Notes under the pieces: model-generated
The model's database searches: none
What the model saw: only the letters and a program-made list of their open reading frames with translations
Told to the model about the DNA's origin: nothing
Assembly (NCBI RefSeq): GCF_023061285.1
Contig: NZ_JAKGAM010000005.1
Span: 62,001-126,000 of the forward strand
DNA: 64,000 nucleotides
DNA from: Chromohalobacter nigrandesensis
GTDB lineage: Bacteria > Pseudomonadota > Gammaproteobacteria > Pseudomonadales > Halomonadaceae
Reading direction: 5' to 3'
Part shown: positions 1-64,000 of the stretch, in pieces
How the letters are laid out: every line of letters begins with the position of its first letter
How positions within the stretch are numbered: the stretch's first letter is position 1
Made by a program: the position numbers and the translations under genes

Positions 1-696
1 CAGTTCTTCCCCGTGCAGTCCAACGCCGCCCAGATCGAGGCGATGCGCGCCGGACGCTTGCACGTCGCCGGTTTCAATACCGGCTCCAACCCGCTGGCGG
101 TGGCCTGCGCGGGCTTTCGACCCTTCGCCATGATGGCCGCCGACGATGGCTCCTTCGGCTACGAGATGGAGATCATCACCTATCCCGGCTCGGGTATCGA
201 CGAGGTCGAGGATATCAAGGGTCACACGCTGACACATACCTCCGAGACCTCGAATTCCGGCTACAAGGCACCCACTGCGCTGCTGGCTTCGGAATTCGGT
301 ATGAAGCCCGGTGAGGACTACGAGGTCGAATTCTCCGGTAAGCACGATAACTCGGTGCTGGGCGTCGCCAATCAAGACTACGAAGTCGCCACTGTCGCCA
401 ACTCGGTCAAGAACCGCATGATCGACCGGGATGTGATCGATGCCGACCAGCTCGAGGTGATCTACCAGTCGGATACCTTCCCGACCACGGGGTACGGCGT
501 GGCGCATGACCTCAAGCCTGAATTGCAGGAGGCCATCAAGGAGGCGTTCTTCAGCTTCGACTGGGAAGACTCCGCGCTGGCCGAGGAATTCGGCAAGAAC
601 GGCGAATCGCAGTTCATCCCCATCACCTTCAAGAAAGAATGGTCGGTGATCCGGCAGATCGACGACGCCAACGGTGTGAAGTACCAGTGCTCGTGA
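1..696 (+). CDS. phnD: Phosphonate/phosphate ABC transporter substrate-binding protein (5' partial)
   Basis: This is the C-terminal part of a PhnD-type periplasmic binding protein that would capture phosphonates (or phosphate/phosphite) for the importer encoded next. The frame is open from base 1, so the true start lies outside the window and the GTG at base 13 is internal. About 231 residues are visible. They show the type 2 periplasmic-binding-fold pattern of the family, with a conserved HTSETSNSGYKAP stretch and the YxSDTFPTTGYGVAHDL segment. A 60-bp gap precedes phnC in the same direction, the usual phnD-phnC-phnE order. Family assignment is strong; the exact ligand cannot be read from sequence. 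Confidence 0.88.
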   Translation, partial: QFFPVQSNAAQIEAMRAGRLHVAGFNTGSNPLAVACAGFRPFAMMAADDGSFGYEMEIITYPGSGIDEVEDIKGHTLTHTSETSNSGYKAPTALLASEFGMKPGEDYEVEFSGKHDNSVLGVANQDYEVATVANSVKNRMIDRDVIDADQLEVIYQSDTFPTTGYGVAHDLKPELQEAIKEAFFSFDWEDSALAEEFGKNGESQFIPITFKKEWSVIRQIDDANGVKYQCS

Positions 697-756
697 GCCG
701 ACGGGTGGCGGGCAGCGTTTATAGCGCCGTTCGCTGCTTGGAGCCAAGGGGATGAC

Positions 757-1578
757 ATGCTAGAACTCCAGCAACTTTCCAAGACCTATGCCACCGGCGA
801 TGCGGCGCTGCGCGATGTGTCGTTCATGGTGCCACGCGGTCAGGTGGCGGGCTTGATCGGGCCTTCCGGCGCCGGCAAGTCGACGCTGATTCGCTGCATC
901 AACCGCCTGGTCGATCCCAGTGCGGGCCGTATCTTGCTCGGTGAGACCGACCTCGCTCAGGTGGGGCGCGCTGAGTTGCGTCGCCAACGGCGGCGCATCG
1001 GCATGATCTTTCAGGAATATGCCCTGGTCGAGCGCCTCACCGTGATGGAGAACGTGCTCTCCGGGCGCCTGGGTTATGTGCCGTTCTGGCGCAGTTTCAC
1101 GCGGCGCTTTCCGGGACACGATATCGAGAATGCCTATCGCCTGCTGGATCGTGTGGGGTTGCTCGAAAAGGCCGACAAACGCGCCGACGCCTTGTCGGGC
1201 GGCCAGCGCCAGCGGGTGGGCATCGCCCGTGCCTTGGCGCAGGAGCCGGCGTTGCTGTTGGTCGATGAGCCGACCGCGAGCCTGGACCCCAAGACGAGCC
1301 GTCAGATCATGCGCTTGATCATCGAGATCTGCGATGAGCGCGAATTGCCGGCCATCGTCAATATTCACGACGTGCCGCTGGCCCAGCAGTTCATGCATCG
1401 CATCATCGGCTTGCGCGAGGGGGCGGTGGTCTTCGACGGGGCACCGTCGGCGCTCGATGAAGCGGTACTCGGCGATATCTACGGTGCCGAGGACTGGACG
1501 GCGATGCGCCGCGAGCACGAAGAAGACCAGGCTGCCGAGGCGGACGCCACGCGGCGTGTGGCGGAGGTCGTACGATGA
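757..1578 (+). CDS. phnC: Phosphonate ABC transporter ATP-binding protein PhnC
   Basis: This 273-residue cytoplasmic ATPase powers the phosphonate importer. The Walker A motif GPSGAGKST is at residues 35-43, the Q-loop follows at about residue 87 (MIFQEYALV), the ABC signature LSGGQRQR begins near residue 146 and Walker B ([13 protein letters not shown]) near 166. The long insert between Q-loop and signature ([13 protein letters not shown]) is typical of PhnC. The start at ATG 757 follows an AAGGGG ribosome site; the ATG at 752 runs straight into a stop. The stop overlaps the phnE start by four bases (ATGA), so the two are translationally coupled. Confidence 0.93.
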
Positions 1579-2384
1579 GTCTCGAGACGACCTATCCGAT
1601 GCACTGGCGGCGTCCGCCACGGATGTTGCGCGATCGGCGCTGGCGGCTCGTCGTACAGGGGGCGGCGCTCGTTTATCTGGTGCTGGCGGTGGGCTCGCTG
1701 GATATAGAGTGGTCGCGGGTGGTGGAAGGCCTGGCCCGGGGACAGCGTTTCGTGGAGGGGTTCTTGCAACCCGATTTCACCAGCCGCTGGGGCGATATTC
1801 GCCAGGGGTTGATCGAAAGCCTGACCATGACGCTGACCGCGACGGTGGTTGGGGTTCTGATCTCGGTGCCCATCGGTATCGGTGGCGCGCGCAACCTGGT
1901 GCCGGCGCCGGTATATGGAGTATGTCGCACGATCATTGCCGTCAGCCGCTCGCTGCAGGAGGTCATCATCGCGATCTTCCTGGTGGCGATGTTCGGCTTC
2001 GGTCCGCTGGCGGGTTTCATGACGTTATCATTCGCCTCGATCGGCTTCATCGCCAAGCTCCTCGCCGAAGACATCGAAGAATGCGATATGCATCAGATCG
2101 AAGCGGTGCGTGCGACGGGGGCGTCATGGTGGCAGGTGCTGCACTATGCCATCCAGCCGCAAGTCATGCCGCGCCTGATCGGCTTGTCGATGTACCGGCT
2201 GGACATCAACTTCCGTGAAAGCGCGGTGATCGGCATCGTCGGCGCCGGCGGGATCGGCGCCACGCTCAATACCGCCATCGACCGTTACGAATACGACAGT
2301 GCCGGCGCCATCCTGCTGATCGTTATCGTTATCGTCATGCTATCCGAGTATGGCTCCAGCTATTTGAGAAGATTCCTGCAATGA
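1575..2384 (+). CDS. phnE: Phosphonate ABC transporter permease PhnE (first copy)
   Basis: This 269-residue inner-membrane permease has several hydrophobic spans and the coupling EAA-type loop ([21 protein letters not shown]) that contacts PhnC. The C-terminal [18 protein letters not shown] segment is diagnostic of the PhnE family. It overlaps phnC upstream and the second phnE downstream, both by ATGA. Two adjacent permease genes imply a heterodimeric channel, as seen in many phn operons. Confidence 0.92.
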
Positions 2385-3214
2385 AGCCCTCTCTCGTTAA
2401 CACCGCCGAACCGGCGACATACGCTCAGATCTGGACATTCCGCACGCCGCGCGCCCGGCTGGCCTTGTGGTTCGGATGGCTGGCGCTGGTCGCGCTATTC
2501 GTCTATTGCTGGCAGGTCATGAACGCCGAGACGATGTGGGTGTTCGTGGCCGATGCGCCGACTCAGGCTGCCGATATCGGTTCGCGCATGTGGCCACCGA
2601 ACTTGGGTTATCTGCCCGAGCTGATGAAGCCCCTGTGGGATACGCTCAATATCGCCACCCTGGGCACGCTGGGCGGGGTGATCATGGCGGTGCCGGTGGC
2701 CTTTCTTGCGGCGCGCAATACCACGCCCTCTACGGTCTTGATCAGGCCGCTGGCGTTGTGGGTGATCGTCGCCTCGCGCTCGATCAATTCGCTGATCTGG
2801 GCCTTGCTGCTGGTGGCGATTATCGGACCGGGGCTACTCGCCGGTGTGGTGGCGATTGCGCTGCGTTCCATCGGCTTCGTCGGCAAGTTGCTCTACGAGG
2901 CTATCGAGGAAACCGACATCCGCCAGGTCGAAGCGGTCAGCGCCACGGGGGCGAGTGCCATGCAGCGGCTCAATTACGCCATCGTGCCGCAGATCATGCC
3001 GGCCTTCTGGGGTATCACCATGTTCCGCTGGGATATCAACATCCGCGAGAGCACCATTCTTGGCTTGGTCGGCGCCGGTGGTATCGGTCTCAAGCTGCAG
3101 TCGTCGATCAATGTGCTGGCCTGGCCGCAGGTGGCGACGATTCTGCTGCTCATCCTGGGCACGGTGATCGTCAGCGAGTGGATTTCGGCGCGCGTACGCC
3201 ATGCCATTCTTTGA
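2381..3214 (+). CDS. phnE: Phosphonate ABC transporter permease PhnE (second copy)
   Basis: This 277-residue permease is a paralogue of the preceding gene. It shares the coupling loop (EAVSATGASAMQRLNYAIVPQ) and the INIRESTILGLVGAGGIG segment, with a longer N-terminus before the first membrane span. It closes the four-gene importer operon. No C-P lyase, phosphonatase or phosphonate oxidase gene follows in this window, so the fate of the imported compound is not shown here. The next 220 bases to the oxaloacetate decarboxylase gene hold nothing I recognise. Confidence 0.92.
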   Translation: MKPSLVNTAEPATYAQIWTFRTPRARLALWFGWLALVALFVYCWQVMNAETMWVFVADAPTQAADIGSRMWPPNLGYLPELMKPLWDTLNIATLGTLGGVIMAVPVAFLAARNTTPSTVLIRPLALWVIVASRSINSLIWALLLVAIIGPGLLAGVVAIALRSIGFVGKLLYEAIEETDIRQVEAVSATGASAMQRLNYAIVPQIMPAFWGITMFRWDINIRESTILGLVGAGGIGLKLQSSINVLAWPQVATILLLILGTVIVSEWISARVRHAIL

Positions 3215-3435
3215 TCGACATGCGGCAAGCCTCGTGCATCTTGGCGAGCGGCGTAATATCCTTCTCCTCCTAAGGTCTAATCGACGTCTTTCCGCCATGT
3301 TTGACAGGTAATTCGTCAGCGGAAAGCGTTCCCCTGTGCCAGCCAGGCTGGCCATGTTCAATCCGAATGCCGTCAGCCGTGCGGGGGCTTCTCCCTGTGC
3401 GCCGTGCGGCCGTCGCGTGACAATAGGAGTCTCGA

Positions 3436-4299
3436 GTGGCAACCCCCTCGCAACACGATCTACGTAATGACTTTCGCGCCTTGCTGGCGTCCGATCAGTG
3501 CTTTTTTACCGCCTCGGTGTTCGACCCGATGTCGGCGCGCATCGCCGCAGACCTGGGCTTTGAGGTGGGCATTCTGGGGGGCTCGGTGGCCTCGCTGCAG
3601 GTGCTGGCGGCACCGGATTTCGCCTTGATCACGCTCAGCGAGTTCGTCGAGCAGGCGACCCGCATCGGCCGTGTGACGCGGCTGCCGGTGATCGCCGACG
3701 CCGATCACGGTTACGGCAATGCGCTCAACGTCATGCGCACCATCACCGAGCTGGAGCGTGCCGGGGTAGCGGCGTTGACCATCGAAGATACCCTGCTGCC
3801 GGCGCAATACGGGCACAAGTCCACCGACTTGATTTCCCTCGACGAAGGTGTGGGCAAGATGCGTGCGGCCCTGGAGGCACGCATCGACCCGGCGATGGCG
3901 ATCATCGCGCGCACCAACGCCGGCCAGCTCGACGATGATGCCGCCGTCGAGCGCGTGTGTGCGTATCAGGCGGCGGGCGTGGATGCCATCTGCCTGGTGG
4001 GCGTGCGTGATTTCGAGCATCTCGAGCGCCTCGCCGCGCCGCTGGACATTCCACTGATGCTGGTCACCTACGGCAATCCCGAGCTGCGCGATCGTGAGCG
4101 CCTGGCTGCGCTCGGCGTGCGCGTGGTGGTCAACGGCCACGCAGCCTACTTCGCCGCCATCAAGGCCACTTACGACTGCCTGCGTGAGCAGCGCGATATC
4201 GCCGCCAGCGAGCTGAGCGCGTCGCAGTTGTCCACGCGTTACTCTACGCTGGACGAGTATCGTGCCTGGGCGCGCGATTATATGGATGTCAAGGAATAA
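3436..4299 (+). CDS. Oxaloacetate decarboxylase (PEP mutase/isocitrate lyase superfamily)
   Basis: This 287-residue cytosolic enzyme is predicted to decarboxylate oxaloacetate to pyruvate in a divalent-metal-dependent reaction. The sequence matches my recollection of the Pseudomonas PA4872-type decarboxylase along nearly its whole length, including the [15 protein letters not shown] opening, the metal-site stretch [13 protein letters not shown], the gating-loop segment [12 protein letters not shown] and the end ARDYMDVKE. The start is GTG at 3436, supported by an AGGAG-like site 6-10 bases upstream. It is preceded by the phosphonate importer, and relatives in this superfamily process phosphonopyruvate, but the sequence fits the decarboxylase group better. 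Confidence 0.87.
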
Positions 4300-4310
4300 G
4301 CGTTACGCTG

Positions 4311-4360
4311 ACGAGCCACGAGCCACGAGCCACGAGCCACGAGCCACGAGCCACGAGCTA
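4311..4360. repeat. Heptanucleotide tandem repeat array A (ACGAGCC)
   Basis: Six perfect head-to-tail copies of ACGAGCC plus a degenerate seventh (ACGAGCT) occupy this stretch, beginning 11 bases after the stop of the decarboxylase gene. It lies in the short gap before dgt. Seven-base arrays gain and lose units by slippage, so length may differ between strains. Confidence 0.95.
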
Positions 4361-4370
4361 GAATGCTGTC

Positions 4371-4425
4371 GAAGCCCGAAGCCCGAAGCCCGAAGCCCGA
4401 AGCCCGAAGCCCGACGCCCGACGCC
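4371..4425. repeat. Heptanucleotide tandem repeat array B (GAAGCCC)
   Basis: Six perfect copies of GAAGCCC are followed by GACGCCC and a partial GACGCC. The array starts ten bases after array A and ends 26 bases before the dgt start codon, so it lies in the dgt leader or promoter region. The unit differs from array A but has the same length. Confidence 0.95.
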
Positions 4426-4451
4426 TTGACCACCGATAGCCGGAGAGTGCG

Positions 4452-5789
4452 ATGACCGCCATGCAATGGGAGCGCTTGCTCGACCCGATGCGTCTCAATG
4501 ACAAGCACGGGGGCTCGCGCGAGGAGATCGGGCGCAGTCCGTTCCACAAGGATCATGACCGTATCGTCTTCGCCGGGTCGTTCCGGCGTCTGGGGCGCAA
4601 GACCCAGGTGCATCCGCTGACCGACAACGATCATATCCACACCCGTTTGACGCATTCGCTGGAAGTGGGATGCGTGGGGCGTTCGCTGGGCATGATTGTC
4701 GGCGAGCAGTTGCGCGAGCGGTTACCGGCCTGGATCACTCCCGCTGATCTGGGGGTCATCGTGCAGGCGGCTTGCTTGGGGCACGATATCGGCAATCCGC
4801 CGTTCGGGCATGCCGGCGAATATGCCATTCGCGACTGGTTCAAGCGCGCCGAGGTGGAGGGCAGCGGGCTATTGGCCGAGCTTTCGCCGGCCGAGCGTGA
4901 GGATCTGCTGACCTACGAGGGCAACGCCCAAGGGTTTCGCATCGTCACCCAGATCGAATACAACCAGTTCAATGGCGGCATGCGCCTGACCGCCGCCACG
5001 CTGGGCACGATGCTCAAGTATCCGTGGACGGTGGAGCGCGCCTCGCGGGCCGGCAAGTTCGGTTGTTACCAGTCGGAGCGCGAGCAATTAAGCGAGGTCG
5101 CCGAGCGTCTGGGCTTGTTGCCGCGTGGCGAAACTGCCTGGTGCCGGCACCCGCTGGCGTATCTCGTCGAAGCCGCCGACGATATCTGCTATGCGCTGCT
5201 GGATCTCGAAGATGGCCTGGAGATGGGCATCCTGCGCTACGACGAAGTCGCCGAGGTACTCATTCAGATCGCCGGGGGCGCGCCGTCGGGCTATGACGAC
5301 ATGCACGCCCGGGGCGTGTCCCAGCGTCGGCGTATCGCGGCGTTGCGCGGCGCGGCGATGGAGCGTGCGGTGAACGATGTCGCGGCGGTGTTCGTGCAGC
5401 ATGAAAGTGCGCTGCTGAACGGCACGTTGGAGGGCGACCTGCTCGAGTTGTGTCATCCCGATCTGGGCTGGGGGGTCGGCACGGCCAAGCAGATCGCCCG
5501 TGAGCGTATCTTCCAGAACGAACGCAAGGCCAAGCTGGAAATCGGCGCCTATACGACGCTGGGCATCCTCCTCGAAGCCTTTATCGGCGCGGCGTATGAG
5601 TTGCATTACAGCGGCGAATCGTCCTTCAAGCACCAGCGCGTGCTGGCGTTGATCGGTGAGAACACCCCCAAGCCGTCATGGTCGCTCTACGCCAGCTATC
5701 GGCGCATGCTCGACTTCATCGGCGGCATGACCGACCACTACGCCGTCGATCTCGCCCAAGAGATGGGCGGCCGCCTGCGCGGCGAGTGA
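4452..5789 (+). CDS. dgt: Deoxyguanosinetriphosphate triphosphohydrolase-like protein
   Basis: This 445-residue HD-superfamily hydrolase is predicted to cleave dNTPs (classically dGTP) to nucleoside and triphosphate, limiting the cytosolic dNTP pool. Metal-site motifs are visible: RLTHSLEV near residue 64 and HDIGNPPFGHAGE near 110. The N-terminal SFRRLGRKTQVHPL is typical of the family. The length sits between the E. coli Dgt (about 500) and shorter dGTPase-like proteins. The start ATG 4452 follows GGAGAG. The two 7-bp repeat arrays lie directly upstream and could influence expression. Confidence 0.9.
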   Translation: MTAMQWERLLDPMRLNDKHGGSREEIGRSPFHKDHDRIVFAGSFRRLGRKTQVHPLTDNDHIHTRLTHSLEVGCVGRSLGMIVGEQLRERLPAWITPADLGVIVQAACLGHDIGNPPFGHAGEYAIRDWFKRAEVEGSGLLAELSPAEREDLLTYEGNAQGFRIVTQIEYNQFNGGMRLTAATLGTMLKYPWTVERASRAGKFGCYQSEREQLSEVAERLGLLPRGETAWCRHPLAYLVEAADDICYALLDLEDGLEMGILRYDEVAEVLIQIAGGAPSGYDDMHARGVSQRRRIAALRGAAMERAVNDVAAVFVQHESALLNGTLEGDLLELCHPDLGWGVGTAKQIARERIFQNERKAKLEIGAYTTLGILLEAFIGAAYELHYSGESSFKHQRVLALIGENTPKPSWSLYASYRRMLDFIGGMTDHYAVDLAQEMGGRLRGE

Positions 5790-5872
5790 GGCGCTCGCCA
5801 CCCGCCATACGTTGTAGGTTTACGGCGAGGTGATGGGCGTACGAGGCTGAGGTACCGACGGCGTCGCTGAGA

Positions 5873-6160
5873 TTGGCTGCGGCGTCTCCGCCCTCGGCGG
5901 AGGCGGTGACACGATTATGGTTCTGGGAGCGCATGGTGGCACGACGGCACTGGCGCGTGGCACTGCGCGAGGTGCCGCCGCGTGCGGTGCTTCTGCCCGT
6001 ATGGTTAGGGTATGTCGGTCGCGGGGCCAAGGCCGGAGGCCGCCATCGTCTGGTGGTACTCAGTGGTCTGTCCGGCGAGCCGTTGCCCGTGCTCAAGAGT
6101 GCGGTGCTGTGGGAACTGGGACAGTTGGTCGGGGCGCCCAGAAGCGACGCCTCGGCATGA
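5873..6160 (+). CDS. Possible small hypothetical protein
   Basis: The reading frame encodes up to 95 residues from TTG 5873, or 75 from ATG 5933, giving a basic N-terminus and a mildly hydrophobic middle (RAVLLPVWLGYVGRG, HRLVVLSGLSGEPLPVLKSAVLWELGQLVG). Third codon positions are GC-rich as in neighbouring real genes, which favours coding. No ribosome site is clear and I recognise no family. If it is not a gene, the 525 bases between dgt and the porin gene hold only the hairpin at 6267. Confidence 0.35.
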   Translation: MAAASPPSAEAVTRLWFWERMVARRHWRVALREVPPRAVLLPVWLGYVGRGAKAGGRHRLVVLSGLSGEPLPVLKSAVLWELGQLVGAPRSDASA

Positions 6161-6266
6161 GTTGTTCAGGGGAGTGCGGGGGCGTGTCGCGAGGTTCGCT
6201 GCGCTTTATGCGCTGATGTCACCAAGCTTGTGGGTATGAGTGGATGCTCGAGATCGCGGCTGTAAT

Positions 6267-6291
6267 GCCCCCAGTCAGTATGACTGGGGGC
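6267..6291 (-). terminator. Hairpin downstream of maltoporin-like gene
   Basis: An 11-bp perfect stem (GCCCCCAGTCA / TGACTGGGGGC) with a three-base loop lies 24 bases beyond the porin stop on the minus strand. There is no U-tract after it, so termination strength is uncertain. Confidence 0.55.
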
Positions 6292-6314
6292 GTTGGTGAA
6301 GAGACGGTGTTGCT

Positions 6315-7955
<1,641 letters not shown>

Positions 7956-8070
7956 TCAGCTTCAAAACCTTCATAGCTAAATTCGACCAATGTCTATCAT
8001 GCAGCGATAAGGCGTTTTTTTTACACCAAAGTCTAGGTTGTTGGGAGCTGAAGCGGAGGCTAATCTTTTA

Positions 8071-8090
8071 AAACTTAAACGTTTAAGTTT
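8071..8090. promoter_or_regulatory. LacI-type operator upstream of the alpha-glucoside ABC operon
   Basis: A perfect 20-bp palindrome, AAACTTAAAC-GTTTAAGTTT, lies 86 bases before the binding-protein start codon. The centres of this and the 7938 site are 135 bp apart. A further short palindrome, TTATCCGGATAA at 8139-8150, lies nearer the gene. The 311-base divergent intergenic region otherwise shows no gene. Confidence 0.78.
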
Positions 8091-8176
8091 ATTTTCGATT
8101 ACAACCACGATATCGATATTTCCCGGAAAAGTTACCCCTTATCCGGATAACAACAACCACCTCGGAGGTAAGCGCC

Positions 8177-9436
8177 ATGATACGTCAGTTGATCCCCCTC
8201 ATCGCCTTGGCCAGCGCCGCCGTTGGCCAGGCTCACGCTGCCGACCTGACCATCTCTTGCGGAGCGGTGGGCGCCGAGTTACAGCTCTGCAAGGAGGGCG
8301 TCGCGGCCTGGGAGGAAAAGACCGGCCATAGTGTCGATGTGATCTCTACCCCCAACTCCTCGACCGAGCGCCTGTCGCTTTACCAGCAGATCCTCTCCGC
8401 CAACTCCGGCGATATCGATGTGATGCAGATCGACGTGGTGTGGCCGGGCCTTTTGGCCAACCATTTGCTCGACCTCAGCGAGACGCTCGGCGAAGACGTC
8501 GCCGAAGGCCACTTTCCGGCTATCGTGGAGAACAACACCGTCGATGGGCGCCTGGTTGCCATGCCCTGGTTCACCGACGCTGGCGTGCTCTACTACCGCG
8601 AGGACCTGCTGGAGGAGTACGGCCATGAGCCGCCGGAGACCTGGCAGGAGCTCACCGAGATCGCCCAAGAGATTCAGGCTGCCGAACGGGAAGCCGGCAA
8701 CGATGGGATGTGGGGCTATGTGTTCCAGGGCCGCGCCTACGAAGGTCTGACCACTAATGCCCTGGAGTGGGTCGCCAGCCATGACGGAGGCACCATCGTC
8801 GATGAGGACGGTCAGGTCACGATCAACAACGAGCGTGCGGTGGCGGCATTAGACTTGGCCGCCACGTGGATCGACGACATCACCCCCGAGGGCGTGCTCA
8901 ACTACACCGAGGAGGAGGCCCGCGGCCTGTTCCAGAGCGGCAATGCCGTGTTCATGCGCAACTGGCCCTACGCGTGGTCGCTGGCCCAGAGCGAGGACAG
9001 TGATGTCCGCGACAAGGTCGGTGTGGTCAAGCTGCCCCACGGCCCTGAAGGTAAGAGCGCAGCCACTCTGGGCGGCTGGAACCTGGCGGTCTCCAAGTAC
9101 AGCGAGAATCGCGAGCTGGCTGCCGATCTGGTGGCGTTCCTGACCGGCAAGGCCGAGCAGAAACGCCGCGCCATCGAGGGCTCTTACAACCCCACCCTCG
9201 AGGCGCTGTATGAGGATGAGGAAGTGCTCACGGCGGTACCCTTCTTCGGCACCCTCTACGATACCTTCGCCAACGCCGTGGCGCGCCCCTCGGCAGTGAC
9301 CGGTGAGAGCTACGGCCGCGTCTCCAACGCCTTCTTCGACACCAGCCACAGCGTGCTCTCCGGCGACACATCCGCCGCCGACGCCCTGGCCCAGCTGGAA
9401 AGTCAGTTGCGTCGCCTCAAGCGTCGTTGGAAATAA
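8177..9436 (+). CDS. Sugar ABC transporter substrate-binding protein (MalE-like)
   Basis: This 419-residue periplasmic protein belongs to the family 1 extracellular solute-binding proteins and should bind the alpha-glucoside taken up by the following permeases. The signal peptide ends near GQAHA (residue 20). Family features include DVMQIDVVWPGLLA, the MPWFTDAGVLYYREDLL hinge region and the LGGWNLAVSKYSENRELA stretch. The CGGAGG site seven bases before ATG 8177 is strong. It heads a five-gene operon and is preceded by a perfect palindromic operator. Confidence 0.88.
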   Translation: MIRQLIPLIALASAAVGQAHAADLTISCGAVGAELQLCKEGVAAWEEKTGHSVDVISTPNSSTERLSLYQQILSANSGDIDVMQIDVVWPGLLANHLLDLSETLGEDVAEGHFPAIVENNTVDGRLVAMPWFTDAGVLYYREDLLEEYGHEPPETWQELTEIAQEIQAAEREAGNDGMWGYVFQGRAYEGLTTNALEWVASHDGGTIVDEDGQVTINNERAVAALDLAATWIDDITPEGVLNYTEEEARGLFQSGNAVFMRNWPYAWSLAQSEDSDVRDKVGVVKLPHGPEGKSAATLGGWNLAVSKYSENRELAADLVAFLTGKAEQKRRAIEGSYNPTLEALYEDEEVLTAVPFFGTLYDTFANAVARPSAVTGESYGRVSNAFFDTSHSVLSGDTSAADALAQLESQLRRLKRRWK

Positions 9437-9451
9437 TCCGTGGAGTCCGAC

Positions 9452-10420
9452 ATGACGACCACCACCACGCTCCCCCGCGCGCCCGAGAGGGCGCGCCCCT
9501 ATCGCGGCACGAAGGTCCGCCGGCAACGAGTGCGCGCCGCCTGGACCTTCCTTGCCCCCATGCTCATCACCCTGGCTCTGGTAGCCGGCTGGCCGCTGCT
9601 GCGCACCTTCTACTTCAGCCTCACCGACGGCACTCTCTCGACGCTGGGTGATGCCAGCTTCATCGGCCTGGAGAACTACCTGGTCTACGACAACGGCGCC
9701 TGGTACGGCCTGCTCACCGACCCGCTGTGGTGGCGCTCGGTGTGGAATACGGTATTCTTTGCCGTGGTATCAGTGTCGCTGGAGGCGGTCTTCGGCGTCA
9801 TCGTCGCGCTGATCCTCAACGCCGAGTTCCGGGGCCGCATGCTGGTACGCGCCGCAGTGTTGATCCCTTGGGCGATCCCCACCATCGTCTCGGCCAAGAT
9901 GTGGGCCTGGATGCTCAATGACCAGTTCGGGATCATCAACCACCTGCTGATGGCACTGGGCCTCATCGACTCGCCCATCGCCTGGACCGCCAGCGCCACC
10001 TACTCCATGTGGGCGGTGATCATGGTTGACGTGTGGAAGACGATCCCCTTCGTCGCCCTACTCGCCCTGGCCGCGATGCAGATGCTGCCCAGGGACTGCT
10101 ACGAAGCGGCCGAGGTCGACGGCATCCACCCGATCAAGGTGTTCTTCAAGGTGACCCTGCCGCTGATCACGCCGGCGCTGATGGTGGCGGTGATCTTCCG
10201 CATGCTCGACGCCCTGCGCGTGTTCGACGTCATCTACGTGCTGACCTCCAACGCCTCCAACACCATGACCATGTCGATCTACGCTCGCCAGCAGTTGGTC
10301 GAGTTCCAGGACGTGGGCTACGGCAGTGCCGCCTCGACCCTGCTGTTCCTGATCATCGCACTGGCCACGGTGGCCTACCTCTACGTGGGCCGCAAGCAAC
10401 TGCAACTGGGAGGCGACTGA
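9452..10420 (+). CDS. Sugar ABC transporter permease (MalF-like)
   Basis: This 322-residue inner-membrane subunit has six or so hydrophobic spans and the coupling motif EAAEVDGIHPIKVFFKVTLPLI. The start at ATG 9452 is preferred because GGAG lies seven bases upstream; the GTG at 9440 extends the frame by four codons only. It begins 16 bases after the binding-protein gene and ends one base before the next permease start, consistent with a single transcript. Confidence 0.9.
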   Translation: MTTTTTLPRAPERARPYRGTKVRRQRVRAAWTFLAPMLITLALVAGWPLLRTFYFSLTDGTLSTLGDASFIGLENYLVYDNGAWYGLLTDPLWWRSVWNTVFFAVVSVSLEAVFGVIVALILNAEFRGRMLVRAAVLIPWAIPTIVSAKMWAWMLNDQFGIINHLLMALGLIDSPIAWTASATYSMWAVIMVDVWKTIPFVALLALAAMQMLPRDCYEAAEVDGIHPIKVFFKVTLPLITPALMVAVIFRMLDALRVFDVIYVLTSNASNTMTMSIYARQQLVEFQDVGYGSAASTLLFLIIALATVAYLYVGRKQLQLGGD

Positions 10421-10421
10421 C

Positions 10422-11264
10422 ATGACCTCACGTCAATTCAGGAGGCTCGCCACACGGGTCGGCTTCTGGGTGCTGGTGGCTGTGGTGCTGATCTACGCCA
10501 TCTTTCCCTTCTACTACGCCGTGATCACCTCACTGAAGCCCTCCAGCGAGCTGTTTACCGTGAGCTACTGGCTGGATTCGCTGGACGTCTCCAACTACGT
10601 GACGATCTTCAGCCAAGGTAGCTTCGTGCGCGCCATCTTCAACTCCATCCTGGTCTCGATCAGCGTGGTGGCCATCGCCCTGCTACTGGGGGTGACCGCC
10701 TCCTACGCCTTGGGCCGGGTACGCTTTCGCGGCCGCACCACGGTGATGCTGGTGATCCTCGGGGTCTCGATGTTTCCTCAAGTGGCGGTGCTCTCCGGCC
10801 TGTTCGAAGTGATTCGGGGGCTTGGCCTCTACAACAATCCCGCCGGTCTGATCCTGAGCTACACCATCTTCACCCTGCCTTTCACCGTCTGGGTACTGAC
10901 CACCTTCATGAAGCAACTACCCATGGAGCTCGAGGAGGCGGCAATCATGGACGGCGCCACCCCCTGGGTAACCATTACCAAGGTCTTCCTGCCGCTGATG
11001 TGGCCGGCCATGGCGACCACCGGCCTGCTGGCGTTTATCGCCGCTTGGAACGAATTTCTGTTCGCCCTGACTTTCACCTTGACCGACAGCCAGCGCACCG
11101 TGCCGGTGGCCATTGCCTTGATCTCCGGAGGGAGCCAGCACGAACTGCCCTGGGGACCGATCATGGCCGCGTCGGTCACCGTCACCGTACCGCTGGTCAT
11201 CCTGGTGATGATCTTCCAGCGCCGCATCGTCTCCGGTCTCACCGCCGGCGCCGTCAAAGGATAA
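10422..11264 (+). CDS. Sugar ABC transporter permease (MalG-like)
   Basis: This 280-residue permease pairs with the upstream subunit. The coupling loop reads EEAAIMDGATPWVTITKVFLPLMWP, and TSLKPSSELF near the N-terminus is typical of carbohydrate-uptake-1 permeases. A GGAGG site lies just before the start. The gene stops five bases before the alpha-glucosidase start codon, tightly linking uptake and hydrolysis. Confidence 0.9.
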   Translation: MTSRQFRRLATRVGFWVLVAVVLIYAIFPFYYAVITSLKPSSELFTVSYWLDSLDVSNYVTIFSQGSFVRAIFNSILVSISVVAIALLLGVTASYALGRVRFRGRTTVMLVILGVSMFPQVAVLSGLFEVIRGLGLYNNPAGLILSYTIFTLPFTVWVLTTFMKQLPMELEEAAIMDGATPWVTITKVFLPLMWPAMATTGLLAFIAAWNEFLFALTFTLTDSQRTVPVAIALISGGSQHELPWGPIMAASVTVTVPLVILVMIFQRRIVSGLTAGAVKG

Positions 11265-11269
11265 CTCTC

Positions 11270-12910
<1,641 letters not shown>

Positions 12911-12982
12911 AGCGTACTACCACGACAGATCGCCGGTCCACGACGGGCACCTCCCCGAGCGGGGCCGGCAAGGAGCAGAACC

Positions 12983-14089
12983 ATGGCAAGCGTCAAGCTC
13001 GACAAGCTCAACAAGGTATTCGGCCACGACCACATCATCAAGGACGTCGACCTGGGCATCGGCGACGGCGAGTTCGTGGTCTTTGTCGGTCCTTCCGGCT
13101 GCGGCAAATCCACCCTGCTGCGGTTGATCGCCGGACTGGAGTCAATCACCGATGGCGAACTGCGCATCGGCGAGCAGGTGGTCAATGACCTGCCGCCCCG
13201 CGAGCGCGGCGTGGGTATGGTGTTCCAGTCCTATGCGCTCTATCCGCACATGACGGTCTACGAGAATATGGCCTTCGGCCTCAAGCTCGCCAAGACCGCC
13301 AACGAAACCATCGAGGAGCGGGTGATGGCCACCGCACGGATCCTGCAACTCGAAGAGCTGCTGCACCGCAAGCCCAAGGAACTCTCTGGGGGGCAACGTC
13401 AGCGCGTGGCCATGGGGCGAGCCATGGCACGTGAACCCCGCATCCTGCTGTTCGATGAACCACTTTCGAATCTCGACGCCTCGTTACGGGTCCAGATGCG
13501 TAATGAAATCGCTCGTCTCCATCAACGCCTGGGGGCCACCGTGATTTATGTCACTCACGACCAGGTAGAAGCCATGACGTTGGCCGACAAGATCGTGGTA
13601 CTCAATGCCGGCCAGGTGGAACAGGTAGGAACGCCCCAGGAGCTCTACCAGCGTCCGCTCACCAAGTTCGTCGCTGGCTTTATCGGTTCGCCGACCATGA
13701 ACTTCCTGCCTGCCGAGATGGTGGCCGGCACGACCGAGGGATGCCGGGTGCACGCGAACGGCATTGGCGAACTGGATCTGCCCCAGGACCCCGGCCGTCA
13801 CGGTGCTGGTGATGCGCTGACCCTGGGCGTACGTCCCGAACACCTCGGCCTGGCGCCAGCCAGCGGCGACAACAGCTTCGAGATCGTTAACGTCGAGTAC
13901 CTGGGCAATGAGGTCTATATCTATTTCGAGCCCAAGGACGGCGATACCCTGTTGATCCACCGCAGTGAGGCTCCTAGCTGTTGGGAAATCGGACAACATG
14001 CTGCATTGTTGCCGTCAGTTGCCAATGTGCACCTGTTCGATAGTGACGGTTGCGCATTGGCCCTGATAAGCACACGTGACGCCGCTTGA
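12983..14089 (+). CDS. Sugar ABC transporter ATP-binding protein (MalK/UgpC-like)
   Basis: This 368-residue ATPase energises the alpha-glucoside importer. Walker A GPSGCGKST is at residues 36-44, the signature [15 protein letters not shown] near 135, Walker B LLFDEPLSNLDASLR near 155 and the switch His in VIYVTHDQVEAMT near 190. A C-terminal TOBE/OB-like regulatory region follows from about 235 (LGVRPEHLGL). It is 72 bases downstream of the glucosidase gene and is followed by a strong terminator, so it ends the operon. Confidence 0.9.
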   Translation: MASVKLDKLNKVFGHDHIIKDVDLGIGDGEFVVFVGPSGCGKSTLLRLIAGLESITDGELRIGEQVVNDLPPRERGVGMVFQSYALYPHMTVYENMAFGLKLAKTANETIEERVMATARILQLEELLHRKPKELSGGQRQRVAMGRAMAREPRILLFDEPLSNLDASLRVQMRNEIARLHQRLGATVIYVTHDQVEAMTLADKIVVLNAGQVEQVGTPQELYQRPLTKFVAGFIGSPTMNFLPAEMVAGTTEGCRVHANGIGELDLPQDPGRHGAGDALTLGVRPEHLGLAPASGDNSFEIVNVEYLGNEVYIYFEPKDGDTLLIHRSEAPSCWEIGQHAALLPSVANVHLFDSDGCALALISTRDAA

Positions 14090-14103
14090 GAATGCTGGCA
14101 TGG

Positions 14104-14130
14104 GGCGACTCATTCGGCTGAGTCGCCTTT
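14104..14130 (+). terminator. Rho-independent terminator after the ABC operon
   Basis: A perfect 9-bp stem (GGCGACTCA / TGAGTCGCC) with a six-base loop is followed by TTT, 14 bases beyond the ATPase stop. It separates the structural operon from the regulator gene. Confidence 0.78.
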
Positions 14131-14193
14131 CGTGCTAGAGAGTGTCGGAGCAGGCAGGTATGCTGCCTGCGTTCGATTCTGACGAGATTTACT

Positions 14194-15237
14194 GTGACCC
14201 CATCGCCACGCCGCATCACCATCAAGGATCTGGCCGCTCGGCTCGAGGTGTCTACCGCCACGGTCTCCAACGCCTTCAACCGCCCCGACCAGCTTTCGCC
14301 ACAGCTACGTGAACGTATTCTCGGCGAAGCGCGTGCCATGGGGTACACAGGGCCTGATGCTCGAGGTCGCAGCTTGCGTACCGGGCGCTCGCGGATCATT
14401 GCGGTGGTGCTTGCCGAGAGTCTCACCTACAACCTCAACGATGCCGTGGCCAGCGAGTTTCTCGCCGGTGTCGCCGAGGTGGTTGACGCGCATGGGCATA
14501 CCCTGTTGTTACTTCCCGCTCGTCAAGGTGCGCGCCTGGAGTCGGCGAGTATGGCCGATGGCTTCATCGTCTATGGTCTGGTGGCCGATCCGCAGATGCT
14601 GGAACAGTTTCCGCGCCAGAAGCCCCTGATGGCGGTGGACTTTGATATCGCCGGGCATGCTTCGGTGCATATCGACAATCAGTTTGCTTGCCTGAACATC
14701 GCACGCCATACCTTGCGCCAAAGGCCACGACGACCCGCGATAATCAATCTGCGCCTGACGGCCGAGCCTTGCAACGGTCGTATTATCGACCAGCCGTTGT
14801 ACAAAGAGTCGCAGACGATTACCCGCTCACGTTTGAACGGCTTCTACGAAGCGTTGGTCGAGCACGGCATTGATCCGGCCACGGTGCCGATGTGGAACAT
14901 CGAGGAGAACCTCCATGAGGTGTGCACACCCGTCATTGCCGAGATTCTGGATCTACCGGACGATGAACGCCCCGACCTGCTGTTGTGCATGTCGGACCGT
15001 ATTGCCCTGACTGTATTGACGCAGGCCGAGCAGCGCGGTTTGCGCATTCCCGAGGATCTACGCATTACGGGATTCGATGGTATCGCCGAAGGACAGTATC
15101 GAGCGCCGCGGCTAACCACGGTTCGCCAGGATAGCGTTGCCAAGGGACGCTTGGCAGCCTCGATGGTCTTGGGTCTTACCCCCATGAAGGATCATTGCCT
15201 CGCGACGCAATTGATCATCGGTGAAACCTCTCCCTAG
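14194..15237 (+). CDS. LacI-family regulator of the alpha-glucoside cluster
   Basis: This 347-residue protein has an N-terminal helix-turn-helix (ITIKDLAARLEVSTATVSNAFNRP, residues 6-29) and a LacI-type periplasmic-binding-like effector domain. The start is GTG at 14194. It lies after the terminator of the transporter operon, so it has its own promoter. It is the obvious candidate to bind the TTAAAC-GTTTAA palindromes in the 7866-8176 divergent region, with an imported or intermediate sugar as inducer (inference). Confidence 0.88.
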   Translation: MTPSPRRITIKDLAARLEVSTATVSNAFNRPDQLSPQLRERILGEARAMGYTGPDARGRSLRTGRSRIIAVVLAESLTYNLNDAVASEFLAGVAEVVDAHGHTLLLLPARQGARLESASMADGFIVYGLVADPQMLEQFPRQKPLMAVDFDIAGHASVHIDNQFACLNIARHTLRQRPRRPAIINLRLTAEPCNGRIIDQPLYKESQTITRSRLNGFYEALVEHGIDPATVPMWNIEENLHEVCTPVIAEILDLPDDERPDLLLCMSDRIALTVLTQAEQRGLRIPEDLRITGFDGIAEGQYRAPRLTTVRQDSVAKGRLAASMVLGLTPMKDHCLATQLIIGETSP

Positions 15238-15258
15238 CGTCTCATCGTATACTTACAG

Positions 15259-16152
15259 CTAGAGGTTGCCCTTGACCCGCTGATCGAGTGCCTGCACGAC
15301 GCGTTGGTGCGCGTCGTCATTCATGGGCTTGAGCGGAGTACCGTCGAGCAGGACGGCGAGTCCTTCACCGTTGACGACCATTAGCCCGTTGGGGGCTTTC
15401 TCGATCTTTATCTCCCAGCCGGGCAGAACCAGTACGCCTTGCACGGCGATATCGCCCAGAGAGTGGCGGGTCAGCCATTGGCGGCACCAGCTCGCGGCCA
15501 TCCGTGTGTGTGCCAGGGATTGACGTTCGCGCCAGCCGGGAAAGCGCAGGCGTTGCCCGGCTACCGTTACTTGGGTGCGGGCCTCGCCCATGATATCCAA
15601 CGGCGGCGTCCGAGCGCTCACCTCGACCACGAAGACGCCATGCGGGGTGACCACGATATGGTCGATGGCGACGCTGTCGGTGGGCACATCGTGGAACACG
15701 AAATAGGGGTGCGCTTCTGGGCGGATCAAGCGCTCGAGTTCCTGACCCACGGCCAGCTCGCAGGCCAGGCCCAGTTTGAGGCGGCGAATGCGCTGGACGT
15801 CGCGAATCAAGCGAAAGCACAGCACCAACGCCAGCAAGGTGGTCAAAAGCCCGTAAAGTGCCCACTCCAGCCAACTGTGGCGGTTGGCGAACAGCATGCG
15901 CCCCATGCCGTAGACCAAAGGCGCCAGGGTGATGATGGGCCCCAGCGCGCCATCCAGGAAGAGCGCGGCATAGGCACGGTCGAGACGATCGCGTAGCGAC
16001 TGCGCGGGCTCGTGTAGCGTGTGCCCGTCATAGGGCGATACCAGCGCCTCGTCTTCCAGGTGGCGCAGTGCCAGCACCACGAGCGCGGTGGCGCCGAGCG
16101 GGGCGAGAAAAATGATCGGTAGTACGTATTCCAGCCAAACCATCACGGTCAT
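15259..16152 (-). CDS. Membrane protein with nuclease-related (NERD) domain
   Basis: This 297-residue protein begins with a hydrophobic span (residues 5-28), has a second and third span around 75-120 and then a cytoplasmic NERD-like domain. The NERD pattern is visible from about 130: GLACELAVGQELERL, FHDVPTDSVAIDHIVVTPHGVFVVEVSA. The acidic and E-x-K-like positions resemble the restriction-endonuclease-like fold, but the usual lysine after VVEV is a serine (EVSA), so catalysis is doubtful. Function is unknown. It is divergent from the sirtuin gene. Confidence 0.7.
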   Translation of the reverse strand: MTVMVWLEYVLPIIFLAPLGATALVVLALRHLEDEALVSPYDGHTLHEPAQSLRDRLDRAYAALFLDGALGPIITLAPLVYGMGRMLFANRHSWLEWALYGLLTTLLALVLCFRLIRDVQRIRRLKLGLACELAVGQELERLIRPEAHPYFVFHDVPTDSVAIDHIVVTPHGVFVVEVSARTPPLDIMGEARTQVTVAGQRLRFPGWRERQSLAHTRMAASWCRQWLTRHSLGDIAVQGVLVLPGWEIKIEKAPNGLMVVNGEGLAVLLDGTPLKPMNDDAHQRVVQALDQRVKGNL

Positions 16153-16278
16153 CCTGGTCGAGAACGTGTTGCATAAAGGGCCATTCTAGCTAGCTTGCCG
16201 ACGATCGGCGATGCGTGCTTGTCGCGAGACGGGACGTCAGTTGTATCATTAAGCATCGGCTTTGCCCGGGAGATTACG

Positions 16279-17181
16279 ATGTCCGATTCTTCAGCGTCGT
16301 CACTGGCGACCTTTCTTTCACGTCATTCGCGGTTGTTCGTACTCACTGGCGCCGGAATGAGCACCGATAGCGGTATTCCTGACTACCGTGATGAGCAGGG
16401 CGCCTGGAAACGCTCGCCACCGATGACCCATCAGACCTTCATGCACAGCGATATCGCACGTCGTCGCTACTGGGCGCGTAGCTTGGTGGGGTTCCAGGCG
16501 CTCGCCGAGGCGCGTCCGGGACGTGGGCATTACGCGCTGGCCGCGCTGGAGCGTGCCGGACGCATCGAGCAACTGGTGACGCAGAATGTCGATGGGCTTC
16601 ACCAGCGCGCCGGATCGCGGCGGGTGATCGATCTGCACGGCCAGGCCGATGTGGTGCGCTGCATGCACTGCGGCGCGACCCAGATGCGCCATGCCGTGCA
16701 TGCCGCCCTGGCGCGTCTCAATCCGCGTTGGACGGGCCTGGAGGCGAGCGTCGGGCCGGATGGCGATGCCGACCTGGCGCGTGACGACTTCGGCGATTTC
16801 GCGTTGCTGTCCTGCGCGCGTTGCGGCGACGGCATCTTCAAGCCCGATGTGGTGTTCTTCGGTGACAGTGTGCCACGCCCCCGCGTGGAGGCGGTCTTCG
16901 CTGCCCTCGAGCGTGCCGATGCGATGCTGGTGGTAGGCTCGTCGCTGATGGTTTATTCGGGCTATCGCTTCGCGCGCCGCGCGGCGGAATTGGGCAAGCC
17001 GATGGCCTGCATCAACGTGGGACGTACGCGCGCCGACGACTTGTTTAGCCTCAAGGTCGAAGCCTCGGCGGGCGAGACGCTGGATATCGCGCTGCAGAGC
17101 ATGGCCGCGACGCCTGCCGATGGAGCAACATCTCGAGCCTCGGCCGCTGGGGTCTGGCCCTCGTCAGGCGTTCGTCCTTAA
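16279..17181 (+). CDS. NAD-dependent protein deacylase, Sir2 family (SIRT4-like class II)
   Basis: This 300-residue cytosolic enzyme should remove acyl groups from protein lysines using NAD. Motifs in order are GAGMSTDSGIPDYRD (NAD binding, from about residue 23), TQNVDGLHQRAG with the catalytic His in the following DLHG, two zinc Cys pairs (CMHC and CARC) and VVGSSLMV. The long insert between the Cys pairs and the KPDVVFFGD segment resemble class II sirtuins. The start at ATG 16279 is chosen over upstream in-frame codons because only it gives the normal family N-terminus. Confidence 0.88.
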   Translation: MSDSSASSLATFLSRHSRLFVLTGAGMSTDSGIPDYRDEQGAWKRSPPMTHQTFMHSDIARRRYWARSLVGFQALAEARPGRGHYALAALERAGRIEQLVTQNVDGLHQRAGSRRVIDLHGQADVVRCMHCGATQMRHAVHAALARLNPRWTGLEASVGPDGDADLARDDFGDFALLSCARCGDGIFKPDVVFFGDSVPRPRVEAVFAALERADAMLVVGSSLMVYSGYRFARRAAELGKPMACINVGRTRADDLFSLKVEASAGETLDIALQSMAATPADGATSRASAAGVWPSSGVRP

Positions 17182-17231
17182 GCCGTGCGTGCACTACTTG
17201 GCCTCATTGGCTGTCTTCGCGCGTCGACTCA

Positions 17232-17639
17232 CTAAGGTGAAGCGGGTTCCAGCGTCACGGTCGGTATCTCGCCAGTCTCGCCGTTGAAGACGTCGACACG
17301 CTCGCGGTTGAGGTGTGTCAGTCGCCCTTGATCGCGCACCTCGGCCTGCAAGACGTAGCTATGCGCTGCCTCGATGGCGCTGTCGTCATATTGCAGCGTG
17401 ACCTCGGTCGTAGGAGTGTCGATACGCGTATAGCGGCTTTCCGCCACGGTGGCGTTGTCGTCGCTATCCTTGAGCGTTACATCGAGGGTGGCATCGTCCG
17501 ACAGCTCGGGCGGTTGAGCGAAGGTAACGCGAGCATCGAGCGTATTGAAATCAGGGCCACTGGCACAGCCCACAAGGCCGATCAGCATCAGACCAATGAG
17601 TGCGGCAGTCAGGCCGCGCGGCCTATTAGGCAAGGACAT
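17232..17639 (-). CDS. Small hypothetical lipoprotein
   Basis: This 135-residue protein has a lipoprotein signal peptide with lipobox LVGC, making Cys25 the lipidated residue. The mature part is rich in Thr, Asp and Val and looks like a single beta-sandwich domain (DATLDVTLKDSDDNATVAESRYTRIDTP). I recognise no named family. A GGAG site precedes the start. It is 45 bases upstream of yciH's end on the same strand order, so it may be co-transcribed after yciH. Confidence 0.75.
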   Translation of the reverse strand: MSLPNRPRGLTAALIGLMLIGLVGCASGPDFNTLDARVTFAQPPELSDDATLDVTLKDSDDNATVAESRYTRIDTPTTEVTLQYDDSAIEAAHSYVLQAEVRDQGRLTHLNRERVDVFNGETGEIPTVTLEPASP

Positions 17640-17684
17640 GGGAGTCTCCTCGCGCAGGGAAAGGGAAAACGGCTGACGCAGCGT

Positions 17685-18059
17685 TCAACCGCCCGCCAAT
17701 TTGACGCGATAGCCGCGCGCTTCAAGCTCAGCCTTGAGCGTGTCGCGCTGATCGCCTTGAATCTCGATGATGCCATCCTTGATGGCGCCGCCGGTACCAC
17801 AGCGTTGCTTGAGCACCTTGGCCAGGGGCTTGAGTTCGTCGGCCTTGAGCGGTACGCCTTCGATCAGGGTCACGCCCTTGCCCTTGCGTCCCTTGGTCTC
17901 ACGGCGCAGGCGGACGGTACCGTCGAGGCTTGCCAGGCGTGCTTCCTCCGTCGCCTCGGCACAGCGACACTCGGCGATCGGCGCCCGGCACTCGGGGCAG
18001 GTCTCGCCGTGTTCGGTGGAGTATACCCGTCCGCGTAACTGATCCTGCAGCGATGCCAT
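17685..18059 (-). CDS. yciH: SUI1-family translation factor YciH
   Basis: This 124-residue protein is the bacterial homologue of eIF1 and is thought to influence start-codon selection on the ribosome. A four-Cys zinc-like cluster (CPEC, CRC) appears at residues 20-35, followed by the SUI1 domain with GRKGKGVTLIEGVPL and LKQRCGTGGAIKDGIIEIQGD. The start at 18059 (MASLQDQL) has an AGAGAGG site; the longer frame upstream lacks one. Confidence 0.9.
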   Translation of the reverse strand: MASLQDQLRGRVYSTEHGETCPECRAPIAECRCAEATEEARLASLDGTVRLRRETKGRKGKGVTLIEGVPLKADELKPLAKVLKQRCGTGGAIKDGIIEIQGDQRDTLKAELEARGYRVKLAGG

Positions 18060-18151
18060 GCGCGCCTCTCTGAATCGATGTATCGCGATATTTCCATGAT
18101 AACGCGCCCTGCCGGTGAGCACGATATCCGCCGGACGCTACCCGGTGAAAG

Positions 18152-18829
18152 TCAGTGGAGTACGGCTTCCAACTGTTCCAGCCGCGCCACGGCACTGGGT
18201 AGATCGCGCATGTTATGCAAGGCGATGGCGCCCTCGGGGGTGGACTCGCGTTCGGGGAAGCGGTTGATGTGGATCGTGCGCATCCCTGCCGCCAGACCGG
18301 CTGCAACGCCCACATCGGCATCGTCGATGACCACGCAGCGTTCGGGCGCGACCCCCATCTCGCGTGCGGCATGCAGGAACAATTCGGGATCGGGCTTCCA
18401 GCGCTCGATGGTGTAGCCGCTGTAGAGGCGGTCCCCGAAATAGGCACGCAGGCCCGTGCTGTCGAGGGCGCGGCGAATCTTGTGCTCGGGGCCGTTGGAA
18501 GCCACGCAGCGCGGGTGCTCGGTGAGCCTGTCGAGTGCTTCGCGGATCCCCGGAATCGGTTGCAGTTCGGTACTCATGCGCGTCTGCATGGTGCGGCGCA
18601 TCTCCGCCTCGGCGGCGTCTCGAGTAGCGTCGTCCAGGGCACCGAAACGGCGCTCCAGCTCGGCGACGATGTTGGCGAATCTGACGCCTCGAAACTCTTC
18701 CATGTATTGAGAGGTGGTGAAAGGCAAACCGGCATGCGTCAACACATCGGCCATGACATCGGCGAGAAGGGGTTCGCTATCGACCAGGGTGCCATCGCAA
18801 TCGAATAGCAGGCATAGCGGATGAGACAT
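18152..18829 (-). CDS. HAD-superfamily hydrolase (phosphatase, subfamily IA)
   Basis: This 225-residue enzyme is a HAD phosphatase. Motif I is DCDGTLVDSE (residues 10-19) with the nucleophile Asp10 and acid/base Asp12; motif II is the VASNGPE stretch near 110; motif III Lys lies in ERWKPDPELFLHA and motif IV is VIDDADVGVAAG. The cap domain insert lies between motifs I and II. It resembles YieH-type 6-phosphogluconate phosphatases and beta-phosphoglucomutases; the substrate cannot be fixed from sequence. Confidence 0.82.
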   Translation of the reverse strand: MSHPLCLLFDCDGTLVDSEPLLADVMADVLTHAGLPFTTSQYMEEFRGVRFANIVAELERRFGALDDATRDAAEAEMRRTMQTRMSTELQPIPGIREALDRLTEHPRCVASNGPEHKIRRALDSTGLRAYFGDRLYSGYTIERWKPDPELFLHAAREMGVAPERCVVIDDADVGVAAGLAAGMRTIHINRFPERESTPEGAIALHNMRDLPSAVARLEQLEAVLH

Positions 18830-18959
18830 GGTGGAGCCTCGAAGGCGTAGTGGATGAAACCATTCATTGTCCCAAATATCGGCAGGCGACGCCCAGTCTT
18901 GAAAAGACGTTCCGAGTTTTAGAACGATGTTTTTAAACGTTCTCTAGAACTTTAGTTGC

Positions 18960-18985
18960 CCCCGGTCATGATGGCAAGGCCGGGG
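18960..18985 (-). terminator. Weak hairpin after the sugar-acid TRAP operon
   Basis: An 8-bp stem containing one G-T pair (CCCCGGTC / GGCCGGGG) lies 26 bases beyond the DctM stop on the minus strand. It is not followed by a U-tract. The surrounding 180 bases to the HAD gene hold no gene. Confidence 0.35.
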
Positions 18986-19010
18986 AGGTATTCAAAGCGA
19001 TTGCCCGCGA

Positions 19011-20318
19011 TTATACGAAGTCCGGTGTCAGCCAGCGCGGGATGGCCAGCACCAGTTGCGGGAAGAAGATCAGCAACACGATTACTGCCAGCATCATCGC
19101 CAGGTAGAGCAGCGTCGTGCCCAGTGCCTTAAGCAGCGGGATACCGCCTATCTTCGCCGAAATCATCAGGCATAGGCCGTAGGGAGGCGTAATGAGCCCA
19201 AGCCCCAGGGCCATAACGCCGACTACCCCGAACTGCACCGGATGCACACCGGCCTGCATTGCCAGCGGCTGAAATATCGGCGCCAAGATCGCCATCGCTG
19301 GTAGCGAATCCATGAAGGTGCCGATAATCAGCATCACCACCGCCATGATGACTAGCAGCGTGGTCGGATCACTAATAGTGACTCCAGCCATAAGCTTGGG
19401 CGGAATCTGGTAGAAGCTGATCAGGTAGCCGAATATCGCCGCACCGACCAGACTGAACAGCGACAGCGAGCACAGCCGTACGGTGCTGGTCGAAGCCTCG
19501 ATTACGTGCTTAAAGGTCAGTTCGCGGTAGACGAAGAAGCCCAGCACCAGGGCGTAGAGCACGGCGATCACGGCAGCCTCTGTGGGCGTGACTAGGCCTA
19601 GGGTGATACCGCCGATGATGACGATGGGGATCCCCGCTGCCAGCAAGCCATCTTTGCCCGAACTCATTAACTCGGAGAACGTTGCGCGCTGGCGCACTGG
19701 GACGTCATAGCGGCGCACGTAGAGCAGGTTGAGCAGCAATTGTGCGACGCCGATCATTACGCCAGGCAGGATCCCGCCCAGGAAGAGGCCGGCGATCGAG
19801 GTATTGGTCAGCGCGCCCCACACGATCATGTTGATCGACGGCGGGATGATGATGCCCATCACCGACGAGGCGGCGGTGACGGCCACCGCGAAATGCGTCG
19901 GATAGCCCTCACGCTTCATCGCCGGAATTAGCACTGTGCCCACCCCGGCGCTATCGGCGGTGGACGATCCCGAGACGCCGGCGAACAGCATGCTGACCAG
20001 CACGTTGACATGCGCCAAGGCACCCTTGAAGTGGCCCACCAGGCGCATGCACAGGGTAATCAATCGATCGGTTATATGCGCCGAATTCATCAGGTTGCCG
20101 GCGAGCAGGAACAGCGGCACAGCAAGCAGCACGAAGGAGTCCATGCCGTTGTACATGCGCTGGAACATCACCCACGTGGTCAGCCGCGGGTCGAGCACGA
20201 TCATGCTGAAGGCGGTCAGCACCAGCGACATGGCGATCGGGATGCCGGCGACGATCAATACGCCAAGCAGGGCGAACAGCAGCCATGGCAGTACGAAGGT
20301 CCATTCCATCGGTATCAT
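19011..20318 (-). CDS. TRAP transporter large permease (DctM)
   Basis: This 435-residue membrane protein is the ion-coupled transport channel of a TRAP system. About 12 hydrophobic spans are visible, with family motifs GVSGSSTADSAGVGTVLIPAM, the IIPPSINMIVWGALTNTSIAGLFLGGILPG segment in the middle and MVLGLITPPYG-like (LGLGLITPPYGLCL) near the C-terminus. Its start overlaps the DctQ stop by ATGA. It belongs to the sugar-acid cluster. Confidence 0.92.
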   Translation of the reverse strand: MIPMEWTFVLPWLLFALLGVLIVAGIPIAMSLVLTAFSMIVLDPRLTTWVMFQRMYNGMDSFVLLAVPLFLLAGNLMNSAHITDRLITLCMRLVGHFKGALAHVNVLVSMLFAGVSGSSTADSAGVGTVLIPAMKREGYPTHFAVAVTAASSVMGIIIPPSINMIVWGALTNTSIAGLFLGGILPGVMIGVAQLLLNLLYVRRYDVPVRQRATFSELMSSGKDGLLAAGIPIVIIGGITLGLVTPTEAAVIAVLYALVLGFFVYRELTFKHVIEASTSTVRLCSLSLFSLVGAAIFGYLISFYQIPPKLMAGVTISDPTTLLVIMAVVMLIIGTFMDSLPAMAILAPIFQPLAMQAGVHPVQFGVVGVMALGLGLITPPYGLCLMISAKIGGIPLLKALGTTLLYLAMMLAVIVLLIFFPQLVLAIPRWLTPDFV

Positions 20319-20902
20319 GAGCGCCTCCCTCGCGGTTGTTCGCTGGCGAGCGGCGCATCGTCGGCACTCTCTAGCTCATCGAGTTCGTTGGGGGTGTTGA
20401 GCGCGGCTTCCATCGAGTTTATGCCGTGGAGGGCGGCATGCAGTAGTCGCTCAAGGCTGAACAGCACGATGAATATGCCGCAGACGGTGAACGCCGAATA
20501 GACGTAGATCATCGGCAGCCCGGATGCAGTTGCGCTACGGCGTAGGCCGGAGATGGCGAAGTCTTTGCCGTAGTAGATGAAGATCACGCCTACAGCGAAG
20601 CAGGCAATATCGCGGATCAGGCGAGTCACCAGGTCGGCCCGCGTACCGCGCGGAAATGCTTCGAGCACAAAGTGATCGGCATGATAGACGCCGATTGCCG
20701 TGCCTAGCATGATTAGCCATTGGAAGGCGAAGCGACTGAATTCCTCGGTCCAGTACAGCCGTGGCAGCATGGGTAGGTTACGGCTGACTATCTGATAGAC
20801 GATAAACACGATGAAGGCCGCCAACAGCAGCAGCAATACAACGCCCAGCAGGCGTTCGAGTGCACGGTTTAGCCGGGCAAGCCCGGTAAGCAATGTGGGC
20901 AT
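20315..20902 (-). CDS. TRAP transporter small permease (DctQ)
   Basis: This 195-residue protein has four hydrophobic spans and the family core LYWTEEFSRFAFQWLIMLGTAIGVYHADHFVLEAF. It partners DctM. It is separated from the binding-protein gene by a 54-base gap containing a strong hairpin. The C-terminal tail (DELESADDAPLASEQPRGRRS) is hydrophilic. Confidence 0.9.
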   Translation of the reverse strand: MPTLLTGLARLNRALERLLGVVLLLLLAAFIVFIVYQIVSRNLPMLPRLYWTEEFSRFAFQWLIMLGTAIGVYHADHFVLEAFPRGTRADLVTRLIRDIACFAVGVIFIYYGKDFAISGLRRSATASGLPMIYVYSAFTVCGIFIVLFSLERLLHAALHGINSMEAALNTPNELDELESADDAPLASEQPRGRRS

Positions 20903-20923
20903 GGCGAAACCCTCGGAGACAAG

Positions 20924-20950
20924 GGCCGGGGTGAGGTATCCACCCCGGCC
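20924..20950 (-). terminator. Intercistronic stem-loop between dctP and dctQ
   Basis: A perfect 10-bp GC stem (GGCCGGGGTG / CACCCCGGCC) with a seven-base loop fills the gap between the binding-protein stop and the small-permease start. It lacks a U-tract, so it is better read as a partial terminator or RNA-stabilising hairpin that lets the binding protein be made in excess. Confidence 0.55.
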
Positions 20951-20956
20951 GGGGGA

Positions 20957-21970
20957 TTACTCGACGTTGACGATCCTGTCATGCAGCTCGGTCAGGCCCA
21001 TGTCGTCGATCACCTTCTGAAGCGGCTCGGCGACGATCTCTTTCATGCGTTCGCGATCCATGGGGTAGAGCGTGGCGCCTTCTTCCTTTAGCGTCTCGAG
21101 CGCTTCGGCATCCTGTTTGAGCTGTACCTTACGTGCGTAGCTTGCTGCTTCTTGGGCGGCGGCCATGACCGCGTCGCGTTGGCTATCGTCGAGGCGATCC
21201 CAGGTCATTTGCGAAAGGGTCAGCAAGCGCACGGTGATGTCATGTTCGGACAGCCCGATGTGCGGTGCCACTTCATGGAAACGCATGCGTTCTATCCACT
21301 CGGCCTCATTGAGGAGGCCATCGATGGCACCCAGTTGTAGCCCGGTATAGATCTCCTTCCAGGCCATGACGGTGGGTTCGGTGCCTAGGGCCTTCCAGGC
21401 CGCGATCAATGGTTCGGTTGGATTGGTGCGAAGCTTCATGCCCTCAAGATCATCGAGGCTTTCCAACGGTCGAGTGCTGACGATCTGGCGCTTGCCGCCC
21501 CCGAAGAAGGCCAACACCTTGACGTCAGTTTCTTCCTCGATGCGATCCGCAATATCGCGGCCAACTTCGCCATCGAGAACGTGGCGCCAATGGGCTTCGT
21601 CACGGTACATGAAAGGAATCGAGAACACGTTGGCGGTCTGCGAGAAGTCGGTGATCAATCCGGGATTGATGATCGACATATCCAGCGCGCCTGCCATCTG
21701 CTGTTCGAACATCTCGGTTTCGTGGCCGAGAACGGAGTTGCCCAGGATGGTGACGGAGACATCTCCGTCGGTCTTGTCTTCGATCAATTCTTTGAAGCGT
21801 TCGGCGCCAAGTTGATAAGCGGTGTCTTCGGTACCGCCATGGCCGAAGCGCAAATCCAGTGCCTGGGCGCCACTTGCTATTGTCATGCCAAGTGCGAGGG
21901 CAATGGCGCCGATGGCGCGCTTGGTGAAGGGATGGCGGGTTGCGTTTGGATCGATCCAGTACTGAGTCAT
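20957..21970 (-). CDS. TRAP transporter substrate-binding protein (DctP) of the sugar-acid cluster
   Basis: This 337-residue periplasmic protein captures the substrate for the DctQM pair. An unusual hydrophilic N-terminal extension (MTQYWIDPNATRHPFTKR) precedes the hydrophobic signal segment ending in SGAQA. The mature part shows family features: LRFGHGGTEDTAYQLGAERFKELIEDKT, the LRTNPTEPLIAAWKALGTEPTVMAW ligand-binding Arg region and GLLNEAEWIERM. The start at 21970 follows GAGGTGAC. Codons 5-8 overlap a perfect palindrome that matches one before the LacI gene. Clustering with KdgK-like and ketoreductase genes suggests a sugar acid. Confidence 0.88.
   Translation of the reverse strand: MTQYWIDPNATRHPFTKRAIGAIALALGMTIASGAQALDLRFGHGGTEDTAYQLGAERFKELIEDKTDGDVSVTILGNSVLGHETEMFEQQMAGALDMSIINPGLITDFSQTANVFSIPFMYRDEAHWRHVLDGEVGRDIADRIEEETDVKVLAFFGGGKRQIVSTRPLESLDDLEGMKLRTNPTEPLIAAWKALGTEPTVMAWKEIYTGLQLGAIDGLLNEAEWIERMRFHEVAPHIGLSEHDITVRLLTLSQMTWDRLDDSQRDAVMAAAQEAASYARKVQLKQDAEALETLKEEGATLYPMDRERMKEIVAEPLQKVIDDMGLTELHDRIVNVE
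21947..21958. promoter_or_regulatory. LacI-type operator inside the start of dctP
   Basis: The perfect 12-bp palindrome TGGATCGATCCA lies within dctP codons 5-8. Its 10-bp core GGATCGATCC recurs at 23156-23165, just upstream of the adjacent LacI gene. This suggests repression of the TRAP operon by roadblock near the start codon (inference). Confidence 0.6.
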
Positions 21971-22026
21971 GATGTCACCTCGTTCATTGTTGTGTCCGCC
22001 TTGGGCGGTCTGGCGTGACGTCCGGG

Positions 22027-23136
22027 TCAGGCGTCGAGAGTGGCGTGTGGATATCGTCGATATTGCGCTTCCCCAGAGGCGGGGATGGGCGCGCATGAGT
22101 GCCGTACTTGCAGGCGTGGTTTCAGGACCACCTGTTCGCGAGCGCCGCCAGGATTGGCAATGCGCCGCATGGCTAGGCGCGCCGCTTCCTCGCCGATGGC
22201 GAAAGGGTGAGTGGCAACGCTGGTCAAAGGTGGCAGGCTCAGGGCCGCTTCCTCGATATCGTCGGTGCCGATGACCGCACAGTCTTCGCCGGGTACCAGG
22301 CCCAGCCGTTGGAGTCCGAGCATGGCCCCCAGGGCCATCAGGTCGTTGTGGCAAATCACGGCCGTGGGACGAGGGCTTTCTTGCATCAGTGTCTGGATGC
22401 TCTCGAAACCCGTCCGGCGTGTCACTGGCCCTCGCACGATGCGTTGCGCTTCGCCGAGTCCCTGCGCGTGCATGGCGTCACGATAGCCCTGATGACGGGT
22501 GCGTGTAGCGGAGTGCTCGGCTTCGCCGCCGAGAAACACGATGCGCCGATGGCCGAGCGTCACCAGATGATCCACGGCTTGACGCACGCCGAGTTCGAAA
22601 TCGGTACCAGCGTAGTCGAACGGAGGCGTGCCGATATGGCGCAACACCTGAACGCAAGGCATGTTCCAGTCCGCCAGTTGGGTGAGCAGTGCGGGATCGG
22701 TGCCTTCGGCGGGGCATAGCAGCAAGCCGTCGACACGCTGCTCCCGCATGCGTTCCAGAAAGCGCTGCTGCCGCTCGGGGGAGTCTTCGCTGTTGGCCAG
22801 GAACGAGACATAGTTCTCGCGATGCAGTACCGAGTCGATACCCGCGACCATGGCACCGAAGAACGGATTGGCAATGTCGTAGACGACCACGCCAAGGGTA
22901 AAGGTGCGGCTGGCACGCAGTGCTGCGGCACCACGGTTGTAGACATATCCCAGGGCCTTGATCGAAGCCTGCACCTGCGTGCGGGTGGCCTCCGCTACCA
23001 AGGGGCTTTCTCGTAGCACTAGCGAAACCGTTGAACGTGAGACGCCAGCATGGGCTGCGATGTCCTGCAGTGTGACGCTTTGACGCTTGCCACTGCGATC
23101 ACGTGGGGATGATGTGGTGCCTGGGGATCTGGCCAT
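22027..23136 (-). CDS. LacI-family regulator of the sugar-acid cluster
   Basis: This 369-residue protein has the DNA-binding helix-turn-helix VTLQDIAAHAGVSRSTVSLVLRES at residues 21-44, the hinge region and a periplasmic-binding-like effector domain (TLGVVVYDIANPFFGAMVAGID). It lies between the TRAP genes and the SDR gene in the same direction. The palindrome at 23153 just upstream points to autoregulation, and the copy in dctP to control of transport. The inducer is probably a ketosugar acid (inference). Confidence 0.88.
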   Translation of the reverse strand: MARSPGTTSSPRDRSGKRQSVTLQDIAAHAGVSRSTVSLVLRESPLVAEATRTQVQASIKALGYVYNRGAAALRASRTFTLGVVVYDIANPFFGAMVAGIDSVLHRENYVSFLANSEDSPERQQRFLERMREQRVDGLLLCPAEGTDPALLTQLADWNMPCVQVLRHIGTPPFDYAGTDFELGVRQAVDHLVTLGHRRIVFLGGEAEHSATRTRHQGYRDAMHAQGLGEAQRIVRGPVTRRTGFESIQTLMQESPRPTAVICHNDLMALGAMLGLQRLGLVPGEDCAVIGTDDIEEAALSLPPLTSVATHPFAIGEEAARLAMRRIANPGGAREQVVLKPRLQVRHSCAPIPASGEAQYRRYPHATLDA

Positions 23137-23152
23137 GGCTGAAGTGCCTCGT

Positions 23153-23168
23153 TTAGGATCGATCCAAA
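23153..23168. promoter_or_regulatory. LacI-type operator upstream of the regulator gene
   Basis: The 16-bp near-palindrome TTAGGATC-GATCCAAA has one mismatched pair and lies 17 bases before the LacI-family start codon. Its core matches the site in dctP. A looser TTTGG-T-CCAAA repeat lies at 23214-23224. Confidence 0.62.
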
Positions 23169-23266
23169 TCTATTGATCAGCCTAGAAGAGTCGCCCCGGC
23201 ATCCCTATTCACCTTTGGTCCAAATGCAACCAGAGTTTTAGGTGTCGGGACGTATCGTCAGTGTCG

Positions 23267-23294
23267 AAAACGCCCAAGCCGGATGGCGTGGGCG
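23267..23294 (-). terminator. Rho-independent terminator of the SDR gene
   Basis: On the minus strand a 10-bp stem with one mismatch (CGCCCACGCC / GGCTTGGGCG) and a four-base loop is followed by TTTT, about 100 bases past the SDR stop. It separates the SDR transcript from the LacI gene. Confidence 0.7.
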
Positions 23295-23397
23295 AGAGAG
23301 GGGGCAACTTCTTGGAATGGTGCCAAGAGCGTTGGATACAGGACTGTGTGCTCGGGCTTGCGGATAAGCTTCCTGTTGTGGTCGTTCAAGGACGGTA

Positions 23398-24156
23398 TTA
23401 AAGCGATTGTCCGCCGGTGAGTTCGATGCGTTCGCCGTTTAGCCAGCCGAAATCGCTCGACAGCAGGCTCGCGACCGCAGCGCCGATATCATCCGGCTTG
23501 GCGGTGCGCCCCAGCGGGGTGATTGCGCGGAAGTGGGCGTTGAGTGCCGGATCGTCGCGGACCGCGCCGCCGGCGAAGTCGGTTTCCACGGCGCCGGGGG
23601 CGATGGCGTTGACCGTGATCCGGCGCTCGCCGAGTTCCTTGGCCATGTAGCGCGTAGTCACCTCCAGCGCGCTCTTCATCGCCGAGTAGGCGCAGTGATT
23701 GTCCAGCACGAAACGCGTGGCGGCGGTGGAAACGTTCAGGATGCGCCCGCCCCGGGCGATCATCGGCAGCAGGGCTTGGCTGAGCAGGAATGGCCCCTTG
23801 AAGTGAGTGCGGTAGAGGGCGTCGAGATCGTCCTCGGTGGTCTCTTCGTAGGGCGCGAGAATGCCCTCGCCCGCGTTATGGACCACGGCGTCCAGCTCCG
23901 TGCGGCCGAAGGTGTTTTCCAGCGTGTCCGCGACGTTGTCCTTGAATTCGGCGAAGGCGGCGCTATCGCCGATGTCGAGCTTGAGCATCGCCGCCGTGCC
24001 GCCGGCGGCCTCGATTTCGCGGGCGACTGCCAGTGCTTCGTCGCGATGGTGGCGGTAGGTACCGATGACGCCGACGCCGGCGGCCGCGAGGTGCAGCGCC
24101 ATACTGCGGCCGAGGCCCCGGCCGGCGCCGGTGATGAGGGCAATGCTGGAGGACAT
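23398..24156 (-). CDS. Short-chain dehydrogenase/reductase
   Basis: This 252-residue NAD(P)-dependent oxidoreductase has the cofactor motif TGAGRGLG (residues 9-16), the NAG motif (VVHNAGEG), the catalytic Ser in LNVSTAATR and the YSAMK (YxxxK) active-site pair. Length and PGAVETDF segment are of the classical SDR type. Its place beside a ketoacid reductase, a KDG-kinase-like enzyme and a TRAP importer suggests oxidation or reduction of a sugar acid. The substrate is unknown. GGGAG precedes the start. Confidence 0.83.
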   Translation of the reverse strand: MSSSIALITGAGRGLGRSMALHLAAAGVGVIGTYRHHRDEALAVAREIEAAGGTAAMLKLDIGDSAAFAEFKDNVADTLENTFGRTELDAVVHNAGEGILAPYEETTEDDLDALYRTHFKGPFLLSQALLPMIARGGRILNVSTAATRFVLDNHCAYSAMKSALEVTTRYMAKELGERRITVNAIAPGAVETDFAGGAVRDDPALNAHFRAITPLGRTAKPDDIGAAVASLLSSDFGWLNGERIELTGGQSL

Positions 24157-24259
24157 GGAGTGGCTCCCGAATCGAAAAGTGCGCAGCGCTGAGGGCCGCT
24201 GTCAGTGAGCACTGACTGGGGGCGGGATGCCAGGTTTCAAGCGTGCGCGCCATGAATCG

Positions 24260-24288
24260 AAAACGCCCGCACCGAGAGGCGCAGGCGT
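24260..24288 (-). terminator. Rho-independent terminator of the 2-ketoacid reductase gene
   Basis: On the minus strand an 11-bp stem with two G-T pairs (ACGCCTGCGCC / GGTGCGGGCGT) and loop TCTC is followed by TTTT, 35 bases beyond the reductase stop. Confidence 0.72.
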
Positions 24289-24322
24289 GTGAAGGGAGGT
24301 GGCGCGGCATATGGGAGAGGCG

Positions 24323-25300
24323 TCAGCCGCGTGGTGCGACGTCGTTGTAGGGGCTCGGCGGTTGCTGGCCCTCTAGGGCGGCGATGACGTTGTCGACGGC
24401 GCGCTGGGCCATGGCCTCGCGCGTTTCATGCGTGGCCGAGCCGATATGCGGCAGGGTGACGACGTTATCCATCCGCGTGAGCGGTGAGTCGGCAGGCAGC
24501 GGTTCCTGGGCGAAGACATCCAGCCCTGCGGCGTGGATCTCACCGCTGGAGAGCGCCTCGATCAGCGCTTGTTCGTCGACTACCTTGCCGCGGGCGATGT
24601 TAATCAGGATCGCCGAGGACTTCATGCGCTTGAGCACGTCCGCGTCGATCAAGCCGGTGGTCTCGGCTGTCAGTGGCACATTGACGCAGACGAAGTCGGC
24701 CTGTTCGAGCAAGGCGCCGAAGTCGCAGTGCGTCGCGCCGAGCTCTTTTTCCAATGCCGGCTTGGGCGAGGCATGGGTGTAGAGCACTTGCATGCCGAAG
24801 CCCAGCGCGCCACGCCGCGCGATAGCCTGACCGATGCGCCCGAAGCCGATCATGCCCAGCGTCTTGCCGTGGACATCGGTGCCGAAGTGAGGCTCGCCGA
24901 TACTGCTCGTCCATTGGCCTTGCTTGACCATGTTGGCGAGCTCCACCGCGCGGCGGGCGCTGGCCATGATCAGCAGGAAGCCGGTGTCCGCAGTGGTTTC
25001 GGTGAGTACATCCGGGGTGTGGCAGAGCAAGATGTGGCGCCGGGTCAGCTCGTCCACGGGGTAGTTGTCGACCCCCACCGAGATGCTCGAGATGGCTTCC
25101 AGGTGCGGGGCGCTATCGAGCAGCTCGGAGGTGATCGGCAGGCTGGCGCCCAGCAGGCCGTGCGCGTCGCTCAGCGCTTCACGAAAGGCGGGGTCGTCGG
25201 CGCTTGCCAGATGGTCGAAATAATCGACGTGGAAGTGTGCGCGCAATTGGTCGAGATGATGCGGCTTGAGTCGCCCGAAGGCGAGGATGCGCTTGGTCAT
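24323..25300 (-). CDS. D-2-hydroxyacid dehydrogenase (GhrB/2-ketogluconate reductase-like)
   Basis: This 325-residue enzyme reduces 2-ketoacids such as glyoxylate, hydroxypyruvate or 2-ketogluconate with NAD(P)H. The Rossmann motif is GFGRIGQAIARR near residue 155; the catalytic triad is visible as Arg in NIARGKVVDE, Glu in QEPLP and His in LPHIGSATHETR. The start at 25300 (MTKRILAFGRL) follows AGGAG; the longer upstream frame has no ribosome site. It is followed by its own terminator and preceded by the PfkB kinase gene 41 bases away, likely in one transcript. Confidence 0.85.
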   Translation of the reverse strand: MTKRILAFGRLKPHHLDQLRAHFHVDYFDHLASADDPAFREALSDAHGLLGASLPITSELLDSAPHLEAISSISVGVDNYPVDELTRRHILLCHTPDVLTETTADTGFLLIMASARRAVELANMVKQGQWTSSIGEPHFGTDVHGKTLGMIGFGRIGQAIARRGALGFGMQVLYTHASPKPALEKELGATHCDFGALLEQADFVCVNVPLTAETTGLIDADVLKRMKSSAILINIARGKVVDEQALIEALSSGEIHAAGLDVFAQEPLPADSPLTRMDNVVTLPHIGSATHETREAMAQRAVDNVIAALEGQQPPSPYNDVAPRG

Positions 25301-25341
25301 GCAGGACTCCTGATCGTGAAATACAGCATGGTGGCGTGTCG

Positions 25342-26307
25342 TCACGCCATTGGGTGTGCGGCTTCCAGGTCGCGCAGTCGGGTCCGGTGCGGCAGGCCTT
25401 CCATGTCGCCGACGACCTGAACCTGTTCGGCACCGATGAGATTGCCGCGATGCGCGGCCTGGCGTGGCGAGCACCCGTCGAGCAAGGCGCTGATCACGCC
25501 CACCGCGAAGCCGTCGCCGGCACCCACGGTATCGACGACGTGGGCCGCCGCCACGCCCTTCACCATGCCAGCATCGTCCGCCGTGCGCACGTAGCTGCCT
25601 TCCGGGCCGAGCTTGACGATGACCCCACTGGCGCCTCGGTCGAGATAATAGCCGGCGATGTCGTGCGCGTTATCGAGACCGGTCAGGCGTTGCCCTTCGG
25701 CGAGGCCTGGCAGCACCCAGTCGGCATGCGCAGCCAGCGCATTGAGGGTCTCGCGCATCTCGGCTTCGCTGTTCCACAGCGAGGGCCGCAGGTTGGGATC
25801 GAAGCTGATCGTGAGGCCGGTCTCGCGGGCGCGTTCCAGCATGTGAAAGGCGAGCTCGCGCGTGCTCGGCGACAAGGCCGGCGGCAAGCCGGTGGCGTGC
25901 AGGTGGCGCACCCCCTGGAAGTCGAGGTCGCCGACGTCGGCCACACCCAGGTGGCTGGCGGCGCTGCCGCGGCGGTAATAGGCCACCTTGGGATCCTCAC
26001 CGTGTTCGGCGCGTTCCTTGAAGACCAGGCCGGTGGGATGTTCGGCATCGGTACTCAGGTAGCGGCAGTCGAGACCCTCGCTTTCGAGCGTGCGACGGAT
26101 GAAGGTGCCAAAACCATCGTCACCGACGCGGCTGATCCAGGCGACGTGAAAGGCCAGCCGTGCCAGGCCGATGGCGACATTGGTATCGGCGCCGGCAATG
26201 CGTCGCTGGAAGCGCTCGACCTCGGCCAGCTCGCCCGGGGTTTCGGCGATGAACAGCGTCATCGCTTCACCGAAGGTCAGGACGTCCGGCGTAGTGGAAT
26301 CGGTCAT
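25342..26307 (-). CDS. kdgK: PfkB-family sugar kinase (2-keto-3-deoxygluconate kinase-like)
   Basis: This 321-residue kinase is predicted to phosphorylate 2-keto-3-deoxygluconate or a related sugar acid. PfkB signatures are present: the N-terminal RIAGADTNVAIGLARL glycine region and the C-terminal DTVGAGDGFAVGVISALLDG with the catalytic Asp. Together with the reductase, SDR and TRAP transporter it forms a plausible ketogluconate/KDG branch of the Entner-Doudoroff route. No KDPG aldolase is present in the window. 2-ketogluconate kinase is the main alternative. Confidence 0.8.
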   Translation of the reverse strand: MTDSTTPDVLTFGEAMTLFIAETPGELAEVERFQRRIAGADTNVAIGLARLAFHVAWISRVGDDGFGTFIRRTLESEGLDCRYLSTDAEHPTGLVFKERAEHGEDPKVAYYRRGSAASHLGVADVGDLDFQGVRHLHATGLPPALSPSTRELAFHMLERARETGLTISFDPNLRPSLWNSEAEMRETLNALAAHADWVLPGLAEGQRLTGLDNAHDIAGYYLDRGASGVIVKLGPEGSYVRTADDAGMVKGVAAAHVVDTVGAGDGFAVGVISALLDGCSPRQAAHRGNLIGAEQVQVVGDMEGLPHRTRLRDLEAAHPMA

Positions 26308-26320
26308 GACAAGATCCTGA

Positions 26321-26461
26321 GAGGGTGTTTACAAAAGGACTGCGCTCGACAATTCGGCGTTAAAATCGACCTCAAAATACTCATTTACCCCATGTAAACT
26401 CCGTGTTTTCGGTCGGTTTTGCCTTGTCTTGACGTCGCTCGCCTGTTTTGTAAACACCCTC
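26321..26461. mobile_element. MITE-like element, 141 bp
   Basis: The element has perfect 16-bp terminal inverted repeats, GAGGGTGTTTACAAAA at 26321-26336 and its reverse complement at 26446-26461, flanked by TGA direct repeats at 26318-26320 and 26462-26464. It has no coding capacity. The 3-bp TNA target duplication and the ends would fit mobilisation by an IS5-family transposase (inference). It fills much of the 366-base gap after the kinase gene; the remainder shows nothing but the downstream hairpin. Confidence 0.72.
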
Positions 26462-26641
26462 TGAAAGAAGCTGATAAAACGGTTGCCGAGGGCATGGTGT
26501 CGGCGTTGCGACGGGGCGAGCGATCGTCGATGGGAAAGCTCCATCATAGAAACACTGGGGCATCACGACAATCGAATGTATCTAGACTTTGGTCGGGAGG
26601 GAGACGAAAGAGGCGTTAAAGGAAAGCGAAAGGTATGACAC

Positions 26642-26666
26642 TGCGCGGGGCGTTTTGCCCCGCGCA
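26642..26666 (-). terminator. Terminator of the orphan dctP
   Basis: A perfect 10-bp GC stem (TGCGCGGGGC / GCCCCGCGCA) with a five-base loop lies eight bases beyond the dctP stop. The U-tract is poor. Confidence 0.62.
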
Positions 26667-26673
26667 TGGGCGT

Positions 26674-27723
26674 TTATTGCGTTTGCTTGGTGTACTTGTC
26701 GACCAGCTGGTTGGCGTCGTCGTAGAGCTGCTGGCCGTCGTAGCCTTCTGCGTCCATGTCCGCGATCCACTCGTCGATGGTCTTGTCGGCGGCCGCTTTC
26801 CACTCACCCTGATCTGCTTCGGCGATATGGATCATCTGGCCTTCGTCGCGAGCCGCGATGTCGTCGATGGCGGCTTGCTCCGCCTCGTCCATGACGTGGC
26901 CGATTTGCTGGGCTTCCTGGATGCCGGCGTTGTCGTCGATGACCTTCTGCAGTTCGGGCGACAGGCTATCGTATTTGTCCTGGTTCATTGCCAGCACCAT
27001 CATCGCCGTGTATAGACCATGCTCACCGTCGAAGAAAGTATGGTTCTGGGCGACATCCAGCACGCCCAGGGCGGAGGCGCTCTCGAAGGGCAGTGTCAGG
27101 CCGTCGATCACGCCACGCGAGATCGCCTCGGGTATTTGCGGCATGGGCATGCCCACGGACTTGGCGCCGAGCCGGGTGAAATAGCGGTTCATGGTTTTGG
27201 AAGGAGCGCGAATGGCCAAGCCGTCGATATCATCGATATCGTGCACGCTGACATCTTTGGTGTGGAGCTTGCCCGGGCTATGGGCGAAGACAGCGATGGG
27301 GTGAACGCCTTCGAAATCGTCCTGCATATGTTCCATGGCGAATTCATGTGCCGCCATGCTGGTGGCTTCACCCGTGGTCGGCAGGAAGGGCTGATCGAAG
27401 GCTTCGGATTCCGGAAAGCGGTTCGGCGTGTAGCTCAACAGCGTCCAGGCGATGTCGACGACACCGTCCTTGGCCTGATCGTAAAGCGAGTTGGCCGATC
27501 CGCCGAGCTGCATGGCGGGGAAAATCTCGACCTTGATGGCGCCATCGGATTGCTCCTCGACGCGTTTCGCCCAGGGTTCCAGATACTGCGTCTGAACCGG
27601 GGTGGTGGGCGCCGCGAAGTGGTGAAGACGCAGTGTCACGGTGTCTTGTGCCTGGCCAGTGCCGGCCAGGGTGATGCCGCTGAGGAGAACAAGACCGGCG
27701 AGCGTATGTTTTGTTGTCATCAT
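26674..27723 (-). CDS. Orphan TRAP substrate-binding protein near vdh
   Basis: This 349-residue periplasmic protein has a signal peptide ending near TGQAQ and DctP features: LRLHHFAAPTTPVQTQYLEPWAKRV, GVVDIAWTLLSYTPNRFPESEAFDQPF, LAIRAPSKTMNRYFTRLGAKSVGMPM. It has no permease genes of its own. It closely resembles the DctP at 30824, sharing MQLGG and SLYDQAKDG stretches, and so probably delivers ligands to the same DctQM pair at 32441-34338. The start ATG 27723 follows GGAG; ATG 27735 is less likely. Location beside vdh suggests an aromatic acid or aldehyde-derived ligand. Confidence 0.85.
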   Translation of the reverse strand: MMTTKHTLAGLVLLSGITLAGTGQAQDTVTLRLHHFAAPTTPVQTQYLEPWAKRVEEQSDGAIKVEIFPAMQLGGSANSLYDQAKDGVVDIAWTLLSYTPNRFPESEAFDQPFLPTTGEATSMAAHEFAMEHMQDDFEGVHPIAVFAHSPGKLHTKDVSVHDIDDIDGLAIRAPSKTMNRYFTRLGAKSVGMPMPQIPEAISRGVIDGLTLPFESASALGVLDVAQNHTFFDGEHGLYTAMMVLAMNQDKYDSLSPELQKVIDDNAGIQEAQQIGHVMDEAEQAAIDDIAARDEGQMIHIAEADQGEWKAAADKTIDEWIADMDAEGYDGQQLYDDANQLVDKYTKQTQ

Positions 27724-27808
27724 CTTAAGCTCCATGGGGGGTGTTGGCGTGCCAGTGCGCGATGTCTAGAGGCGTGTCCGCCTGCGCAGACATTTATGCT
27801 GTGTTTCC

Positions 27809-29257
27809 CTAGATGGGATAGTGCCGGGGCCCGAGCTGCATGGTCATCCAGCGCAGCTCGGTGAATTCCTCAATGCCAGCCTTGCCGCCGAAGCGCCCGT
27901 AACCGCTTGATTTGACGCCGCCGAACGGCATCTGTGGCTCGTCGTGTACGGTGGCGCCGTTGATGTGGCAAATGCCCGATTCGATACGTTGGGCGACACG
28001 CATGGCGCGTGCCGTGTCGCGGCTGAAGACCGCTGCAGAGAGGCCGTACTCGCTGTCGTTGGCGACCCGCAGGGCATCTTCTTCGTCCTTGACGCGCATC
28101 ATGGCCACTACGGGGCCGAACGACTCTTCGGCGTAGAGGCGCATGGCCTCGGTGACACCATCGACCACGGTGGGCTGCATGATCACGCCCTCGGCCTTGC
28201 CGCCGCAGGCCAGGCGGGCGCCGTGCTGCTGGGCGTCGTCGAGCAGGCCATTGAGCTTTTCCCCGGCCTCGCGATTGATCAGCGTGCCCAGCGGATTGCC
28301 GTCTTCACGAGGATCGCCGGCCTTCAGACTGGCGGCTTTTTTCGCCAGCTTCTCGACGAAGGCATCGGCCACGGCGTCGACGACGATCAGTCGCTCGGTG
28401 GACATGCAGATCTGGCCCTGGTTGAAGAAGGCTCCGAAGGCAGCGGCCTCGACAGCGGCGTCCAGATCAGCATCCTCGAGCACCACGAACGGCGCTTTAC
28501 CACCGAGTTCCAGTAGCACGGGCTTGAGATGGTGCGCGGCCTTCTCAGCGATGATGCGTCCGACCTGCGTGGAACCGGTGAAGTTGATGCGACGCACAGC
28601 GGGATGCTCGATCAGCGCCTCGACGACGTCGGCAGCTTGCGGCGGCGCATTGGTCACCACATTGACGATGCCGTCGCCCAGGCCCGCCTCGACGAGCACT
28701 TCGCCGATCAGGTGATGGGTCGCCGGGCATTGCTCGGAAGCTTTGAGAATGACCGTGTTGCCGCATGCCAAAGGCGTGGCGATGGCCCGCGTGCCGAGAA
28801 TGATCGGCGCGTTCCAGGGCGCGATGCCGACGACCACGCCACATGGCACGCGCACGCCCATGGCCAGGCTGTCGGGAACGTTGGAGGGAATCACATCGCC
28901 GCCGACTTGCGTCGTCAGCGAGGCGGCCTCACGCAACATGTTGGCGGCGACCATGACGTTGAACCCGGCCCAGCCCGGCGTGGCGCCGGTTTCATCGACC
29001 ATGCGTGCGATGAAGTCGTCCTGGCGGGCTTCCATGGCGTCGGCGGCCGCGAGCAACTTGGCACGGCGCTCGCCGGGGCCGGTCTGCGACCAGGCGGGAA
29101 ACGCCTGAGACGCTGCCTCGGCGGCATGCCGGGTATCTTCCACCGAGGCTGCAGCGGCGCGCGTCACGACATGTTCATGCAGTGGGTTGCGACGCTCGAA
29201 GGTCGCGTTGTTCTGGGCGGTGCGATGTTTGCCGCCGATGAGTAGCGCAAGATCCAT
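27809..29257 (-). CDS. vdh: Vanillin dehydrogenase (aldehyde dehydrogenase family)
   Basis: This 482-residue NAD(P)-dependent enzyme should oxidise vanillin or 4-hydroxybenzaldehyde to vanillate or 4-hydroxybenzoate. The active site is clear: Glu250 in LLELGGKAP and Cys284 in FNQGQICMSTERL; NAD-binding FTGSTQVGR precedes them, and Asn148 lies in APWNAP. Length and sequence fit the Vdh/salicylaldehyde dehydrogenase branch. It follows ech with a 116-base gap in the same direction, as in ferulate operons, and GGGGAG precedes the start. Confidence 0.87.
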   Translation of the reverse strand: MDLALLIGGKHRTAQNNATFERRNPLHEHVVTRAAAASVEDTRHAAEAASQAFPAWSQTGPGERRAKLLAAADAMEARQDDFIARMVDETGATPGWAGFNVMVAANMLREAASLTTQVGGDVIPSNVPDSLAMGVRVPCGVVVGIAPWNAPIILGTRAIATPLACGNTVILKASEQCPATHHLIGEVLVEAGLGDGIVNVVTNAPPQAADVVEALIEHPAVRRINFTGSTQVGRIIAEKAAHHLKPVLLELGGKAPFVVLEDADLDAAVEAAAFGAFFNQGQICMSTERLIVVDAVADAFVEKLAKKAASLKAGDPREDGNPLGTLINREAGEKLNGLLDDAQQHGARLACGGKAEGVIMQPTVVDGVTEAMRLYAEESFGPVVAMMRVKDEEDALRVANDSEYGLSAAVFSRDTARAMRVAQRIESGICHINGATVHDEPQMPFGGVKSSGYGRFGGKAGIEEFTELRWMTMQLGPRHYPI

Positions 29258-29373
29258 GAGACTCCCCTTGTTGTTGTCGAAGCGATATGACGTTCAGGGC
29301 TGGGCGGCATGCTGATATCGCCAGCGGGCGCGGCGGCGTCTTGCGAGTGAACGCCACCGTGCCCTCGCGCCTG

Positions 29374-30204
29374 TCAGCGGTGGTAGCTTTCCAGCCCGGG
29401 CTTGATGCTCTTGTCGTCGAGGAACTGCTTGAGGCCTTGCTCGCGGCCATGTTCCGGATCGAGCTGTTGCGCCTGGTCCAGCTTGGCGTAGAGATATTCC
29501 TCGTTTTGCTCCCAGGTCAACTCGCGGGACATCTTGAAGCCGGTCTTGGCGGCACGCAGGACGACGGGGTTCTTGTCGCGCAGCGTGGCTGCCAGCGTCT
29601 TGGTGGCCTCGCGTAGTTCGGCCCGCGGTACGCTCTTGTTGACCAGGCCCATGTCTGCCGCCTGAGGACCCGTGAAGGTCTCGCCGGTCATGATGTAATA
29701 AAGCGCCTGGCGATGGCCCACGGTATCGGCCATGGCTTTGCTCACCAGGTTGCCCGGAGGAATGCCCCAGTTGATTTCGGAGAGCCCGAACACCGATTCG
29801 TCGGCGGCGATCGCCAAATCGCAGGCAACCAACGGCGAAAAGGCGCCGCCGAAGCACCAGCCGTTGACCATGGCGATGGTGGGCTTGGCGTAGTGACGCA
29901 GCAGTTTCCATTGCCAGGTGGAAGCGTCGCGGCGGACCTTGACCTGCACGATCTCGGGGCTGGCGTCGATCTCGCGGAAGTATTCCTTGAGGTCCATGCC
30001 GGCGGAGAAGGCTTCACCTTCGCCGGTCAGCACGAGCACGTGGGCGTCCTGGTCCAGTTCGATGGTTTCGAGCACATCAATCATTTCACGGTTGAGCGTG
30101 GGGCTCATGGCGTTGCGCTTGTCGGGGCGGTTGAGCGCCACCCAAGCAATGCCGTCCTCGACGTCGACCTTCACGGTCTGCCAGCGGTCTGTATAGTCGC
30201 TCAT
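29374..30204 (-). CDS. ech: Hydroxycinnamoyl-CoA hydratase-lyase (feruloyl-CoA to vanillin)
   Basis: This 276-residue crotonase-fold enzyme hydrates feruloyl-, coumaroyl- or caffeoyl-CoA and cleaves it to the aromatic aldehyde and acetyl-CoA. It has the same length as the Pseudomonas HCHL enzymes, and key residues fall at identical numbers: oxyanion-hole Met70 and Gly120, and Ser123, Glu143 and Tyr239. The IVQVKVRRDASTWQWK segment is also diagnostic. It is divergent from a MarR regulator with a palindromic AATTAATT site between them. Confidence 0.95.
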   Translation of the reverse strand: MSDYTDRWQTVKVDVEDGIAWVALNRPDKRNAMSPTLNREMIDVLETIELDQDAHVLVLTGEGEAFSAGMDLKEYFREIDASPEIVQVKVRRDASTWQWKLLRHYAKPTIAMVNGWCFGGAFSPLVACDLAIAADESVFGLSEINWGIPPGNLVSKAMADTVGHRQALYYIMTGETFTGPQAADMGLVNKSVPRAELREATKTLAATLRDKNPVVLRAAKTGFKMSRELTWEQNEEYLYAKLDQAQQLDPEHGREQGLKQFLDDKSIKPGLESYHR

Positions 30205-30217
30205 CGCATTTTCCTGT

Positions 30218-30229
30218 CAATTAATTGTC
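30218..30229. promoter_or_regulatory. Candidate MarR operator in the ech-marR divergent region
   Basis: The palindrome CAATTAATTG with trailing TC lies 14 bases upstream of ech and about 67 before the MarR gene. The 11-base string AATTAATTGTC at 30219-30229 recurs at 34406-34416 upstream of the TRAP dctQ gene, suggesting common control by the MarR protein at 30296. Confidence 0.5.
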
Positions 30230-30295
30230 AAGTAAGTTGATATTTACCGTTTCCATCATAGTGCGCTATGCTGCGCTTGCAAAGAGGAAATCCCT

Positions 30296-30790
30296 ATGAC
30301 CAAAGTTGAACCGCAGGCCTCGCATGACGCGAGCTCCTCTGTTGATGGCGCGCCGGAAACGGTGCGTGTCGCCTATCTGATCGGGCGTCTCGATCGCGCA
30401 TTGCGTCGCCATATCAGCGAGGCCGTGCATCCGCTGGGCTTGACCATGCAGCAATACACGGCACTTTCCGTCTTGGCGCGACGCAGTCCACAGTCCAATT
30501 CGCAGCTGGCCGAGAAGTCCTTGGTATCGCCGCAGGCGGCCAATGAAATGGTCAAGGCCATGGAGACCAAGGGGCTCGTCGAGCGACACCCCGATCCGCA
30601 CCACGGGCGCATCATCCAGATCCGCATGACCGAGGCCGGACAGCAAACGCTGGCCGAGTGCGACCGTGCGGTCATGGCACTCGAAGGCCACATGCTCGAG
30701 AGCCTGAGCGAGGCGCAGCGGAATGCATTTCAGCGTCATCTCAAGTCCTCCCTTAAAGCCTTGGGGGCCGGCCTGGTCGAGCCTGAATAA
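30296..30790 (+). CDS. MarR-family regulator, probable hydroxycinnamate sensor
   Basis: This 164-residue protein has a winged helix-turn-helix: LTMQQYTALSVLARRSPQSNSQLAEKSLVSPQAANEMVKAMETKGLVERH, with the wing DPHHGRIIQIRMTEAG. An AGAGG site lies eight bases before ATG 30296. It is divergent from ech, the arrangement seen for CouR/FerC-type repressors that release DNA upon binding hydroxycinnamoyl-CoA esters (family knowledge; ligand inferred). Confidence 0.83.
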   Translation: MTKVEPQASHDASSSVDGAPETVRVAYLIGRLDRALRRHISEAVHPLGLTMQQYTALSVLARRSPQSNSQLAEKSLVSPQAANEMVKAMETKGLVERHPDPHHGRIIQIRMTEAGQQTLAECDRAVMALEGHMLESLSEAQRNAFQRHLKSSLKALGAGLVEPE

Positions 30791-30823
30791 CGGCTCGACC
30801 GGCATTGCCTTTCCTGCCACGGG

Positions 30824-31885
30824 TCAGCGTGTGTATTCGTTGACGAGTTGCGTGGCGCTGTCGTAGAGCGCTTGACCGTCGAGCCCTTTGGCGTCGGCCT
30901 CGGCGATCCAGTCATCCACGACCTCTTGACCAACCGCCTGCCAGCGGGCGGTTTCTTCGCTTTCCAGGCGGGTGATCGTGCCCGGTTGCTCGCCACTCTG
31001 AATGGCCAGGATTTGGCGGTGGTCGGCACGGTCCATGATCTGACCGATCTGATACGCCTCGCGGCTTCCGGAGTGCGCATCGATGACGGCTTGCAGGTCA
31101 TCGGGCAGGGCGTCGTATTTGTCCTGGTTCATGGCCACGATCATCATCGTGGTGTAGAGCGCCCGATCACCGCTGAAGATAGTGTGTTCGGTGGTGATAT
31201 CGGCGAGCCCCATGGCGGTGATAGCTTCGAAGGGAATCACCGTGCCGTCGAGCACGCCGCGTGATAACGCCTCCAATGCCTGGGCCACCGGCATACCGAT
31301 GGGCTCGGCGCCGAGCTTGGCCAGGTAGCGGTTTACCAGCCGGCTGGGGCCGCGCATCTTGAGGCCCTCGATATCCTCGAGGGATTCGATGCGGGTCTCT
31401 TTGGTATGCAGTGCGCCAGGACTATGGGTGTGCACAGCGATAGGGTGCATACCCTCGAGTTCGTCCTGCATGTGTGTCATGGCGTATTCATGTGCGGCCT
31501 GACTCGTCGCGGCACCCGAGGTTGGCAGGAAAGGCAGGTCGAAGACTTCCGCCTTGGGGAAACGCCCCGAGTTGTAACCCAGCACGGTCCAGATGATGTC
31601 CACCTGGCCGTCCTTGGCTTGATCGTAGAGTGAGGGCGGCGTGCCGCCGAGCTGCATGGAAGGATAGAGCTGCACCTCTATACGTCCATTGGATTCTTCT
31701 TCGATGGCCTCTTTCCAGGGGATGAAATACTCCTGGTGCACGGGCGCCGAGGCGGGGAAGAAATGATGCAGCCGCAGAGTGTATTCGGTCTCTTGGGCTT
31801 GGGCCTGGCTGGCAGCAGCGATCGAGAGTGCTGCCGCAGTGGTCATTACGAAGCGACGCAGGTGTGAAGTGGCGTGTTGGGTCAT
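30824..31885 (-). CDS. TRAP substrate-binding protein (hydroxycinnamate cluster)
   Basis: This 353-residue periplasmic protein ends its signal peptide near AAASQAQA and shows DctP features (LRLHHFFPASAPVHQEYFIPWKEAI, GQVDIIWTVLGYNSGRFPKAEVFDLPF, LKMRGPSRLVNRYLAKLGAEPIGMPV). It is the last gene of the dctQ-dctM-DUF3237-dctP operon. The start at 31885 is preferred since GAGG lies nine bases upstream; ATG 31900 has none. A TRAP system of this kind (TarPQM of Rhodopseudomonas) imports p-coumarate, so a hydroxycinnamate ligand is likely. Confidence 0.86.
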   Translation of the reverse strand: MTQHATSHLRRFVMTTAAALSIAAASQAQAQETEYTLRLHHFFPASAPVHQEYFIPWKEAIEEESNGRIEVQLYPSMQLGGTPPSLYDQAKDGQVDIIWTVLGYNSGRFPKAEVFDLPFLPTSGAATSQAAHEYAMTHMQDELEGMHPIAVHTHSPGALHTKETRIESLEDIEGLKMRGPSRLVNRYLAKLGAEPIGMPVAQALEALSRGVLDGTVIPFEAITAMGLADITTEHTIFSGDRALYTTMMIVAMNQDKYDALPDDLQAVIDAHSGSREAYQIGQIMDRADHRQILAIQSGEQPGTITRLESEETARWQAVGQEVVDDWIAEADAKGLDGQALYDSATQLVNEYTR

Positions 31886-31933
31886 GGCGAGGTGCCTCAT
31901 TGTGGTTGTTGTATGACGCTGGGTGGCAATGGA

Positions 31934-32413
31934 TTAGCCGACGGCGAAAAGGTCGATGACCACGTTGTCTTTGGTGCGTGCCGCGCTGCCCAGAAACAAC
32001 GTCCGGTTGAGCCACTCCAGCCGCGTGCTGGTGGTGAAAAAGCGCGGCGCGGTGTGGAAGTAGTAGTCCTCGGGCGGCACGGCCTCTCCGTCTCTTAGCC
32101 GCTGCATGACGGCTGGCGGGCCGTGGCGAAAGCCCGTGTTTTCTACCTCGATGCGCTCGCCGTCGTCGGTTTCCAGGAAATAGCGTGCGTATAGTTCAGC
32201 CACGCCATCCGGACGTATCGTTTGCCAGTCGCCGCCCGCGGCGAGAATACGGCCATTGAGCCCCTCGCCGGTCACGTCGCCGCCGGTGATGGCGATGAAG
32301 CGACGCTGGCCGTGTGCGCTCTCGCCCAGTTCCCAGGGCGAGGCGACGTCCACCGTCAGGCGGGCGATGAAATCCAGCGTGGGCGTGCGAAGCGGGTTAG
32401 TGGACGACATCAT
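31934..32413 (-). CDS. DUF3237-family protein
   Basis: This 159-residue protein belongs to the DUF3237 beta-barrel family: TPTLDFIARLTVDVASPWELGESAHGQRRFIAITGGDVTGEGLNGRILAAGGDWQ in pieces, with GVAELYARYFLETDDGERIEVENTGFRHGP and the C-terminal TRLEWLNRTLFLGSAAR. There is no signal peptide, so it is cytosolic. It sits between the TRAP large permease and binding-protein genes, about 30-50 bases from each. Its function is unknown; co-transcription suggests a role in handling the imported aromatic compound. Confidence 0.82.
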   Translation of the reverse strand: MMSSTNPLRTPTLDFIARLTVDVASPWELGESAHGQRRFIAITGGDVTGEGLNGRILAAGGDWQTIRPDGVAELYARYFLETDDGERIEVENTGFRHGPPAVMQRLRDGEAVPPEDYYFHTAPRFFTTSTRLEWLNRTLFLGSAARTKDNVVIDLFAVG

Positions 32414-32440
32414 GTGGGCTCCTTGAACGGTGTGGTGACA

Positions 32441-33760
32441 TCAATAAAGCCAGTAGACGAAACCCAATGTGATGGACGGGAAAACCACCAGCATGATGAT
32501 GCGCAGCACGTCTGCCGCCAGGAATGGCAGGATGCCCTTGAAGGTTTCGGTCAGCGGTACGTGGGGCGCCATGGAGTGGATGATGAAGATATTCAGTCCC
32601 ACCGGTGGTGTGATCATCCCCACTTCCACGACGACCAATGCCAGGATGCCGAACCAGATCGCCACGTCGCCGGGAGGCATGCCGAAATCCATGCCCGTCA
32701 CGATGGGGAGGAAAATGGGCACGGTGAGCAAGATCATCGACAAACTGTCCATGAAACAACCCAGGACCAGGTAGCACAGCAGAATGCCCGCCAGGACGAT
32801 CCAGGGGCTGATTTCCAGGCCCACGATCCAGCCCGCCGTGATTTGCGGCAATTGCGTCAGGGCGAGGAAGCTGTTGAACACGCTGGCCCCGAGGACGATG
32901 AAGAAGATCATCGCCGAGGTGACGGCCGTGTCGAGGAGGCTCTCACGCAGCCCTTCCCAGCGCAGCCCGCCGCGGATGACGGCTAGCAGCCCGGTGGCGG
33001 CGGCACCGACGGCGGCGGCTTCGGTGGGCGTGAAAATTCCTGTGTAAATGCCGCCGATCACGATGATGAATATCGCTGCACCGGGCCATACCTCGAGCAG
33101 CGAACGCCAACGCTCGCCAGACGATGCCTTGGCCTTGCTTGGGGCGCTATCCGGGAAAAAGCGCACGAACAGTGAGATCGCCACCATGTAACTGAGCGCG
33201 GCAAGGATGCCGGGGATCAAGGCGGCGGCGAACATCTCGTTGATGTTCTGTTCGGCAAGGATCGCGTAGATGACCAATACCACGGAGGGCGGGATCAGAA
33301 TGCCCAGCGTCCCGCCTGCGGCCAACGCGCCGGTGGCTAGACTACCGCGATAGCCTTGACGCTCCATTTCCGGTAGCGCGACTTGCGTCATGGTCGCGGC
33401 AGTTGCCAGCGAGGAGCCGCAAATGGCGCCGAAGGCACCGCAGGCGCCCACCGTCGACATGGCGAGGCCACCGCGACGATGGCCCAGCCAGTCGTTGGCG
33501 GCCTGAAACATGGCGCGTGATAGCCCGGCGCGTGCTGCGAATTGTCCCATCAACAGAAAGAGGGGAATGATTGACAGCGTGTGGCTGGAAAAGTGCTCGT
33601 AGGGCAGTGTCTTCAGGGCATTGAGGATACCCATCGGTCCCGTGACCAGCATCGAGCCCACTGCGCCGATAACCAGCATGGCGAGGCCGATGGGTATACG
33701 GGCGCCCATCATGGCCAGCAACAAGACGAAGCCGCCTGCGCCCAGAGTAAGAGGCGTCAT
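32441..33760 (-). CDS. TRAP transporter large permease (DctM), hydroxycinnamate cluster
   Basis: This 439-residue membrane protein has about 12 spans and DctM motifs: GAFGAICGSSLATAATMTQVALPEM, GTLGILIPPSVVLVIYAILAEQNINEMFAAALIPG and VVEVGMITPPVGLNIF near the C-terminus. The start at 33760 overlaps the DctQ stop by ATGA; the longer frame extends into dctQ and is rejected. It should serve both DctP proteins of this region. Confidence 0.92.
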   Translation of the reverse strand: MTPLTLGAGGFVLLLAMMGARIPIGLAMLVIGAVGSMLVTGPMGILNALKTLPYEHFSSHTLSIIPLFLLMGQFAARAGLSRAMFQAANDWLGHRRGGLAMSTVGACGAFGAICGSSLATAATMTQVALPEMERQGYRGSLATGALAAGGTLGILIPPSVVLVIYAILAEQNINEMFAAALIPGILAALSYMVAISLFVRFFPDSAPSKAKASSGERWRSLLEVWPGAAIFIIVIGGIYTGIFTPTEAAAVGAAATGLLAVIRGGLRWEGLRESLLDTAVTSAMIFFIVLGASVFNSFLALTQLPQITAGWIVGLEISPWIVLAGILLCYLVLGCFMDSLSMILLTVPIFLPIVTGMDFGMPPGDVAIWFGILALVVVEVGMITPPVGLNIFIIHSMAPHVPLTETFKGILPFLAADVLRIIMLVVFPSITLGFVYWLY

Positions 33761-34338
33761 GAGGCATCTCCTTGTGTCGCGGGGGCGGTATCGTTCGAGA
33801 ACGTGGACAAGAGCCGGTATAGACAGACTAGCGAGAGCAGGGTGAAACCGACGATGCCGGCGATATACCCCCACCACAGCGGGATACCCAGCAGCATGCT
33901 GGTTTCCATGTAACGGTGCTTGTCGAGCAGGCCGTGATAAAGCCGCCATGTCATCAGGCATGAAACGACGAGGAACAAGGCCTCCGTGAGAACGGCGAGA
34001 AAGCGCTGCACGCCCAGCGGCGCGCGCATGACCAGCAGATCCACCGTGACGTGGCCACCGCGCAGATGGCAGTACGGCAAGAACAGGAACACGGCGATGG
34101 CCGTGCCGATTTCGACGAGTTCGTAGTCGCCGGTGATGGGGCCGACCCAGCTCAGGGCCGACAAGTCGCTGATCAGTGGCAGGCTGGATATCCAGCGTCC
34201 AGCAATGCTGATCACCGTCATCAGTGAGAGCGCCGCGACGATCAAGCCACCGATGATCGCGGCGAGCCGACAGGCCGTTTCGAGGCCTCGGCGTAGGCAG
34301 GTGATGCTGGCGTTGGATGTCGTCGCTAGGCTGCTCAT
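33757..34338 (-). CDS. TRAP transporter small permease (DctQ), hydroxycinnamate cluster
   Basis: This 193-residue protein has four hydrophobic spans and the DctQ core (WVGPITGDYELVEIGTAIAVFLFLPYCHLRGGHVTVDLL). It heads the TRAP operon. About 70 bases upstream lies AATTAATTGTC, shared with the ech promoter region. Confidence 0.88.
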   Translation of the reverse strand: MSSLATTSNASITCLRRGLETACRLAAIIGGLIVAALSLMTVISIAGRWISSLPLISDLSALSWVGPITGDYELVEIGTAIAVFLFLPYCHLRGGHVTVDLLVMRAPLGVQRFLAVLTEALFLVVSCLMTWRLYHGLLDKHRYMETSMLLGIPLWWGYIAGIVGFTLLSLVCLYRLLSTFSNDTAPATQGDAS

Positions 34339-34405
34339 GATTATATCTTTATAGGTTGCGTGGATCGGCCAAGGCGAGGGATGTCTTGTTTTAGTTGCTT
34401 TGTAT

Positions 34406-34416
34406 AATTAATTGTC
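34406..34416. promoter_or_regulatory. Candidate operator upstream of the hydroxycinnamate TRAP operon
   Basis: The string AATTAATTGTC here is identical to 30219-30229 between ech and its MarR gene. It lies 68 bases before the dctQ start on the minus strand. Confidence 0.42.
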
Positions 34417-34473
34417 CTTGAGTGGGTGTGCAAGCCATGTCGCTTCAATTTGCCTAAAATTGCGGCTAAAGGA

Positions 34474-34977
34474 TTAGTCGCCACCTTCCTCGGAGGCATA
34501 GACTTTACGCAGCAAGGTCAATAATTGACGCCGCTCTATTTCGCTAAGTGATTGAGTCGCTTCTAAATCACTTTGCTCCGCCAGTCCTTTCAAGCGCTCG
34601 ACGAGTGCCTCGCCGGTCTTGGTGAGGAAGATGCCGTGCGAGCGACGGTCGCGCTTGCAGCGTACCCGCAATGCCAAGCCACGCTCTTCAAGACCATTAA
34701 TCAAGCTAACGACTCGCGGCGGATCGATACTCAATGTCTGGGCAAGATTGGATTGCGTCACGCCCGGATAGCCCTCGATGACTACCAGCGAGGAGAACTG
34801 TGCCGGGCGAATGTCATGCTCGCGCATGGCCTCGTCGAAGTGCTTGAAGACCTTGAGCTGCGCCCGTCTCAGGGCATAGCCAAGACGTTCCTCGAGCACT
34901 AATCCTGTGACCGTGGTTGGGTAGGCTTCCTCGAGGGGTGTTTGCTCCGGGGAGGGCGTTTTCTTGGATGTCGTCAT
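34474..34977 (-). CDS. Second MarR-family regulator, divergent from fcs
   Basis: This 167-residue protein has a winged helix-turn-helix (IRPAQFSSLVVIEGYPGVTQSNLAQTLSIDPPRVVSLINGLEERGLALRVR, then the wing CKRDRRSHGIFLTKTG). The start at 34977 has AAGGA upstream, whereas ATG 35001 falls inside a predicted operator and lacks a ribosome site. Two identical-spacing inverted repeats between it and fcs suggest that it represses itself and fcs. Confidence 0.83.
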   Translation of the reverse strand: MTTSKKTPSPEQTPLEEAYPTTVTGLVLEERLGYALRRAQLKVFKHFDEAMREHDIRPAQFSSLVVIEGYPGVTQSNLAQTLSIDPPRVVSLINGLEERGLALRVRCKRDRRSHGIFLTKTGEALVERLKGLAEQSDLEATQSLSEIERRQLLTLLRKVYASEEGGD

Positions 34978-34999
34978 CGGGGGTTCCTTCTTCGATACC

Positions 35000-35020
35000 A
35001 TAGTTAATAGTAGAAACTAT
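35000..35020. promoter_or_regulatory. MarR operator, marR-proximal
   Basis: Inverted repeat ATAGTT-N9-AACTAT, 22 bases upstream of the MarR start at 34977. Half-sites and spacing are identical to the site at 35125. Confidence 0.68.
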
Positions 35021-35124
35021 ATTCTGAATGCATTGTTTACGATATCGGTGTGGATAGGCAATACCGTCGACTAATGGGCGCTTGTGTGCACCTAAAGTCT
35101 CATGCGGTGCGTCTAGTCAAAAAA

Positions 35125-35145
35125 ATAGTTACCTATTATAACTAT
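35125..35145. promoter_or_regulatory. MarR operator, fcs-proximal
   Basis: Inverted repeat ATAGTT-N9-AACTAT, 72 bases upstream of the fcs start. The two copies are 125 bp apart (centre to centre) in an AT-rich divergent region of about 240 bases that contains no gene. Confidence 0.68.
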
Positions 35146-35217
35146 GTCTATCACGTTGTTAGTGAAGAACGTATCGCTGAATAACAAGTTTAATCACAGA
35201 CTAATGGAGCGCCTTTC

Positions 35218-37047
35218 ATGTCGTCCCCTTCCGGTAACCGGTCTTCGCCCCGTTCCGAGAGCGATGCGTTCGCGCAGGCGTATCGACTATACGGTGGTGA
35301 GGTGCCGGATTACCCTCGTTGCATGACCCAGCGCCTCGCGCACTGGGCACGCGAGACGCCGTCGACAACGTTTCTGGCCGAACGCGAAGGGGCGCAGCGT
35401 GCCTGGCGGAAGCTGACCTTCGGTGAAGCGATGCCGCGGGTGACCCGTCTGGCACAAGCGCTGCTGGATTACGGCTTGTCCCCGGCGCGTCCCGTCGTGG
35501 TGCTTTCAGGTAACAGTATCGAGCATGCGTTGCTGGCGTGCGCCGCCATGCATGTAGGCATCCCCTATGTGCCGGTATCACCGTCCTATGCCCTGCTCTC
35601 GGAAGATTTCGTCAAGCTTCGCCATGTCGTCGATCTCGTGACCCCAGGGCTCATCTTTGTCGACGACGAAGCTCGCTTTGGCGCAGCTCTGGCGGCCGTT
35701 TGCGATGAGCAGGTGACCTGCGTAGCGACGCTGCCGACTCAGCGAGCGCTGGCGTTCGAGACACTGGCGGCGACGCCGGCACGGGCCGAGGTCGATGACG
35801 CTCATGCCTGCGTCACGCCGGATAGCGTCGCCAAATTGCTGTTTACGTCAGGCTCGACCGGCATGCCCAAGGCAGTGATCAACACCCAACGCATGCTGTG
35901 CAGCAACCAGGCCATGCTCGAGAAACGTCTGGATTTCCTGTCTCGGCACAAGCCGGTGTTGGTGGACTGGCTACCCTGGCATCACACCTTTGGCGGCAAC
36001 ACGATCCTCGGCATGACGATCCATAATGGGGGATCGCTGTACATCGATGACGGCAATCCGACGGCGGATGGCGTGCGACGCACGGTGGATAACCTGCGCG
36101 AGGTGTCGCCGACGTTCTACTGCAACGTACCCAAGGGCTTCGAGGCGCTGGTCGAGCATTTACGTGACGATGAGGCGTTACGCACGGCGTTCTTCCGCGA
36201 TCTCGAGATGATGCACTTCGGTGGGGCCGTGTTGCCCGTTCACGTGCGCGAGGCGCTGGATACCTTCGGCGAGCAGGCATGTGGACGCCCCGTGCCCATG
36301 CTGACGGGGCTTGGATCCACCGAGGCATGCCTGGCGTTCTGCACCACGGAGGCCAGTGGTACACCGGGCCTGATCGGTCAGCCCGTGCCGGGGATGTCGC
36401 TCAAGCTGGTGGCGACGGATGACAAATGGGAAGCACGTCTCAAGGGGCTCAATGTCACGCCCGGCTATTGGCGCGACGCCGAACGTACCGCCGAAGCATT
36501 CGATGACGAAGGTTATTATTGTACCGGGGATGCGATGCGACTCGCCGATCCTGAGTACCCCGAGCGCGGGCTGATCTTCGATGGTCGCTTGAGTGAGAAT
36601 TTCAAACTGGTGACGGGTACCTGGGTCAATGTGGGTATCTTGCGATTACAGCTCATCGAGCACTTCGCTCCGCTGGTGCAGGACGTGGTGATCGCCGGTG
36701 AAGGGCGTGGCTATCTCGCCGGGTTGGTGGTGCTGAACGTCCCGGCGTGCGCACAGCATACAGGTGCTGCGACGTCATCGCTGGGTGACCTGGCGTACGA
36801 CGCCACCTTGCACCAATGGTTCGCACAACGCCTGGCCTCCTGTCGTCGAGGGCAGTCGAGCTCTACGTGTCTGGAACGCCTGTTGATTCTGGATACGCCG
36901 CTTTCGGTCGATCGCGGCGAGTTGACCGACAAGGGGTCGGTCAATCAGCGGCTGGTGCGCGAACGTTATGCCGATCTCGTCGACACACTCTATGCCGACG
37001 CTCCTCACGATGCGCGCGTAGTGCTACCTGCCCCCCAAACCCAATAG
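35218..37047 (+). CDS. fcs: Feruloyl-CoA synthetase (hydroxycinnamate-CoA ligase)
   Basis: This 609-residue adenylate-forming enzyme activates ferulate, p-coumarate or caffeate to the CoA thioester, supplying HCHL. The AMP-binding motif LLFTSGSTGMPKAVI begins at about residue 208; WLPWHHTFGGN, GLGSTEACLAF, the YYCTGDAMRLADP region near 440 and DGRLSENFKL follow in normal order. The length and the LYGGEVPDYPRCMTQRLAHWA opening match the Fcs/FerA branch rather than 4-coumarate ligases of plants. It is divergent from a MarR gene, apart from ech and vdh, and ends in a convergent region before the porin gene. Confidence 0.88.
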   Translation: MSSPSGNRSSPRSESDAFAQAYRLYGGEVPDYPRCMTQRLAHWARETPSTTFLAEREGAQRAWRKLTFGEAMPRVTRLAQALLDYGLSPARPVVVLSGNSIEHALLACAAMHVGIPYVPVSPSYALLSEDFVKLRHVVDLVTPGLIFVDDEARFGAALAAVCDEQVTCVATLPTQRALAFETLAATPARAEVDDAHACVTPDSVAKLLFTSGSTGMPKAVINTQRMLCSNQAMLEKRLDFLSRHKPVLVDWLPWHHTFGGNTILGMTIHNGGSLYIDDGNPTADGVRRTVDNLREVSPTFYCNVPKGFEALVEHLRDDEALRTAFFRDLEMMHFGGAVLPVHVREALDTFGEQACGRPVPMLTGLGSTEACLAFCTTEASGTPGLIGQPVPGMSLKLVATDDKWEARLKGLNVTPGYWRDAERTAEAFDDEGYYCTGDAMRLADPEYPERGLIFDGRLSENFKLVTGTWVNVGILRLQLIEHFAPLVQDVVIAGEGRGYLAGLVVLNVPACAQHTGAATSSLGDLAYDATLHQWFAQRLASCRRGQSSSTCLERLLILDTPLSVDRGELTDKGSVNQRLVRERYADLVDTLYADAPHDARVVLPAPQTQ

Positions 37048-37390
37048 GGGGCGTTAGACGGGCCGGCCAAGACGCCAAGCGCCGGCCGTGCTCCTGGAAT
37101 ACACCTGATAACGCCACAGTCATTGCGTGGCTTTTCCCTTGCCGGTGGTATAAAAGCTGGTGCTTTTAATCAGTAATATTCTGTCAGTGAGACGTATTTT
37201 ACGCGGAATTAAGCCCTGTATATTTAGGGAGTTTTGCGTGGCGGTATGGATAATTACTATGGAATTATGCGTGCCATATAGTGGATTTTTTGTATGTTTT
37301 AGGGATGCCTTTGGGTAGGGATAGTGTTTTACATAATGAAAAAGGCTGGCGAAACGCCAGCCAAAATCACGATCGATCACTATCAGAACA
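37048..37390. other. AT-rich convergent intergenic region
   Basis: About 340 bases separate the fcs stop from the porin stop. A possible fcs hairpin (GGCCGGC / GCCGGCC, 37061-37087, loop 13) and the porin terminator at 37338-37362 are the only structures I see. The middle part is notably AT-rich compared with the genes around it and encodes nothing recognisable. Confidence 0.5.
37338..37362 (-). terminator. Rho-independent terminator of the DcaP-like porin gene
   Basis: On the minus strand, a perfect 8-bp stem (GGCTGGCG / CGCCAGCC) with a three-base loop is followed by TTTTT, 29 bases past the porin stop. Confidence 0.85.
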
Positions 37391-38617
37391 CTAGAACTGG
37401 AAGATGGCGCTCGCCTGTAGTCGGCTGGCATCGTCGGAGTTGCCGTTGATTTGCTCGACATCGGCGTTTTGATACTCGAGACCCACTGCCAGACGTTGGG
37501 TGACATCCCAGATCACGTTGGCGAAGGTGTAGTCGATGGTCTCGAACTGGGCACTATAGCTATCGGGAAGGTCTTGATCGAGACGCGAGAAGCCGATGGA
37601 GCTGAACCAGTCGTCGGTCCAGTTATGGTTGAGAGAAATGCCGAAGGCGCGCGTCTCGACGGCCTCGAGTTCGTTATTGTCGTTGACATAGACATCGGGC
37701 GCGTTGCGGTGTCCGGTATTGCCAGGGTTGCCCATGTAGTTACCGATACCTTCGCCGTAGGTTGCACTACCATGCAGGCTGGTCATCGGCGTAAAGGGCA
37801 GGTTGAACTGCGCTTGCACCCCATAACCAGTGGTTTCGTCATCCACGGTATTGGTGATGTTGTTGGTGGAGAGCTTGCGTGCGACACCGGAAAGAGCGAA
37901 CAGGCGTTTGTATTCGTAGCGCACCGTCAAGTCAGGGAGCTGGCTCTCGCCATCGGCAACGCCTGCGTCGTCACGTGCGATAACCGTATCCGGGTCCTCC
38001 ACGGAGAACGACAGGTTGCCCGCACCAAGTGGCTGGGTATAGCGCAACTGGGCCTGGCGCTCGAAGGCATAACCTTTAGGATCGCCCAGCGCCAGGGTGC
38101 GCGTACCGCCCACGAAACTCATGAAGTTCGTCCAGGTGCGGCCCGCCAAAAAGCCATTGAGTTCGCCATAGGCATGGCGCAGGTTGAATTTGCCGTCCGG
38201 GATGAAATGCCCTTCGAAATAGGTCGTTAATCGGCCATAGTCGGTCATGGTATGCGTACGGAAGTTAAGACGCGACTCATAGGCGGTGAAGTCGCTGCGT
38301 CCATCGGTACGATTCGATGGATCCATGACCGCATAAGGGTCGGTAGCCTTACCAAGGTCATAGTCGAAATCGTAAAGCATATCGAGCTTGACATAACCAC
38401 CGAAGGCGATATCGGTTTCGGTGCCTGGGATGTTGATGGTCGAGCGATGGTTCCACGGAGGACCGACGCGGCTTGGGTCGCCGGTGACCACGGGTTGGCC
38501 CGCTTCCACGACGTCGAAGGCATAGGCGGGAGCCGTCGCCACGCCAGCTATGCCTGAAACGAGTGACACGCAGAGCGCGAGTTTTGTCATCTTGAATGTT
38601 GTTATATCGGATCGCAT
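37391..38617 (-). CDS. DcaP-like outer-membrane porin
   Basis: This 408-residue porin is predicted to admit dicarboxylates or aromatic acids across the outer membrane. A signal peptide ends near TAPAYA, beta-strand-rich sequence follows (FGGYVKLDMLYDFDYDLG, DFTAYESRLNFRTHT, LRHAYGELNGFLAGRTWTNFM) and the chain ends in the terminal Phe pattern SAIFQF. The DcaP family of Acinetobacter belongs to dicarboxylate/aromatic uptake clusters. ATG 38590 is an alternative start giving a more typical signal peptide. A PcaR-like site 230 bases upstream links it to the protocatechuate regulon. Confidence 0.82.
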   Translation of the reverse strand: MRSDITTFKMTKLALCVSLVSGIAGVATAPAYAFDVVEAGQPVVTGDPSRVGPPWNHRSTINIPGTETDIAFGGYVKLDMLYDFDYDLGKATDPYAVMDPSNRTDGRSDFTAYESRLNFRTHTMTDYGRLTTYFEGHFIPDGKFNLRHAYGELNGFLAGRTWTNFMSFVGGTRTLALGDPKGYAFERQAQLRYTQPLGAGNLSFSVEDPDTVIARDDAGVADGESQLPDLTVRYEYKRLFALSGVARKLSTNNITNTVDDETTGYGVQAQFNLPFTPMTSLHGSATYGEGIGNYMGNPGNTGHRNAPDVYVNDNNELEAVETRAFGISLNHNWTDDWFSSIGFSRLDQDLPDSYSAQFETIDYTFANVIWDVTQRLAVGLEYQNADVEQINGNSDDASRLQASAIFQF

Positions 38618-38846
38618 TGGTGAGCTGCCCTTTTTAGGAAGTTATCGAGCTTGGTGCGCATGAATGAGTATGCGTTTCTGAGTCGACGGGAAAATTAATT
38701 TTTCACCGTCTCCCTATGCTTTTTTCTGATGAAGCGAGGTCGTACCTCTTTCGTCTATCCCCATGAACTCAGGAGGAAGCCACGCGTATGGAGCGAAGGA
38801 TTGGCTGTACATTTTGTTCTCCGGCTAATTTTTTATTGCCTGTTAT

Positions 38847-38870
38847 GTTCGCAATACGAACCTTGATTCG
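38847..38870. promoter_or_regulatory. PcaR/PcaU-type operator upstream of the porin gene
   Basis: The array GTTCG-N5-CGAAC-N4-ATTCG has two inverted and one direct copy of the half-site, the architecture known for PcaU-type IclR regulators. It lies 230 bases upstream of the porin start. The 394-base gap around it holds otherwise only the terminator of the IclR gene. Confidence 0.68.
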
Positions 38871-38890
38871 TCTTGCGTACATAGAAGCTG

Positions 38891-38925
38891 AAAAAAAACG
38901 CCCTTCCTGTCAATGAGGAAGGGCG
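38891..38925 (-). terminator. Rho-independent terminator of the IclR regulator gene
   Basis: On the minus strand a perfect 10-bp stem (CGCCCTTCCT / AGGAAGGGCG) with a seven-base loop is followed by eight T residues, 87 bases beyond the regulator stop. Confidence 0.9.
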
Positions 38926-39011
38926 CGGTAAGTTATGAAGCTGATATAACGCTTTGTATTAAAGTGGTTTTTACGTTCTTATACTTTGGTTGTGACGCAT
39001 GTTTTTTGCGA

Positions 39012-39797
39012 TTAAATTAACGTTTCTTTTATTTCTAATGCCTTTTCTTTCAAGCAGGGTAGGATATTTTCCTCAAGCCTTTCGAGAGGCACGCGAGCGG
39101 AGTTCGTCGACACGTTCATCGCGCCGATAAGACGTCCTCCCCCGCTGAATATGGGCACGGCGAGTGAGCGAAGCCCCGAGTCGAGCTCCTGGTCGACGAT
39201 ACAATAGCCTTGCTCTCGAGCTTTGATGATCTCGGCTTCAAGCGTTTCAAGGTCGGTAATGCTGTGCGCAGTATGTGCGACGAGCTCGCTTTCTTGCAGG
39301 ATGCGGTGGCGCTCTTCATCCGGCAATGTGCCCAGTAAAATGCGTCCCATTGAGGTGTAGGCGGTGGGTAGCCGAGTGCCTACCGCAAGCGTGATGGCCA
39401 TCAGCCGATGCTTGGCTGCGGAGCGCGCCACGTAGATGACATCCTTGCCGTCGAGCACACCTAGAGACGAGGATTCGCCGGTCTCCTGCGTGATGTCTTC
39501 CAGATACTTCTGGATGGCGTTGTGGTAGTTGTTCGCCGACAGGAAGGCGTAACCCAGTTGTAGAGCCTTGGGTGAAAGTTCGAAATAACGCTCCTGCTTA
39601 CGCACGTATCCCAAGGCATGCAAGGTCAGCAGGAAACGCCTGGCCTTGGCGCGGTTCATGTGGGTTTTCGTGGCGACCTCGCTGAGTGTCATGCGAGGGT
39701 TGGCCTGATCGAATGCCATGATGACTTCCAGGCCGCTTGCCAGTGCGGTAACGAAATCCCTGTCGTCGGGCGTGAGCGCTCCGTCTTGTGATGCCAT
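39012..39797 (-). CDS. pcaR: IclR-family regulator of protocatechuate genes (PcaR-like)
   Basis: This 261-residue protein has an N-terminal winged helix-turn-helix (MTLSEVATKTHMNRAKARRFLLTLHALGYVRKQERYFELSPKALQLGYAFL) and a C-terminal IclR effector domain with GSSSLGVLDGKDVIYVARS-like and RSLAVPIFSGGGRLIGAMNVS segments. It matches the PcaR/PcaU/PobR branch. It is divergent from pcaB, and PcaR-like sites lie before pcaB, before pcaI and before the porin gene. The effector is probably beta-ketoadipate or protocatechuate (family knowledge). Confidence 0.87.
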   Translation of the reverse strand: MASQDGALTPDDRDFVTALASGLEVIMAFDQANPRMTLSEVATKTHMNRAKARRFLLTLHALGYVRKQERYFELSPKALQLGYAFLSANNYHNAIQKYLEDITQETGESSSLGVLDGKDVIYVARSAAKHRLMAITLAVGTRLPTAYTSMGRILLGTLPDEERHRILQESELVAHTAHSITDLETLEAEIIKAREQGYCIVDQELDSGLRSLAVPIFSGGGRLIGAMNVSTNSARVPLERLEENILPCLKEKALEIKETLI

Positions 39798-39853
39798 GTG
39801 CCGTGATGCCTCGTTGTTGATTGTCAGGTATCTTGGAGCAAACCTATCATAAA

Positions 39854-39877
39854 GTTCGAAATGCGAACATTTGTTCG
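39854..39877. promoter_or_regulatory. PcaR-type operator between pcaR and pcaB
   Basis: GTTCG-N5-CGAAC-N4-GTTCG lies 25 bases upstream of the pcaB start and about 57 from the regulator start. Its first 15 bases resemble the reported Pseudomonas PcaR site GTTCGATAATCGCAC. Confidence 0.78.
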
Positions 39878-39901
39878 CCTTGATTCTGGCTGGAGACTCG
39901 C

Positions 39902-41239
39902 ATGTACGACACCCTACTTCGCCACCCCTTCATGAGCTCTGCGGGACGTTCGGCGACCCAAGCCCGCGATCTGATAGAGGCCATGGCGGTCGTCGAAATC
40001 GCTCTCGCCAGCGAACAGGAAACGCTGGGTATCCTCCCTGCCGGCGCCGCCGATGGCATCGAACGTGTTCTGCGCGCGCATGTGTTTGACCTGGAGTCGA
40101 TGGCCCAGGAGACCGTTCTGGGTGGCAATGCGGCAATTCCTTTCGTCAAGCAGGCCAAGGCGGCTCTTCCCGATGAACTCAAGGGAAGTTTTCATCGTGG
40201 TGCGACCAGCCAGGATATCCTCGATACGGCCTTGATGTTACTCCTCAAGCCGCGCCTCGAGGCATGCTTGACGCACTTGAAACATAGTCGTGAGGCGGGC
40301 TGTGTGCTCATGCGTACGCATGCACGCACCCCCATGGTGGGGCGCACGCTGATGCAACAAGCGCTGCCCATCACCTTCGGGGTCAAGGTCGCGCAATGGG
40401 CAGAGAATCTGGCCCAAGCCGAACGGCGTCTCAAAGGCGTGGCCGAGACAGGGCTCTACTTGCAATTCGGTGGTGCGGTGGGCGTTCACTCCGGATTGGG
40501 TGCGCAAGGGCTGGAGGTGATGGATCGTGTCGCCGCGCGGCTTGGGCTCGCGTCGCCGCTGCTGCCATGGCACACCAACCGCCAGCCGATCCTGGCCCTG
40601 GCCGGTGCCATCGATGCGGTGGCGGTGGGCGTCGAGAAAGTGGCGTTGGATGTCTCGTTGCTGACGCAGTCGGAAGTCGCGGAAGTCAGCGAGCCTGCCG
40701 TTGCTGGTGCCGGTGGTTCGTCGTCGATGCCCCATAAACGCAACCCGGTGATTTGCGCGCGCTTGCGGGCCGCGGCGCGCCAGATTCACGGGCAAGTGGC
40801 GACGCTCAGCCATGCTGGGGCGCAGCCGCTCGAACGGGGGTTGGGCGAATGGCATGCCGAGTGGGCGCCGATGCTGGATGCCGTGCTGCTGATGGAAGGT
40901 GCCCTGGAATCTCTGGTCGAGCTTTGGGAAGGCCTGGAAGTACACCCCGAGACGATGCGGCATAACCTGGCGCTGACCGGCGGCGCGATCATGGCCGAGC
41001 CCGCGGCCCGCTTTCTCGCCGACGCTCTAGGGGCAGACGCCGCACAGCGTATTGCCAAGGAGGCCGCCGAAACCTCGCGTCGCGAGCGACGTGATTATGC
41101 CGATGTGCTGCTGGCTGACGAGGAGGTGGCGAGGCAGGTGGATGCTCAGGATCTGCGGGCATGTGTCGATCCGGGTTTATACATTGGTAGTAGCCCGTGG
41201 CAGGTTCAGCGTGTTCTGGATGCGCTGGAAGTCATGTAA
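39902..41239 (+). CDS. pcaB: 3-carboxy-cis,cis-muconate cycloisomerase
   Basis: This 445-residue fumarase/aspartase-superfamily enzyme converts beta-carboxymuconate, the product of PcaHG, to gamma-carboxymuconolactone. The superfamily signature GSSSMPHKRNPVICARL starts near residue 277, and FHRGATSQDILDTALML near 98 is the other conserved block. GGAG precedes ATG 39902. It is followed by a strong terminator, so it forms a separate transcript from pcaIJF. Confidence 0.93.
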   Translation: MYDTLLRHPFMSSAGRSATQARDLIEAMAVVEIALASEQETLGILPAGAADGIERVLRAHVFDLESMAQETVLGGNAAIPFVKQAKAALPDELKGSFHRGATSQDILDTALMLLLKPRLEACLTHLKHSREAGCVLMRTHARTPMVGRTLMQQALPITFGVKVAQWAENLAQAERRLKGVAETGLYLQFGGAVGVHSGLGAQGLEVMDRVAARLGLASPLLPWHTNRQPILALAGAIDAVAVGVEKVALDVSLLTQSEVAEVSEPAVAGAGGSSSMPHKRNPVICARLRAAARQIHGQVATLSHAGAQPLERGLGEWHAEWAPMLDAVLLMEGALESLVELWEGLEVHPETMRHNLALTGGAIMAEPAARFLADALGADAAQRIAKEAAETSRRERRDYADVLLADEEVARQVDAQDLRACVDPGLYIGSSPWQVQRVLDALEVM

Positions 41240-41276
41240 CTCTCTATATTTAAAGCATTAGTTGTTTTTCTACCGC

Positions 41277-41304
41277 AAGGGCAACGTGGAGGCGTTGCCC
41301 TTTT
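41277..41304 (+). terminator. Rho-independent terminator between pcaB and pcaI
   Basis: A perfect 10-bp stem (AAGGGCAACG / CGTTGCCCTT) with a six-base loop is followed by a T-rich tail, 38 bases beyond the pcaB stop. Confidence 0.85.
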
Positions 41305-41340
41305 GTGTGTTTGACCGGCCGTCGCAATCCCGATAATTTT

Positions 41341-41374
41341 GTTCGTATCACAAACCAGTGTTCACCAAGCGAAC
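41341..41374. promoter_or_regulatory. PcaR-type operator upstream of pcaI
   Basis: GTTCG-N5-CAAAC-N4-GTTCA, followed by N5-CGAAC, repeats the architecture of the sites at 38847 and 39854. It ends 19 bases before the pcaI start codon. Confidence 0.7.
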
Positions 41375-41393
41375 AAATTGCGAGGCAATCCGC

Positions 41394-42212
41394 ATGGCCG
41401 AATTTCTTAGCCTCCATGACGCCGTGGCGCGCTATGTCGAAGATGGCGCCACCGTGGCCATGGAAGGCTTCACCCACCTGATTCCCTTTGCCGCTGGGCA
41501 CGAGATCATTCGCCAGGGCAAGCGTGACCTGACGCTGATCCGCATGACGCCGGACTTGGTCTACGATCAATTGATCGGTGCCGGTTGTGCCAAGAAACTG
41601 ATTTTCTCTTGGGGCGGTAACCCCGGCGTGGGGTCGCTGCATCGCCTGCGTGATGCGGTGGAGAAGGGCTGGCCGCACAAGGTGGAGATCTTCGAGCATA
41701 GTCATGCGGCTATGGCGTGTGCGTTCGAGGCCGGCGCGGCGGGGCTGCCGCTGGCGGTGTTGCGCGGTTACGTGGGCAGTGAGCTGCCCAGCGTCAATGA
41801 TCAGATCAAGTACATCGAGTGTCCGTTCACCGGGGAACGCCTCGCGGCGGTGCCATCGGTGCGTCCCGACGTCTCCCTGGTGCATGCGCAGAAGGCGGAT
41901 CGCAAGGGCAACGTGCTGGTGGAAGGCATCATCGGCGTGCAGAAGGAAGCGATCCTCGCCGCGGGCAAGAGCATCGTCACCGTCGAGGAAGTGGTCGATG
42001 ACCTTGAAGCCGGCCCCAATGCCTGCGTGATTCCCGGTTGGGCCATCGACGCTATTGCAGTGGCCGAGAAGGGTGCTTATCCCTCCTACGCGCATGGCTA
42101 CTATCCGCGCGACAACCGTTTCTACAAGGATTGGGATGCCATTGCTCGCGACCGCGACACCTTCCAGACATGGCTCGATGACAACGTCTATAACGCAGGA
42201 GGTCAGGCCTGA
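41394..42212 (+). CDS. pcaI: 3-oxoadipate CoA-transferase subunit A
   Basis: This 272-residue alpha subunit forms, with PcaJ, the enzyme that transfers CoA from succinyl-CoA to beta-ketoadipate. Family features include DGATVAMEGFTHLIPFAAGHEIIR, FSWGGNPGVGSLHRLRDAV and the IIGVQKEAILAAG stretch. ATG 41394 is the start, with GCGAGG upstream; earlier in-frame codons fall in the PcaR operator. The stop overlaps the pcaJ start by one base (TGATG). Confidence 0.92.
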   Translation: MAEFLSLHDAVARYVEDGATVAMEGFTHLIPFAAGHEIIRQGKRDLTLIRMTPDLVYDQLIGAGCAKKLIFSWGGNPGVGSLHRLRDAVEKGWPHKVEIFEHSHAAMACAFEAGAAGLPLAVLRGYVGSELPSVNDQIKYIECPFTGERLAAVPSVRPDVSLVHAQKADRKGNVLVEGIIGVQKEAILAAGKSIVTVEEVVDDLEAGPNACVIPGWAIDAIAVAEKGAYPSYAHGYYPRDNRFYKDWDAIARDRDTFQTWLDDNVYNAGGQA

Positions 42213-42988
42213 TGAGTAACGAATACACCTCCGCGGAAATGATGACCGTGACGGCGGCGAAAGCGCTGGAAAACGGCATGACCTGCTTCGTGGGCATCGG
42301 CTTGCCCTCCGAGGCCGCTAACCTGGCACGTCTGACGCACGCACCGGACGTGGTGCTGATCTACGAATCCGGCACCCTACAGACCAAGCCCGAGGTGTTG
42401 CCGCTGTCCATCGGCGACGGCGAGCTGTGCGAGTCGGCGTTGACCACCGTTTCGGTGCCGGAAATGTTCCGCTACTGGCTACAGGGCGGCAAGGTCGACG
42501 TGGGCTTCCTGGGGACCGCGCAGATCGACCGCTACTGCAATCTCAACACCACGCTGATCGGTGACTATCAAGCGCCCAAGGTACGTTTGCCGGGCGGCGG
42601 CGGGGCCCCGGAGATCGCCACCAGCGCCGGCGAGGTCTTCATCACGCTCAAGCACTCCAAGCGAACCTTCGTCAACGAGGTGGATTTCATCACCACGCTG
42701 GGTTTCGGTCGCGACGGCAAGACGCGTGACGGCGTGCCCAACATTGGCAAGGGCCCGACCCGGGTGATCACCGATCTGTGTGTCATGAAGCCCGATCCCG
42801 AGACCAAAGAGTTGGTGGTCGTATCGCTGCATCCCGGCGTTACGCGTGACGACGTGATCGAGGCTACCGGCTGGGAGATTCGCTTCGCCGAGCAGCTCGA
42901 GACGACACCGACGCCGGATGCACGCGAGCTGGAAGTGCTGCGGGATCTCAAGGCACGTACCGAACGTAAACACGCCGGCGAGGCGTGA
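42212..42988 (+). CDS. pcaJ: 3-oxoadipate CoA-transferase subunit B
   Basis: This 258-residue beta subunit carries the likely catalytic glutamate, Glu52 in IYESGTL, which forms the CoA thioester intermediate in family I CoA-transferases. VGIGLPSEAANLARL and LPGGGGAPEIATSA are conserved blocks. It overlaps pcaI and precedes pcaF by ten bases. Confidence 0.92.
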   Translation: MSNEYTSAEMMTVTAAKALENGMTCFVGIGLPSEAANLARLTHAPDVVLIYESGTLQTKPEVLPLSIGDGELCESALTTVSVPEMFRYWLQGGKVDVGFLGTAQIDRYCNLNTTLIGDYQAPKVRLPGGGGAPEIATSAGEVFITLKHSKRTFVNEVDFITTLGFGRDGKTRDGVPNIGKGPTRVITDLCVMKPDPETKELVVVSLHPGVTRDDVIEATGWEIRFAEQLETTPTPDARELEVLRDLKARTERKHAGEA

Positions 42989-42998
42989 GGAGAATTCG

Positions 42999-44204
42999 AT
43001 GAGCGATGTTTGGCTATGTCATCCCACGCGTTCCGCCGTGGGGCGCTTCGGTGGCGTGCTGGCCAGTGTCCGCCCCGACGACCTGGCGGCGACGATCTTC
43101 CGCGCCGTGCTGGCCCAGGCCCCGGATCTCGATCCGGCGGCCATCGATGAAGTGATCATGGGCTGCGCCAACCAGGCCGGCGAGGACAATCGCAACGTGG
43201 CGCGCATGTCGGCGTTGCTGGCCGGGCTGCCCACCAGCGTGCCCGGCACCACGATGAACCGCCTGTGCGGGTCGGGCATGGACGCCGTGGGTACGGCGTT
43301 CCGTGCCATCAAGGCAGGCGAATTCGAACTGGCCCTGGCAGGCGGTGTGGAATCCATGTCGCGCGCGCCCTTCGTGATGGGCAAGGCCGAGAGTGCCTTC
43401 GCGCGTGCTCAGGCGATCGAGGACACCACCATCGGCTGGCGCTTCGTCAATCCGCTGATGAAGAGCCACTACGGTGTCGAGTCGATGCCCGAGACCGCCG
43501 AGAACGTGGCCGAGCAGTTTCATGTTTCTCGCGAAGATCAGGATGCCTTCGCCGTGCGCTCGCAGCAGAAAACCGAGCGCGCCCAACAGTCGGGGCGTCT
43601 GGCGCGGGAAATCACGCCGGTCGAGGTGCCACGTCGCAAGCAGGATCCCCTGATCGTCGATCAGGACGAGCATCCGCGTGCCGGTACCACGCTGGAAAAG
43701 TTGGCCAAGTTGCCGACGCCGTTTCGCGAGGGCGGCAGTGTCACCGCCGGCAATGCGTCCGGCGTCAACGATGGCGCAGCGGCGATGCTGGTCGCCAGCG
43801 ATGCCGCCGTTGCGCGTCACGGGCTTACCCCCATGGCGCGCATTCTGGGCATGGCCACCGCTGGTGTGGAGCCACGGATCATGGGCATGGGCCCGGTGCC
43901 GGCCACGCGCAAGCTGCTTGAGCGTCTGGGTATCGGCATCGACGAGGTCGACATCATCGAGCTCAACGAAGCCTTCGCCGCCCAAGGGCTGGCGTGCCTG
44001 CGCGAGCTGGGCGTCGCCGACGACGACCCGCGCGTCAATCCCAACGGCGGGGCAATTGCGCTCGGCCATCCGCTGGGGATGTCCGGCGCGCGCTTGCTGC
44101 TGACCGCAGTGCATGAATTGCACGCGCAGAACAAGCGCTACGCCCTGTGCACCATGTGTGTCGGTGTGGGGCAAGGTGTGGCCACTTTGATCGAACGCGT
44201 TTGA
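42999..44204 (+). CDS. pcaF: 3-oxoadipyl-CoA thiolase
   Basis: This 401-residue thiolase splits beta-ketoadipyl-CoA into succinyl-CoA and acetyl-CoA, the last step of the pathway. The nucleophile is Cys90 in [10 protein letters not shown]; the second site residues lie in [19 protein letters not shown] and in [10 protein letters not shown] near the C-terminus. A GAGGAG site precedes ATG 42999. The length is exactly that of known PcaF enzymes. Confidence 0.94.
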
Positions 44205-44214
44205 GGAGAACGGC

Positions 44215-45384
44215 ATGGCTTTCTTGACGGTAGCGGAACGCACGATCGCCTATCGCGATAGCGGCGAAAACGCGTTGCCGGCGGTGCTGTTGGCACATCC
44301 GCTGGGCATGAGTCAGGACGTCTGGGAAGGCGTGGTGACGGCCCTGCGTGGGCGCTTTCGCTGCGTGACTTGGGATTTTCCCGGTCATGGCGCAAGCACT
44401 GGCCTGACAGCGTCGGTAACGCCGGACGACCTGGCCGAGGACGCCTTGGCTCTGGCCGATGCCCTGGGCCTTGCGCGCTTTCACTTCGTGGGCACGTCGG
44501 TCGGTGGCGTGGTCGGCCAGCAGTTGCTGGCCCAGTGCCCCGAGCGGCTCGTCAATGTAGTGCTCACCAATACCGGTGCGGTCATCGGCACGCCGGATAA
44601 CTGGCATGCGCGGGCGGCGCGGGTACGTCAGGAAGGCCTGGCCGCGATGGCCGACGAGATCGTGCCGCGCTGGTTTACCGAGGCGTTCGCGCAGCGTGAC
44701 ACGGCGGCGTATGCGGGTTGGAAGACCCAACTCACGCGCACCGACGCCGAAAGTTACGCGCGGCTCTGCGAAATGCTGGCCGCGACCGATTTTACCGGCC
44801 GGTTGCGTGACGTTACCGGTCCCGTGCGTCTGCTGGGCGGCCGCGAGGATCTTTCCACGCCCCCTGAGACCTTGAAAACGCTCGCTTCCCAGTTCGGCGA
44901 CGCGCGCCTCGAAGTGCTCGAGCACATCGCCCACGTGCCCAGCGTGGAAGTGCCCGAGGCGATCGCCAAGCGCCTGCGCGCCTGGTTGGGCGAGGAGCAC
45001 GCCGACGAGAACGGCGTGAGCTATGCCGCTGGACTGGACACCCGCAAGCAGGTGCTGGGCGATGAGCACGTGGCACGCGCCAGCGAAAATGCCACCACGC
45101 TCGATGCACCGTTCCAGAACATGATCACGCGTATGGCCTGGGGCGAGCTGTGGGGCAACGATGACTTGAGCCGCACCGAGCGCAGCATGATCACCCTGGC
45201 GGTACTGGCGGCGCTGGGCCGCGACGGCGAGCTGGAGCTCCACCTGAAAACCGCCCAACGCATTGGCCTCAGTGAAGCGCAACTGCGCCAGACGCTGATG
45301 CATGTGGCGATCTACGCTGGCGTGCCGGCCGCTAACCATGCCTTCTCGATGGCCAAGAAACTGGGCTGGGGCAACACCCTATAA
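44215..45384 (+). CDS. pcaL: Fused 3-oxoadipate enol-lactonase / 4-carboxymuconolactone decarboxylase (PcaD-PcaC)
   Basis: This 389-residue protein joins two consecutive enzymes. Residues 1 to about 255 are an alpha/beta-hydrolase enol-lactonase with nucleophile Ser95 in GTSVGG and an HGxx-like LAHPLGMSQDVW oxyanion region. Residues from about 265 form a carboxymuconolactone decarboxylase (AGLDTRKQVLGDEHVARA, RTERSMITLAVLAALGRDGELELHLKTA with the catalytic-region His). PcaC acts before PcaD in the pathway, so the domain order is the reverse of reaction order. Such fusions are called PcaL in actinobacteria. Confidence 0.93.
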   Translation: MAFLTVAERTIAYRDSGENALPAVLLAHPLGMSQDVWEGVVTALRGRFRCVTWDFPGHGASTGLTASVTPDDLAEDALALADALGLARFHFVGTSVGGVVGQQLLAQCPERLVNVVLTNTGAVIGTPDNWHARAARVRQEGLAAMADEIVPRWFTEAFAQRDTAAYAGWKTQLTRTDAESYARLCEMLAATDFTGRLRDVTGPVRLLGGREDLSTPPETLKTLASQFGDARLEVLEHIAHVPSVEVPEAIAKRLRAWLGEEHADENGVSYAAGLDTRKQVLGDEHVARASENATTLDAPFQNMITRMAWGELWGNDDLSRTERSMITLAVLAALGRDGELELHLKTAQRIGLSEAQLRQTLMHVAIYAGVPAANHAFSMAKKLGWGNTL

Positions 45385-45405
45385 CGAGAATCCCGCCTGG
45401 ATAAT

Positions 45406-45454
45406 GCCTTCCTCGGAAGGCGATTGAAGCGAGAGGTCCTTAGCGGACCTCTTT
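45406..45454 (+). terminator. Tandem hairpins after pcaL
   Basis: Two hairpins follow the pca operon: GCCTTCC-TC-GGAAGGC (45406-45421) and AGAGGTCC-TTAGC-GGACCTCT (45432-45452) followed by TTC. The second resembles a terminator; both lie in the leader of the next TRAP operon, so attenuation is possible. Confidence 0.55.
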
Positions 45455-45479
45455 CGAGATAATAAAAGGAATCAATGCC

Positions 45480-46502
45480 ATGAAACGTACGCTAACTTGC
45501 ATGCTCACCCTCTCCCTAACGGCGGCAGCCGTTTCGACCGCCCATGCGGAAACCACGCTGCGCATGTCGCATTTCTGGCCGGGCGCCTCGTCGATCAATA
45601 AAGATGCCTTCGAAGCCTGGGCCGCAGCAGTGGAAGAAGACTCCAATGGCTCACTGACGATCGAGAACTATCCCTCCCAGACCTTGAGTCAAGCCGATGA
45701 AACGTATGAAGCGGTTGTCAACGGCATCGCTGATATCGGGATCACTGCGCAGGGCTACACCAACGGTCGCTTTCCGCTGAGCCAGATCGTCGAACTGCCG
45801 GGCGTGGCGTCGTCGGCCCCCGAGGGCGCCTGCGTGCTGCAAACGCTCTATGACGATGGTCAGATCGCCGACGAGTACGACGATACCCACGTGCTGTTCA
45901 TGTTCACCACGGGGCCAGGGTATATCCACACTCGCGATACCGACGTGCAGAAACCCTCGGACCTCGAAGGACTGCGCATGCGTCGCCCCACGGCCGTGGC
46001 GGGCAACATCCTCAAGAACATGGGCGCCGAGCCGACCGGCATGCCGGCACCGGAAATCTATACCTCCATGCAGCGCGGTGTACTCGATGGCTTGAGCTTT
46101 CCCTGGGAAGGCATGAAGACCTTCCGTCTCAACGAGCTGACCGAGTACCACACGCAGGTACCGTTCTACACACTGATCTTCGTCGCCACGATGAGCCAGG
46201 ACAAATATGACAGCCTGTCCCCCGAGCAACAAAAGGCCATCGACGAGAACGCCGGCATGAAGTGGGCGGAAAAAGCCGGCAAAGTCTTTGCTGCCGATGA
46301 CAAGGCCGGCAAAAAGGAAGCCGAAGAAGCCGGGCACACCATCCGTGTCATCGACAATCCGCTCGAGAATTCGGAATGGGAAAAGCCGCTCAAGGCGGGC
46401 ATCGATCAGTACCTGGGTAATCTTGAGTCGCGCGGTCTCGATCAGGCGCGAGATGTCTATTACGCCGCGCTTGAAGCGCGTAAATCCTGCTCAGCCGAAT
46501 AA
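45480..46502 (+). CDS. TRAP substrate-binding protein, first of three paralogues
   Basis: This 340-residue periplasmic DctP protein has a signal peptide ending in STAHA. Mature features are LRMSHFWPGASSINKDAFEAWAAAVEEDS, GIADIGITAQGYTNGRFPLSQIVELPG and LRMRRPTAVAGNILKNMGAEPTGMPAPEIY. Two Cys residues in the mature chain, in GACVLQ and near the C-terminus (KSCSAE), are shared with the paralogues at 48395 and 52294, suggesting a disulfide. It heads the dctP-dctQ-dctM-dctP operon. Confidence 0.88.
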   Translation: MKRTLTCMLTLSLTAAAVSTAHAETTLRMSHFWPGASSINKDAFEAWAAAVEEDSNGSLTIENYPSQTLSQADETYEAVVNGIADIGITAQGYTNGRFPLSQIVELPGVASSAPEGACVLQTLYDDGQIADEYDDTHVLFMFTTGPGYIHTRDTDVQKPSDLEGLRMRRPTAVAGNILKNMGAEPTGMPAPEIYTSMQRGVLDGLSFPWEGMKTFRLNELTEYHTQVPFYTLIFVATMSQDKYDSLSPEQQKAIDENAGMKWAEKAGKVFAADDKAGKKEAEEAGHTIRVIDNPLENSEWEKPLKAGIDQYLGNLESRGLDQARDVYYAALEARKSCSAE

Positions 46503-46519
46503 GGCTAGGAGAGAACGGT

Positions 46520-47044
46520 ATGCAGCAAGGGCTCACTCGGCTCAGCCACTGGCTGGGCTCCCTGTGCAGAATCATTGCCGGTATAGCGCTTCTGGCGTTG
46601 CTGTCGGTCACCATTCTCGACGTGGGTCTGCGTTACTTGAGTGATCTTACTAGTGGTGTGATATCCCTCAGCGTGTCGGGAAGCGTGGAACTTGTCAGCT
46701 ACCTGCTGCTGTTCTCTCTGCTCGCGGCCATGGCCGCGAGCGTCGAGAAAAGCCAGGTGGTCGTCGAAGCGCTGACCCATCGTATGAACGATGTTTTCAA
46801 GGCGCGCTTGCACGGCTTTTACCTTCTGGGCTTCATGGTGCTTGGGATCATCTTGTGCGTGGGTCTGATCAATTCGGGGCTCGGTGCCATATCTCATGGT
46901 GAAGTCACGCAAGACTTGAGAATTTCCATGGGGCCTATTTATTTGTTTGCCGCCTTTCTGAGTGCACTACTCAGCTTGCGAAGCTTGATGCATGTCTTGC
47001 TGAGCGGCGTCTTCGGCCAACAGGAGGAAAGCGCCAATGGGTAG
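46520..47044 (+). CDS. TRAP transporter small permease (DctQ)
   Basis: This 174-residue protein has four hydrophobic spans (starting IIAGIALLALLSVTILDVGLRYL) and the conserved SGSVELVSYLLLFSLLAAMAASVEKSQVVVEAL region. It overlaps dctM by eight bases and starts 17 bases after dctP, giving tight operon packing. Confidence 0.87.
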   Translation: MQQGLTRLSHWLGSLCRIIAGIALLALLSVTILDVGLRYLSDLTSGVISLSVSGSVELVSYLLLFSLLAAMAASVEKSQVVVEALTHRMNDVFKARLHGFYLLGFMVLGIILCVGLINSGLGAISHGEVTQDLRISMGPIYLFAAFLSALLSLRSLMHVLLSGVFGQQEESANG

Positions 47045-48323
47045 TGAAATGATTGGCGGTATCGGTCTGGCCTCGCTGCTGGTGTTGATGATGCTGCGTG
47101 TGCCCGTGGCGCTATCGATGTTGATCGTCGGTGTCGTGGGGTTCTCGCAGATCATCAACATGGGCGCCGCCCTGTCGATGGTCAAATCCGTCCCGGTGGA
47201 GGTACTGTCTAACTACAGTTTTAGTGCGGTCCCCATGTTCATTTTAATGGGTGTCTTGGCGGCGCACTCCGGCATGGCGGGTAAATTGTTCAATTCTACA
47301 CGCATGATCTGCGGAGGTTGGAAAGGGGGGCTGGCGATCTCGGCGATTGGTTCCTGCGGAATCTTTTCGGCGATTTCCGGTTCTTCTCTTGCGACGGCAA
47401 GCACCATGACGCGTGTCGCGCTGCCCGAGATGGAGCGCTATGGCTACAACCGTGGTCTAGCCACCGGCGCACTGGCCGCCGGCGGAACGCTGGGAATCAT
47501 GATTCCGCCGAGTATCGCGCTTTTGATCTACGCCATTCTTACCGAACAGTCGGTAGGCGATATGTTCATGGCGGGCCTTATACCCGGTCTGATGGGGCTC
47601 GTTTTCTATTCATTGGCGATCACCGTCGTGATGCGGCTCAAACCTTCGCTTGCGGTCGCGGGAGAGCCCACATCCTGGAGCGATAAAATCAAATCCCTGG
47701 CAGGATTGTCACCTTTCTTCGGTGTTTTTCTGCTGCTCATATTGGGCATCTACTTCGGTGCTTTCACGCCCACAGAGGGAGCGAGCGTGGGAGCATTCGC
47801 GACCTTGTTGTATGCCTTGGCCAAAGGGATGCGAGCCAGGGGGTTATGGCAGGCCGTGCAGGAAACATTGGCACTTTCCTCGGTGGTGTTTTTCATGCTG
47901 GTAGGAGCCGAGACGCTGGGCTATTTCATTTCGGTCTCGCGTATCTCCTTCACTATCAGTGAGTTCCTGTTAAGTATGGATCTCACGCCGCTCGTCGTGC
48001 TGCTATGCATCCTGCTGCTGTATTTTATCCTCGGGATGTTCATGGATTCGATCGCCATGCTGGTAATCACCGTGCCGGTCGTGTTCCCGATCATTCAGAC
48101 GGTGGGCATCGATCCGGTATGGTTCGGCATCGTGACCGTTTTGACCGTCGAATTAGGTCTGATAACGCCACCGGTGGGGATGAATGTCTTCGTGATCAAA
48201 GCCATGGCACCCCATGTGGGGCTGGGGGAAATCTTCAAGGGAGTGGCGCCTTTCATCGCCGCCGATTTCGTTCGATTGGCGCTACTGATTGCGTTCCCCG
48301 TACTTACCCTATTTCTCATCTGA
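47037..48323 (+). CDS. TRAP transporter large permease (DctM)
   Basis: This 428-residue membrane protein has about 12 spans with the DctM blocks GIFSAISGSSLATASTMTRVALPEM, GTLGIMIPPSIALLIYAILTEQSVGDMFMAGLIPG and TVELGLITPPVGMNVFVIKAMAPHV. AGGAGGA precedes ATG 47037. It resembles the DctM at 32441 more than the sugar-acid DctM, in keeping with an aromatic or organic-acid substrate. Confidence 0.92.
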   Translation: MGSEMIGGIGLASLLVLMMLRVPVALSMLIVGVVGFSQIINMGAALSMVKSVPVEVLSNYSFSAVPMFILMGVLAAHSGMAGKLFNSTRMICGGWKGGLAISAIGSCGIFSAISGSSLATASTMTRVALPEMERYGYNRGLATGALAAGGTLGIMIPPSIALLIYAILTEQSVGDMFMAGLIPGLMGLVFYSLAITVVMRLKPSLAVAGEPTSWSDKIKSLAGLSPFFGVFLLLILGIYFGAFTPTEGASVGAFATLLYALAKGMRARGLWQAVQETLALSSVVFFMLVGAETLGYFISVSRISFTISEFLLSMDLTPLVVLLCILLLYFILGMFMDSIAMLVITVPVVFPIIQTVGIDPVWFGIVTVLTVELGLITPPVGMNVFVIKAMAPHVGLGEIFKGVAPFIAADFVRLALLIAFPVLTLFLI

Positions 48324-48394
48324 TTCCAGGAGTGGAAAACGCTAGCTGTATTGATGGACGAACGATAGCAATAAACAAATAATGAGGTTCTGAA

Positions 48395-49408
48395 ATGAAA
48401 ACAATATGCTACGCCGCCGGTTTGACCCTCGGACTCGCTGCCTTGCCCAGTCTGGCGCAGGCGGAAACGCTACGCCTGGCTCACGTGTGGCCAGGCGGCT
48501 CCAAGATCGACACCGAAATCTTCCAGGCATGGGCCGATAGCGTGGAAGACGCGTCGGACGGTCGCTTGGAAGTGCAGGTGTTCCCGGGCCAGACGCTGGC
48601 CAAGTCAGATGCCACCTATGAGGCGGTGGTCGATGGTATCGCCGATATCGGGGCGACGGCCCAAGGCTATACGTCTGGGCGTTTTCCCCTGACCCAGGTT
48701 ATCGAAGTCCCCGGTGTTTCCAACAGCAGTCGTCAAGGTTCCTGTGTCTTGCAGAAGCTCTATGATCAAGGCGACCTCGATGATGAATACGCCGATTCGC
48801 ATGTGCTTTTCATGTTCACGACGGGGCCTGGCTACCTGCACGCCAAGGAGAAACTCCTCGAAAAGCCCAGCGACCTGGAGGGTATGCGCCTGCGTCGTCC
48901 AACTTCGTTGGTGGGTGACATGATGGAAGATCTCGGTGCGCAGCCCGTCGGTATGCCTGCTCCCGACATTTATACTGCCCTGCAACGTGGTGTTATGGAC
49001 GGTTTGAGCATCAATTGGGAAGGTGCCAAAACCTTCCGCGTCAACGAGCTCGTCAATTATCACACCGAGGTACCGTTATATGACTTGTCGTTGATCGCGA
49101 CGATGAATAAGAGTACCTACGAGAACCTCCCCGACGACCTCAAGAAAGTCATCGACGAGCATAGCGGCATGAAATGGTCGATGAAGGCCGGTGGCGTTTA
49201 CGACGAGTTGAGTAAGGAAGGCCGCCAGGAAGCACTCGATGCGGGCGATGAAATCATCACCATCGATAACCCGTTGCAGGACGACGATTGGGGACCGGTT
49301 CTCAAGGACACGATCAATCGTTATGTGAGCGACTTACAGGAAGACGGATTACCAGGGGCCCAAACGTACGACAACGTCATGACCCTCAAGGAATCCTGCG
49401 AGTCGTAA
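48395..49408 (+). CDS. TRAP substrate-binding protein, second of three paralogues
   Basis: This 337-residue protein follows dctM in the same direction. The signal peptide ends near LAQA. The mature chain parallels the 45480 protein: LRLAHVWPGGSKIDTEIFQAWADSVED, GIADIGATAQGYTSGRFPLTQVIEVPG, MFTTGPGYLHAKE, and Cys residues in GSCVLQ and at the end (KESCES). A second binding protein in one operon can widen the ligand range of a single DctQM pair. Confidence 0.87.
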   Translation: MKTICYAAGLTLGLAALPSLAQAETLRLAHVWPGGSKIDTEIFQAWADSVEDASDGRLEVQVFPGQTLAKSDATYEAVVDGIADIGATAQGYTSGRFPLTQVIEVPGVSNSSRQGSCVLQKLYDQGDLDDEYADSHVLFMFTTGPGYLHAKEKLLEKPSDLEGMRLRRPTSLVGDMMEDLGAQPVGMPAPDIYTALQRGVMDGLSINWEGAKTFRVNELVNYHTEVPLYDLSLIATMNKSTYENLPDDLKKVIDEHSGMKWSMKAGGVYDELSKEGRQEALDAGDEIITIDNPLQDDDWGPVLKDTINRYVSDLQEDGLPGAQTYDNVMTLKESCES

Positions 49409-49420
49409 GTCACACCGCAT

Positions 49421-49454
49421 GGTCCGTCAGCGTGTGTCTGACGGACCGTCCTTT
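49421..49454 (+). terminator. Terminator between dctP and the convergent LysR gene
   Basis: A perfect 10-bp stem (GGTCCGTCAG / CTGACGGACC) with a seven-base loop, followed by GTCCTTTT, lies 12 bases beyond the dctP stop. Its distal part also encodes the last LysR codons (stop at 49427). Confidence 0.78.
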
Positions 49455-50353
49455 TCATGCTCCGGGGCGATGGCCTCGATGAGCGTTTGGCGGAACCACT
49501 CTTGCGCCGATGAGTCATCGGAATGGCGTGGCCAGTAGAGTGTCACCTCGACATTCGGTACGTCGAAAGGTAGCTCACATATCTGTAGGGCGGCTTCCCG
49601 GGCAAAGATTTGTGCGATCTGCTGGGGGAGTATCGCCAGCAATTCTGAATTATCCAGGATACGAGGCAACGCCGAGAAGTGAGGCACGACGACGCTGACT
49701 TTGCGGCTGATGTCATGTGCCTTCAATATATCTTCGACGAGCCCGTGGCCCGATGATGGCGAGATGACGATGTGATGTTCTTGTGTAAAGGTCTCCATGT
49801 CGAGCGTCTGCTGAACGCGTGGATGCTGCTTGCTTAGCAAGCAGACATAGCGCTCCTTGATGATGGCTTTTCTTCCCAGGTTGGGCGCCGTTATATCCCG
49901 GCTACAAACCACGGCATCGACACTTTTATTGTCGAACCATGCGTTGATCTTCTCTATTTCCAGCGGCACGACCTCAAGCTCTACATGTGGCGCTAGCGCC
50001 TGCATGCGCTGAAGAATCGCAGGCAGCAGTGTCGTTTCTCCCAAATCGGTCAATGCCAGCCGAAAACGCCGCTGCGAGTGGCGAGGATCGAAATGCTGAT
50101 TGTCGCTGATGGTGTGCTCGATCTGCGTCAAGGCATGGCGAAAAGACGCGTAGACCTGCGTGGCAAGGAAAGTGGGCTCCATGCCATCGCGCGTTCTGGA
50201 AAAGAGAGGGTCATTGAAAAGTTCGCGAAGCCTGGAAAGAGAATAGCTGACGGAGGGTTGGGTGACATTGAGCCGGTGCGCGGCGAGGGTAACGCTACGC
50301 GATTCATACAGTGTCACGAATGTCCGTATGAGATTAAGGTCTATAGGGCGCAT
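49427..50353 (-). CDS. LysR-family regulator divergent from mdlC
   Basis: This 308-residue protein has the LysR helix-turn-helix (DLNLIRTFVTLYESRSVTLAAHRLNVTQPSVSYSLSRLRELFNDPLFSRTRDGM) and a NahR/LinR-like effector-binding domain. It is divergent from mdlC with 97 bases between, and it converges on the TRAP operon. It probably activates mdlC, and perhaps the flanking TRAP genes, in response to the aromatic substrate (inference). Confidence 0.85.
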   Translation of the reverse strand: MRPIDLNLIRTFVTLYESRSVTLAAHRLNVTQPSVSYSLSRLRELFNDPLFSRTRDGMEPTFLATQVYASFRHALTQIEHTISDNQHFDPRHSQRRFRLALTDLGETTLLPAILQRMQALAPHVELEVVPLEIEKINAWFDNKSVDAVVCSRDITAPNLGRKAIIKERYVCLLSKQHPRVQQTLDMETFTQEHHIVISPSSGHGLVEDILKAHDISRKVSVVVPHFSALPRILDNSELLAILPQQIAQIFAREAALQICELPFDVPNVEVTLYWPRHSDDSSAQEWFRQTLIEAIAPEHEKDGPSDTR

Positions 50354-50402
50354 TCGAATAAGTCCTGTTTATTTTGTATAGAAAGAATAATGATTTGAGT
50401 AG

Positions 50403-52037
<1,635 letters not shown>

Positions 52038-52117
52038 AAACACACGTCTTGCCCAACCAGCACGACGCCAGATCATAAGAACTCATTTCCAAACTCCCAG
52101 CGATAATGGGCGTCGGG

Positions 52118-52202
52118 GACAAGGCGAAGTGAGGGTCCTTTGCCATGGATGGCAAAGGTAGCGCTCAAGGAAGGGTTTACAGCGCCCTCGCGAAGTCTTG
52201 TC
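52118..52202. other. Structured intergenic element upstream of the third dctP
   Basis: Nested symmetry is visible: outer GACAAG / CTTGTC, then a direct repeat GCGAAGT on both sides, then GAGGG / CCCTC, and inside a near-perfect hairpin CCTTTGCCAT-GG-ATGGCAAAGG (52137-52158). It lies between mdlC and dctP. It could be a dispersed intergenic repeat or an RNA control element. Confidence 0.5.
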
Positions 52203-52293
52203 ACCGGAAAGCCCTCTTAATCTGCCGGGTTGTGCAAGAAACTCTAAATGCCACACGGCCGTATACATCACACAACGATAACGAGGTCATACA

Positions 52294-53316
52294 ATGAAAC
52301 ACGCCATCTCATGCTGCCTTCTGGGGCTCGGGCTTACCGCTGCGACAAGCGGTGTCCAGGCCGATACCACGCTGCGTCTGGGCCACCTGTGGCCGGCGCA
52401 ATCCGCCGTCAATCAAGATCTCATCGAGGCCTGGGCGAAGCAGGTCAAGGAAGATTCCGATGGGGCGCTCCAAGTAGAAATCTACCCCTCGCAGACGTTG
52501 AGCAAGGCGAACAGCGCCTACGAAGGCGTGGTCAACGGCGTTGCCGATATCACCATCACGCTGCAGGGCTATACGGCGGGGCGCTTCCCGCTTTCCGAGA
52601 TCGTGCAATTGCCCGGCGTCTCCGCCAGCGCGCCGCAAGGGGCATGCATCCTGCAGTCGCTCTACGACGATAATGACCTGGGTGACGAGTACGCCGATGC
52701 GCATCCGCTGTTCTTTTTCACCACCGGGCCGGCGCCCCTGCATACGCGCGAAACCGAGGTGCAGTCACCCGAAGATCTCGCGGGGCTGCGTATCCGGACG
52801 CCCAGCGAGGTCTCCAGTGACATGCTGGAAAGCATGGGCGCCGATCCGGTGGGCATGCCGGCACCGGACATCTATACCTCGATGCAGCGTGGCGTGATCG
52901 ATGGCCTGAGCCTGCCCTGGGAGGCCATGAAGGTCTTTCAGGTCAATGAGCTGGCCAACTACCACTTGGATATTCCCTATTACACGGGGGCCCTGATGGC
53001 CATCATGAACCGCGACACATACGAGGCGCTGTCACCCGAGGCGCGTAAGGCGATCGATGCCAACAGCGGCATGCGCTGGGCCGAGAAAGCGGGCAAGGTA
53101 TTCTACGGGCTCGATACCCAAGGCAAGGAACAGGCGCGCGAGCAGGGCGACACGATCCATCGCGTCGAGGATCCCTTGAATGACCCGCAGTGGTCCGGCC
53201 CCTTGAAGCGTGGCACCGAACGTTACCTCGAACGCCTGAAAGAACGTGGCATCGACAATGCTCAGGCGATCTACGATAAGGCCTTGTCCTTGCGTGATGG
53301 CAAATGCGCGTTGTAA
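52294..53316 (+). CDS. TRAP substrate-binding protein, third paralogue, beside mdlC
   Basis: This 340-residue periplasmic protein has a signal peptide ending near GVQA and the shared features LRLGHLWPAQSAVNQDLIEAWAKQV, GVADITITLQGYTAGRFPLSEIVQLPG, LRIRTPSEVSSDMLESMGADPVGMPAPDIY, and Cys in GACILQ and at the C-terminus (DGKCAL). It has no permease genes of its own and likely works with the DctQM at 46520-48323. Its place after mdlC hints at an aryl-ketoacid or hydroxyacid ligand. Confidence 0.86.
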   Translation: MKHAISCCLLGLGLTAATSGVQADTTLRLGHLWPAQSAVNQDLIEAWAKQVKEDSDGALQVEIYPSQTLSKANSAYEGVVNGVADITITLQGYTAGRFPLSEIVQLPGVSASAPQGACILQSLYDDNDLGDEYADAHPLFFFTTGPAPLHTRETEVQSPEDLAGLRIRTPSEVSSDMLESMGADPVGMPAPDIYTSMQRGVIDGLSLPWEAMKVFQVNELANYHLDIPYYTGALMAIMNRDTYEALSPEARKAIDANSGMRWAEKAGKVFYGLDTQGKEQAREQGDTIHRVEDPLNDPQWSGPLKRGTERYLERLKERGIDNAQAIYDKALSLRDGKCAL

Positions 53317-53336
53317 TGCAGCCACACTCGCGTGAC

Positions 53337-53364
53337 ACGGCGTCGCCTTACGAGGCGGCGCCGT
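53337..53364 (+). terminator. Terminator after the third dctP
   Basis: A 12-bp stem with one G-T pair (ACGGCGTCGCCT / AGGCGGCGCCGT) and a four-base loop is followed by TGTGTTTC, 20 bases past the dctP stop. Confidence 0.72.
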
Positions 53365-53527
53365 TGTGTTTCACGGCAATGAGTCGATGGCGATAATCTG
53401 CGTCGCCATGGCCGGTACCAAGCGCCTGCTGGTATCCTCTTCTCACTGATGCCGACCTTGGCGGGGTCGCGACATCGCGCTTCATGCGTGCGTTGCACCC
53501 CTGCCCGTGATTCGTGAGGACACCGCG

Positions 53528-54454
53528 ATGCTGAGCGCTCGCGTCAAGCTGCGCCATCTCATGGCGTTTCAGGAAGTCGCGCGACTGCAGAGCTTGGCCA
53601 AGGCCGCGCAGGCGCTTTCCATCACCCAGCCGGCGATGTCCAAGACGATTCGCGAGCTGGAAGAGATTCTCGAGACGACGCTCTTCGAGCGCAGCCCGCA
53701 AGGCGCTACCTTGACCGCCGCCGGTTTGACCCTGCTGCGTCACGCCGGACCGGCGCTGCGCAGCCTGGGCGAGGGGTTCCAGGCGGTACGGGACGCCGCT
53801 CAGCAGGAAGCGGTGGTGCGTCTGGGGGCGCTGTCGACCGTCGAGGAAGGCTTGCTTCCTCGGGCGCTGCATCGCCTGCATGCCCAGGCGCCGCAATGGC
53901 GCGTTCATGTGGTGACAGGGCCCAGCGCGTACCTGCTCTCGCGCCTACGAATGGGGGAGTTGGACGCGGTGGCCGGACGCATGAGCGAAGCGCGCGAAAT
54001 TCGCGGCCTGCAGTTCGAGCACCTGTATTATGAGCCGCTGGTGCTGGTGGTGCGCGCCGGACATCCGCTGTTGGCGCACGACACACTGGAAAGCGAAGCG
54101 TTGACCGCCCATGCATGGATCGTCCCACCAACGTCGACCACCCTGCGTGATCAGGTCGAGCGCTTCTGGGTCGAGCAAGGCGCCGAGCCGCCGCGTATCG
54201 CGTTGGAAACCTTGTCGCTCTCGCTGAGCCGTCGTTACGCCCTGGCCAGCGACGCGCTGTGGGTCGCGCCTCTCGATGCGGTACGCGAGGATCTCCGCGA
54301 TGGCCGTCTGGTACGCTTGCCCGTGCGCCTGGAATCACGGGGCGGCTCCGTCGGGGTGTGCACCAACATCGCCCTGCCGCGCAACCCCGGTGTCGATGTC
54401 TTGAGTGCGTGTCTGCGCGATATCGTCGCCGAGATGGCAGCGCCTTCGGTGTAA
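53528..54454 (+). CDS. pcaQ: LysR-family activator of protocatechuate dioxygenase (PcaQ-like)
   Basis: This 308-residue regulator has the LysR helix-turn-helix (VKLRHLMAFQEVARLQSLAKAAQALSITQPAMSKTIRELEEILETTLFERSPQG) and the PcaQ-type effector domain (RVHVVTGPSAYLLSRLRMGELDAVAGRM). The start at ATG 53528 is used because it directly precedes the conserved N-terminus. It lies upstream of pcaHG in the same direction, and a PcaQ-type box sits between them. The known effector of PcaQ is beta-carboxymuconate. Confidence 0.88.
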   Translation: MLSARVKLRHLMAFQEVARLQSLAKAAQALSITQPAMSKTIRELEEILETTLFERSPQGATLTAAGLTLLRHAGPALRSLGEGFQAVRDAAQQEAVVRLGALSTVEEGLLPRALHRLHAQAPQWRVHVVTGPSAYLLSRLRMGELDAVAGRMSEAREIRGLQFEHLYYEPLVLVVRAGHPLLAHDTLESEALTAHAWIVPPTSTTLRDQVERFWVEQGAEPPRIALETLSLSLSRRYALASDALWVAPLDAVREDLRDGRLVRLPVRLESRGGSVGVCTNIALPRNPGVDVLSACLRDIVAEMAAPSV

Positions 54455-54504
54455 CGGCGCTCGGTCGCATGCTTATTCCTTGGTCGCATAGACCTTTGGC
54501 CGAT

Positions 54505-54520
54505 ATATCCTCTGGGTTAT
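54505..54520. promoter_or_regulatory. PcaQ-type binding box upstream of pcaH
   Basis: ATATCC-N4-GGTTAT lies about 107 bases upstream of the pcaH start codon. The reported PcaQ consensus is ATAACC-N4-GGTTAA, so ten of twelve positions agree, with the same spacing. Confidence 0.6.
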
Positions 54521-54626
54521 GGCGGTGGTCGGCCATTTCAATTGGCAGGCCGGGCCAGGCCCGGACAATGAGGCATGATATCGCGGCGTTCGCTCGTGCC
54601 GCGGTCCTTTCGATCAGGAGATCCGC

Positions 54627-55373
54627 ATGCCTCGCAACGATAACAAGCGCTTCGTCGAGCGCGACCGTAACTGGCATCCCCCGGCCTATGCGCCTGGCTA
54701 CAAGACGACGGTGGCGCGTTCCCCCAACCAGGCCTACGTCAGCATGCAGGCGCCCAGCGTCTCCGAACTCGGCGGCCCGGACTTCTCGCGCCTGCGCATG
54801 GGCCCCCACGACAACGACCTGCTGCTCAACTATCGTGAAGATCCCGCGCGCACTGGGCAGGCCGGATTGCCCATCGGTGAACGCATCATCATGTTCGGCC
54901 GCGTCGTCGATCAGTTTGGCAAGCCGGTGCCCAACACGCTGGTGGAAATGTGGCAGGCCAACGCCGGTGGGCGCTACCGCCACAAGAAGGACGGCTACCT
55001 GGCGCCGCTCGACCCCAATTTCGGCGGCGTGGGGCGTTGTTTGAGCGACGACGAGGGCTGGTATCGCTTCCGTACCGTCAAGCCCGGCCCTTATCCCTGG
55101 CCCAATAACATCAATAGCTGGCGCCCGGCGCATATCCACGTCTCGGTGATGGGACCGTCGATTTCCACGCGCTTGATCACGCAGATGTATTTCGAGGGTG
55201 ACCCGCTGATTCCGCTGTGCCCCATCGTGCATACCCTGCGCGATCCCGAGGCCGTGGAGACGATGACCGGTCGTCTCGACATGGCGCGTAGCCGCTCGAT
55301 GGATTGCCTGGCCTACCGTTTCGACCTGGTGGTCCGCGGCGAACTGCAAACCTATTTCGAGAATCAGGGGTAA
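54627..55373 (+). CDS. pcaH: Protocatechuate 3,4-dioxygenase beta subunit
   Basis: This 248-residue subunit holds the non-haem Fe(III) of the intradiol dioxygenase that cleaves protocatechuate to beta-carboxymuconate. All four iron ligands are visible: Tyr117 (GGRYRHK), Tyr156 (GPYPW), His169 and His171 (RPAHIHV). They are offset by exactly nine from the Pseudomonas numbering (108, 147, 160, 162). The gene overlaps nothing and precedes pcaG by three bases. Confidence 0.95.
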
Positions 55374-55376
55374 ATC

Positions 55377-56009
55377 ATGCAACAGCCGAACTCACAGCCC
55401 TGCGCTGAAACCATGCTGCGTGAAACCGCGTCGCAGACGGCCGGCCCCTACGTGCATATCGGCCTGGCCCTGGATATCGCCGGCTTGCCGCCGCGCGAGG
55501 AAGAAATCTGGAACCGGCTTGCGTCGCCGGAGGCCGACGGCGAGGCCATCGAGCTCGTGGGGCGCGTCATCGACGGCAACGGCGACCTGGTGCGCGATGC
55601 CTTGCTGGAAGCCTGGCAGGCGGACGCGCATGGCGACTACCAGTGCGAATTCGATCTACGCGCGCCCTTCAACAGCTTCGGACGCACTGCGACCACGGCG
55701 GAAAACGACGGCGAGTGGTGTTTTTACACCGTCAAGCCGGGCCAGGTCACGCGTCGCGATGGTCGCCTGATGGCGCCGCACGTCACGCTCGCCGTGTTCG
55801 CGCGTGGCATCAACATTCAGTTGCATACGCGCCTGTACTTCGAGGACGAAGCCGAGGCCAACGCGGCTTGCCCGGTGCTCAACGCGGTCGAGTCACCCAC
55901 CCGTCGCCAGACGCTGATCGCCACGCGCGAAGAAGGCGAGGACAAGCCCCGCTACCGCTTCGACATTCGCCTCCAGGGCGAGGGCGAGACGGTGTTCTTC
56001 GACTTCTAA
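55377..56009 (+). CDS. pcaG: Protocatechuate 3,4-dioxygenase alpha subunit
   Basis: This 210-residue subunit pairs with PcaH. It has the intradiol fold (ELVGRVIDGNGDLVRDALLEAWQADAHGDY) but, as in other alpha subunits, lacks the full set of iron ligands (HVTLAVFARGINIQLHTR in place of HIHV). The stop context TTCGACTTCTAA is duplicated 20 bases downstream. Confidence 0.94.
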   Translation: MQQPNSQPCAETMLRETASQTAGPYVHIGLALDIAGLPPREEEIWNRLASPEADGEAIELVGRVIDGNGDLVRDALLEAWQADAHGDYQCEFDLRAPFNSFGRTATTAENDGEWCFYTVKPGQVTRRDGRLMAPHVTLAVFARGINIQLHTRLYFEDEAEANAACPVLNAVESPTRRQTLIATREEGEDKPRYRFDIRLQGEGETVFFDF

Positions 56010-56029
56010 TAAGGGGCTTCGACTTCTAA
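55997..56029. repeat. 13-bp direct duplication at the pcaG stop
   Basis: CTTCGACTTCTAA occurs at 55997-56009 (the pcaG C-terminus and stop) and again at 56017-56029. It looks like a small tandem duplication. Confidence 0.85.
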
Positions 56030-56060
56030 GCTCGCCAATACCTTTCTTCACCCTTTGATC

Positions 56061-56100
56061 GGCAACGCCAACCAGCATGCTTTGACTGGTTGGCGTTGCC
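56061..56100. terminator. Bidirectional terminator between pcaG and the thioredoxin-like gene
   Basis: A perfect 15-bp stem (GGCAACGCCAACCAG / CTGGTTGGCGTTGCC) with a ten-base loop is followed by GATTTT on the plus strand. It serves the two convergent transcripts. Confidence 0.8.
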
Positions 56101-56128
56101 GATTTTGCGTCTGTGCGCTGGAGAGCAC

Positions 56129-56677
56129 TCACTTCCATTTGATGTTGCAGCCCATGGAGGGGATTTGCTGGGCCGACGGTGCGCGGTCCGCGAGCACGGC
56201 GTCGGCGGCGGCGCGTAGATCCTCCCCGGTGGCGGGCGTTTCCTTGCTGGGCCGGCTGGCATCGAACTGTCCGCGATAAGCCAGGCGATGCTCATGATCG
56301 AAGAGGAAGAAGTCCGGCGTGCAGGCCGCCTCGAAGGCGCGCGCCACGTCCTGGCTCTCGTCCACCAGATAATGAAAGGTGTAGCCGCGTGCGTCGATTT
56401 CCTCGCGCATACGCTCGGGGCTGTCGTCCGGATGGGCGTGAAAGTCGTTGCTGTTGATGGCGATCACCGTCAGCCCCTTGGCCTGGTACTCGCGGGCGAA
56501 GTCGGCGAAGGCATCCGCGATATGCTTGACGAAGGGGCAGTGATTGCAGATGAACGCCACCAGCACCGGGCGTCCGGCGAAGTCTGCGCTGTCGACCTCC
56601 TTGCCCTCGGCATTGGGAAGACGAAATGCCGGCAGTGGCGAGCCCAGCTCGATCATGGTGGAAGGCGTCAATGACAT
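56129..56677 (-). CDS. Thioredoxin-like family protein (CNHCPF motif)
   Basis: This 182-residue cytosolic protein has the thioredoxin fold of the AhpC/TSA-Redoxin group: LGSPLPAFRLPNAEGKEVDSADFAGRPVLVAFICNHCPFVKHIADAFADFAREY, where CNHC is the redox pair (about residues 48-51), and TPDFFLFDHEHRLAYRGQFD. The start at 56677 has an AGGAGGT site; the longer frame lacks one. The exact partner is unknown. Confidence 0.85.
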   Translation of the reverse strand: MSLTPSTMIELGSPLPAFRLPNAEGKEVDSADFAGRPVLVAFICNHCPFVKHIADAFADFAREYQAKGLTVIAINSNDFHAHPDDSPERMREEIDARGYTFHYLVDESQDVARAFEAACTPDFFLFDHEHRLAYRGQFDASRPSKETPATGEDLRAAADAVLADRAPSAQQIPSMGCNIKWK

Positions 56678-56792
56678 GGGGACCTCCTGTGCGCGATGGA
56701 TATCAAGCACGCCTGGTAACAGGCGCGATGCATGCATTCATTCTAGGCGCGGTTGGCCCCGGAGAGGCAAATATGCCTGAGGGTATCTCCGC

Positions 56793-57959
56793 CTAGGTAT
56801 GTCGGGCGGGCGTCAGATTGTGCCGGGCGAGTAGGGCGATGAGCAGCAGCAGCAGGGCGGCGATGCTGAACAATAGCGTGAGATCGCCGAGGCTGAAGAG
56901 TAGGGCGCCGAGAAACGGCCCGCTGGCCATGCCCATGAAGCGAAAGAAATTGTAGAGCCCCACGGCGGTGGCGCGGTGGGTGACGAAGACGCGCGTCAGC
57001 AGCGCGGTCTGCGCGGGAAGCGAGAGGCCCAGCAGCAGGCCGAAAATAAAGGTGGTGGTGATGAGCATCGCCAGCGAGTGCATCGTCGTGACGAGGAAAA
57101 CCACGACATCGATGGCCCCCAGTAGTGTGGTGGCTACCAATAGGCTTTCCGTCGACAGACGTTTCTGCACACGGCTGCTCAGGAAACTGCCCAGCACCAG
57201 GGCCACGGAAAGCGGCAGGAACATCAGCCCTTTCTGGGCCACGGTGAGCGTATAGCCCCGGTCGAGGATCACCGGCAAATAGACCAGGAAATTATAGTAA
57301 ATGTAGAACTGCACAAAACCCAGAATGCCGAGGGTCAGCCCCTGTCGATCGCGCGCAATGCGGGCATATTCGGCCATATCGATTTTGCGGGCAGGGCCGG
57401 CGGGCTTGGTCTCCCGGAGCAATGCCCAATTGATGATGCCGATCAGCGCTCCGGCGATGGCCAGCGCCAGAAAGACGAAGTGATAGTCGAGCCGACCGGC
57501 GATGAAGCCGCCCGCTACGGGCCCGATGACGGGGCCGAGCGCGACCATCATCTGGAAGGTGCCCATCGCCTTGAGGCGCTCCTCGCCTTGGAAAAGATCG
57601 CCGATGACGGTGACGGCGACCACCGACCCCGTCGCGATCCCCACCGCCTGGAACACGCGGAAGAAGAGCAGCGAGGTGATGTGATCGGCATAGAAACAGC
57701 CGATCGACGCCGCGACGTAAAGCGCGATCCCCGGGAGTAAGACCTTCTTGCGTCCCAGGCTGTCGGTCAGCGGACCGTAGAGGATCTGCATGAAGGCGAT
57801 GATGAAGGTGAACACCGAGATACTGGCGTTGATGAGCAACTGGCTGGTGGCCAGCGTGTCTTGCAGCTCGGGGAGGATGGGAACGTAGACGGTTTGAGTA
57901 AAAGGGCCCAGAAAAGCGGCGAATGACACTGAATACGCAATTGCCTTTTTATGAACCAT
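56793..57959 (-). CDS. MFS transporter, Bcr/CflA-type multidrug exporter
   Basis: This 388-residue membrane protein has about 12 spans and MFS signatures: the ILYGPLTDSLGRKKVLLPG loop between spans 2 and 3 and the RVFQAVGIATGSVVAVTVIGDLFQGEERLKAMG region. It fits the drug:H+ antiporter Bcr/CflA group. It follows the ring-cleavage operon on the same strand, so it might export an aromatic intermediate, but a general drug-exporter role is equally possible. Confidence 0.82.
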   Translation of the reverse strand: MVHKKAIAYSVSFAAFLGPFTQTVYVPILPELQDTLATSQLLINASISVFTFIIAFMQILYGPLTDSLGRKKVLLPGIALYVAASIGCFYADHITSLLFFRVFQAVGIATGSVVAVTVIGDLFQGEERLKAMGTFQMMVALGPVIGPVAGGFIAGRLDYHFVFLALAIAGALIGIINWALLRETKPAGPARKIDMAEYARIARDRQGLTLGILGFVQFYIYYNFLVYLPVILDRGYTLTVAQKGLMFLPLSVALVLGSFLSSRVQKRLSTESLLVATTLLGAIDVVVFLVTTMHSLAMLITTTFIFGLLLGLSLPAQTALLTRVFVTHRATAVGLYNFFRFMGMASGPFLGALLFSLGDLTLLFSIAALLLLLIALLARHNLTPARHT

Positions 57960-57994
57960 CGAACGTTCCCGGGATGGTGAAATAAAACGTTAGC

Positions 57995-58135
57995 TTAGCA
58001 AGTATCTGGCGACGGCGTCTCGTCGGTATCCCGGCGGCGGGCCACGGAGTAGGTGACCTGTCGATTGTCGTGATCCATGGCAAAGCCGATGGTCGGGGTG
58101 TGGGAAACGCCGAGTCCGCCGATGATACGTGCCAT
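57995..58135 (-). pseudogene. Truncated LigB-type dioxygenase remnant
   Basis: This 46-codon frame begins MARIIGGLGVSHTPTIGFAMD, clearly the N-terminus of a LigB-family class III extradiol dioxygenase (compare MGKIVAGIGSSHVPSIGRAYD of the intact gene at 58163). Sequence then diverges after about 26 residues and stops. It lies 27 bases beyond the intact ligB. It is most simply the remnant of a second dioxygenase gene after deletion, although a short expressed peptide cannot be excluded. Confidence 0.7.
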
Positions 58136-58162
58136 CTTCGCTACCTCGTTCGAACGTGGACG

Positions 58163-59008
58163 TCAGTCGCTGTTGTTGAGCGCGAGGAGCCCGATCCCGG
58201 TGGTCATCGGGGCGTAGTAGAAGCGATGAACTTCCTCGACACGCTCGGTCATCGCGCCGCGCATCACGAACCACATGATGACTTCACCGCCCTCGGCGCC
58301 GGCCGCCGTCATCACTTCCTTGTGCGACAGTGCGGCTAGCTCCCGGGGCGCGTCCTGGATGCGTTGCAGCCACTGTTTGTCCCACTCTTCGTTGATATGT
58401 CCGAAGCGTTCGCCGTTGAGCTGATGCGAGAGGCCACCGGTGCCGACCACGGCGACGCGGGTATCTTCAGGGTAGGCCTCGACGGCGCGACGAATGGCCT
58501 CGCCCAGCTTGTAGCAACGTTGCCCCGTGGGGAGGGGGTGCTGGATGACGTTGACCAGCAGTGGCACCACCTTGACCGGCCATGCCGTATCGTCGTGATC
58601 CCATAGCAAGGGCATGGCGGTGAGAAAACCGTGATCCAGCGCCATTTCCTGGCACAGGGTCAGGTCGAACTCATCGGCGACCAGATGGTTGGCTAGATGC
58701 TCGGAAAACGCCGCGTCGCCGGGGAAGTCCGGCAGCGGGCGCTTGCCGTAGCCTTCGTCCGCTACCGCGTAGCTGTCGGCGACGCCCAGCGCGAAGGTCG
58801 GGTAACAATCGAGGAAGAATTCGGTGCCATGGTCGTTGTAGACGAGGATGACGACATCGGCTTTCACTTCCTCGGCGAGCCAGCGCTTGACGGGTTCATA
58901 GCCATCGAAAAGCGGCTGCCACGCGGGGTCGGCTTGTTTTTTCTGGTCGTAGGCGCGCCCGATCGAAGGGACGTGGGAGGAGCCGATACCGGCGACGATC
59001 TTGCCCAT
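58163..59008 (-). CDS. ligB: Class III extradiol dioxygenase beta subunit (LigB type)
   Basis: This 281-residue subunit carries the Fe(II) site of a protocatechuate 4,5-dioxygenase-like enzyme. Predicted iron ligands include His12 (SSHVPSIG), the His of YNDHGTEF near 60 and a Glu in EGGEVIMW near 240; GTGGLSHQLNGERFGHINEEWD is the catalytic His region. Its start overlaps the ligA stop by one base. Neighbouring galD, galC and galB, and the absence of ligC and ligI, point to gallate or 3-O-methylgallate as substrate rather than protocatechuate. Confidence 0.87.
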   Translation of the reverse strand: MGKIVAGIGSSHVPSIGRAYDQKKQADPAWQPLFDGYEPVKRWLAEEVKADVVILVYNDHGTEFFLDCYPTFALGVADSYAVADEGYGKRPLPDFPGDAAFSEHLANHLVADEFDLTLCQEMALDHGFLTAMPLLWDHDDTAWPVKVVPLLVNVIQHPLPTGQRCYKLGEAIRRAVEAYPEDTRVAVVGTGGLSHQLNGERFGHINEEWDKQWLQRIQDAPRELAALSHKEVMTAAGAEGGEVIMWFVMRGAMTERVEEVHRFYYAPMTTGIGLLALNNSD

Positions 59009-59364
59009 TAGGTTGCTCCTGGCACGTTGCGGGTGGACATGAATTGCTCGTAGCTTTCGCCACGCATCTGCGCACCGATGGTGTAAAGCCCGTAGCCTAG
59101 GGTGGCGCCGAGCTTGAGGAAGAAGAACAGATTGCCGCCGAGTTGGGTCAGGCGTAGCCAGTCACGCTCGCGAATGGCCTGTTTCTGTTCTTCCGACAAG
59201 CCATAGCGTTCCATATAGGCTTCTTCGTCGGCCTTGAAGGCCTCGCGGTTCTCGTCGAACTTGAGCGAGTTGCACATCTTGTTGATGGCATACCCTTGCC
59301 GCGAAAGCGCAAGGTCGAAAACATAGGTGCCGGGAATGCCCCAGCGCTCTTGTGTATCCGGCAT
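59008..59364 (-). CDS. ligA: Class III extradiol dioxygenase alpha subunit (LigA type)
   Basis: This 118-residue small subunit (GTYVFDLALSRQGYAINKMCNSLKF, EAYMERYGLSEEQKQAIRERDWLRLTQLGGNLFFFLKLGA) covers the active site of LigB. In gallate dioxygenases of pseudomonads the equivalent domain is fused to the LigB part; here it is separate and comes first. GGAGGGA precedes the start at 59364; the longer frame upstream is not supported. Confidence 0.87.
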   Translation of the reverse strand: MPDTQERWGIPGTYVFDLALSRQGYAINKMCNSLKFDENREAFKADEEAYMERYGLSEEQKQAIRERDWLRLTQLGGNLFFFLKLGATLGYGLYTIGAQMRGESYEQFMSTRNVPGAT

Positions 59365-59421
59365 GGCGTGTCCCTCCGTTGTGTGGTGGTGCTTGTTATG
59401 GCGCATGGAGATGGCAAAAGC

Positions 59422-59880
59422 TCAGCCATCACGATGCATGACGAATTGGGCATGGCGTTCGGCGAAGCGCCATGCGCCTTGATCGAGCACGCACAGGTCG
59501 TCGAATTCGCCGATCATGGTACGTCCCGCCAGCGGCCAGCCGAAGTGGCCGTCAGGTTCGCTTTGGGTATCGGCGGCGAACACCTGCACATAGGTACTGA
59601 CCCGTGCTCGCTCAGCGGTTTCCACCTGCACGCGGATGTTGCTGCAGAAATGGCGGGTGATGCGTTGTGCCGGCCGTGCCTGGTAGCTCGCCTCGATGGC
59701 CTCGCGGCCTTCGAGCGGTGCGTCGGGCGCGGTGGGACGAAACAGTTTGCCGTCGGGTGTGAATAGCGTCACGAGACCGGCATAGTCCTGGCGATCGGTA
59801 GCGTCGGCAGCCGTCAGCACGAGGCGGGTGCAGGCCTGTTCGATGACAACGCGTGCCTCGCGCGATAGCGGGGATGTCAT
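59422..59880 (-). CDS. NTF2-like (SnoaL-type) protein
   Basis: This 152-residue protein has the NTF2-like fold: ACTRLVLTAADATDRQDYAGLVTLFTPDGKLFRP, REAIEASYQARPAQRITRHFCSNIRVQVE and WRFAERHAQFVMHRDG. Members act as dehydratases, isomerases or small dioxygenase partners. Its start overlaps the alpha/beta-hydrolase stop by ATGA and it precedes ligA, so it is translationally coupled within the ring-cleavage operon. GGAGGAAA precedes the start. Function is unknown. Confidence 0.8.
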   Translation of the reverse strand: MTSPLSREARVVIEQACTRLVLTAADATDRQDYAGLVTLFTPDGKLFRPTAPDAPLEGREAIEASYQARPAQRITRHFCSNIRVQVETAERARVSTYVQVFAADTQSEPDGHFGWPLAGRTMIGEFDDLCVLDQGAWRFAERHAQFVMHRDG

Positions 59881-60590
59881 GTAGTTTTCCTCCAGTGCTC
59901 GAGGGTCCGGGCGACGGCGTCGGGCTGTTCCATGGGGCTCATATGGCCGGCGGCCTCGATGACCTCGAGGCGGCTTTCGGGAATGAGCTGGGCCATTTTC
60001 TCGTGGCGTTCCAGTGGGCTCCAGGCGTCCTGGCGCCCGCATAGCAGTAAGGTTGGGCAGTCGATGAGCGGTAGCTGATCGGTGGCGTCCGGACGGGCCA
60101 GCAAGGCGTCGATCTGGGCGGCGAAGATCGCCGGGTCCTTGCGTTCGATCATCGCCAGGATGGCATCGATGAGCGCGTCATCACTCAGCCGTTCGGGATG
60201 AACCATGCCCTGTAGCCAGGTTTCGCCCATGGCACGCATGCCTTCTTGCCGTGCCTTATCCAGCAGGGCGTGGCGGTCCTCACGTTCGCGCTCGCCGGCG
60301 TCGCCCTCCGCTCGGCCGCGAAAGCCGGTATCCAATAGGGCCAGACCGGCGACCCGAGACGGCGCGCGTCGCTGGATCTCGAGGGCGACGCGGCCGCCCA
60401 TGGAATGGCCCACTGCAATAAAGCGTTCAGGCGCGTTTTGCAAGGCGATGTCCGCCATGGCGCCGATGGAATCGGCCATGCCGTAATCGGGCGTAGGCAG
60501 GGTGGGCGCGACGAGATGCGTGCGCATGTCGGCCCAGACGGCGTCGTCGCACAACAGGCCGGGGAGCAGTAACAGAGGCGTGGCGTTCAT
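59877..60590 (-). CDS. Alpha/beta hydrolase of the ring-cleavage operon
   Basis: This 237-residue enzyme has the nucleophile elbow GHSMGG (Ser about residue 63), an LLLPGLLCDDAVW oxyanion segment, Asp in LLCGRQDAWSPLE and His in EAAGHMSPMEQP. It overlaps galD and the NTF2-like gene. Gallate catabolism does not need a hydrolase, so it may hydrolyse a methyl ester or lactone produced when a methoxylated ring such as 3-O-methylgallate is cleaved (inference), or a gallate ester before cleavage. Confidence 0.83.
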   Translation of the reverse strand: MNATPLLLLPGLLCDDAVWADMRTHLVAPTLPTPDYGMADSIGAMADIALQNAPERFIAVGHSMGGRVALEIQRRAPSRVAGLALLDTGFRGRAEGDAGEREREDRHALLDKARQEGMRAMGETWLQGMVHPERLSDDALIDAILAMIERKDPAIFAAQIDALLARPDATDQLPLIDCPTLLLCGRQDAWSPLERHEKMAQLIPESRLEVIEAAGHMSPMEQPDAVARTLEHWRKTT

Positions 60591-61702
60591 GAGGCGGCTC
60601 CGGAGGTGGACGATGGCTCAGGCATACCCTCCCAGACGGCGCGCGGCACATGCAGGTACCCTTCGAAGAGTAGCCGTGCGGTGCGCAAAAGGCCGGCACG
60701 TACGACGTCGCCTTGCGCATCTTGCGTCAGTTCGACGGTGAACTCGCCGGTGGGATGCTCGATCGATAAACGTTGCGTCGGTCCTTCGCCTAGCCGTGCT
60801 AGGCCTTCGCACACCGTGCCCGGGATGAGACAACCGCTGGCCACGCTGACCGCGCCGAGCACGCCGATGGCCTCGTGGCAGCGATGCGGGATGAACGAGC
60901 GCGTGGCGAGGCTGCCGCCGTGACGCGGGGCGGCGATGAGCGTCATCTTGGGCACGGTGTGCTCACTGACATCGCCCAGGTTCATGCGCGGCCCTGCCGC
61001 CAGGCGAATACGCTCGATCCGCGTGCGCAGTACGTCGTTGGCTTCCAGCTCGGTGGGGCTTTCGTGCCCGCTGACGCCGAGGTCCTCGGCACGCAGCAGC
61101 ACCACCGGCATGCCGTTATCGAGACAAGTGACGTCGACGCCCTCGAGCGTGTCGCGTGGGTTGCCGGTGGGCAGCAGCGCGCCACAGCTCGAGCCGGCGG
61201 TATCTCGGAATTCGATGATCAGGGGCGCGGCCCGGCCCGGTACGCCGGAGATTTCGGCATCGCCGGCGTATTCGACGCGGCCATCTGGAGTGGGGACATG
61301 GATGATCGCCACCTGGCCGGTATTGACCATGTGCACGCGCACCGGCGTCGTGCCGTCTTGCGCCGTCACCCAGCCACGCTCGATGGCGAAGGGCCCTACG
61401 CCGGCGAGGATATTACCGCAGTTCTGGCCATAATCGACGCGTGGCGCATCGACGACGACCTGGGCGAACAGGTAGTCGACATCCACGTCGTCGCGAGTCG
61501 GGTGGTCGATGATCGCAACCTTGCTGGTCAGCGAGGTTGCGCCACCAAGGCCATCGATCTGACGCGCATCGGGCGAGCCCATCGCCGCGAGTAGCACGGC
61601 GTCACGTTGCGCGGCGTCGCTGGGGAGGTCCTCGGCGAGGAAATACAGCCCCTTCGAGGTGCCGCCGCGCATCTGCAGGCACGGGATGCGCGTCTGGCTC
61701 AT
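60587..61702 (-). CDS. galD: 4-oxalomesaconate tautomerase (PrpF-like)
   Basis: This 371-residue enzyme of the PrpF/diaminopimelate-epimerase fold isomerises the keto/enol forms of 4-oxalomesaconate. Features are [57 protein letters not shown] and SGCLIPGT. Length and context with galC and galB match the Pseudomonas gallate pathway. It overlaps galC by ATGA. Confidence 0.89.
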
Positions 61703-62448
61703 GATGAGCGCTCCATGGCGCGGGCCAGCGCTTGCGGGTCGTCGTAATAGGTCAGCCCTTTGTCGGCGAGGCGCTGGCGCATGTCGTAGATGTCGAGGCC
61801 CAGTTCGCCGTTGGCGAGGCGCACGCGCTTGTCTTCCTCCGCGGCGGCGCGCTTGCGACTGGCGGCGGTGACGCCTTCGGCCTCATCGCGACGCACGACG
61901 ACCACGCCGTCGTCATCGGCGACGACGATATCGCCGGGGTTGATCCACTGACCGGCACAGACGACAGGAATATTCACCGAGCCGAGTGTCTCCTTGACGG
62001 TGCCTTGGGCATGCACGGCACGCGACCAGACGGCGAAGCCCATCTCGCGCAGGGTGCGTGTGTCGCGCACGCCACCGTCGAGCACCAGGCCGCGCACGCC
62101 GCGTGCCTGTAGCGAGGTGGCGAGCAGGTCGCCGAAATAACCGTCGATGCAGGGCGAGCGTGTGGCCACTACGAGGATGTCGCCGGGCTGGCATTGCTCC
62201 ACGGCGACATGAAACATCCAGTTGTCGCCGGGCGAGACCAAAGCGGTCACGGCCGACCCGCTGATGCCATGATCCTGCTGGATGGGGCGGATGGCGGGAT
62301 CGAGCAGGCCTTTGCGTCCCTGGGCCTCGTGCACCGTCGCCACGCCTTGTTCACCCAAGGCGTCGATGTGTTCGCGTGTGGCCCGGGGGAAGTCGCGAAC
62401 GACGATGCCGGGCGTTTCTAGGGCGGTCGTTATGAGAGAGGTCGTCAT
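61699..62448 (-). CDS. galC: 4-carboxy-4-hydroxy-2-oxoadipate aldolase (RraA fold)
   Basis: This 249-residue class II aldolase cleaves 4-carboxy-4-hydroxy-2-oxoadipate to pyruvate and oxaloacetate. The metal/substrate signature is present: [40 protein letters not shown], preceded by [31 protein letters not shown]. The start at 62448 has GGAGAAT upstream, and the long upstream frame overlaps galB and is rejected. Starts and stops of galB, galC and galD overlap. Confidence 0.9.
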
Positions 62449-63182
62449 GCCAGATTCTCCGTGACGCGGGGGAAAATGCTTTGATAGCCCTCGGCATATT
62501 GAATGTTCTTCTGCGCGGTGATGCCGATGTTGCGCTTGGCCTGCACGCCGCGCTGCAGGGCGACGCGGGTGTAGTATTCCCACAAGTGTTCCTGCCCGGC
62601 CATGCACTGGATCGCGCGATACTTGTCATCCCATGCTTCGGTGATATCGAGCAGCACATCGGGGCGCCACTGACACTGTTCCGGCTGGTGCGGCTCGAAG
62701 CAATACACCGGTGGCGCGCCGACGATGGTCTCGCCGGGGTTGTGACCTTCCGCCTGGGCGATAATGCGTGCCTCCTGGGCAAGATCGGTGGCGAGCGGAT
62801 GATCGTAGTTGTAGGGGTCCTTGAGCGAGTGCGTGAGCACGAACTCGGGCTGTACGCGGCGATAAACTTCGACGAGCCGGAATAGCGTCTCCTTGTCGGC
62901 GCGCATGGGGTAATCGCCGATGTCGAAGAACTCGACGCTGGCGCCCAGGGCCTCGGCCGCCGCTTGGGCCTCCTCGCGGCGTGCCGCCTTGACCTTGTCC
63001 TCGGTCATGTTGCCCTGCCGCCAGAGCTTGGCGGATTCGCCGCGCTCGCCGAATGACAGGCAGACGATATGCATGGCGTAGCCTTGCCGGGCATGCAGAG
63101 CGATGGCGCCGCCTGCCCGCCATACGAAGTCCGCCGAATGTGCGCTGACCACCAGGCCAGCAGGAGAAGGAGCGCCAGTCAT
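62445..63182 (-). CDS. galB: 4-oxalomesaconate hydratase (PIG-L/LmbE fold)
   Basis: This 245-residue enzyme hydrates 4-oxalomesaconate. It belongs to the PIG-L deacetylase fold, as does Pseudomonas GalB, and is unrelated to the LigJ hydratase. The zinc-site region reads [16 protein letters not shown] instead of the usual AHPDD, and the second metal region is [22 protein letters not shown]. It is the first gene of the operon and divergent from the LysR gene. Confidence 0.9.
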
Positions 63183-63239
63183 TTGCCAAAACCTACCGTT
63201 GAAGACGATGGTTTTATCCTGTCACCTCGCCTGAAACGC

Positions 63240-63253
63240 GAATAATGTTATTC
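63240..63253. promoter_or_regulatory. Candidate LysR box in the galB divergent region
   Basis: GAATAA-TG-TTATTC is an inverted repeat 58 bases upstream of galB in the 202-base gap to the LysR gene. Another repeated string TATGCG occurs twice just after it (about 63264-63281). Confidence 0.42.
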
Positions 63254-63384
63254 ACCGGCGTCAATATGCGTTTTGCTTATGCGGCAGACTCTTGGTGGCG
63301 CTTGGCATGCTCCCTTTATGGCATATCGCGATGTCTTGCTGTGGGGCATGCTAGGTGCGAGCAAGCCATGCCAAGGAATCCTTC

Positions 63385-64000
63385 ATGACCGAACTGCATC
63401 GCGAGGCGTTCGATTACATACCCAATATGCGGCGTTTGCGGGCAGTCATCGCAGTCGCCGAGGCGGGTAGCGTGATGCGCGCAGCCGAGACGCTGCATTT
63501 GTCACAACCTGCGGTGACCCGGGCAGTGCGTGACCTGGAGAAAGAGCTCGGCCTGGCGCTGTTCGAGCGCCATCGCAGTGGCATGTTGTGTACCACGGCG
63601 GGCAAGATCGTCCTGCATCGTTTTCGGCGTGCCTTGCAGCAACTCGGCGATGCCGAAGCCGCGCTGGCACGCATGCAACCGGCGGGGCATTCCGAGCGGC
63701 TCACGCAACGCCTGTCGCATCGTCAATTGACGGTACTGGTGGCCATTGCCGATCTACATAACGAGCCTCAGGCGGCCCAGCGGCTGGGGCTGACGCAGCC
63801 GGCGGTCAGCGGCAATCTGCGCGATCTGGAAAACTTGCTTGGCGTGTCGCTATTCCTGCGCACGCAACGTGGCATGCTGGCAACGGACTGCGGCGCGCTG
63901 TTGATTCGATATGCCAAGGTGGCGCTGCGTGAACTGGCGTTGGTCAGTGACGATCTCTCGGCCTGGCAGGGTGAGGTGCGCGGGCGCGTGGTGATCGGCA
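63385..64000 (+). CDS. LysR-type regulator with tandem DNA-binding domains (3' partial; GalR/LigR-like)
   Basis: The frame opens at ATG 63385 and runs off the window end without a stop, giving 205 residues. Two LysR-like helix-turn-helix domains are visible in succession: MRRLRAVIAVAEAGSVMRAAETLHLSQPAVTRAVRDLEKELGLALFERH (residues 15-63) and LSHRQLTVLVAIADLHNEPQAAQRLGLTQPAVSGNLRDLENLLGVSLFLRT (about 114-164). A GGAAT site precedes the start. Divergence from galB makes it the likely activator of the ring-cleavage operon. Confidence 0.8.
   Translation, partial: MTELHREAFDYIPNMRRLRAVIAVAEAGSVMRAAETLHLSQPAVTRAVRDLEKELGLALFERHRSGMLCTTAGKIVLHRFRRALQQLGDAEAALARMQPAGHSERLTQRLSHRQLTVLVAIADLHNEPQAAQRLGLTQPAVSGNLRDLENLLGVSLFLRTQRGMLATDCGALLIRYAKVALRELALVSDDLSAWQGEVRGRVVIG

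Follow-up and report, generated by a model that had tools for sequence, protein, structure and literature searches.

A seven-gene operon of Chromohalobacter nigrandesensis probably encodes a single-operon catabolic pathway for 3-O-methylgallate (3MGA), a reading to which we assign a probability of roughly 0.8. It is a new example of an already described, very recent kind of pathway, that of Pseudomonas sp. NGC7. The operon occupies positions 63182-58163 on the minus strand of the window, the 64,000-nucleotide stretch analyzed here, and runs GalB-GalC-GalD-hydrolase-SnoaL-LigA-LigB. The operon genes and their neighbors in the window are as follows.

62445..63182, minus strand: GalB-type hydratase of the PIG-L family (PF02585, 80 bits), first gene of the operon
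61699..62448, minus strand: GalC-type 4-carboxy-4-hydroxy-2-oxoadipate aldolase (NCBIfam equivalogs NF006731 and TIGR02798, above cut-off)
60587..61702, minus strand: GalD-type 4-oxalomesaconate tautomerase (equivalog NF033377, 537 bits, cut-off 440)
59877..60590, minus strand: MgaC-like alpha/beta hydrolase, proposed CHMOD methyl-ester hydrolase (Abhydrolase_6, 67 bits; NCBIfam; adjoins LigAB in relatives)
59422..59880, minus strand: MgaD-like SnoaL_4/NTF2-fold protein of 152 aa, proposed CHMA tautomerase (PF13577, 63 bits)
59008..59364, minus strand: LigA-type small subunit, a separate gene (PF07746, 109 bits)
58163..59008, minus strand: LigB-type catalytic subunit (PF02900, 228 bits)
56793..57959, minus strand: Bcr/CflA-like MFS transporter, downstream of the operon after a 203 bp gap (TIGR00710, 169 bits, below the cut-off of 200.9)
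54627..56009, plus strand: pcaH-pcaG, protocatechuate 3,4-dioxygenase (TIGR02422, 325 bits; TIGR02423, 245 bits; both above cut-off)
63355..64000 and past the window end, plus strand: divergent, GalR-like LysR regulator (427 aa frame)

Five of the six operon junctions overlap. Four share a 4-bp ATGA (GalB/GalC, where the GalC ATG overlaps the GalB stop; GalC/GalD; GalD/hydrolase; hydrolase/SnoaL), and LigA and LigB overlap by 1 bp. LigA could also start farther upstream, at 59406; its short start is preceded by GGAGG. The aldolase equivalog match of GalC reached 385 bits against a cut-off of 179. The GalB call rests on operon position and PIG-L identity, as all its NCBIfam matches fell below cut-off; the protein is 61% identical to a PIG-L gene adjoining GalC/GalD in Azospirillum (L005) and 95% identical to its counterparts at L011 and L012. 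Pfam and NCBIfam thereby confirmed every gene named in the first-pass annotation, which had described a split LigAB, GalDCB, and an alpha/beta hydrolase at 58163-63182; the SnoaL_4 gene (59880-59422), although inside that range, had been missed. An Rfam scan of the whole window gave no matches at gathering score.

In the proposed pathway, syringate, released from syringyl compounds such as sinapate-type acids, would undergo one O-demethylation by a VanAB-type oxygenase to give 3MGA. The split LigA-LigB would open the ring with the second methoxyl group retained, yielding the methyl ester CHMOD, from which the alpha/beta hydrolase would release the methyl group as methanol ahead of closure to the lactone PDC. 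PDC would be a dead end in this genome, because no LigI was found. One product isomer, CHMA, would then be tautomerized by the SnoaL protein to 4-oxalomesaconate. From there, GalD, GalB, and GalC would lead to pyruvate and oxaloacetate. For Chromohalobacter, we infer the LigAB substrate, the ester hydrolysis step, the SnoaL function, and the VanAB that would feed the pathway. That the hydrolase fits a methyl-ester cleavage product, and with it a 3MGA/syringate route, had been suggested from the sequence; the match of the gene set, including SnoaL, to NGC7 lends this support.

Deletion mutants of NGC7 are reported to define a route in which MgaAB opens 3MGA, MgaC de-esterifies, and MgaD tautomerizes, followed by GalDBC (PMC12314914, 2025). 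Loss of vanA1B1, mgaAB, mgaC, galB, galC, or galD is described as abolishing growth on syringate; the mgaC mutant accumulates PDC, and the mgaD mutant reaches about half the cell density (PMC12314914). Matched by domain and context, the cluster as set out in that report has the same seven gene types (split LigAB-like, alpha/beta hydrolase, pfam13577, GalD, GalB, and GalC) and a LysR regulator, with no LigI among the genes given. NGC7 is described as having two operons, Up with vanA1B1 under VanR2 and Down with galBCD-fdhA2 under GalR (PMC12314914), whereas Chromohalobacter has all seven genes in one overlapping operon, with VanAB outside and Gfa/FrmA nearby. In the sphingomonad DesZ/LigAB and DesC/DesD branch, CHMOD is likewise said to be handled by an alpha/beta hydrolase and a partner, in organisms that additionally use LigI and gallate branches (PMC8091115; PMC12314914); NGC7 MgaC and DesC are reported to share only 13% identity (PMC12314914).

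The SnoaL protein was modeled by AlphaFold2 with a pLDDT of 96.4. Foldseek matched the model to 3ef8 (TM 0.80) and LinA (TM 0.78-0.79), and a PDB sequence search with the protein returned nothing at E <= 0.001. D29 is invariant in 24 rows and H77 in 23 rows; an Asp-His pair is the catalytic dyad of LinA and scytalone dehydratase. The fold and the conserved Asp and His are those of a SnoaL/NTF2-fold isomerase or dehydratase. In the hydrolase, S63, D188, and H216 are invariant in a four-row alignment, and would be the catalytic triad. The two proteins are naturally fused in three relatives (L014, L115, L117). A Bosea gene that had been aligned with the SnoaL protein was dropped as its counterpart, as it is CHMI.

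Two VanA_C genes, both above cut-off, lie on the same contig, and their VanB-type neighbors were identified by inspecting the frames; VanAB is absent from the operon itself. One VanAB-type pair lies about 4 kb beyond the window end, and the formaldehyde-detoxification genes Gfa and FrmA about 13 kb beyond it. The near VanA shares 34% identity with the second VanA encoded in the genome. Its type is linked to gallate/3MGA-type dioxygenases at L145 and L059, and the near pair was considered as the syringate demethylase, but the other VanA type is linked to the operon type at L014 (88%) and L127 (68%), and either pair may act. Copies of the MFS transporter, 92-100% identical, follow LigB at five loci (L011, L012, L164, L165, L167) and were not found at three (L013, L014, L166); the transporter is likely part of the locus.

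A close hydrolase (66-100%) and a close LigB (92-100%) occur in the same eight of 275 Halomonadaceae. The ninth LigB-bearing genome of the family, G514, has LigC-LigI and no hydrolase match. Outside this set of close homologs, G366 and G314 have hydrolase-SnoaL-LigA-LigB with LigB at 85% and 81%; G366 carries VanAB alongside and keeps a separate LigC/LigI/LigAB cluster. Across a survey of 390 genomes, 54 had a hydrolase match; in the regions flanking 20 of these hits, no locus showed the NGC7 gene order.

Alternatively, the operon could serve gallate. The split LigAB would then form 4-oxalomesaconate directly, leaving the hydrolase and SnoaL protein to a side reaction or another substrate; we regard this as unlikely. 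GalDCB with a GalR-like LysR is the core of a gallate cluster, the window LigB shares its tree half with fused GalA, and a genome search at E <= 0.001 returned no second LigB-type gene. The plasmid gallate cluster of Pseudomonas oryzihabitans (L143) similarly has GalD, GalC, GalB, and a LysR 40% identical to that of the window, and a GalA-GalDCB gallate pathway is also present in P. putida KT2440. However, L143 has a fused GalA with Glu/Asn, whereas LigA and LigB of Chromohalobacter are separate genes with Leu/Leu. At three fused-GalA plasmid loci (L143, L144, L145), no hydrolase or SnoaL match was found in the stretch fetched; in Chromohalobacter, both genes lie within the operon, with 4-bp overlaps. 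By sequence alignment, LigA has Leu at the position of DesB Glu377 and Leu at that of LigAB Phe103. Glu377 orients gallate in DesB. It is proposed to hold 3MGA in a nonproductive pose (PMC3962378). LigAB is reported to stay active with Leu, Val, Thr, or His at 103, where substitutions can make it faster on substrates with a larger C5 group (PMC10094722). LigA residues alone nonetheless do not define 3MGA use: among the other hydrolase-linked rows, 13, mostly beta-proteobacterial, retain the gallate-type Glu/Asn in LigA, and a LigI match lies in the locus of one Leu/Leu row (L003). P. putida GalA is reported to cleave 3MGA as well (PMC12481942), and therefore a gallate-type enzyme need not be dedicated. 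In two genomes of the same genus (G398, G399), a separate, fused GalA-type gene directly follows the window-type LigB, as if gallate were served there by its own enzyme. Under the 3MGA pathway that we favor, gallate may be a second substrate.

Protocatechuate 4,5-cleavage, with unrelated enzymes replacing LigC and LigI, is scarcely credible and is already disfavored by gene content, even though protocatechuate 4,5-dioxygenase belongs to the LigB family and relatives have a LigC-like gene near hydroxycinnamate genes. A hydrolase could not perform the semialdehyde oxidation, and pcaHG in the window is predicted to handle protocatechuate by a route independent of LigAB. Across the whole genome (99.96% complete), the LigI profile gave no matches and the LigC profile only one 39-bit partial match; as positive controls, the two profiles gave 592 and 527 bits, respectively, in the relative G514. 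The window keeps only a faint LigC-like remnant. The first-pass annotation was thus correct that LigC and LigI are missing, and their presence elsewhere, which it had named as evidence against its proposal, was observed in some relatives and not in this genome. LigB keeps residues 12, 61, 127, 195, and 242 and has the C-terminal loop PMT-T; it lies outside the tree half to which 19 of 21 LigC/LigI-locus rows belong and does not have the PASN/PISN-type loop of that half, and LigA position 103 is Leu, not Phe or Met. Of the 22 LigB rows that have the hydrolase but no LigC/LigI, six are also placed in that protocatechuate half. Protocatechuate 4,5-cleavage clusters (L005, G514) resemble the operon in having LigA-LigB with GalB or LigJ, GalC, and GalD, but they have LigC and LigI. 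Azospirillum L005 reads GalB-GalC-GalD-LigI-LigA-LigB with LigC divergent, so that LigI sits at the slot of the hydrolase and SnoaL genes; unlike the window LigB, its LigB belongs to the other tree half and has a PISN loop. That LigC/LigI and the hydrolase strictly exclude each other across whole genomes was considered as an argument and disproved by several relatives; the argument is therefore confined to the Chromohalobacter genome and to the locus level. The LigI profile reached 478-498 bits in G347, G366, and G314 and gave weaker amidohydrolase matches (99-224 bits) in G529, G399, and G554. LigC was matched in full in G366 and G314, and LigC-like genes scoring 288-365 bits are present in G237, G347, G399, G400, and G529. 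It is also very improbable that the same chemistry acts on another methoxylated catechol acid, with syringate and 3MGA not being the physiological substrates. Members of the hydrolase family do occur beside extradiol dioxygenases of other kinds, in Bosea (HpaD, CHMI, and HpaH) and in an Acidiferrales MAG (a catechol 2,3-dioxygenase-type enzyme), but GalD, GalB, and GalC work on the 4-oxalomesaconate skeleton, and this fixes the carbon frame to the gallate or 3MGA type.

Hydrolases of this family need not accompany LigAB: at 49 of 80 genome-contig loci with a relative, LigA plus LigB was not seen in reach, many of the contigs being short. Tentatively, and with less than even confidence, we suggest that the hydrolase and SnoaL genes form a self-contained, exchangeable "methyl-ester bypass" cassette. 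The pair would have joined at least two LigAB lineages on separate occasions (that of the window and the protocatechuate-type half), stands at the place of LigI in a related operon, and would have been fused at least twice (in Halomonas McH1-25, where the fused protein has 388 aa, and in genus g35), and the hydrolase alone accompanies HpaD-type and catechol 2,3-dioxygenase-type enzymes. If this were true, ester hydrolysis would generally replace semialdehyde oxidation when methoxylated catechols are opened, and the SnoaL partner would be a dedicated stereospecific tautomerase.

Together, these findings would carry a very recent route for syringyl lignin beyond a single soil Pseudomonas, into halophiles and, judged by gene context, several families of proteobacteria. 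The neighboring hydrolase-SnoaL pair replacing LigC-LigI is a candidate marker for 3MGA as opposed to gallate or protocatechuate clusters; within this clade, the LigB loop and the residues of LigA that align with LigAB 103 and DesB 377 are further candidates. The natural hydrolase-SnoaL fusions make the proposed MgaD role directly testable, and the compact operon can be moved and tested as a single piece. In a salt-tolerant host, a hydrolase knockout would be expected to convert syringate to PDC, a building block for polymers.

Gene calls and domain matches place the putative syringate genes in one minus-strand operon, flanked by a regulator and a transporter:

63182 down to 58163, minus strand: GalB, GalC, GalD, alpha/beta hydrolase, SnoaL_4 protein, LigA, LigB
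59880-59422, minus strand: the SnoaL_4 gene (152 aa)
start at 63355, plus strand (opposite to the operon): LysR gene, 427-aa reading frame
57959-56793, minus strand: MFS gene, downstream of LigB

Four operon junctions overlap as ATGA, and LigA and LigB share 1 base. The genes named in the first-pass annotation (split LigAB, GalDCB, and the hydrolase) were all seen on the minus strand, but its list was incomplete, as the SnoaL_4 gene had been overlooked. An MFS gene 92-100% identical to that of the window also follows LigB in five loci of relatives (L011, L012, L164, L165, L167); no equivalent was found in L013, L014, or L166.

In Pseudomonas sp. NGC7, VanA1B1 demethylates syringate to 3-O-methylgallate (3MGA); from mutants, it was proposed that the split LigAB-like MgaAB opens the ring to the methyl ester CHMOD, that the alpha/beta hydrolase MgaC hydrolyses CHMOD, and that MgaD (pfam13577, SnoaL-like) tautomerises before GalD, GalB, and GalC act (Ookawa and others 2025, PMC12314914). 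There, an mgaC mutant converted syringate to the lactone PDC in ~95% yield, the density of an mgaD mutant was about halved, and no LigI homologue above 30% identity was found (PMC12314914). Every gene type from MgaAB through to GalC is present in the window operon. The syringate/3MGA route, preferred in the first-pass annotation over a gallate route, is well supported. Among the papers listed in literature searches, none treats a 3MGA route in Chromohalobacter or Halomonas; weak growth on syringate has been reported for a Halomonas isolate (PMC7540876).

The claimed lack of LigC and LigI, the enzymes of protocatechuate 4,5-cleavage, held across the genome (3.64 Mb, 50 contigs, 99.96% complete). 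A two-row LigI profile (Paraburkholderia, Azospirillum) gave no match in the whole genome, and a two-row LigC profile gave one 39-bit match covering part of the profile. The control run spanned 11 genomes, ten besides the window's, with LigI/LigC scores of 592/527 bits for G514, 498/562 for G366, and 497/558 for G314. G347, G366, and G314 carry the hydrolase operon, yet match LigI at 478-498 bits; weaker LigI-profile matches (99-224 bits) occur in G529, G399, and G554, and LigC-like genes (288-365 bits) in G237, G347, G399, G400, and G529. These matches in relatives count against a tidy absence story. In four of the five genomes (L176, L178, L179, L182), the LigC-like gene shares 47-50% identity with the profile's LigC rows and lies between a CoA-ligase-like gene and a porin gene; that of G529 lies near the operon (L177). 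The same interval of the window holds a faint LigC-like Gfo/Idh oxidoreductase remnant in two adjacent pieces (~37150-37292, E 5e-5), and at this spot in the near relative G400 the LigC-like frame is shorter at its start.

We surveyed 275 Halomonadaceae genomes with a hydrolase threshold of 1e-40. The hydrolase matched in ten, eight at 66-100% identity and two (G507, G508) at 40-42%, and LigB in nine, eight of them at 92-100%; the eight close-hydrolase genomes are the eight close-LigB genomes. A Fisher test of hydrolase vs LigB gave 1e-14, with the weak G507 and G508 matches excluded and kinship among the eight genomes, from three genera, uncorrected. The ninth LigB genome, G514, has a GalD-LigJ-GalC-LigI-LigA-LigB-LigC cluster and no hydrolase match in this survey. 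GalD-type matches are far commoner (87/275), mostly at 45-50% identity, where most are probably other PrpF-family isomerases. Five of the ten same-genus genomes listed, the window's own counted, have the hydrolase, whose best named relatives among the matches listed are in Chromohalobacter marismortui, C. canadensis, and Halomonas sp. EAR18.

In a wider survey, 80 genome_contigs loci were kept from at least 445 hydrolase relatives. LigA and LigB were both within reach in 31 (LigC/LigI also present in 11, absent from 20) and not in 49, and a SnoaL relative was present in 29. The order survey matched the hydrolase in 54 of 390 genomes; of the 30 loci fetched, LigA or LigB occurs in 13 and a SnoaL relative in 16, within ~1.5 kb. 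The hydrolase family is thus wider than the 3MGA pathway. On a Bosea plasmid (L006:6805-10849), a hydrolase 47-48% identical adjoins HpaD, CHMI, HpaH, and a gene of the fumarylacetoacetate hydrolase family; the stretch has no annotated semialdehyde dehydrogenase, which suggests that a homoprotocatechuate-type route has made the same exchange of aldehyde for ester. In an Acidiferrales MAG (L016:8861-13263), the hydrolase adjoins a catechol 2,3-dioxygenase-type enzyme rather than LigAB; a SnoaL relative, a LigJ-like gene, and an aldolase resembling GalC are also there.

Azospirillum sp. TSH58 has the order GalB-GalC-GalD-LigI-LigA-LigB with LigC divergent; the LigI slot is taken in the window by the hydrolase-SnoaL gene pair. 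The gallate cluster of a P. oryzihabitans plasmid (GalA, GalD, GalC, GalB, LysR), whose LysR is 40% identical to the window's frame, has no hydrolase or SnoaL match in the stretch fetched, nor do two further fused-GalA plasmid loci. In Halomonas sp. McH1-25 (L014, 10001-11164), a single frame of 388 aa covers both hydrolase (66% identity to the window protein) and SnoaL (67%), and VanA and VanB genes come after LigB in the same orientation. Another fusion lineage, represented by two genus g35 genomes (L115, L117), places the fused gene after LigA-LigB; the two genes are separate in a third g35 genome (L118). These fusions favour consecutive steps in one pathway. Hydrolase-SnoaL-LigA-LigB sets also occur in G314 (LigB 81% identical) and in G366 (LigB 85%), there with VanA and VanB and with a complete LigC/LigI/LigAB cluster elsewhere in the genome. 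Sphingobium fuliginis plasmid pPDL2 (L004), which also carries an organophosphate hydrolase gene, groups hydrolase, SnoaL, LigB, LigA, and LysR, probably the same 3MGA module. A fused GalA-type gene immediately follows LigB of the window type in G398 and G399, and lies directly downstream of split LigB in C. marismortui (L011:12389-13699); a LigB-type search found none in the window's genome.

A quick LigB tree (49 rows found, 47 after dropping two duplicates; SH-aLRT support only, midpoint root) places the window in a clade of seven (support 99), all beside the hydrolase without LigC/LigI in the locus. This clade nests with three GalA rows in a 21-row half (support 97); the opposite half holds 19 of 21 LigC/LigI-locus rows and 6 of 22 hydrolase rows without LigC/LigI. 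Residues 12, 61, 127, 195, and 242 are conserved throughout. At the C-terminal loop, the window clade has PMT-T and GalA has PSM-T or PSM-C; most hydrolase-linked rows from beta-proteobacteria have ATT-T, and those protocatechuate-half rows that cover it have PASN, PISN, or PVSN.

For LigA, DesB Glu377 is described as orienting gallate, with a suggestion that it holds 3MGA non-productively (PMC3962378), and LigAB Phe103 as controlling the C5 substituent, its Val, Thr, Leu, and His variants being active and some variants better on gallate and 3MGA (PMC10094722). The two positions are 10 columns apart in our sequence alignment, and PMC3962378 mentions a LigAB Phe at the Glu377 place, so their structural correspondence is tentative. 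The window clade and L003, which has a LigI match in its locus, carry Leu at both. Glu and Asn are found in the GalA rows and in 13 rows linked to the hydrolase, most beta-proteobacterial. In the remaining LigC/LigI-locus rows, position 103 is Phe, Met, or Val, except in L059 (Glu/Asn, with LigC in its locus) and in L145, a GalA row; L132 and L074 show Thr.

The AlphaFold2 model of the SnoaL protein, built on a 23-row alignment, has a pLDDT of 96.4. Its top Foldseek match is a putative scytalone dehydratase, and later matches include bile-acid dehydratases, the dehydrochlorinase LinA, and functionally uncharacterised proteins. Neither D29 nor H77 varies among the alignment rows; LinA and scytalone dehydratase use an Asp-His pair at similar spacing as their base. 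Together, fold and residues make a proton-shuttling tautomerase plausible.

Candidate feeding and by-product genes lie within the window and, on the same contig, past its end:

67711-69828 (L091:5712-7829), past the window end, same contig: VanA/VanB-type pair, VanB named by reading frames
76913-78792, past the window end: S-(hydroxymethyl)glutathione synthase and dehydrogenase, both above curated cut-offs
past the window end, near 4-hydroxybenzoate hydroxylase: second VanAB pair and GntR-like regulator, VanB and GntR named by reading frames
39-45 kb of the window: pca genes, named by reading frames, unlike pcaHG, which were assigned by profile search

The near VanA is conserved in L011, L012, and L013 (90-92%). 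It is only 34% identical to the genome's other VanA, but shares 61-68% identity with the VanA genes that neighbour 3MGA/gallate-type dioxygenases at L059 and L145. Two window genes support the hydroxycinnamate locus proposed in the first-pass annotation: one for a p-hydroxycinnamoyl-CoA hydratase/lyase, at 491 bits against a cut-off of 276, and one for an acyl-CoA synthetase-like protein, whose 687 bits fall short of the 777 cut-off.

A pathway of this kind was already published in 2025 from another genus, in Pseudomonas NGC7. Added here are the overlooked SnoaL_4 gene, the arrangement of the gene set as one operon in halophiles, residue markers for the window clade, the natural hydrolase-SnoaL fusions, and the contrast, within one family, with a LigC-LigI cluster.
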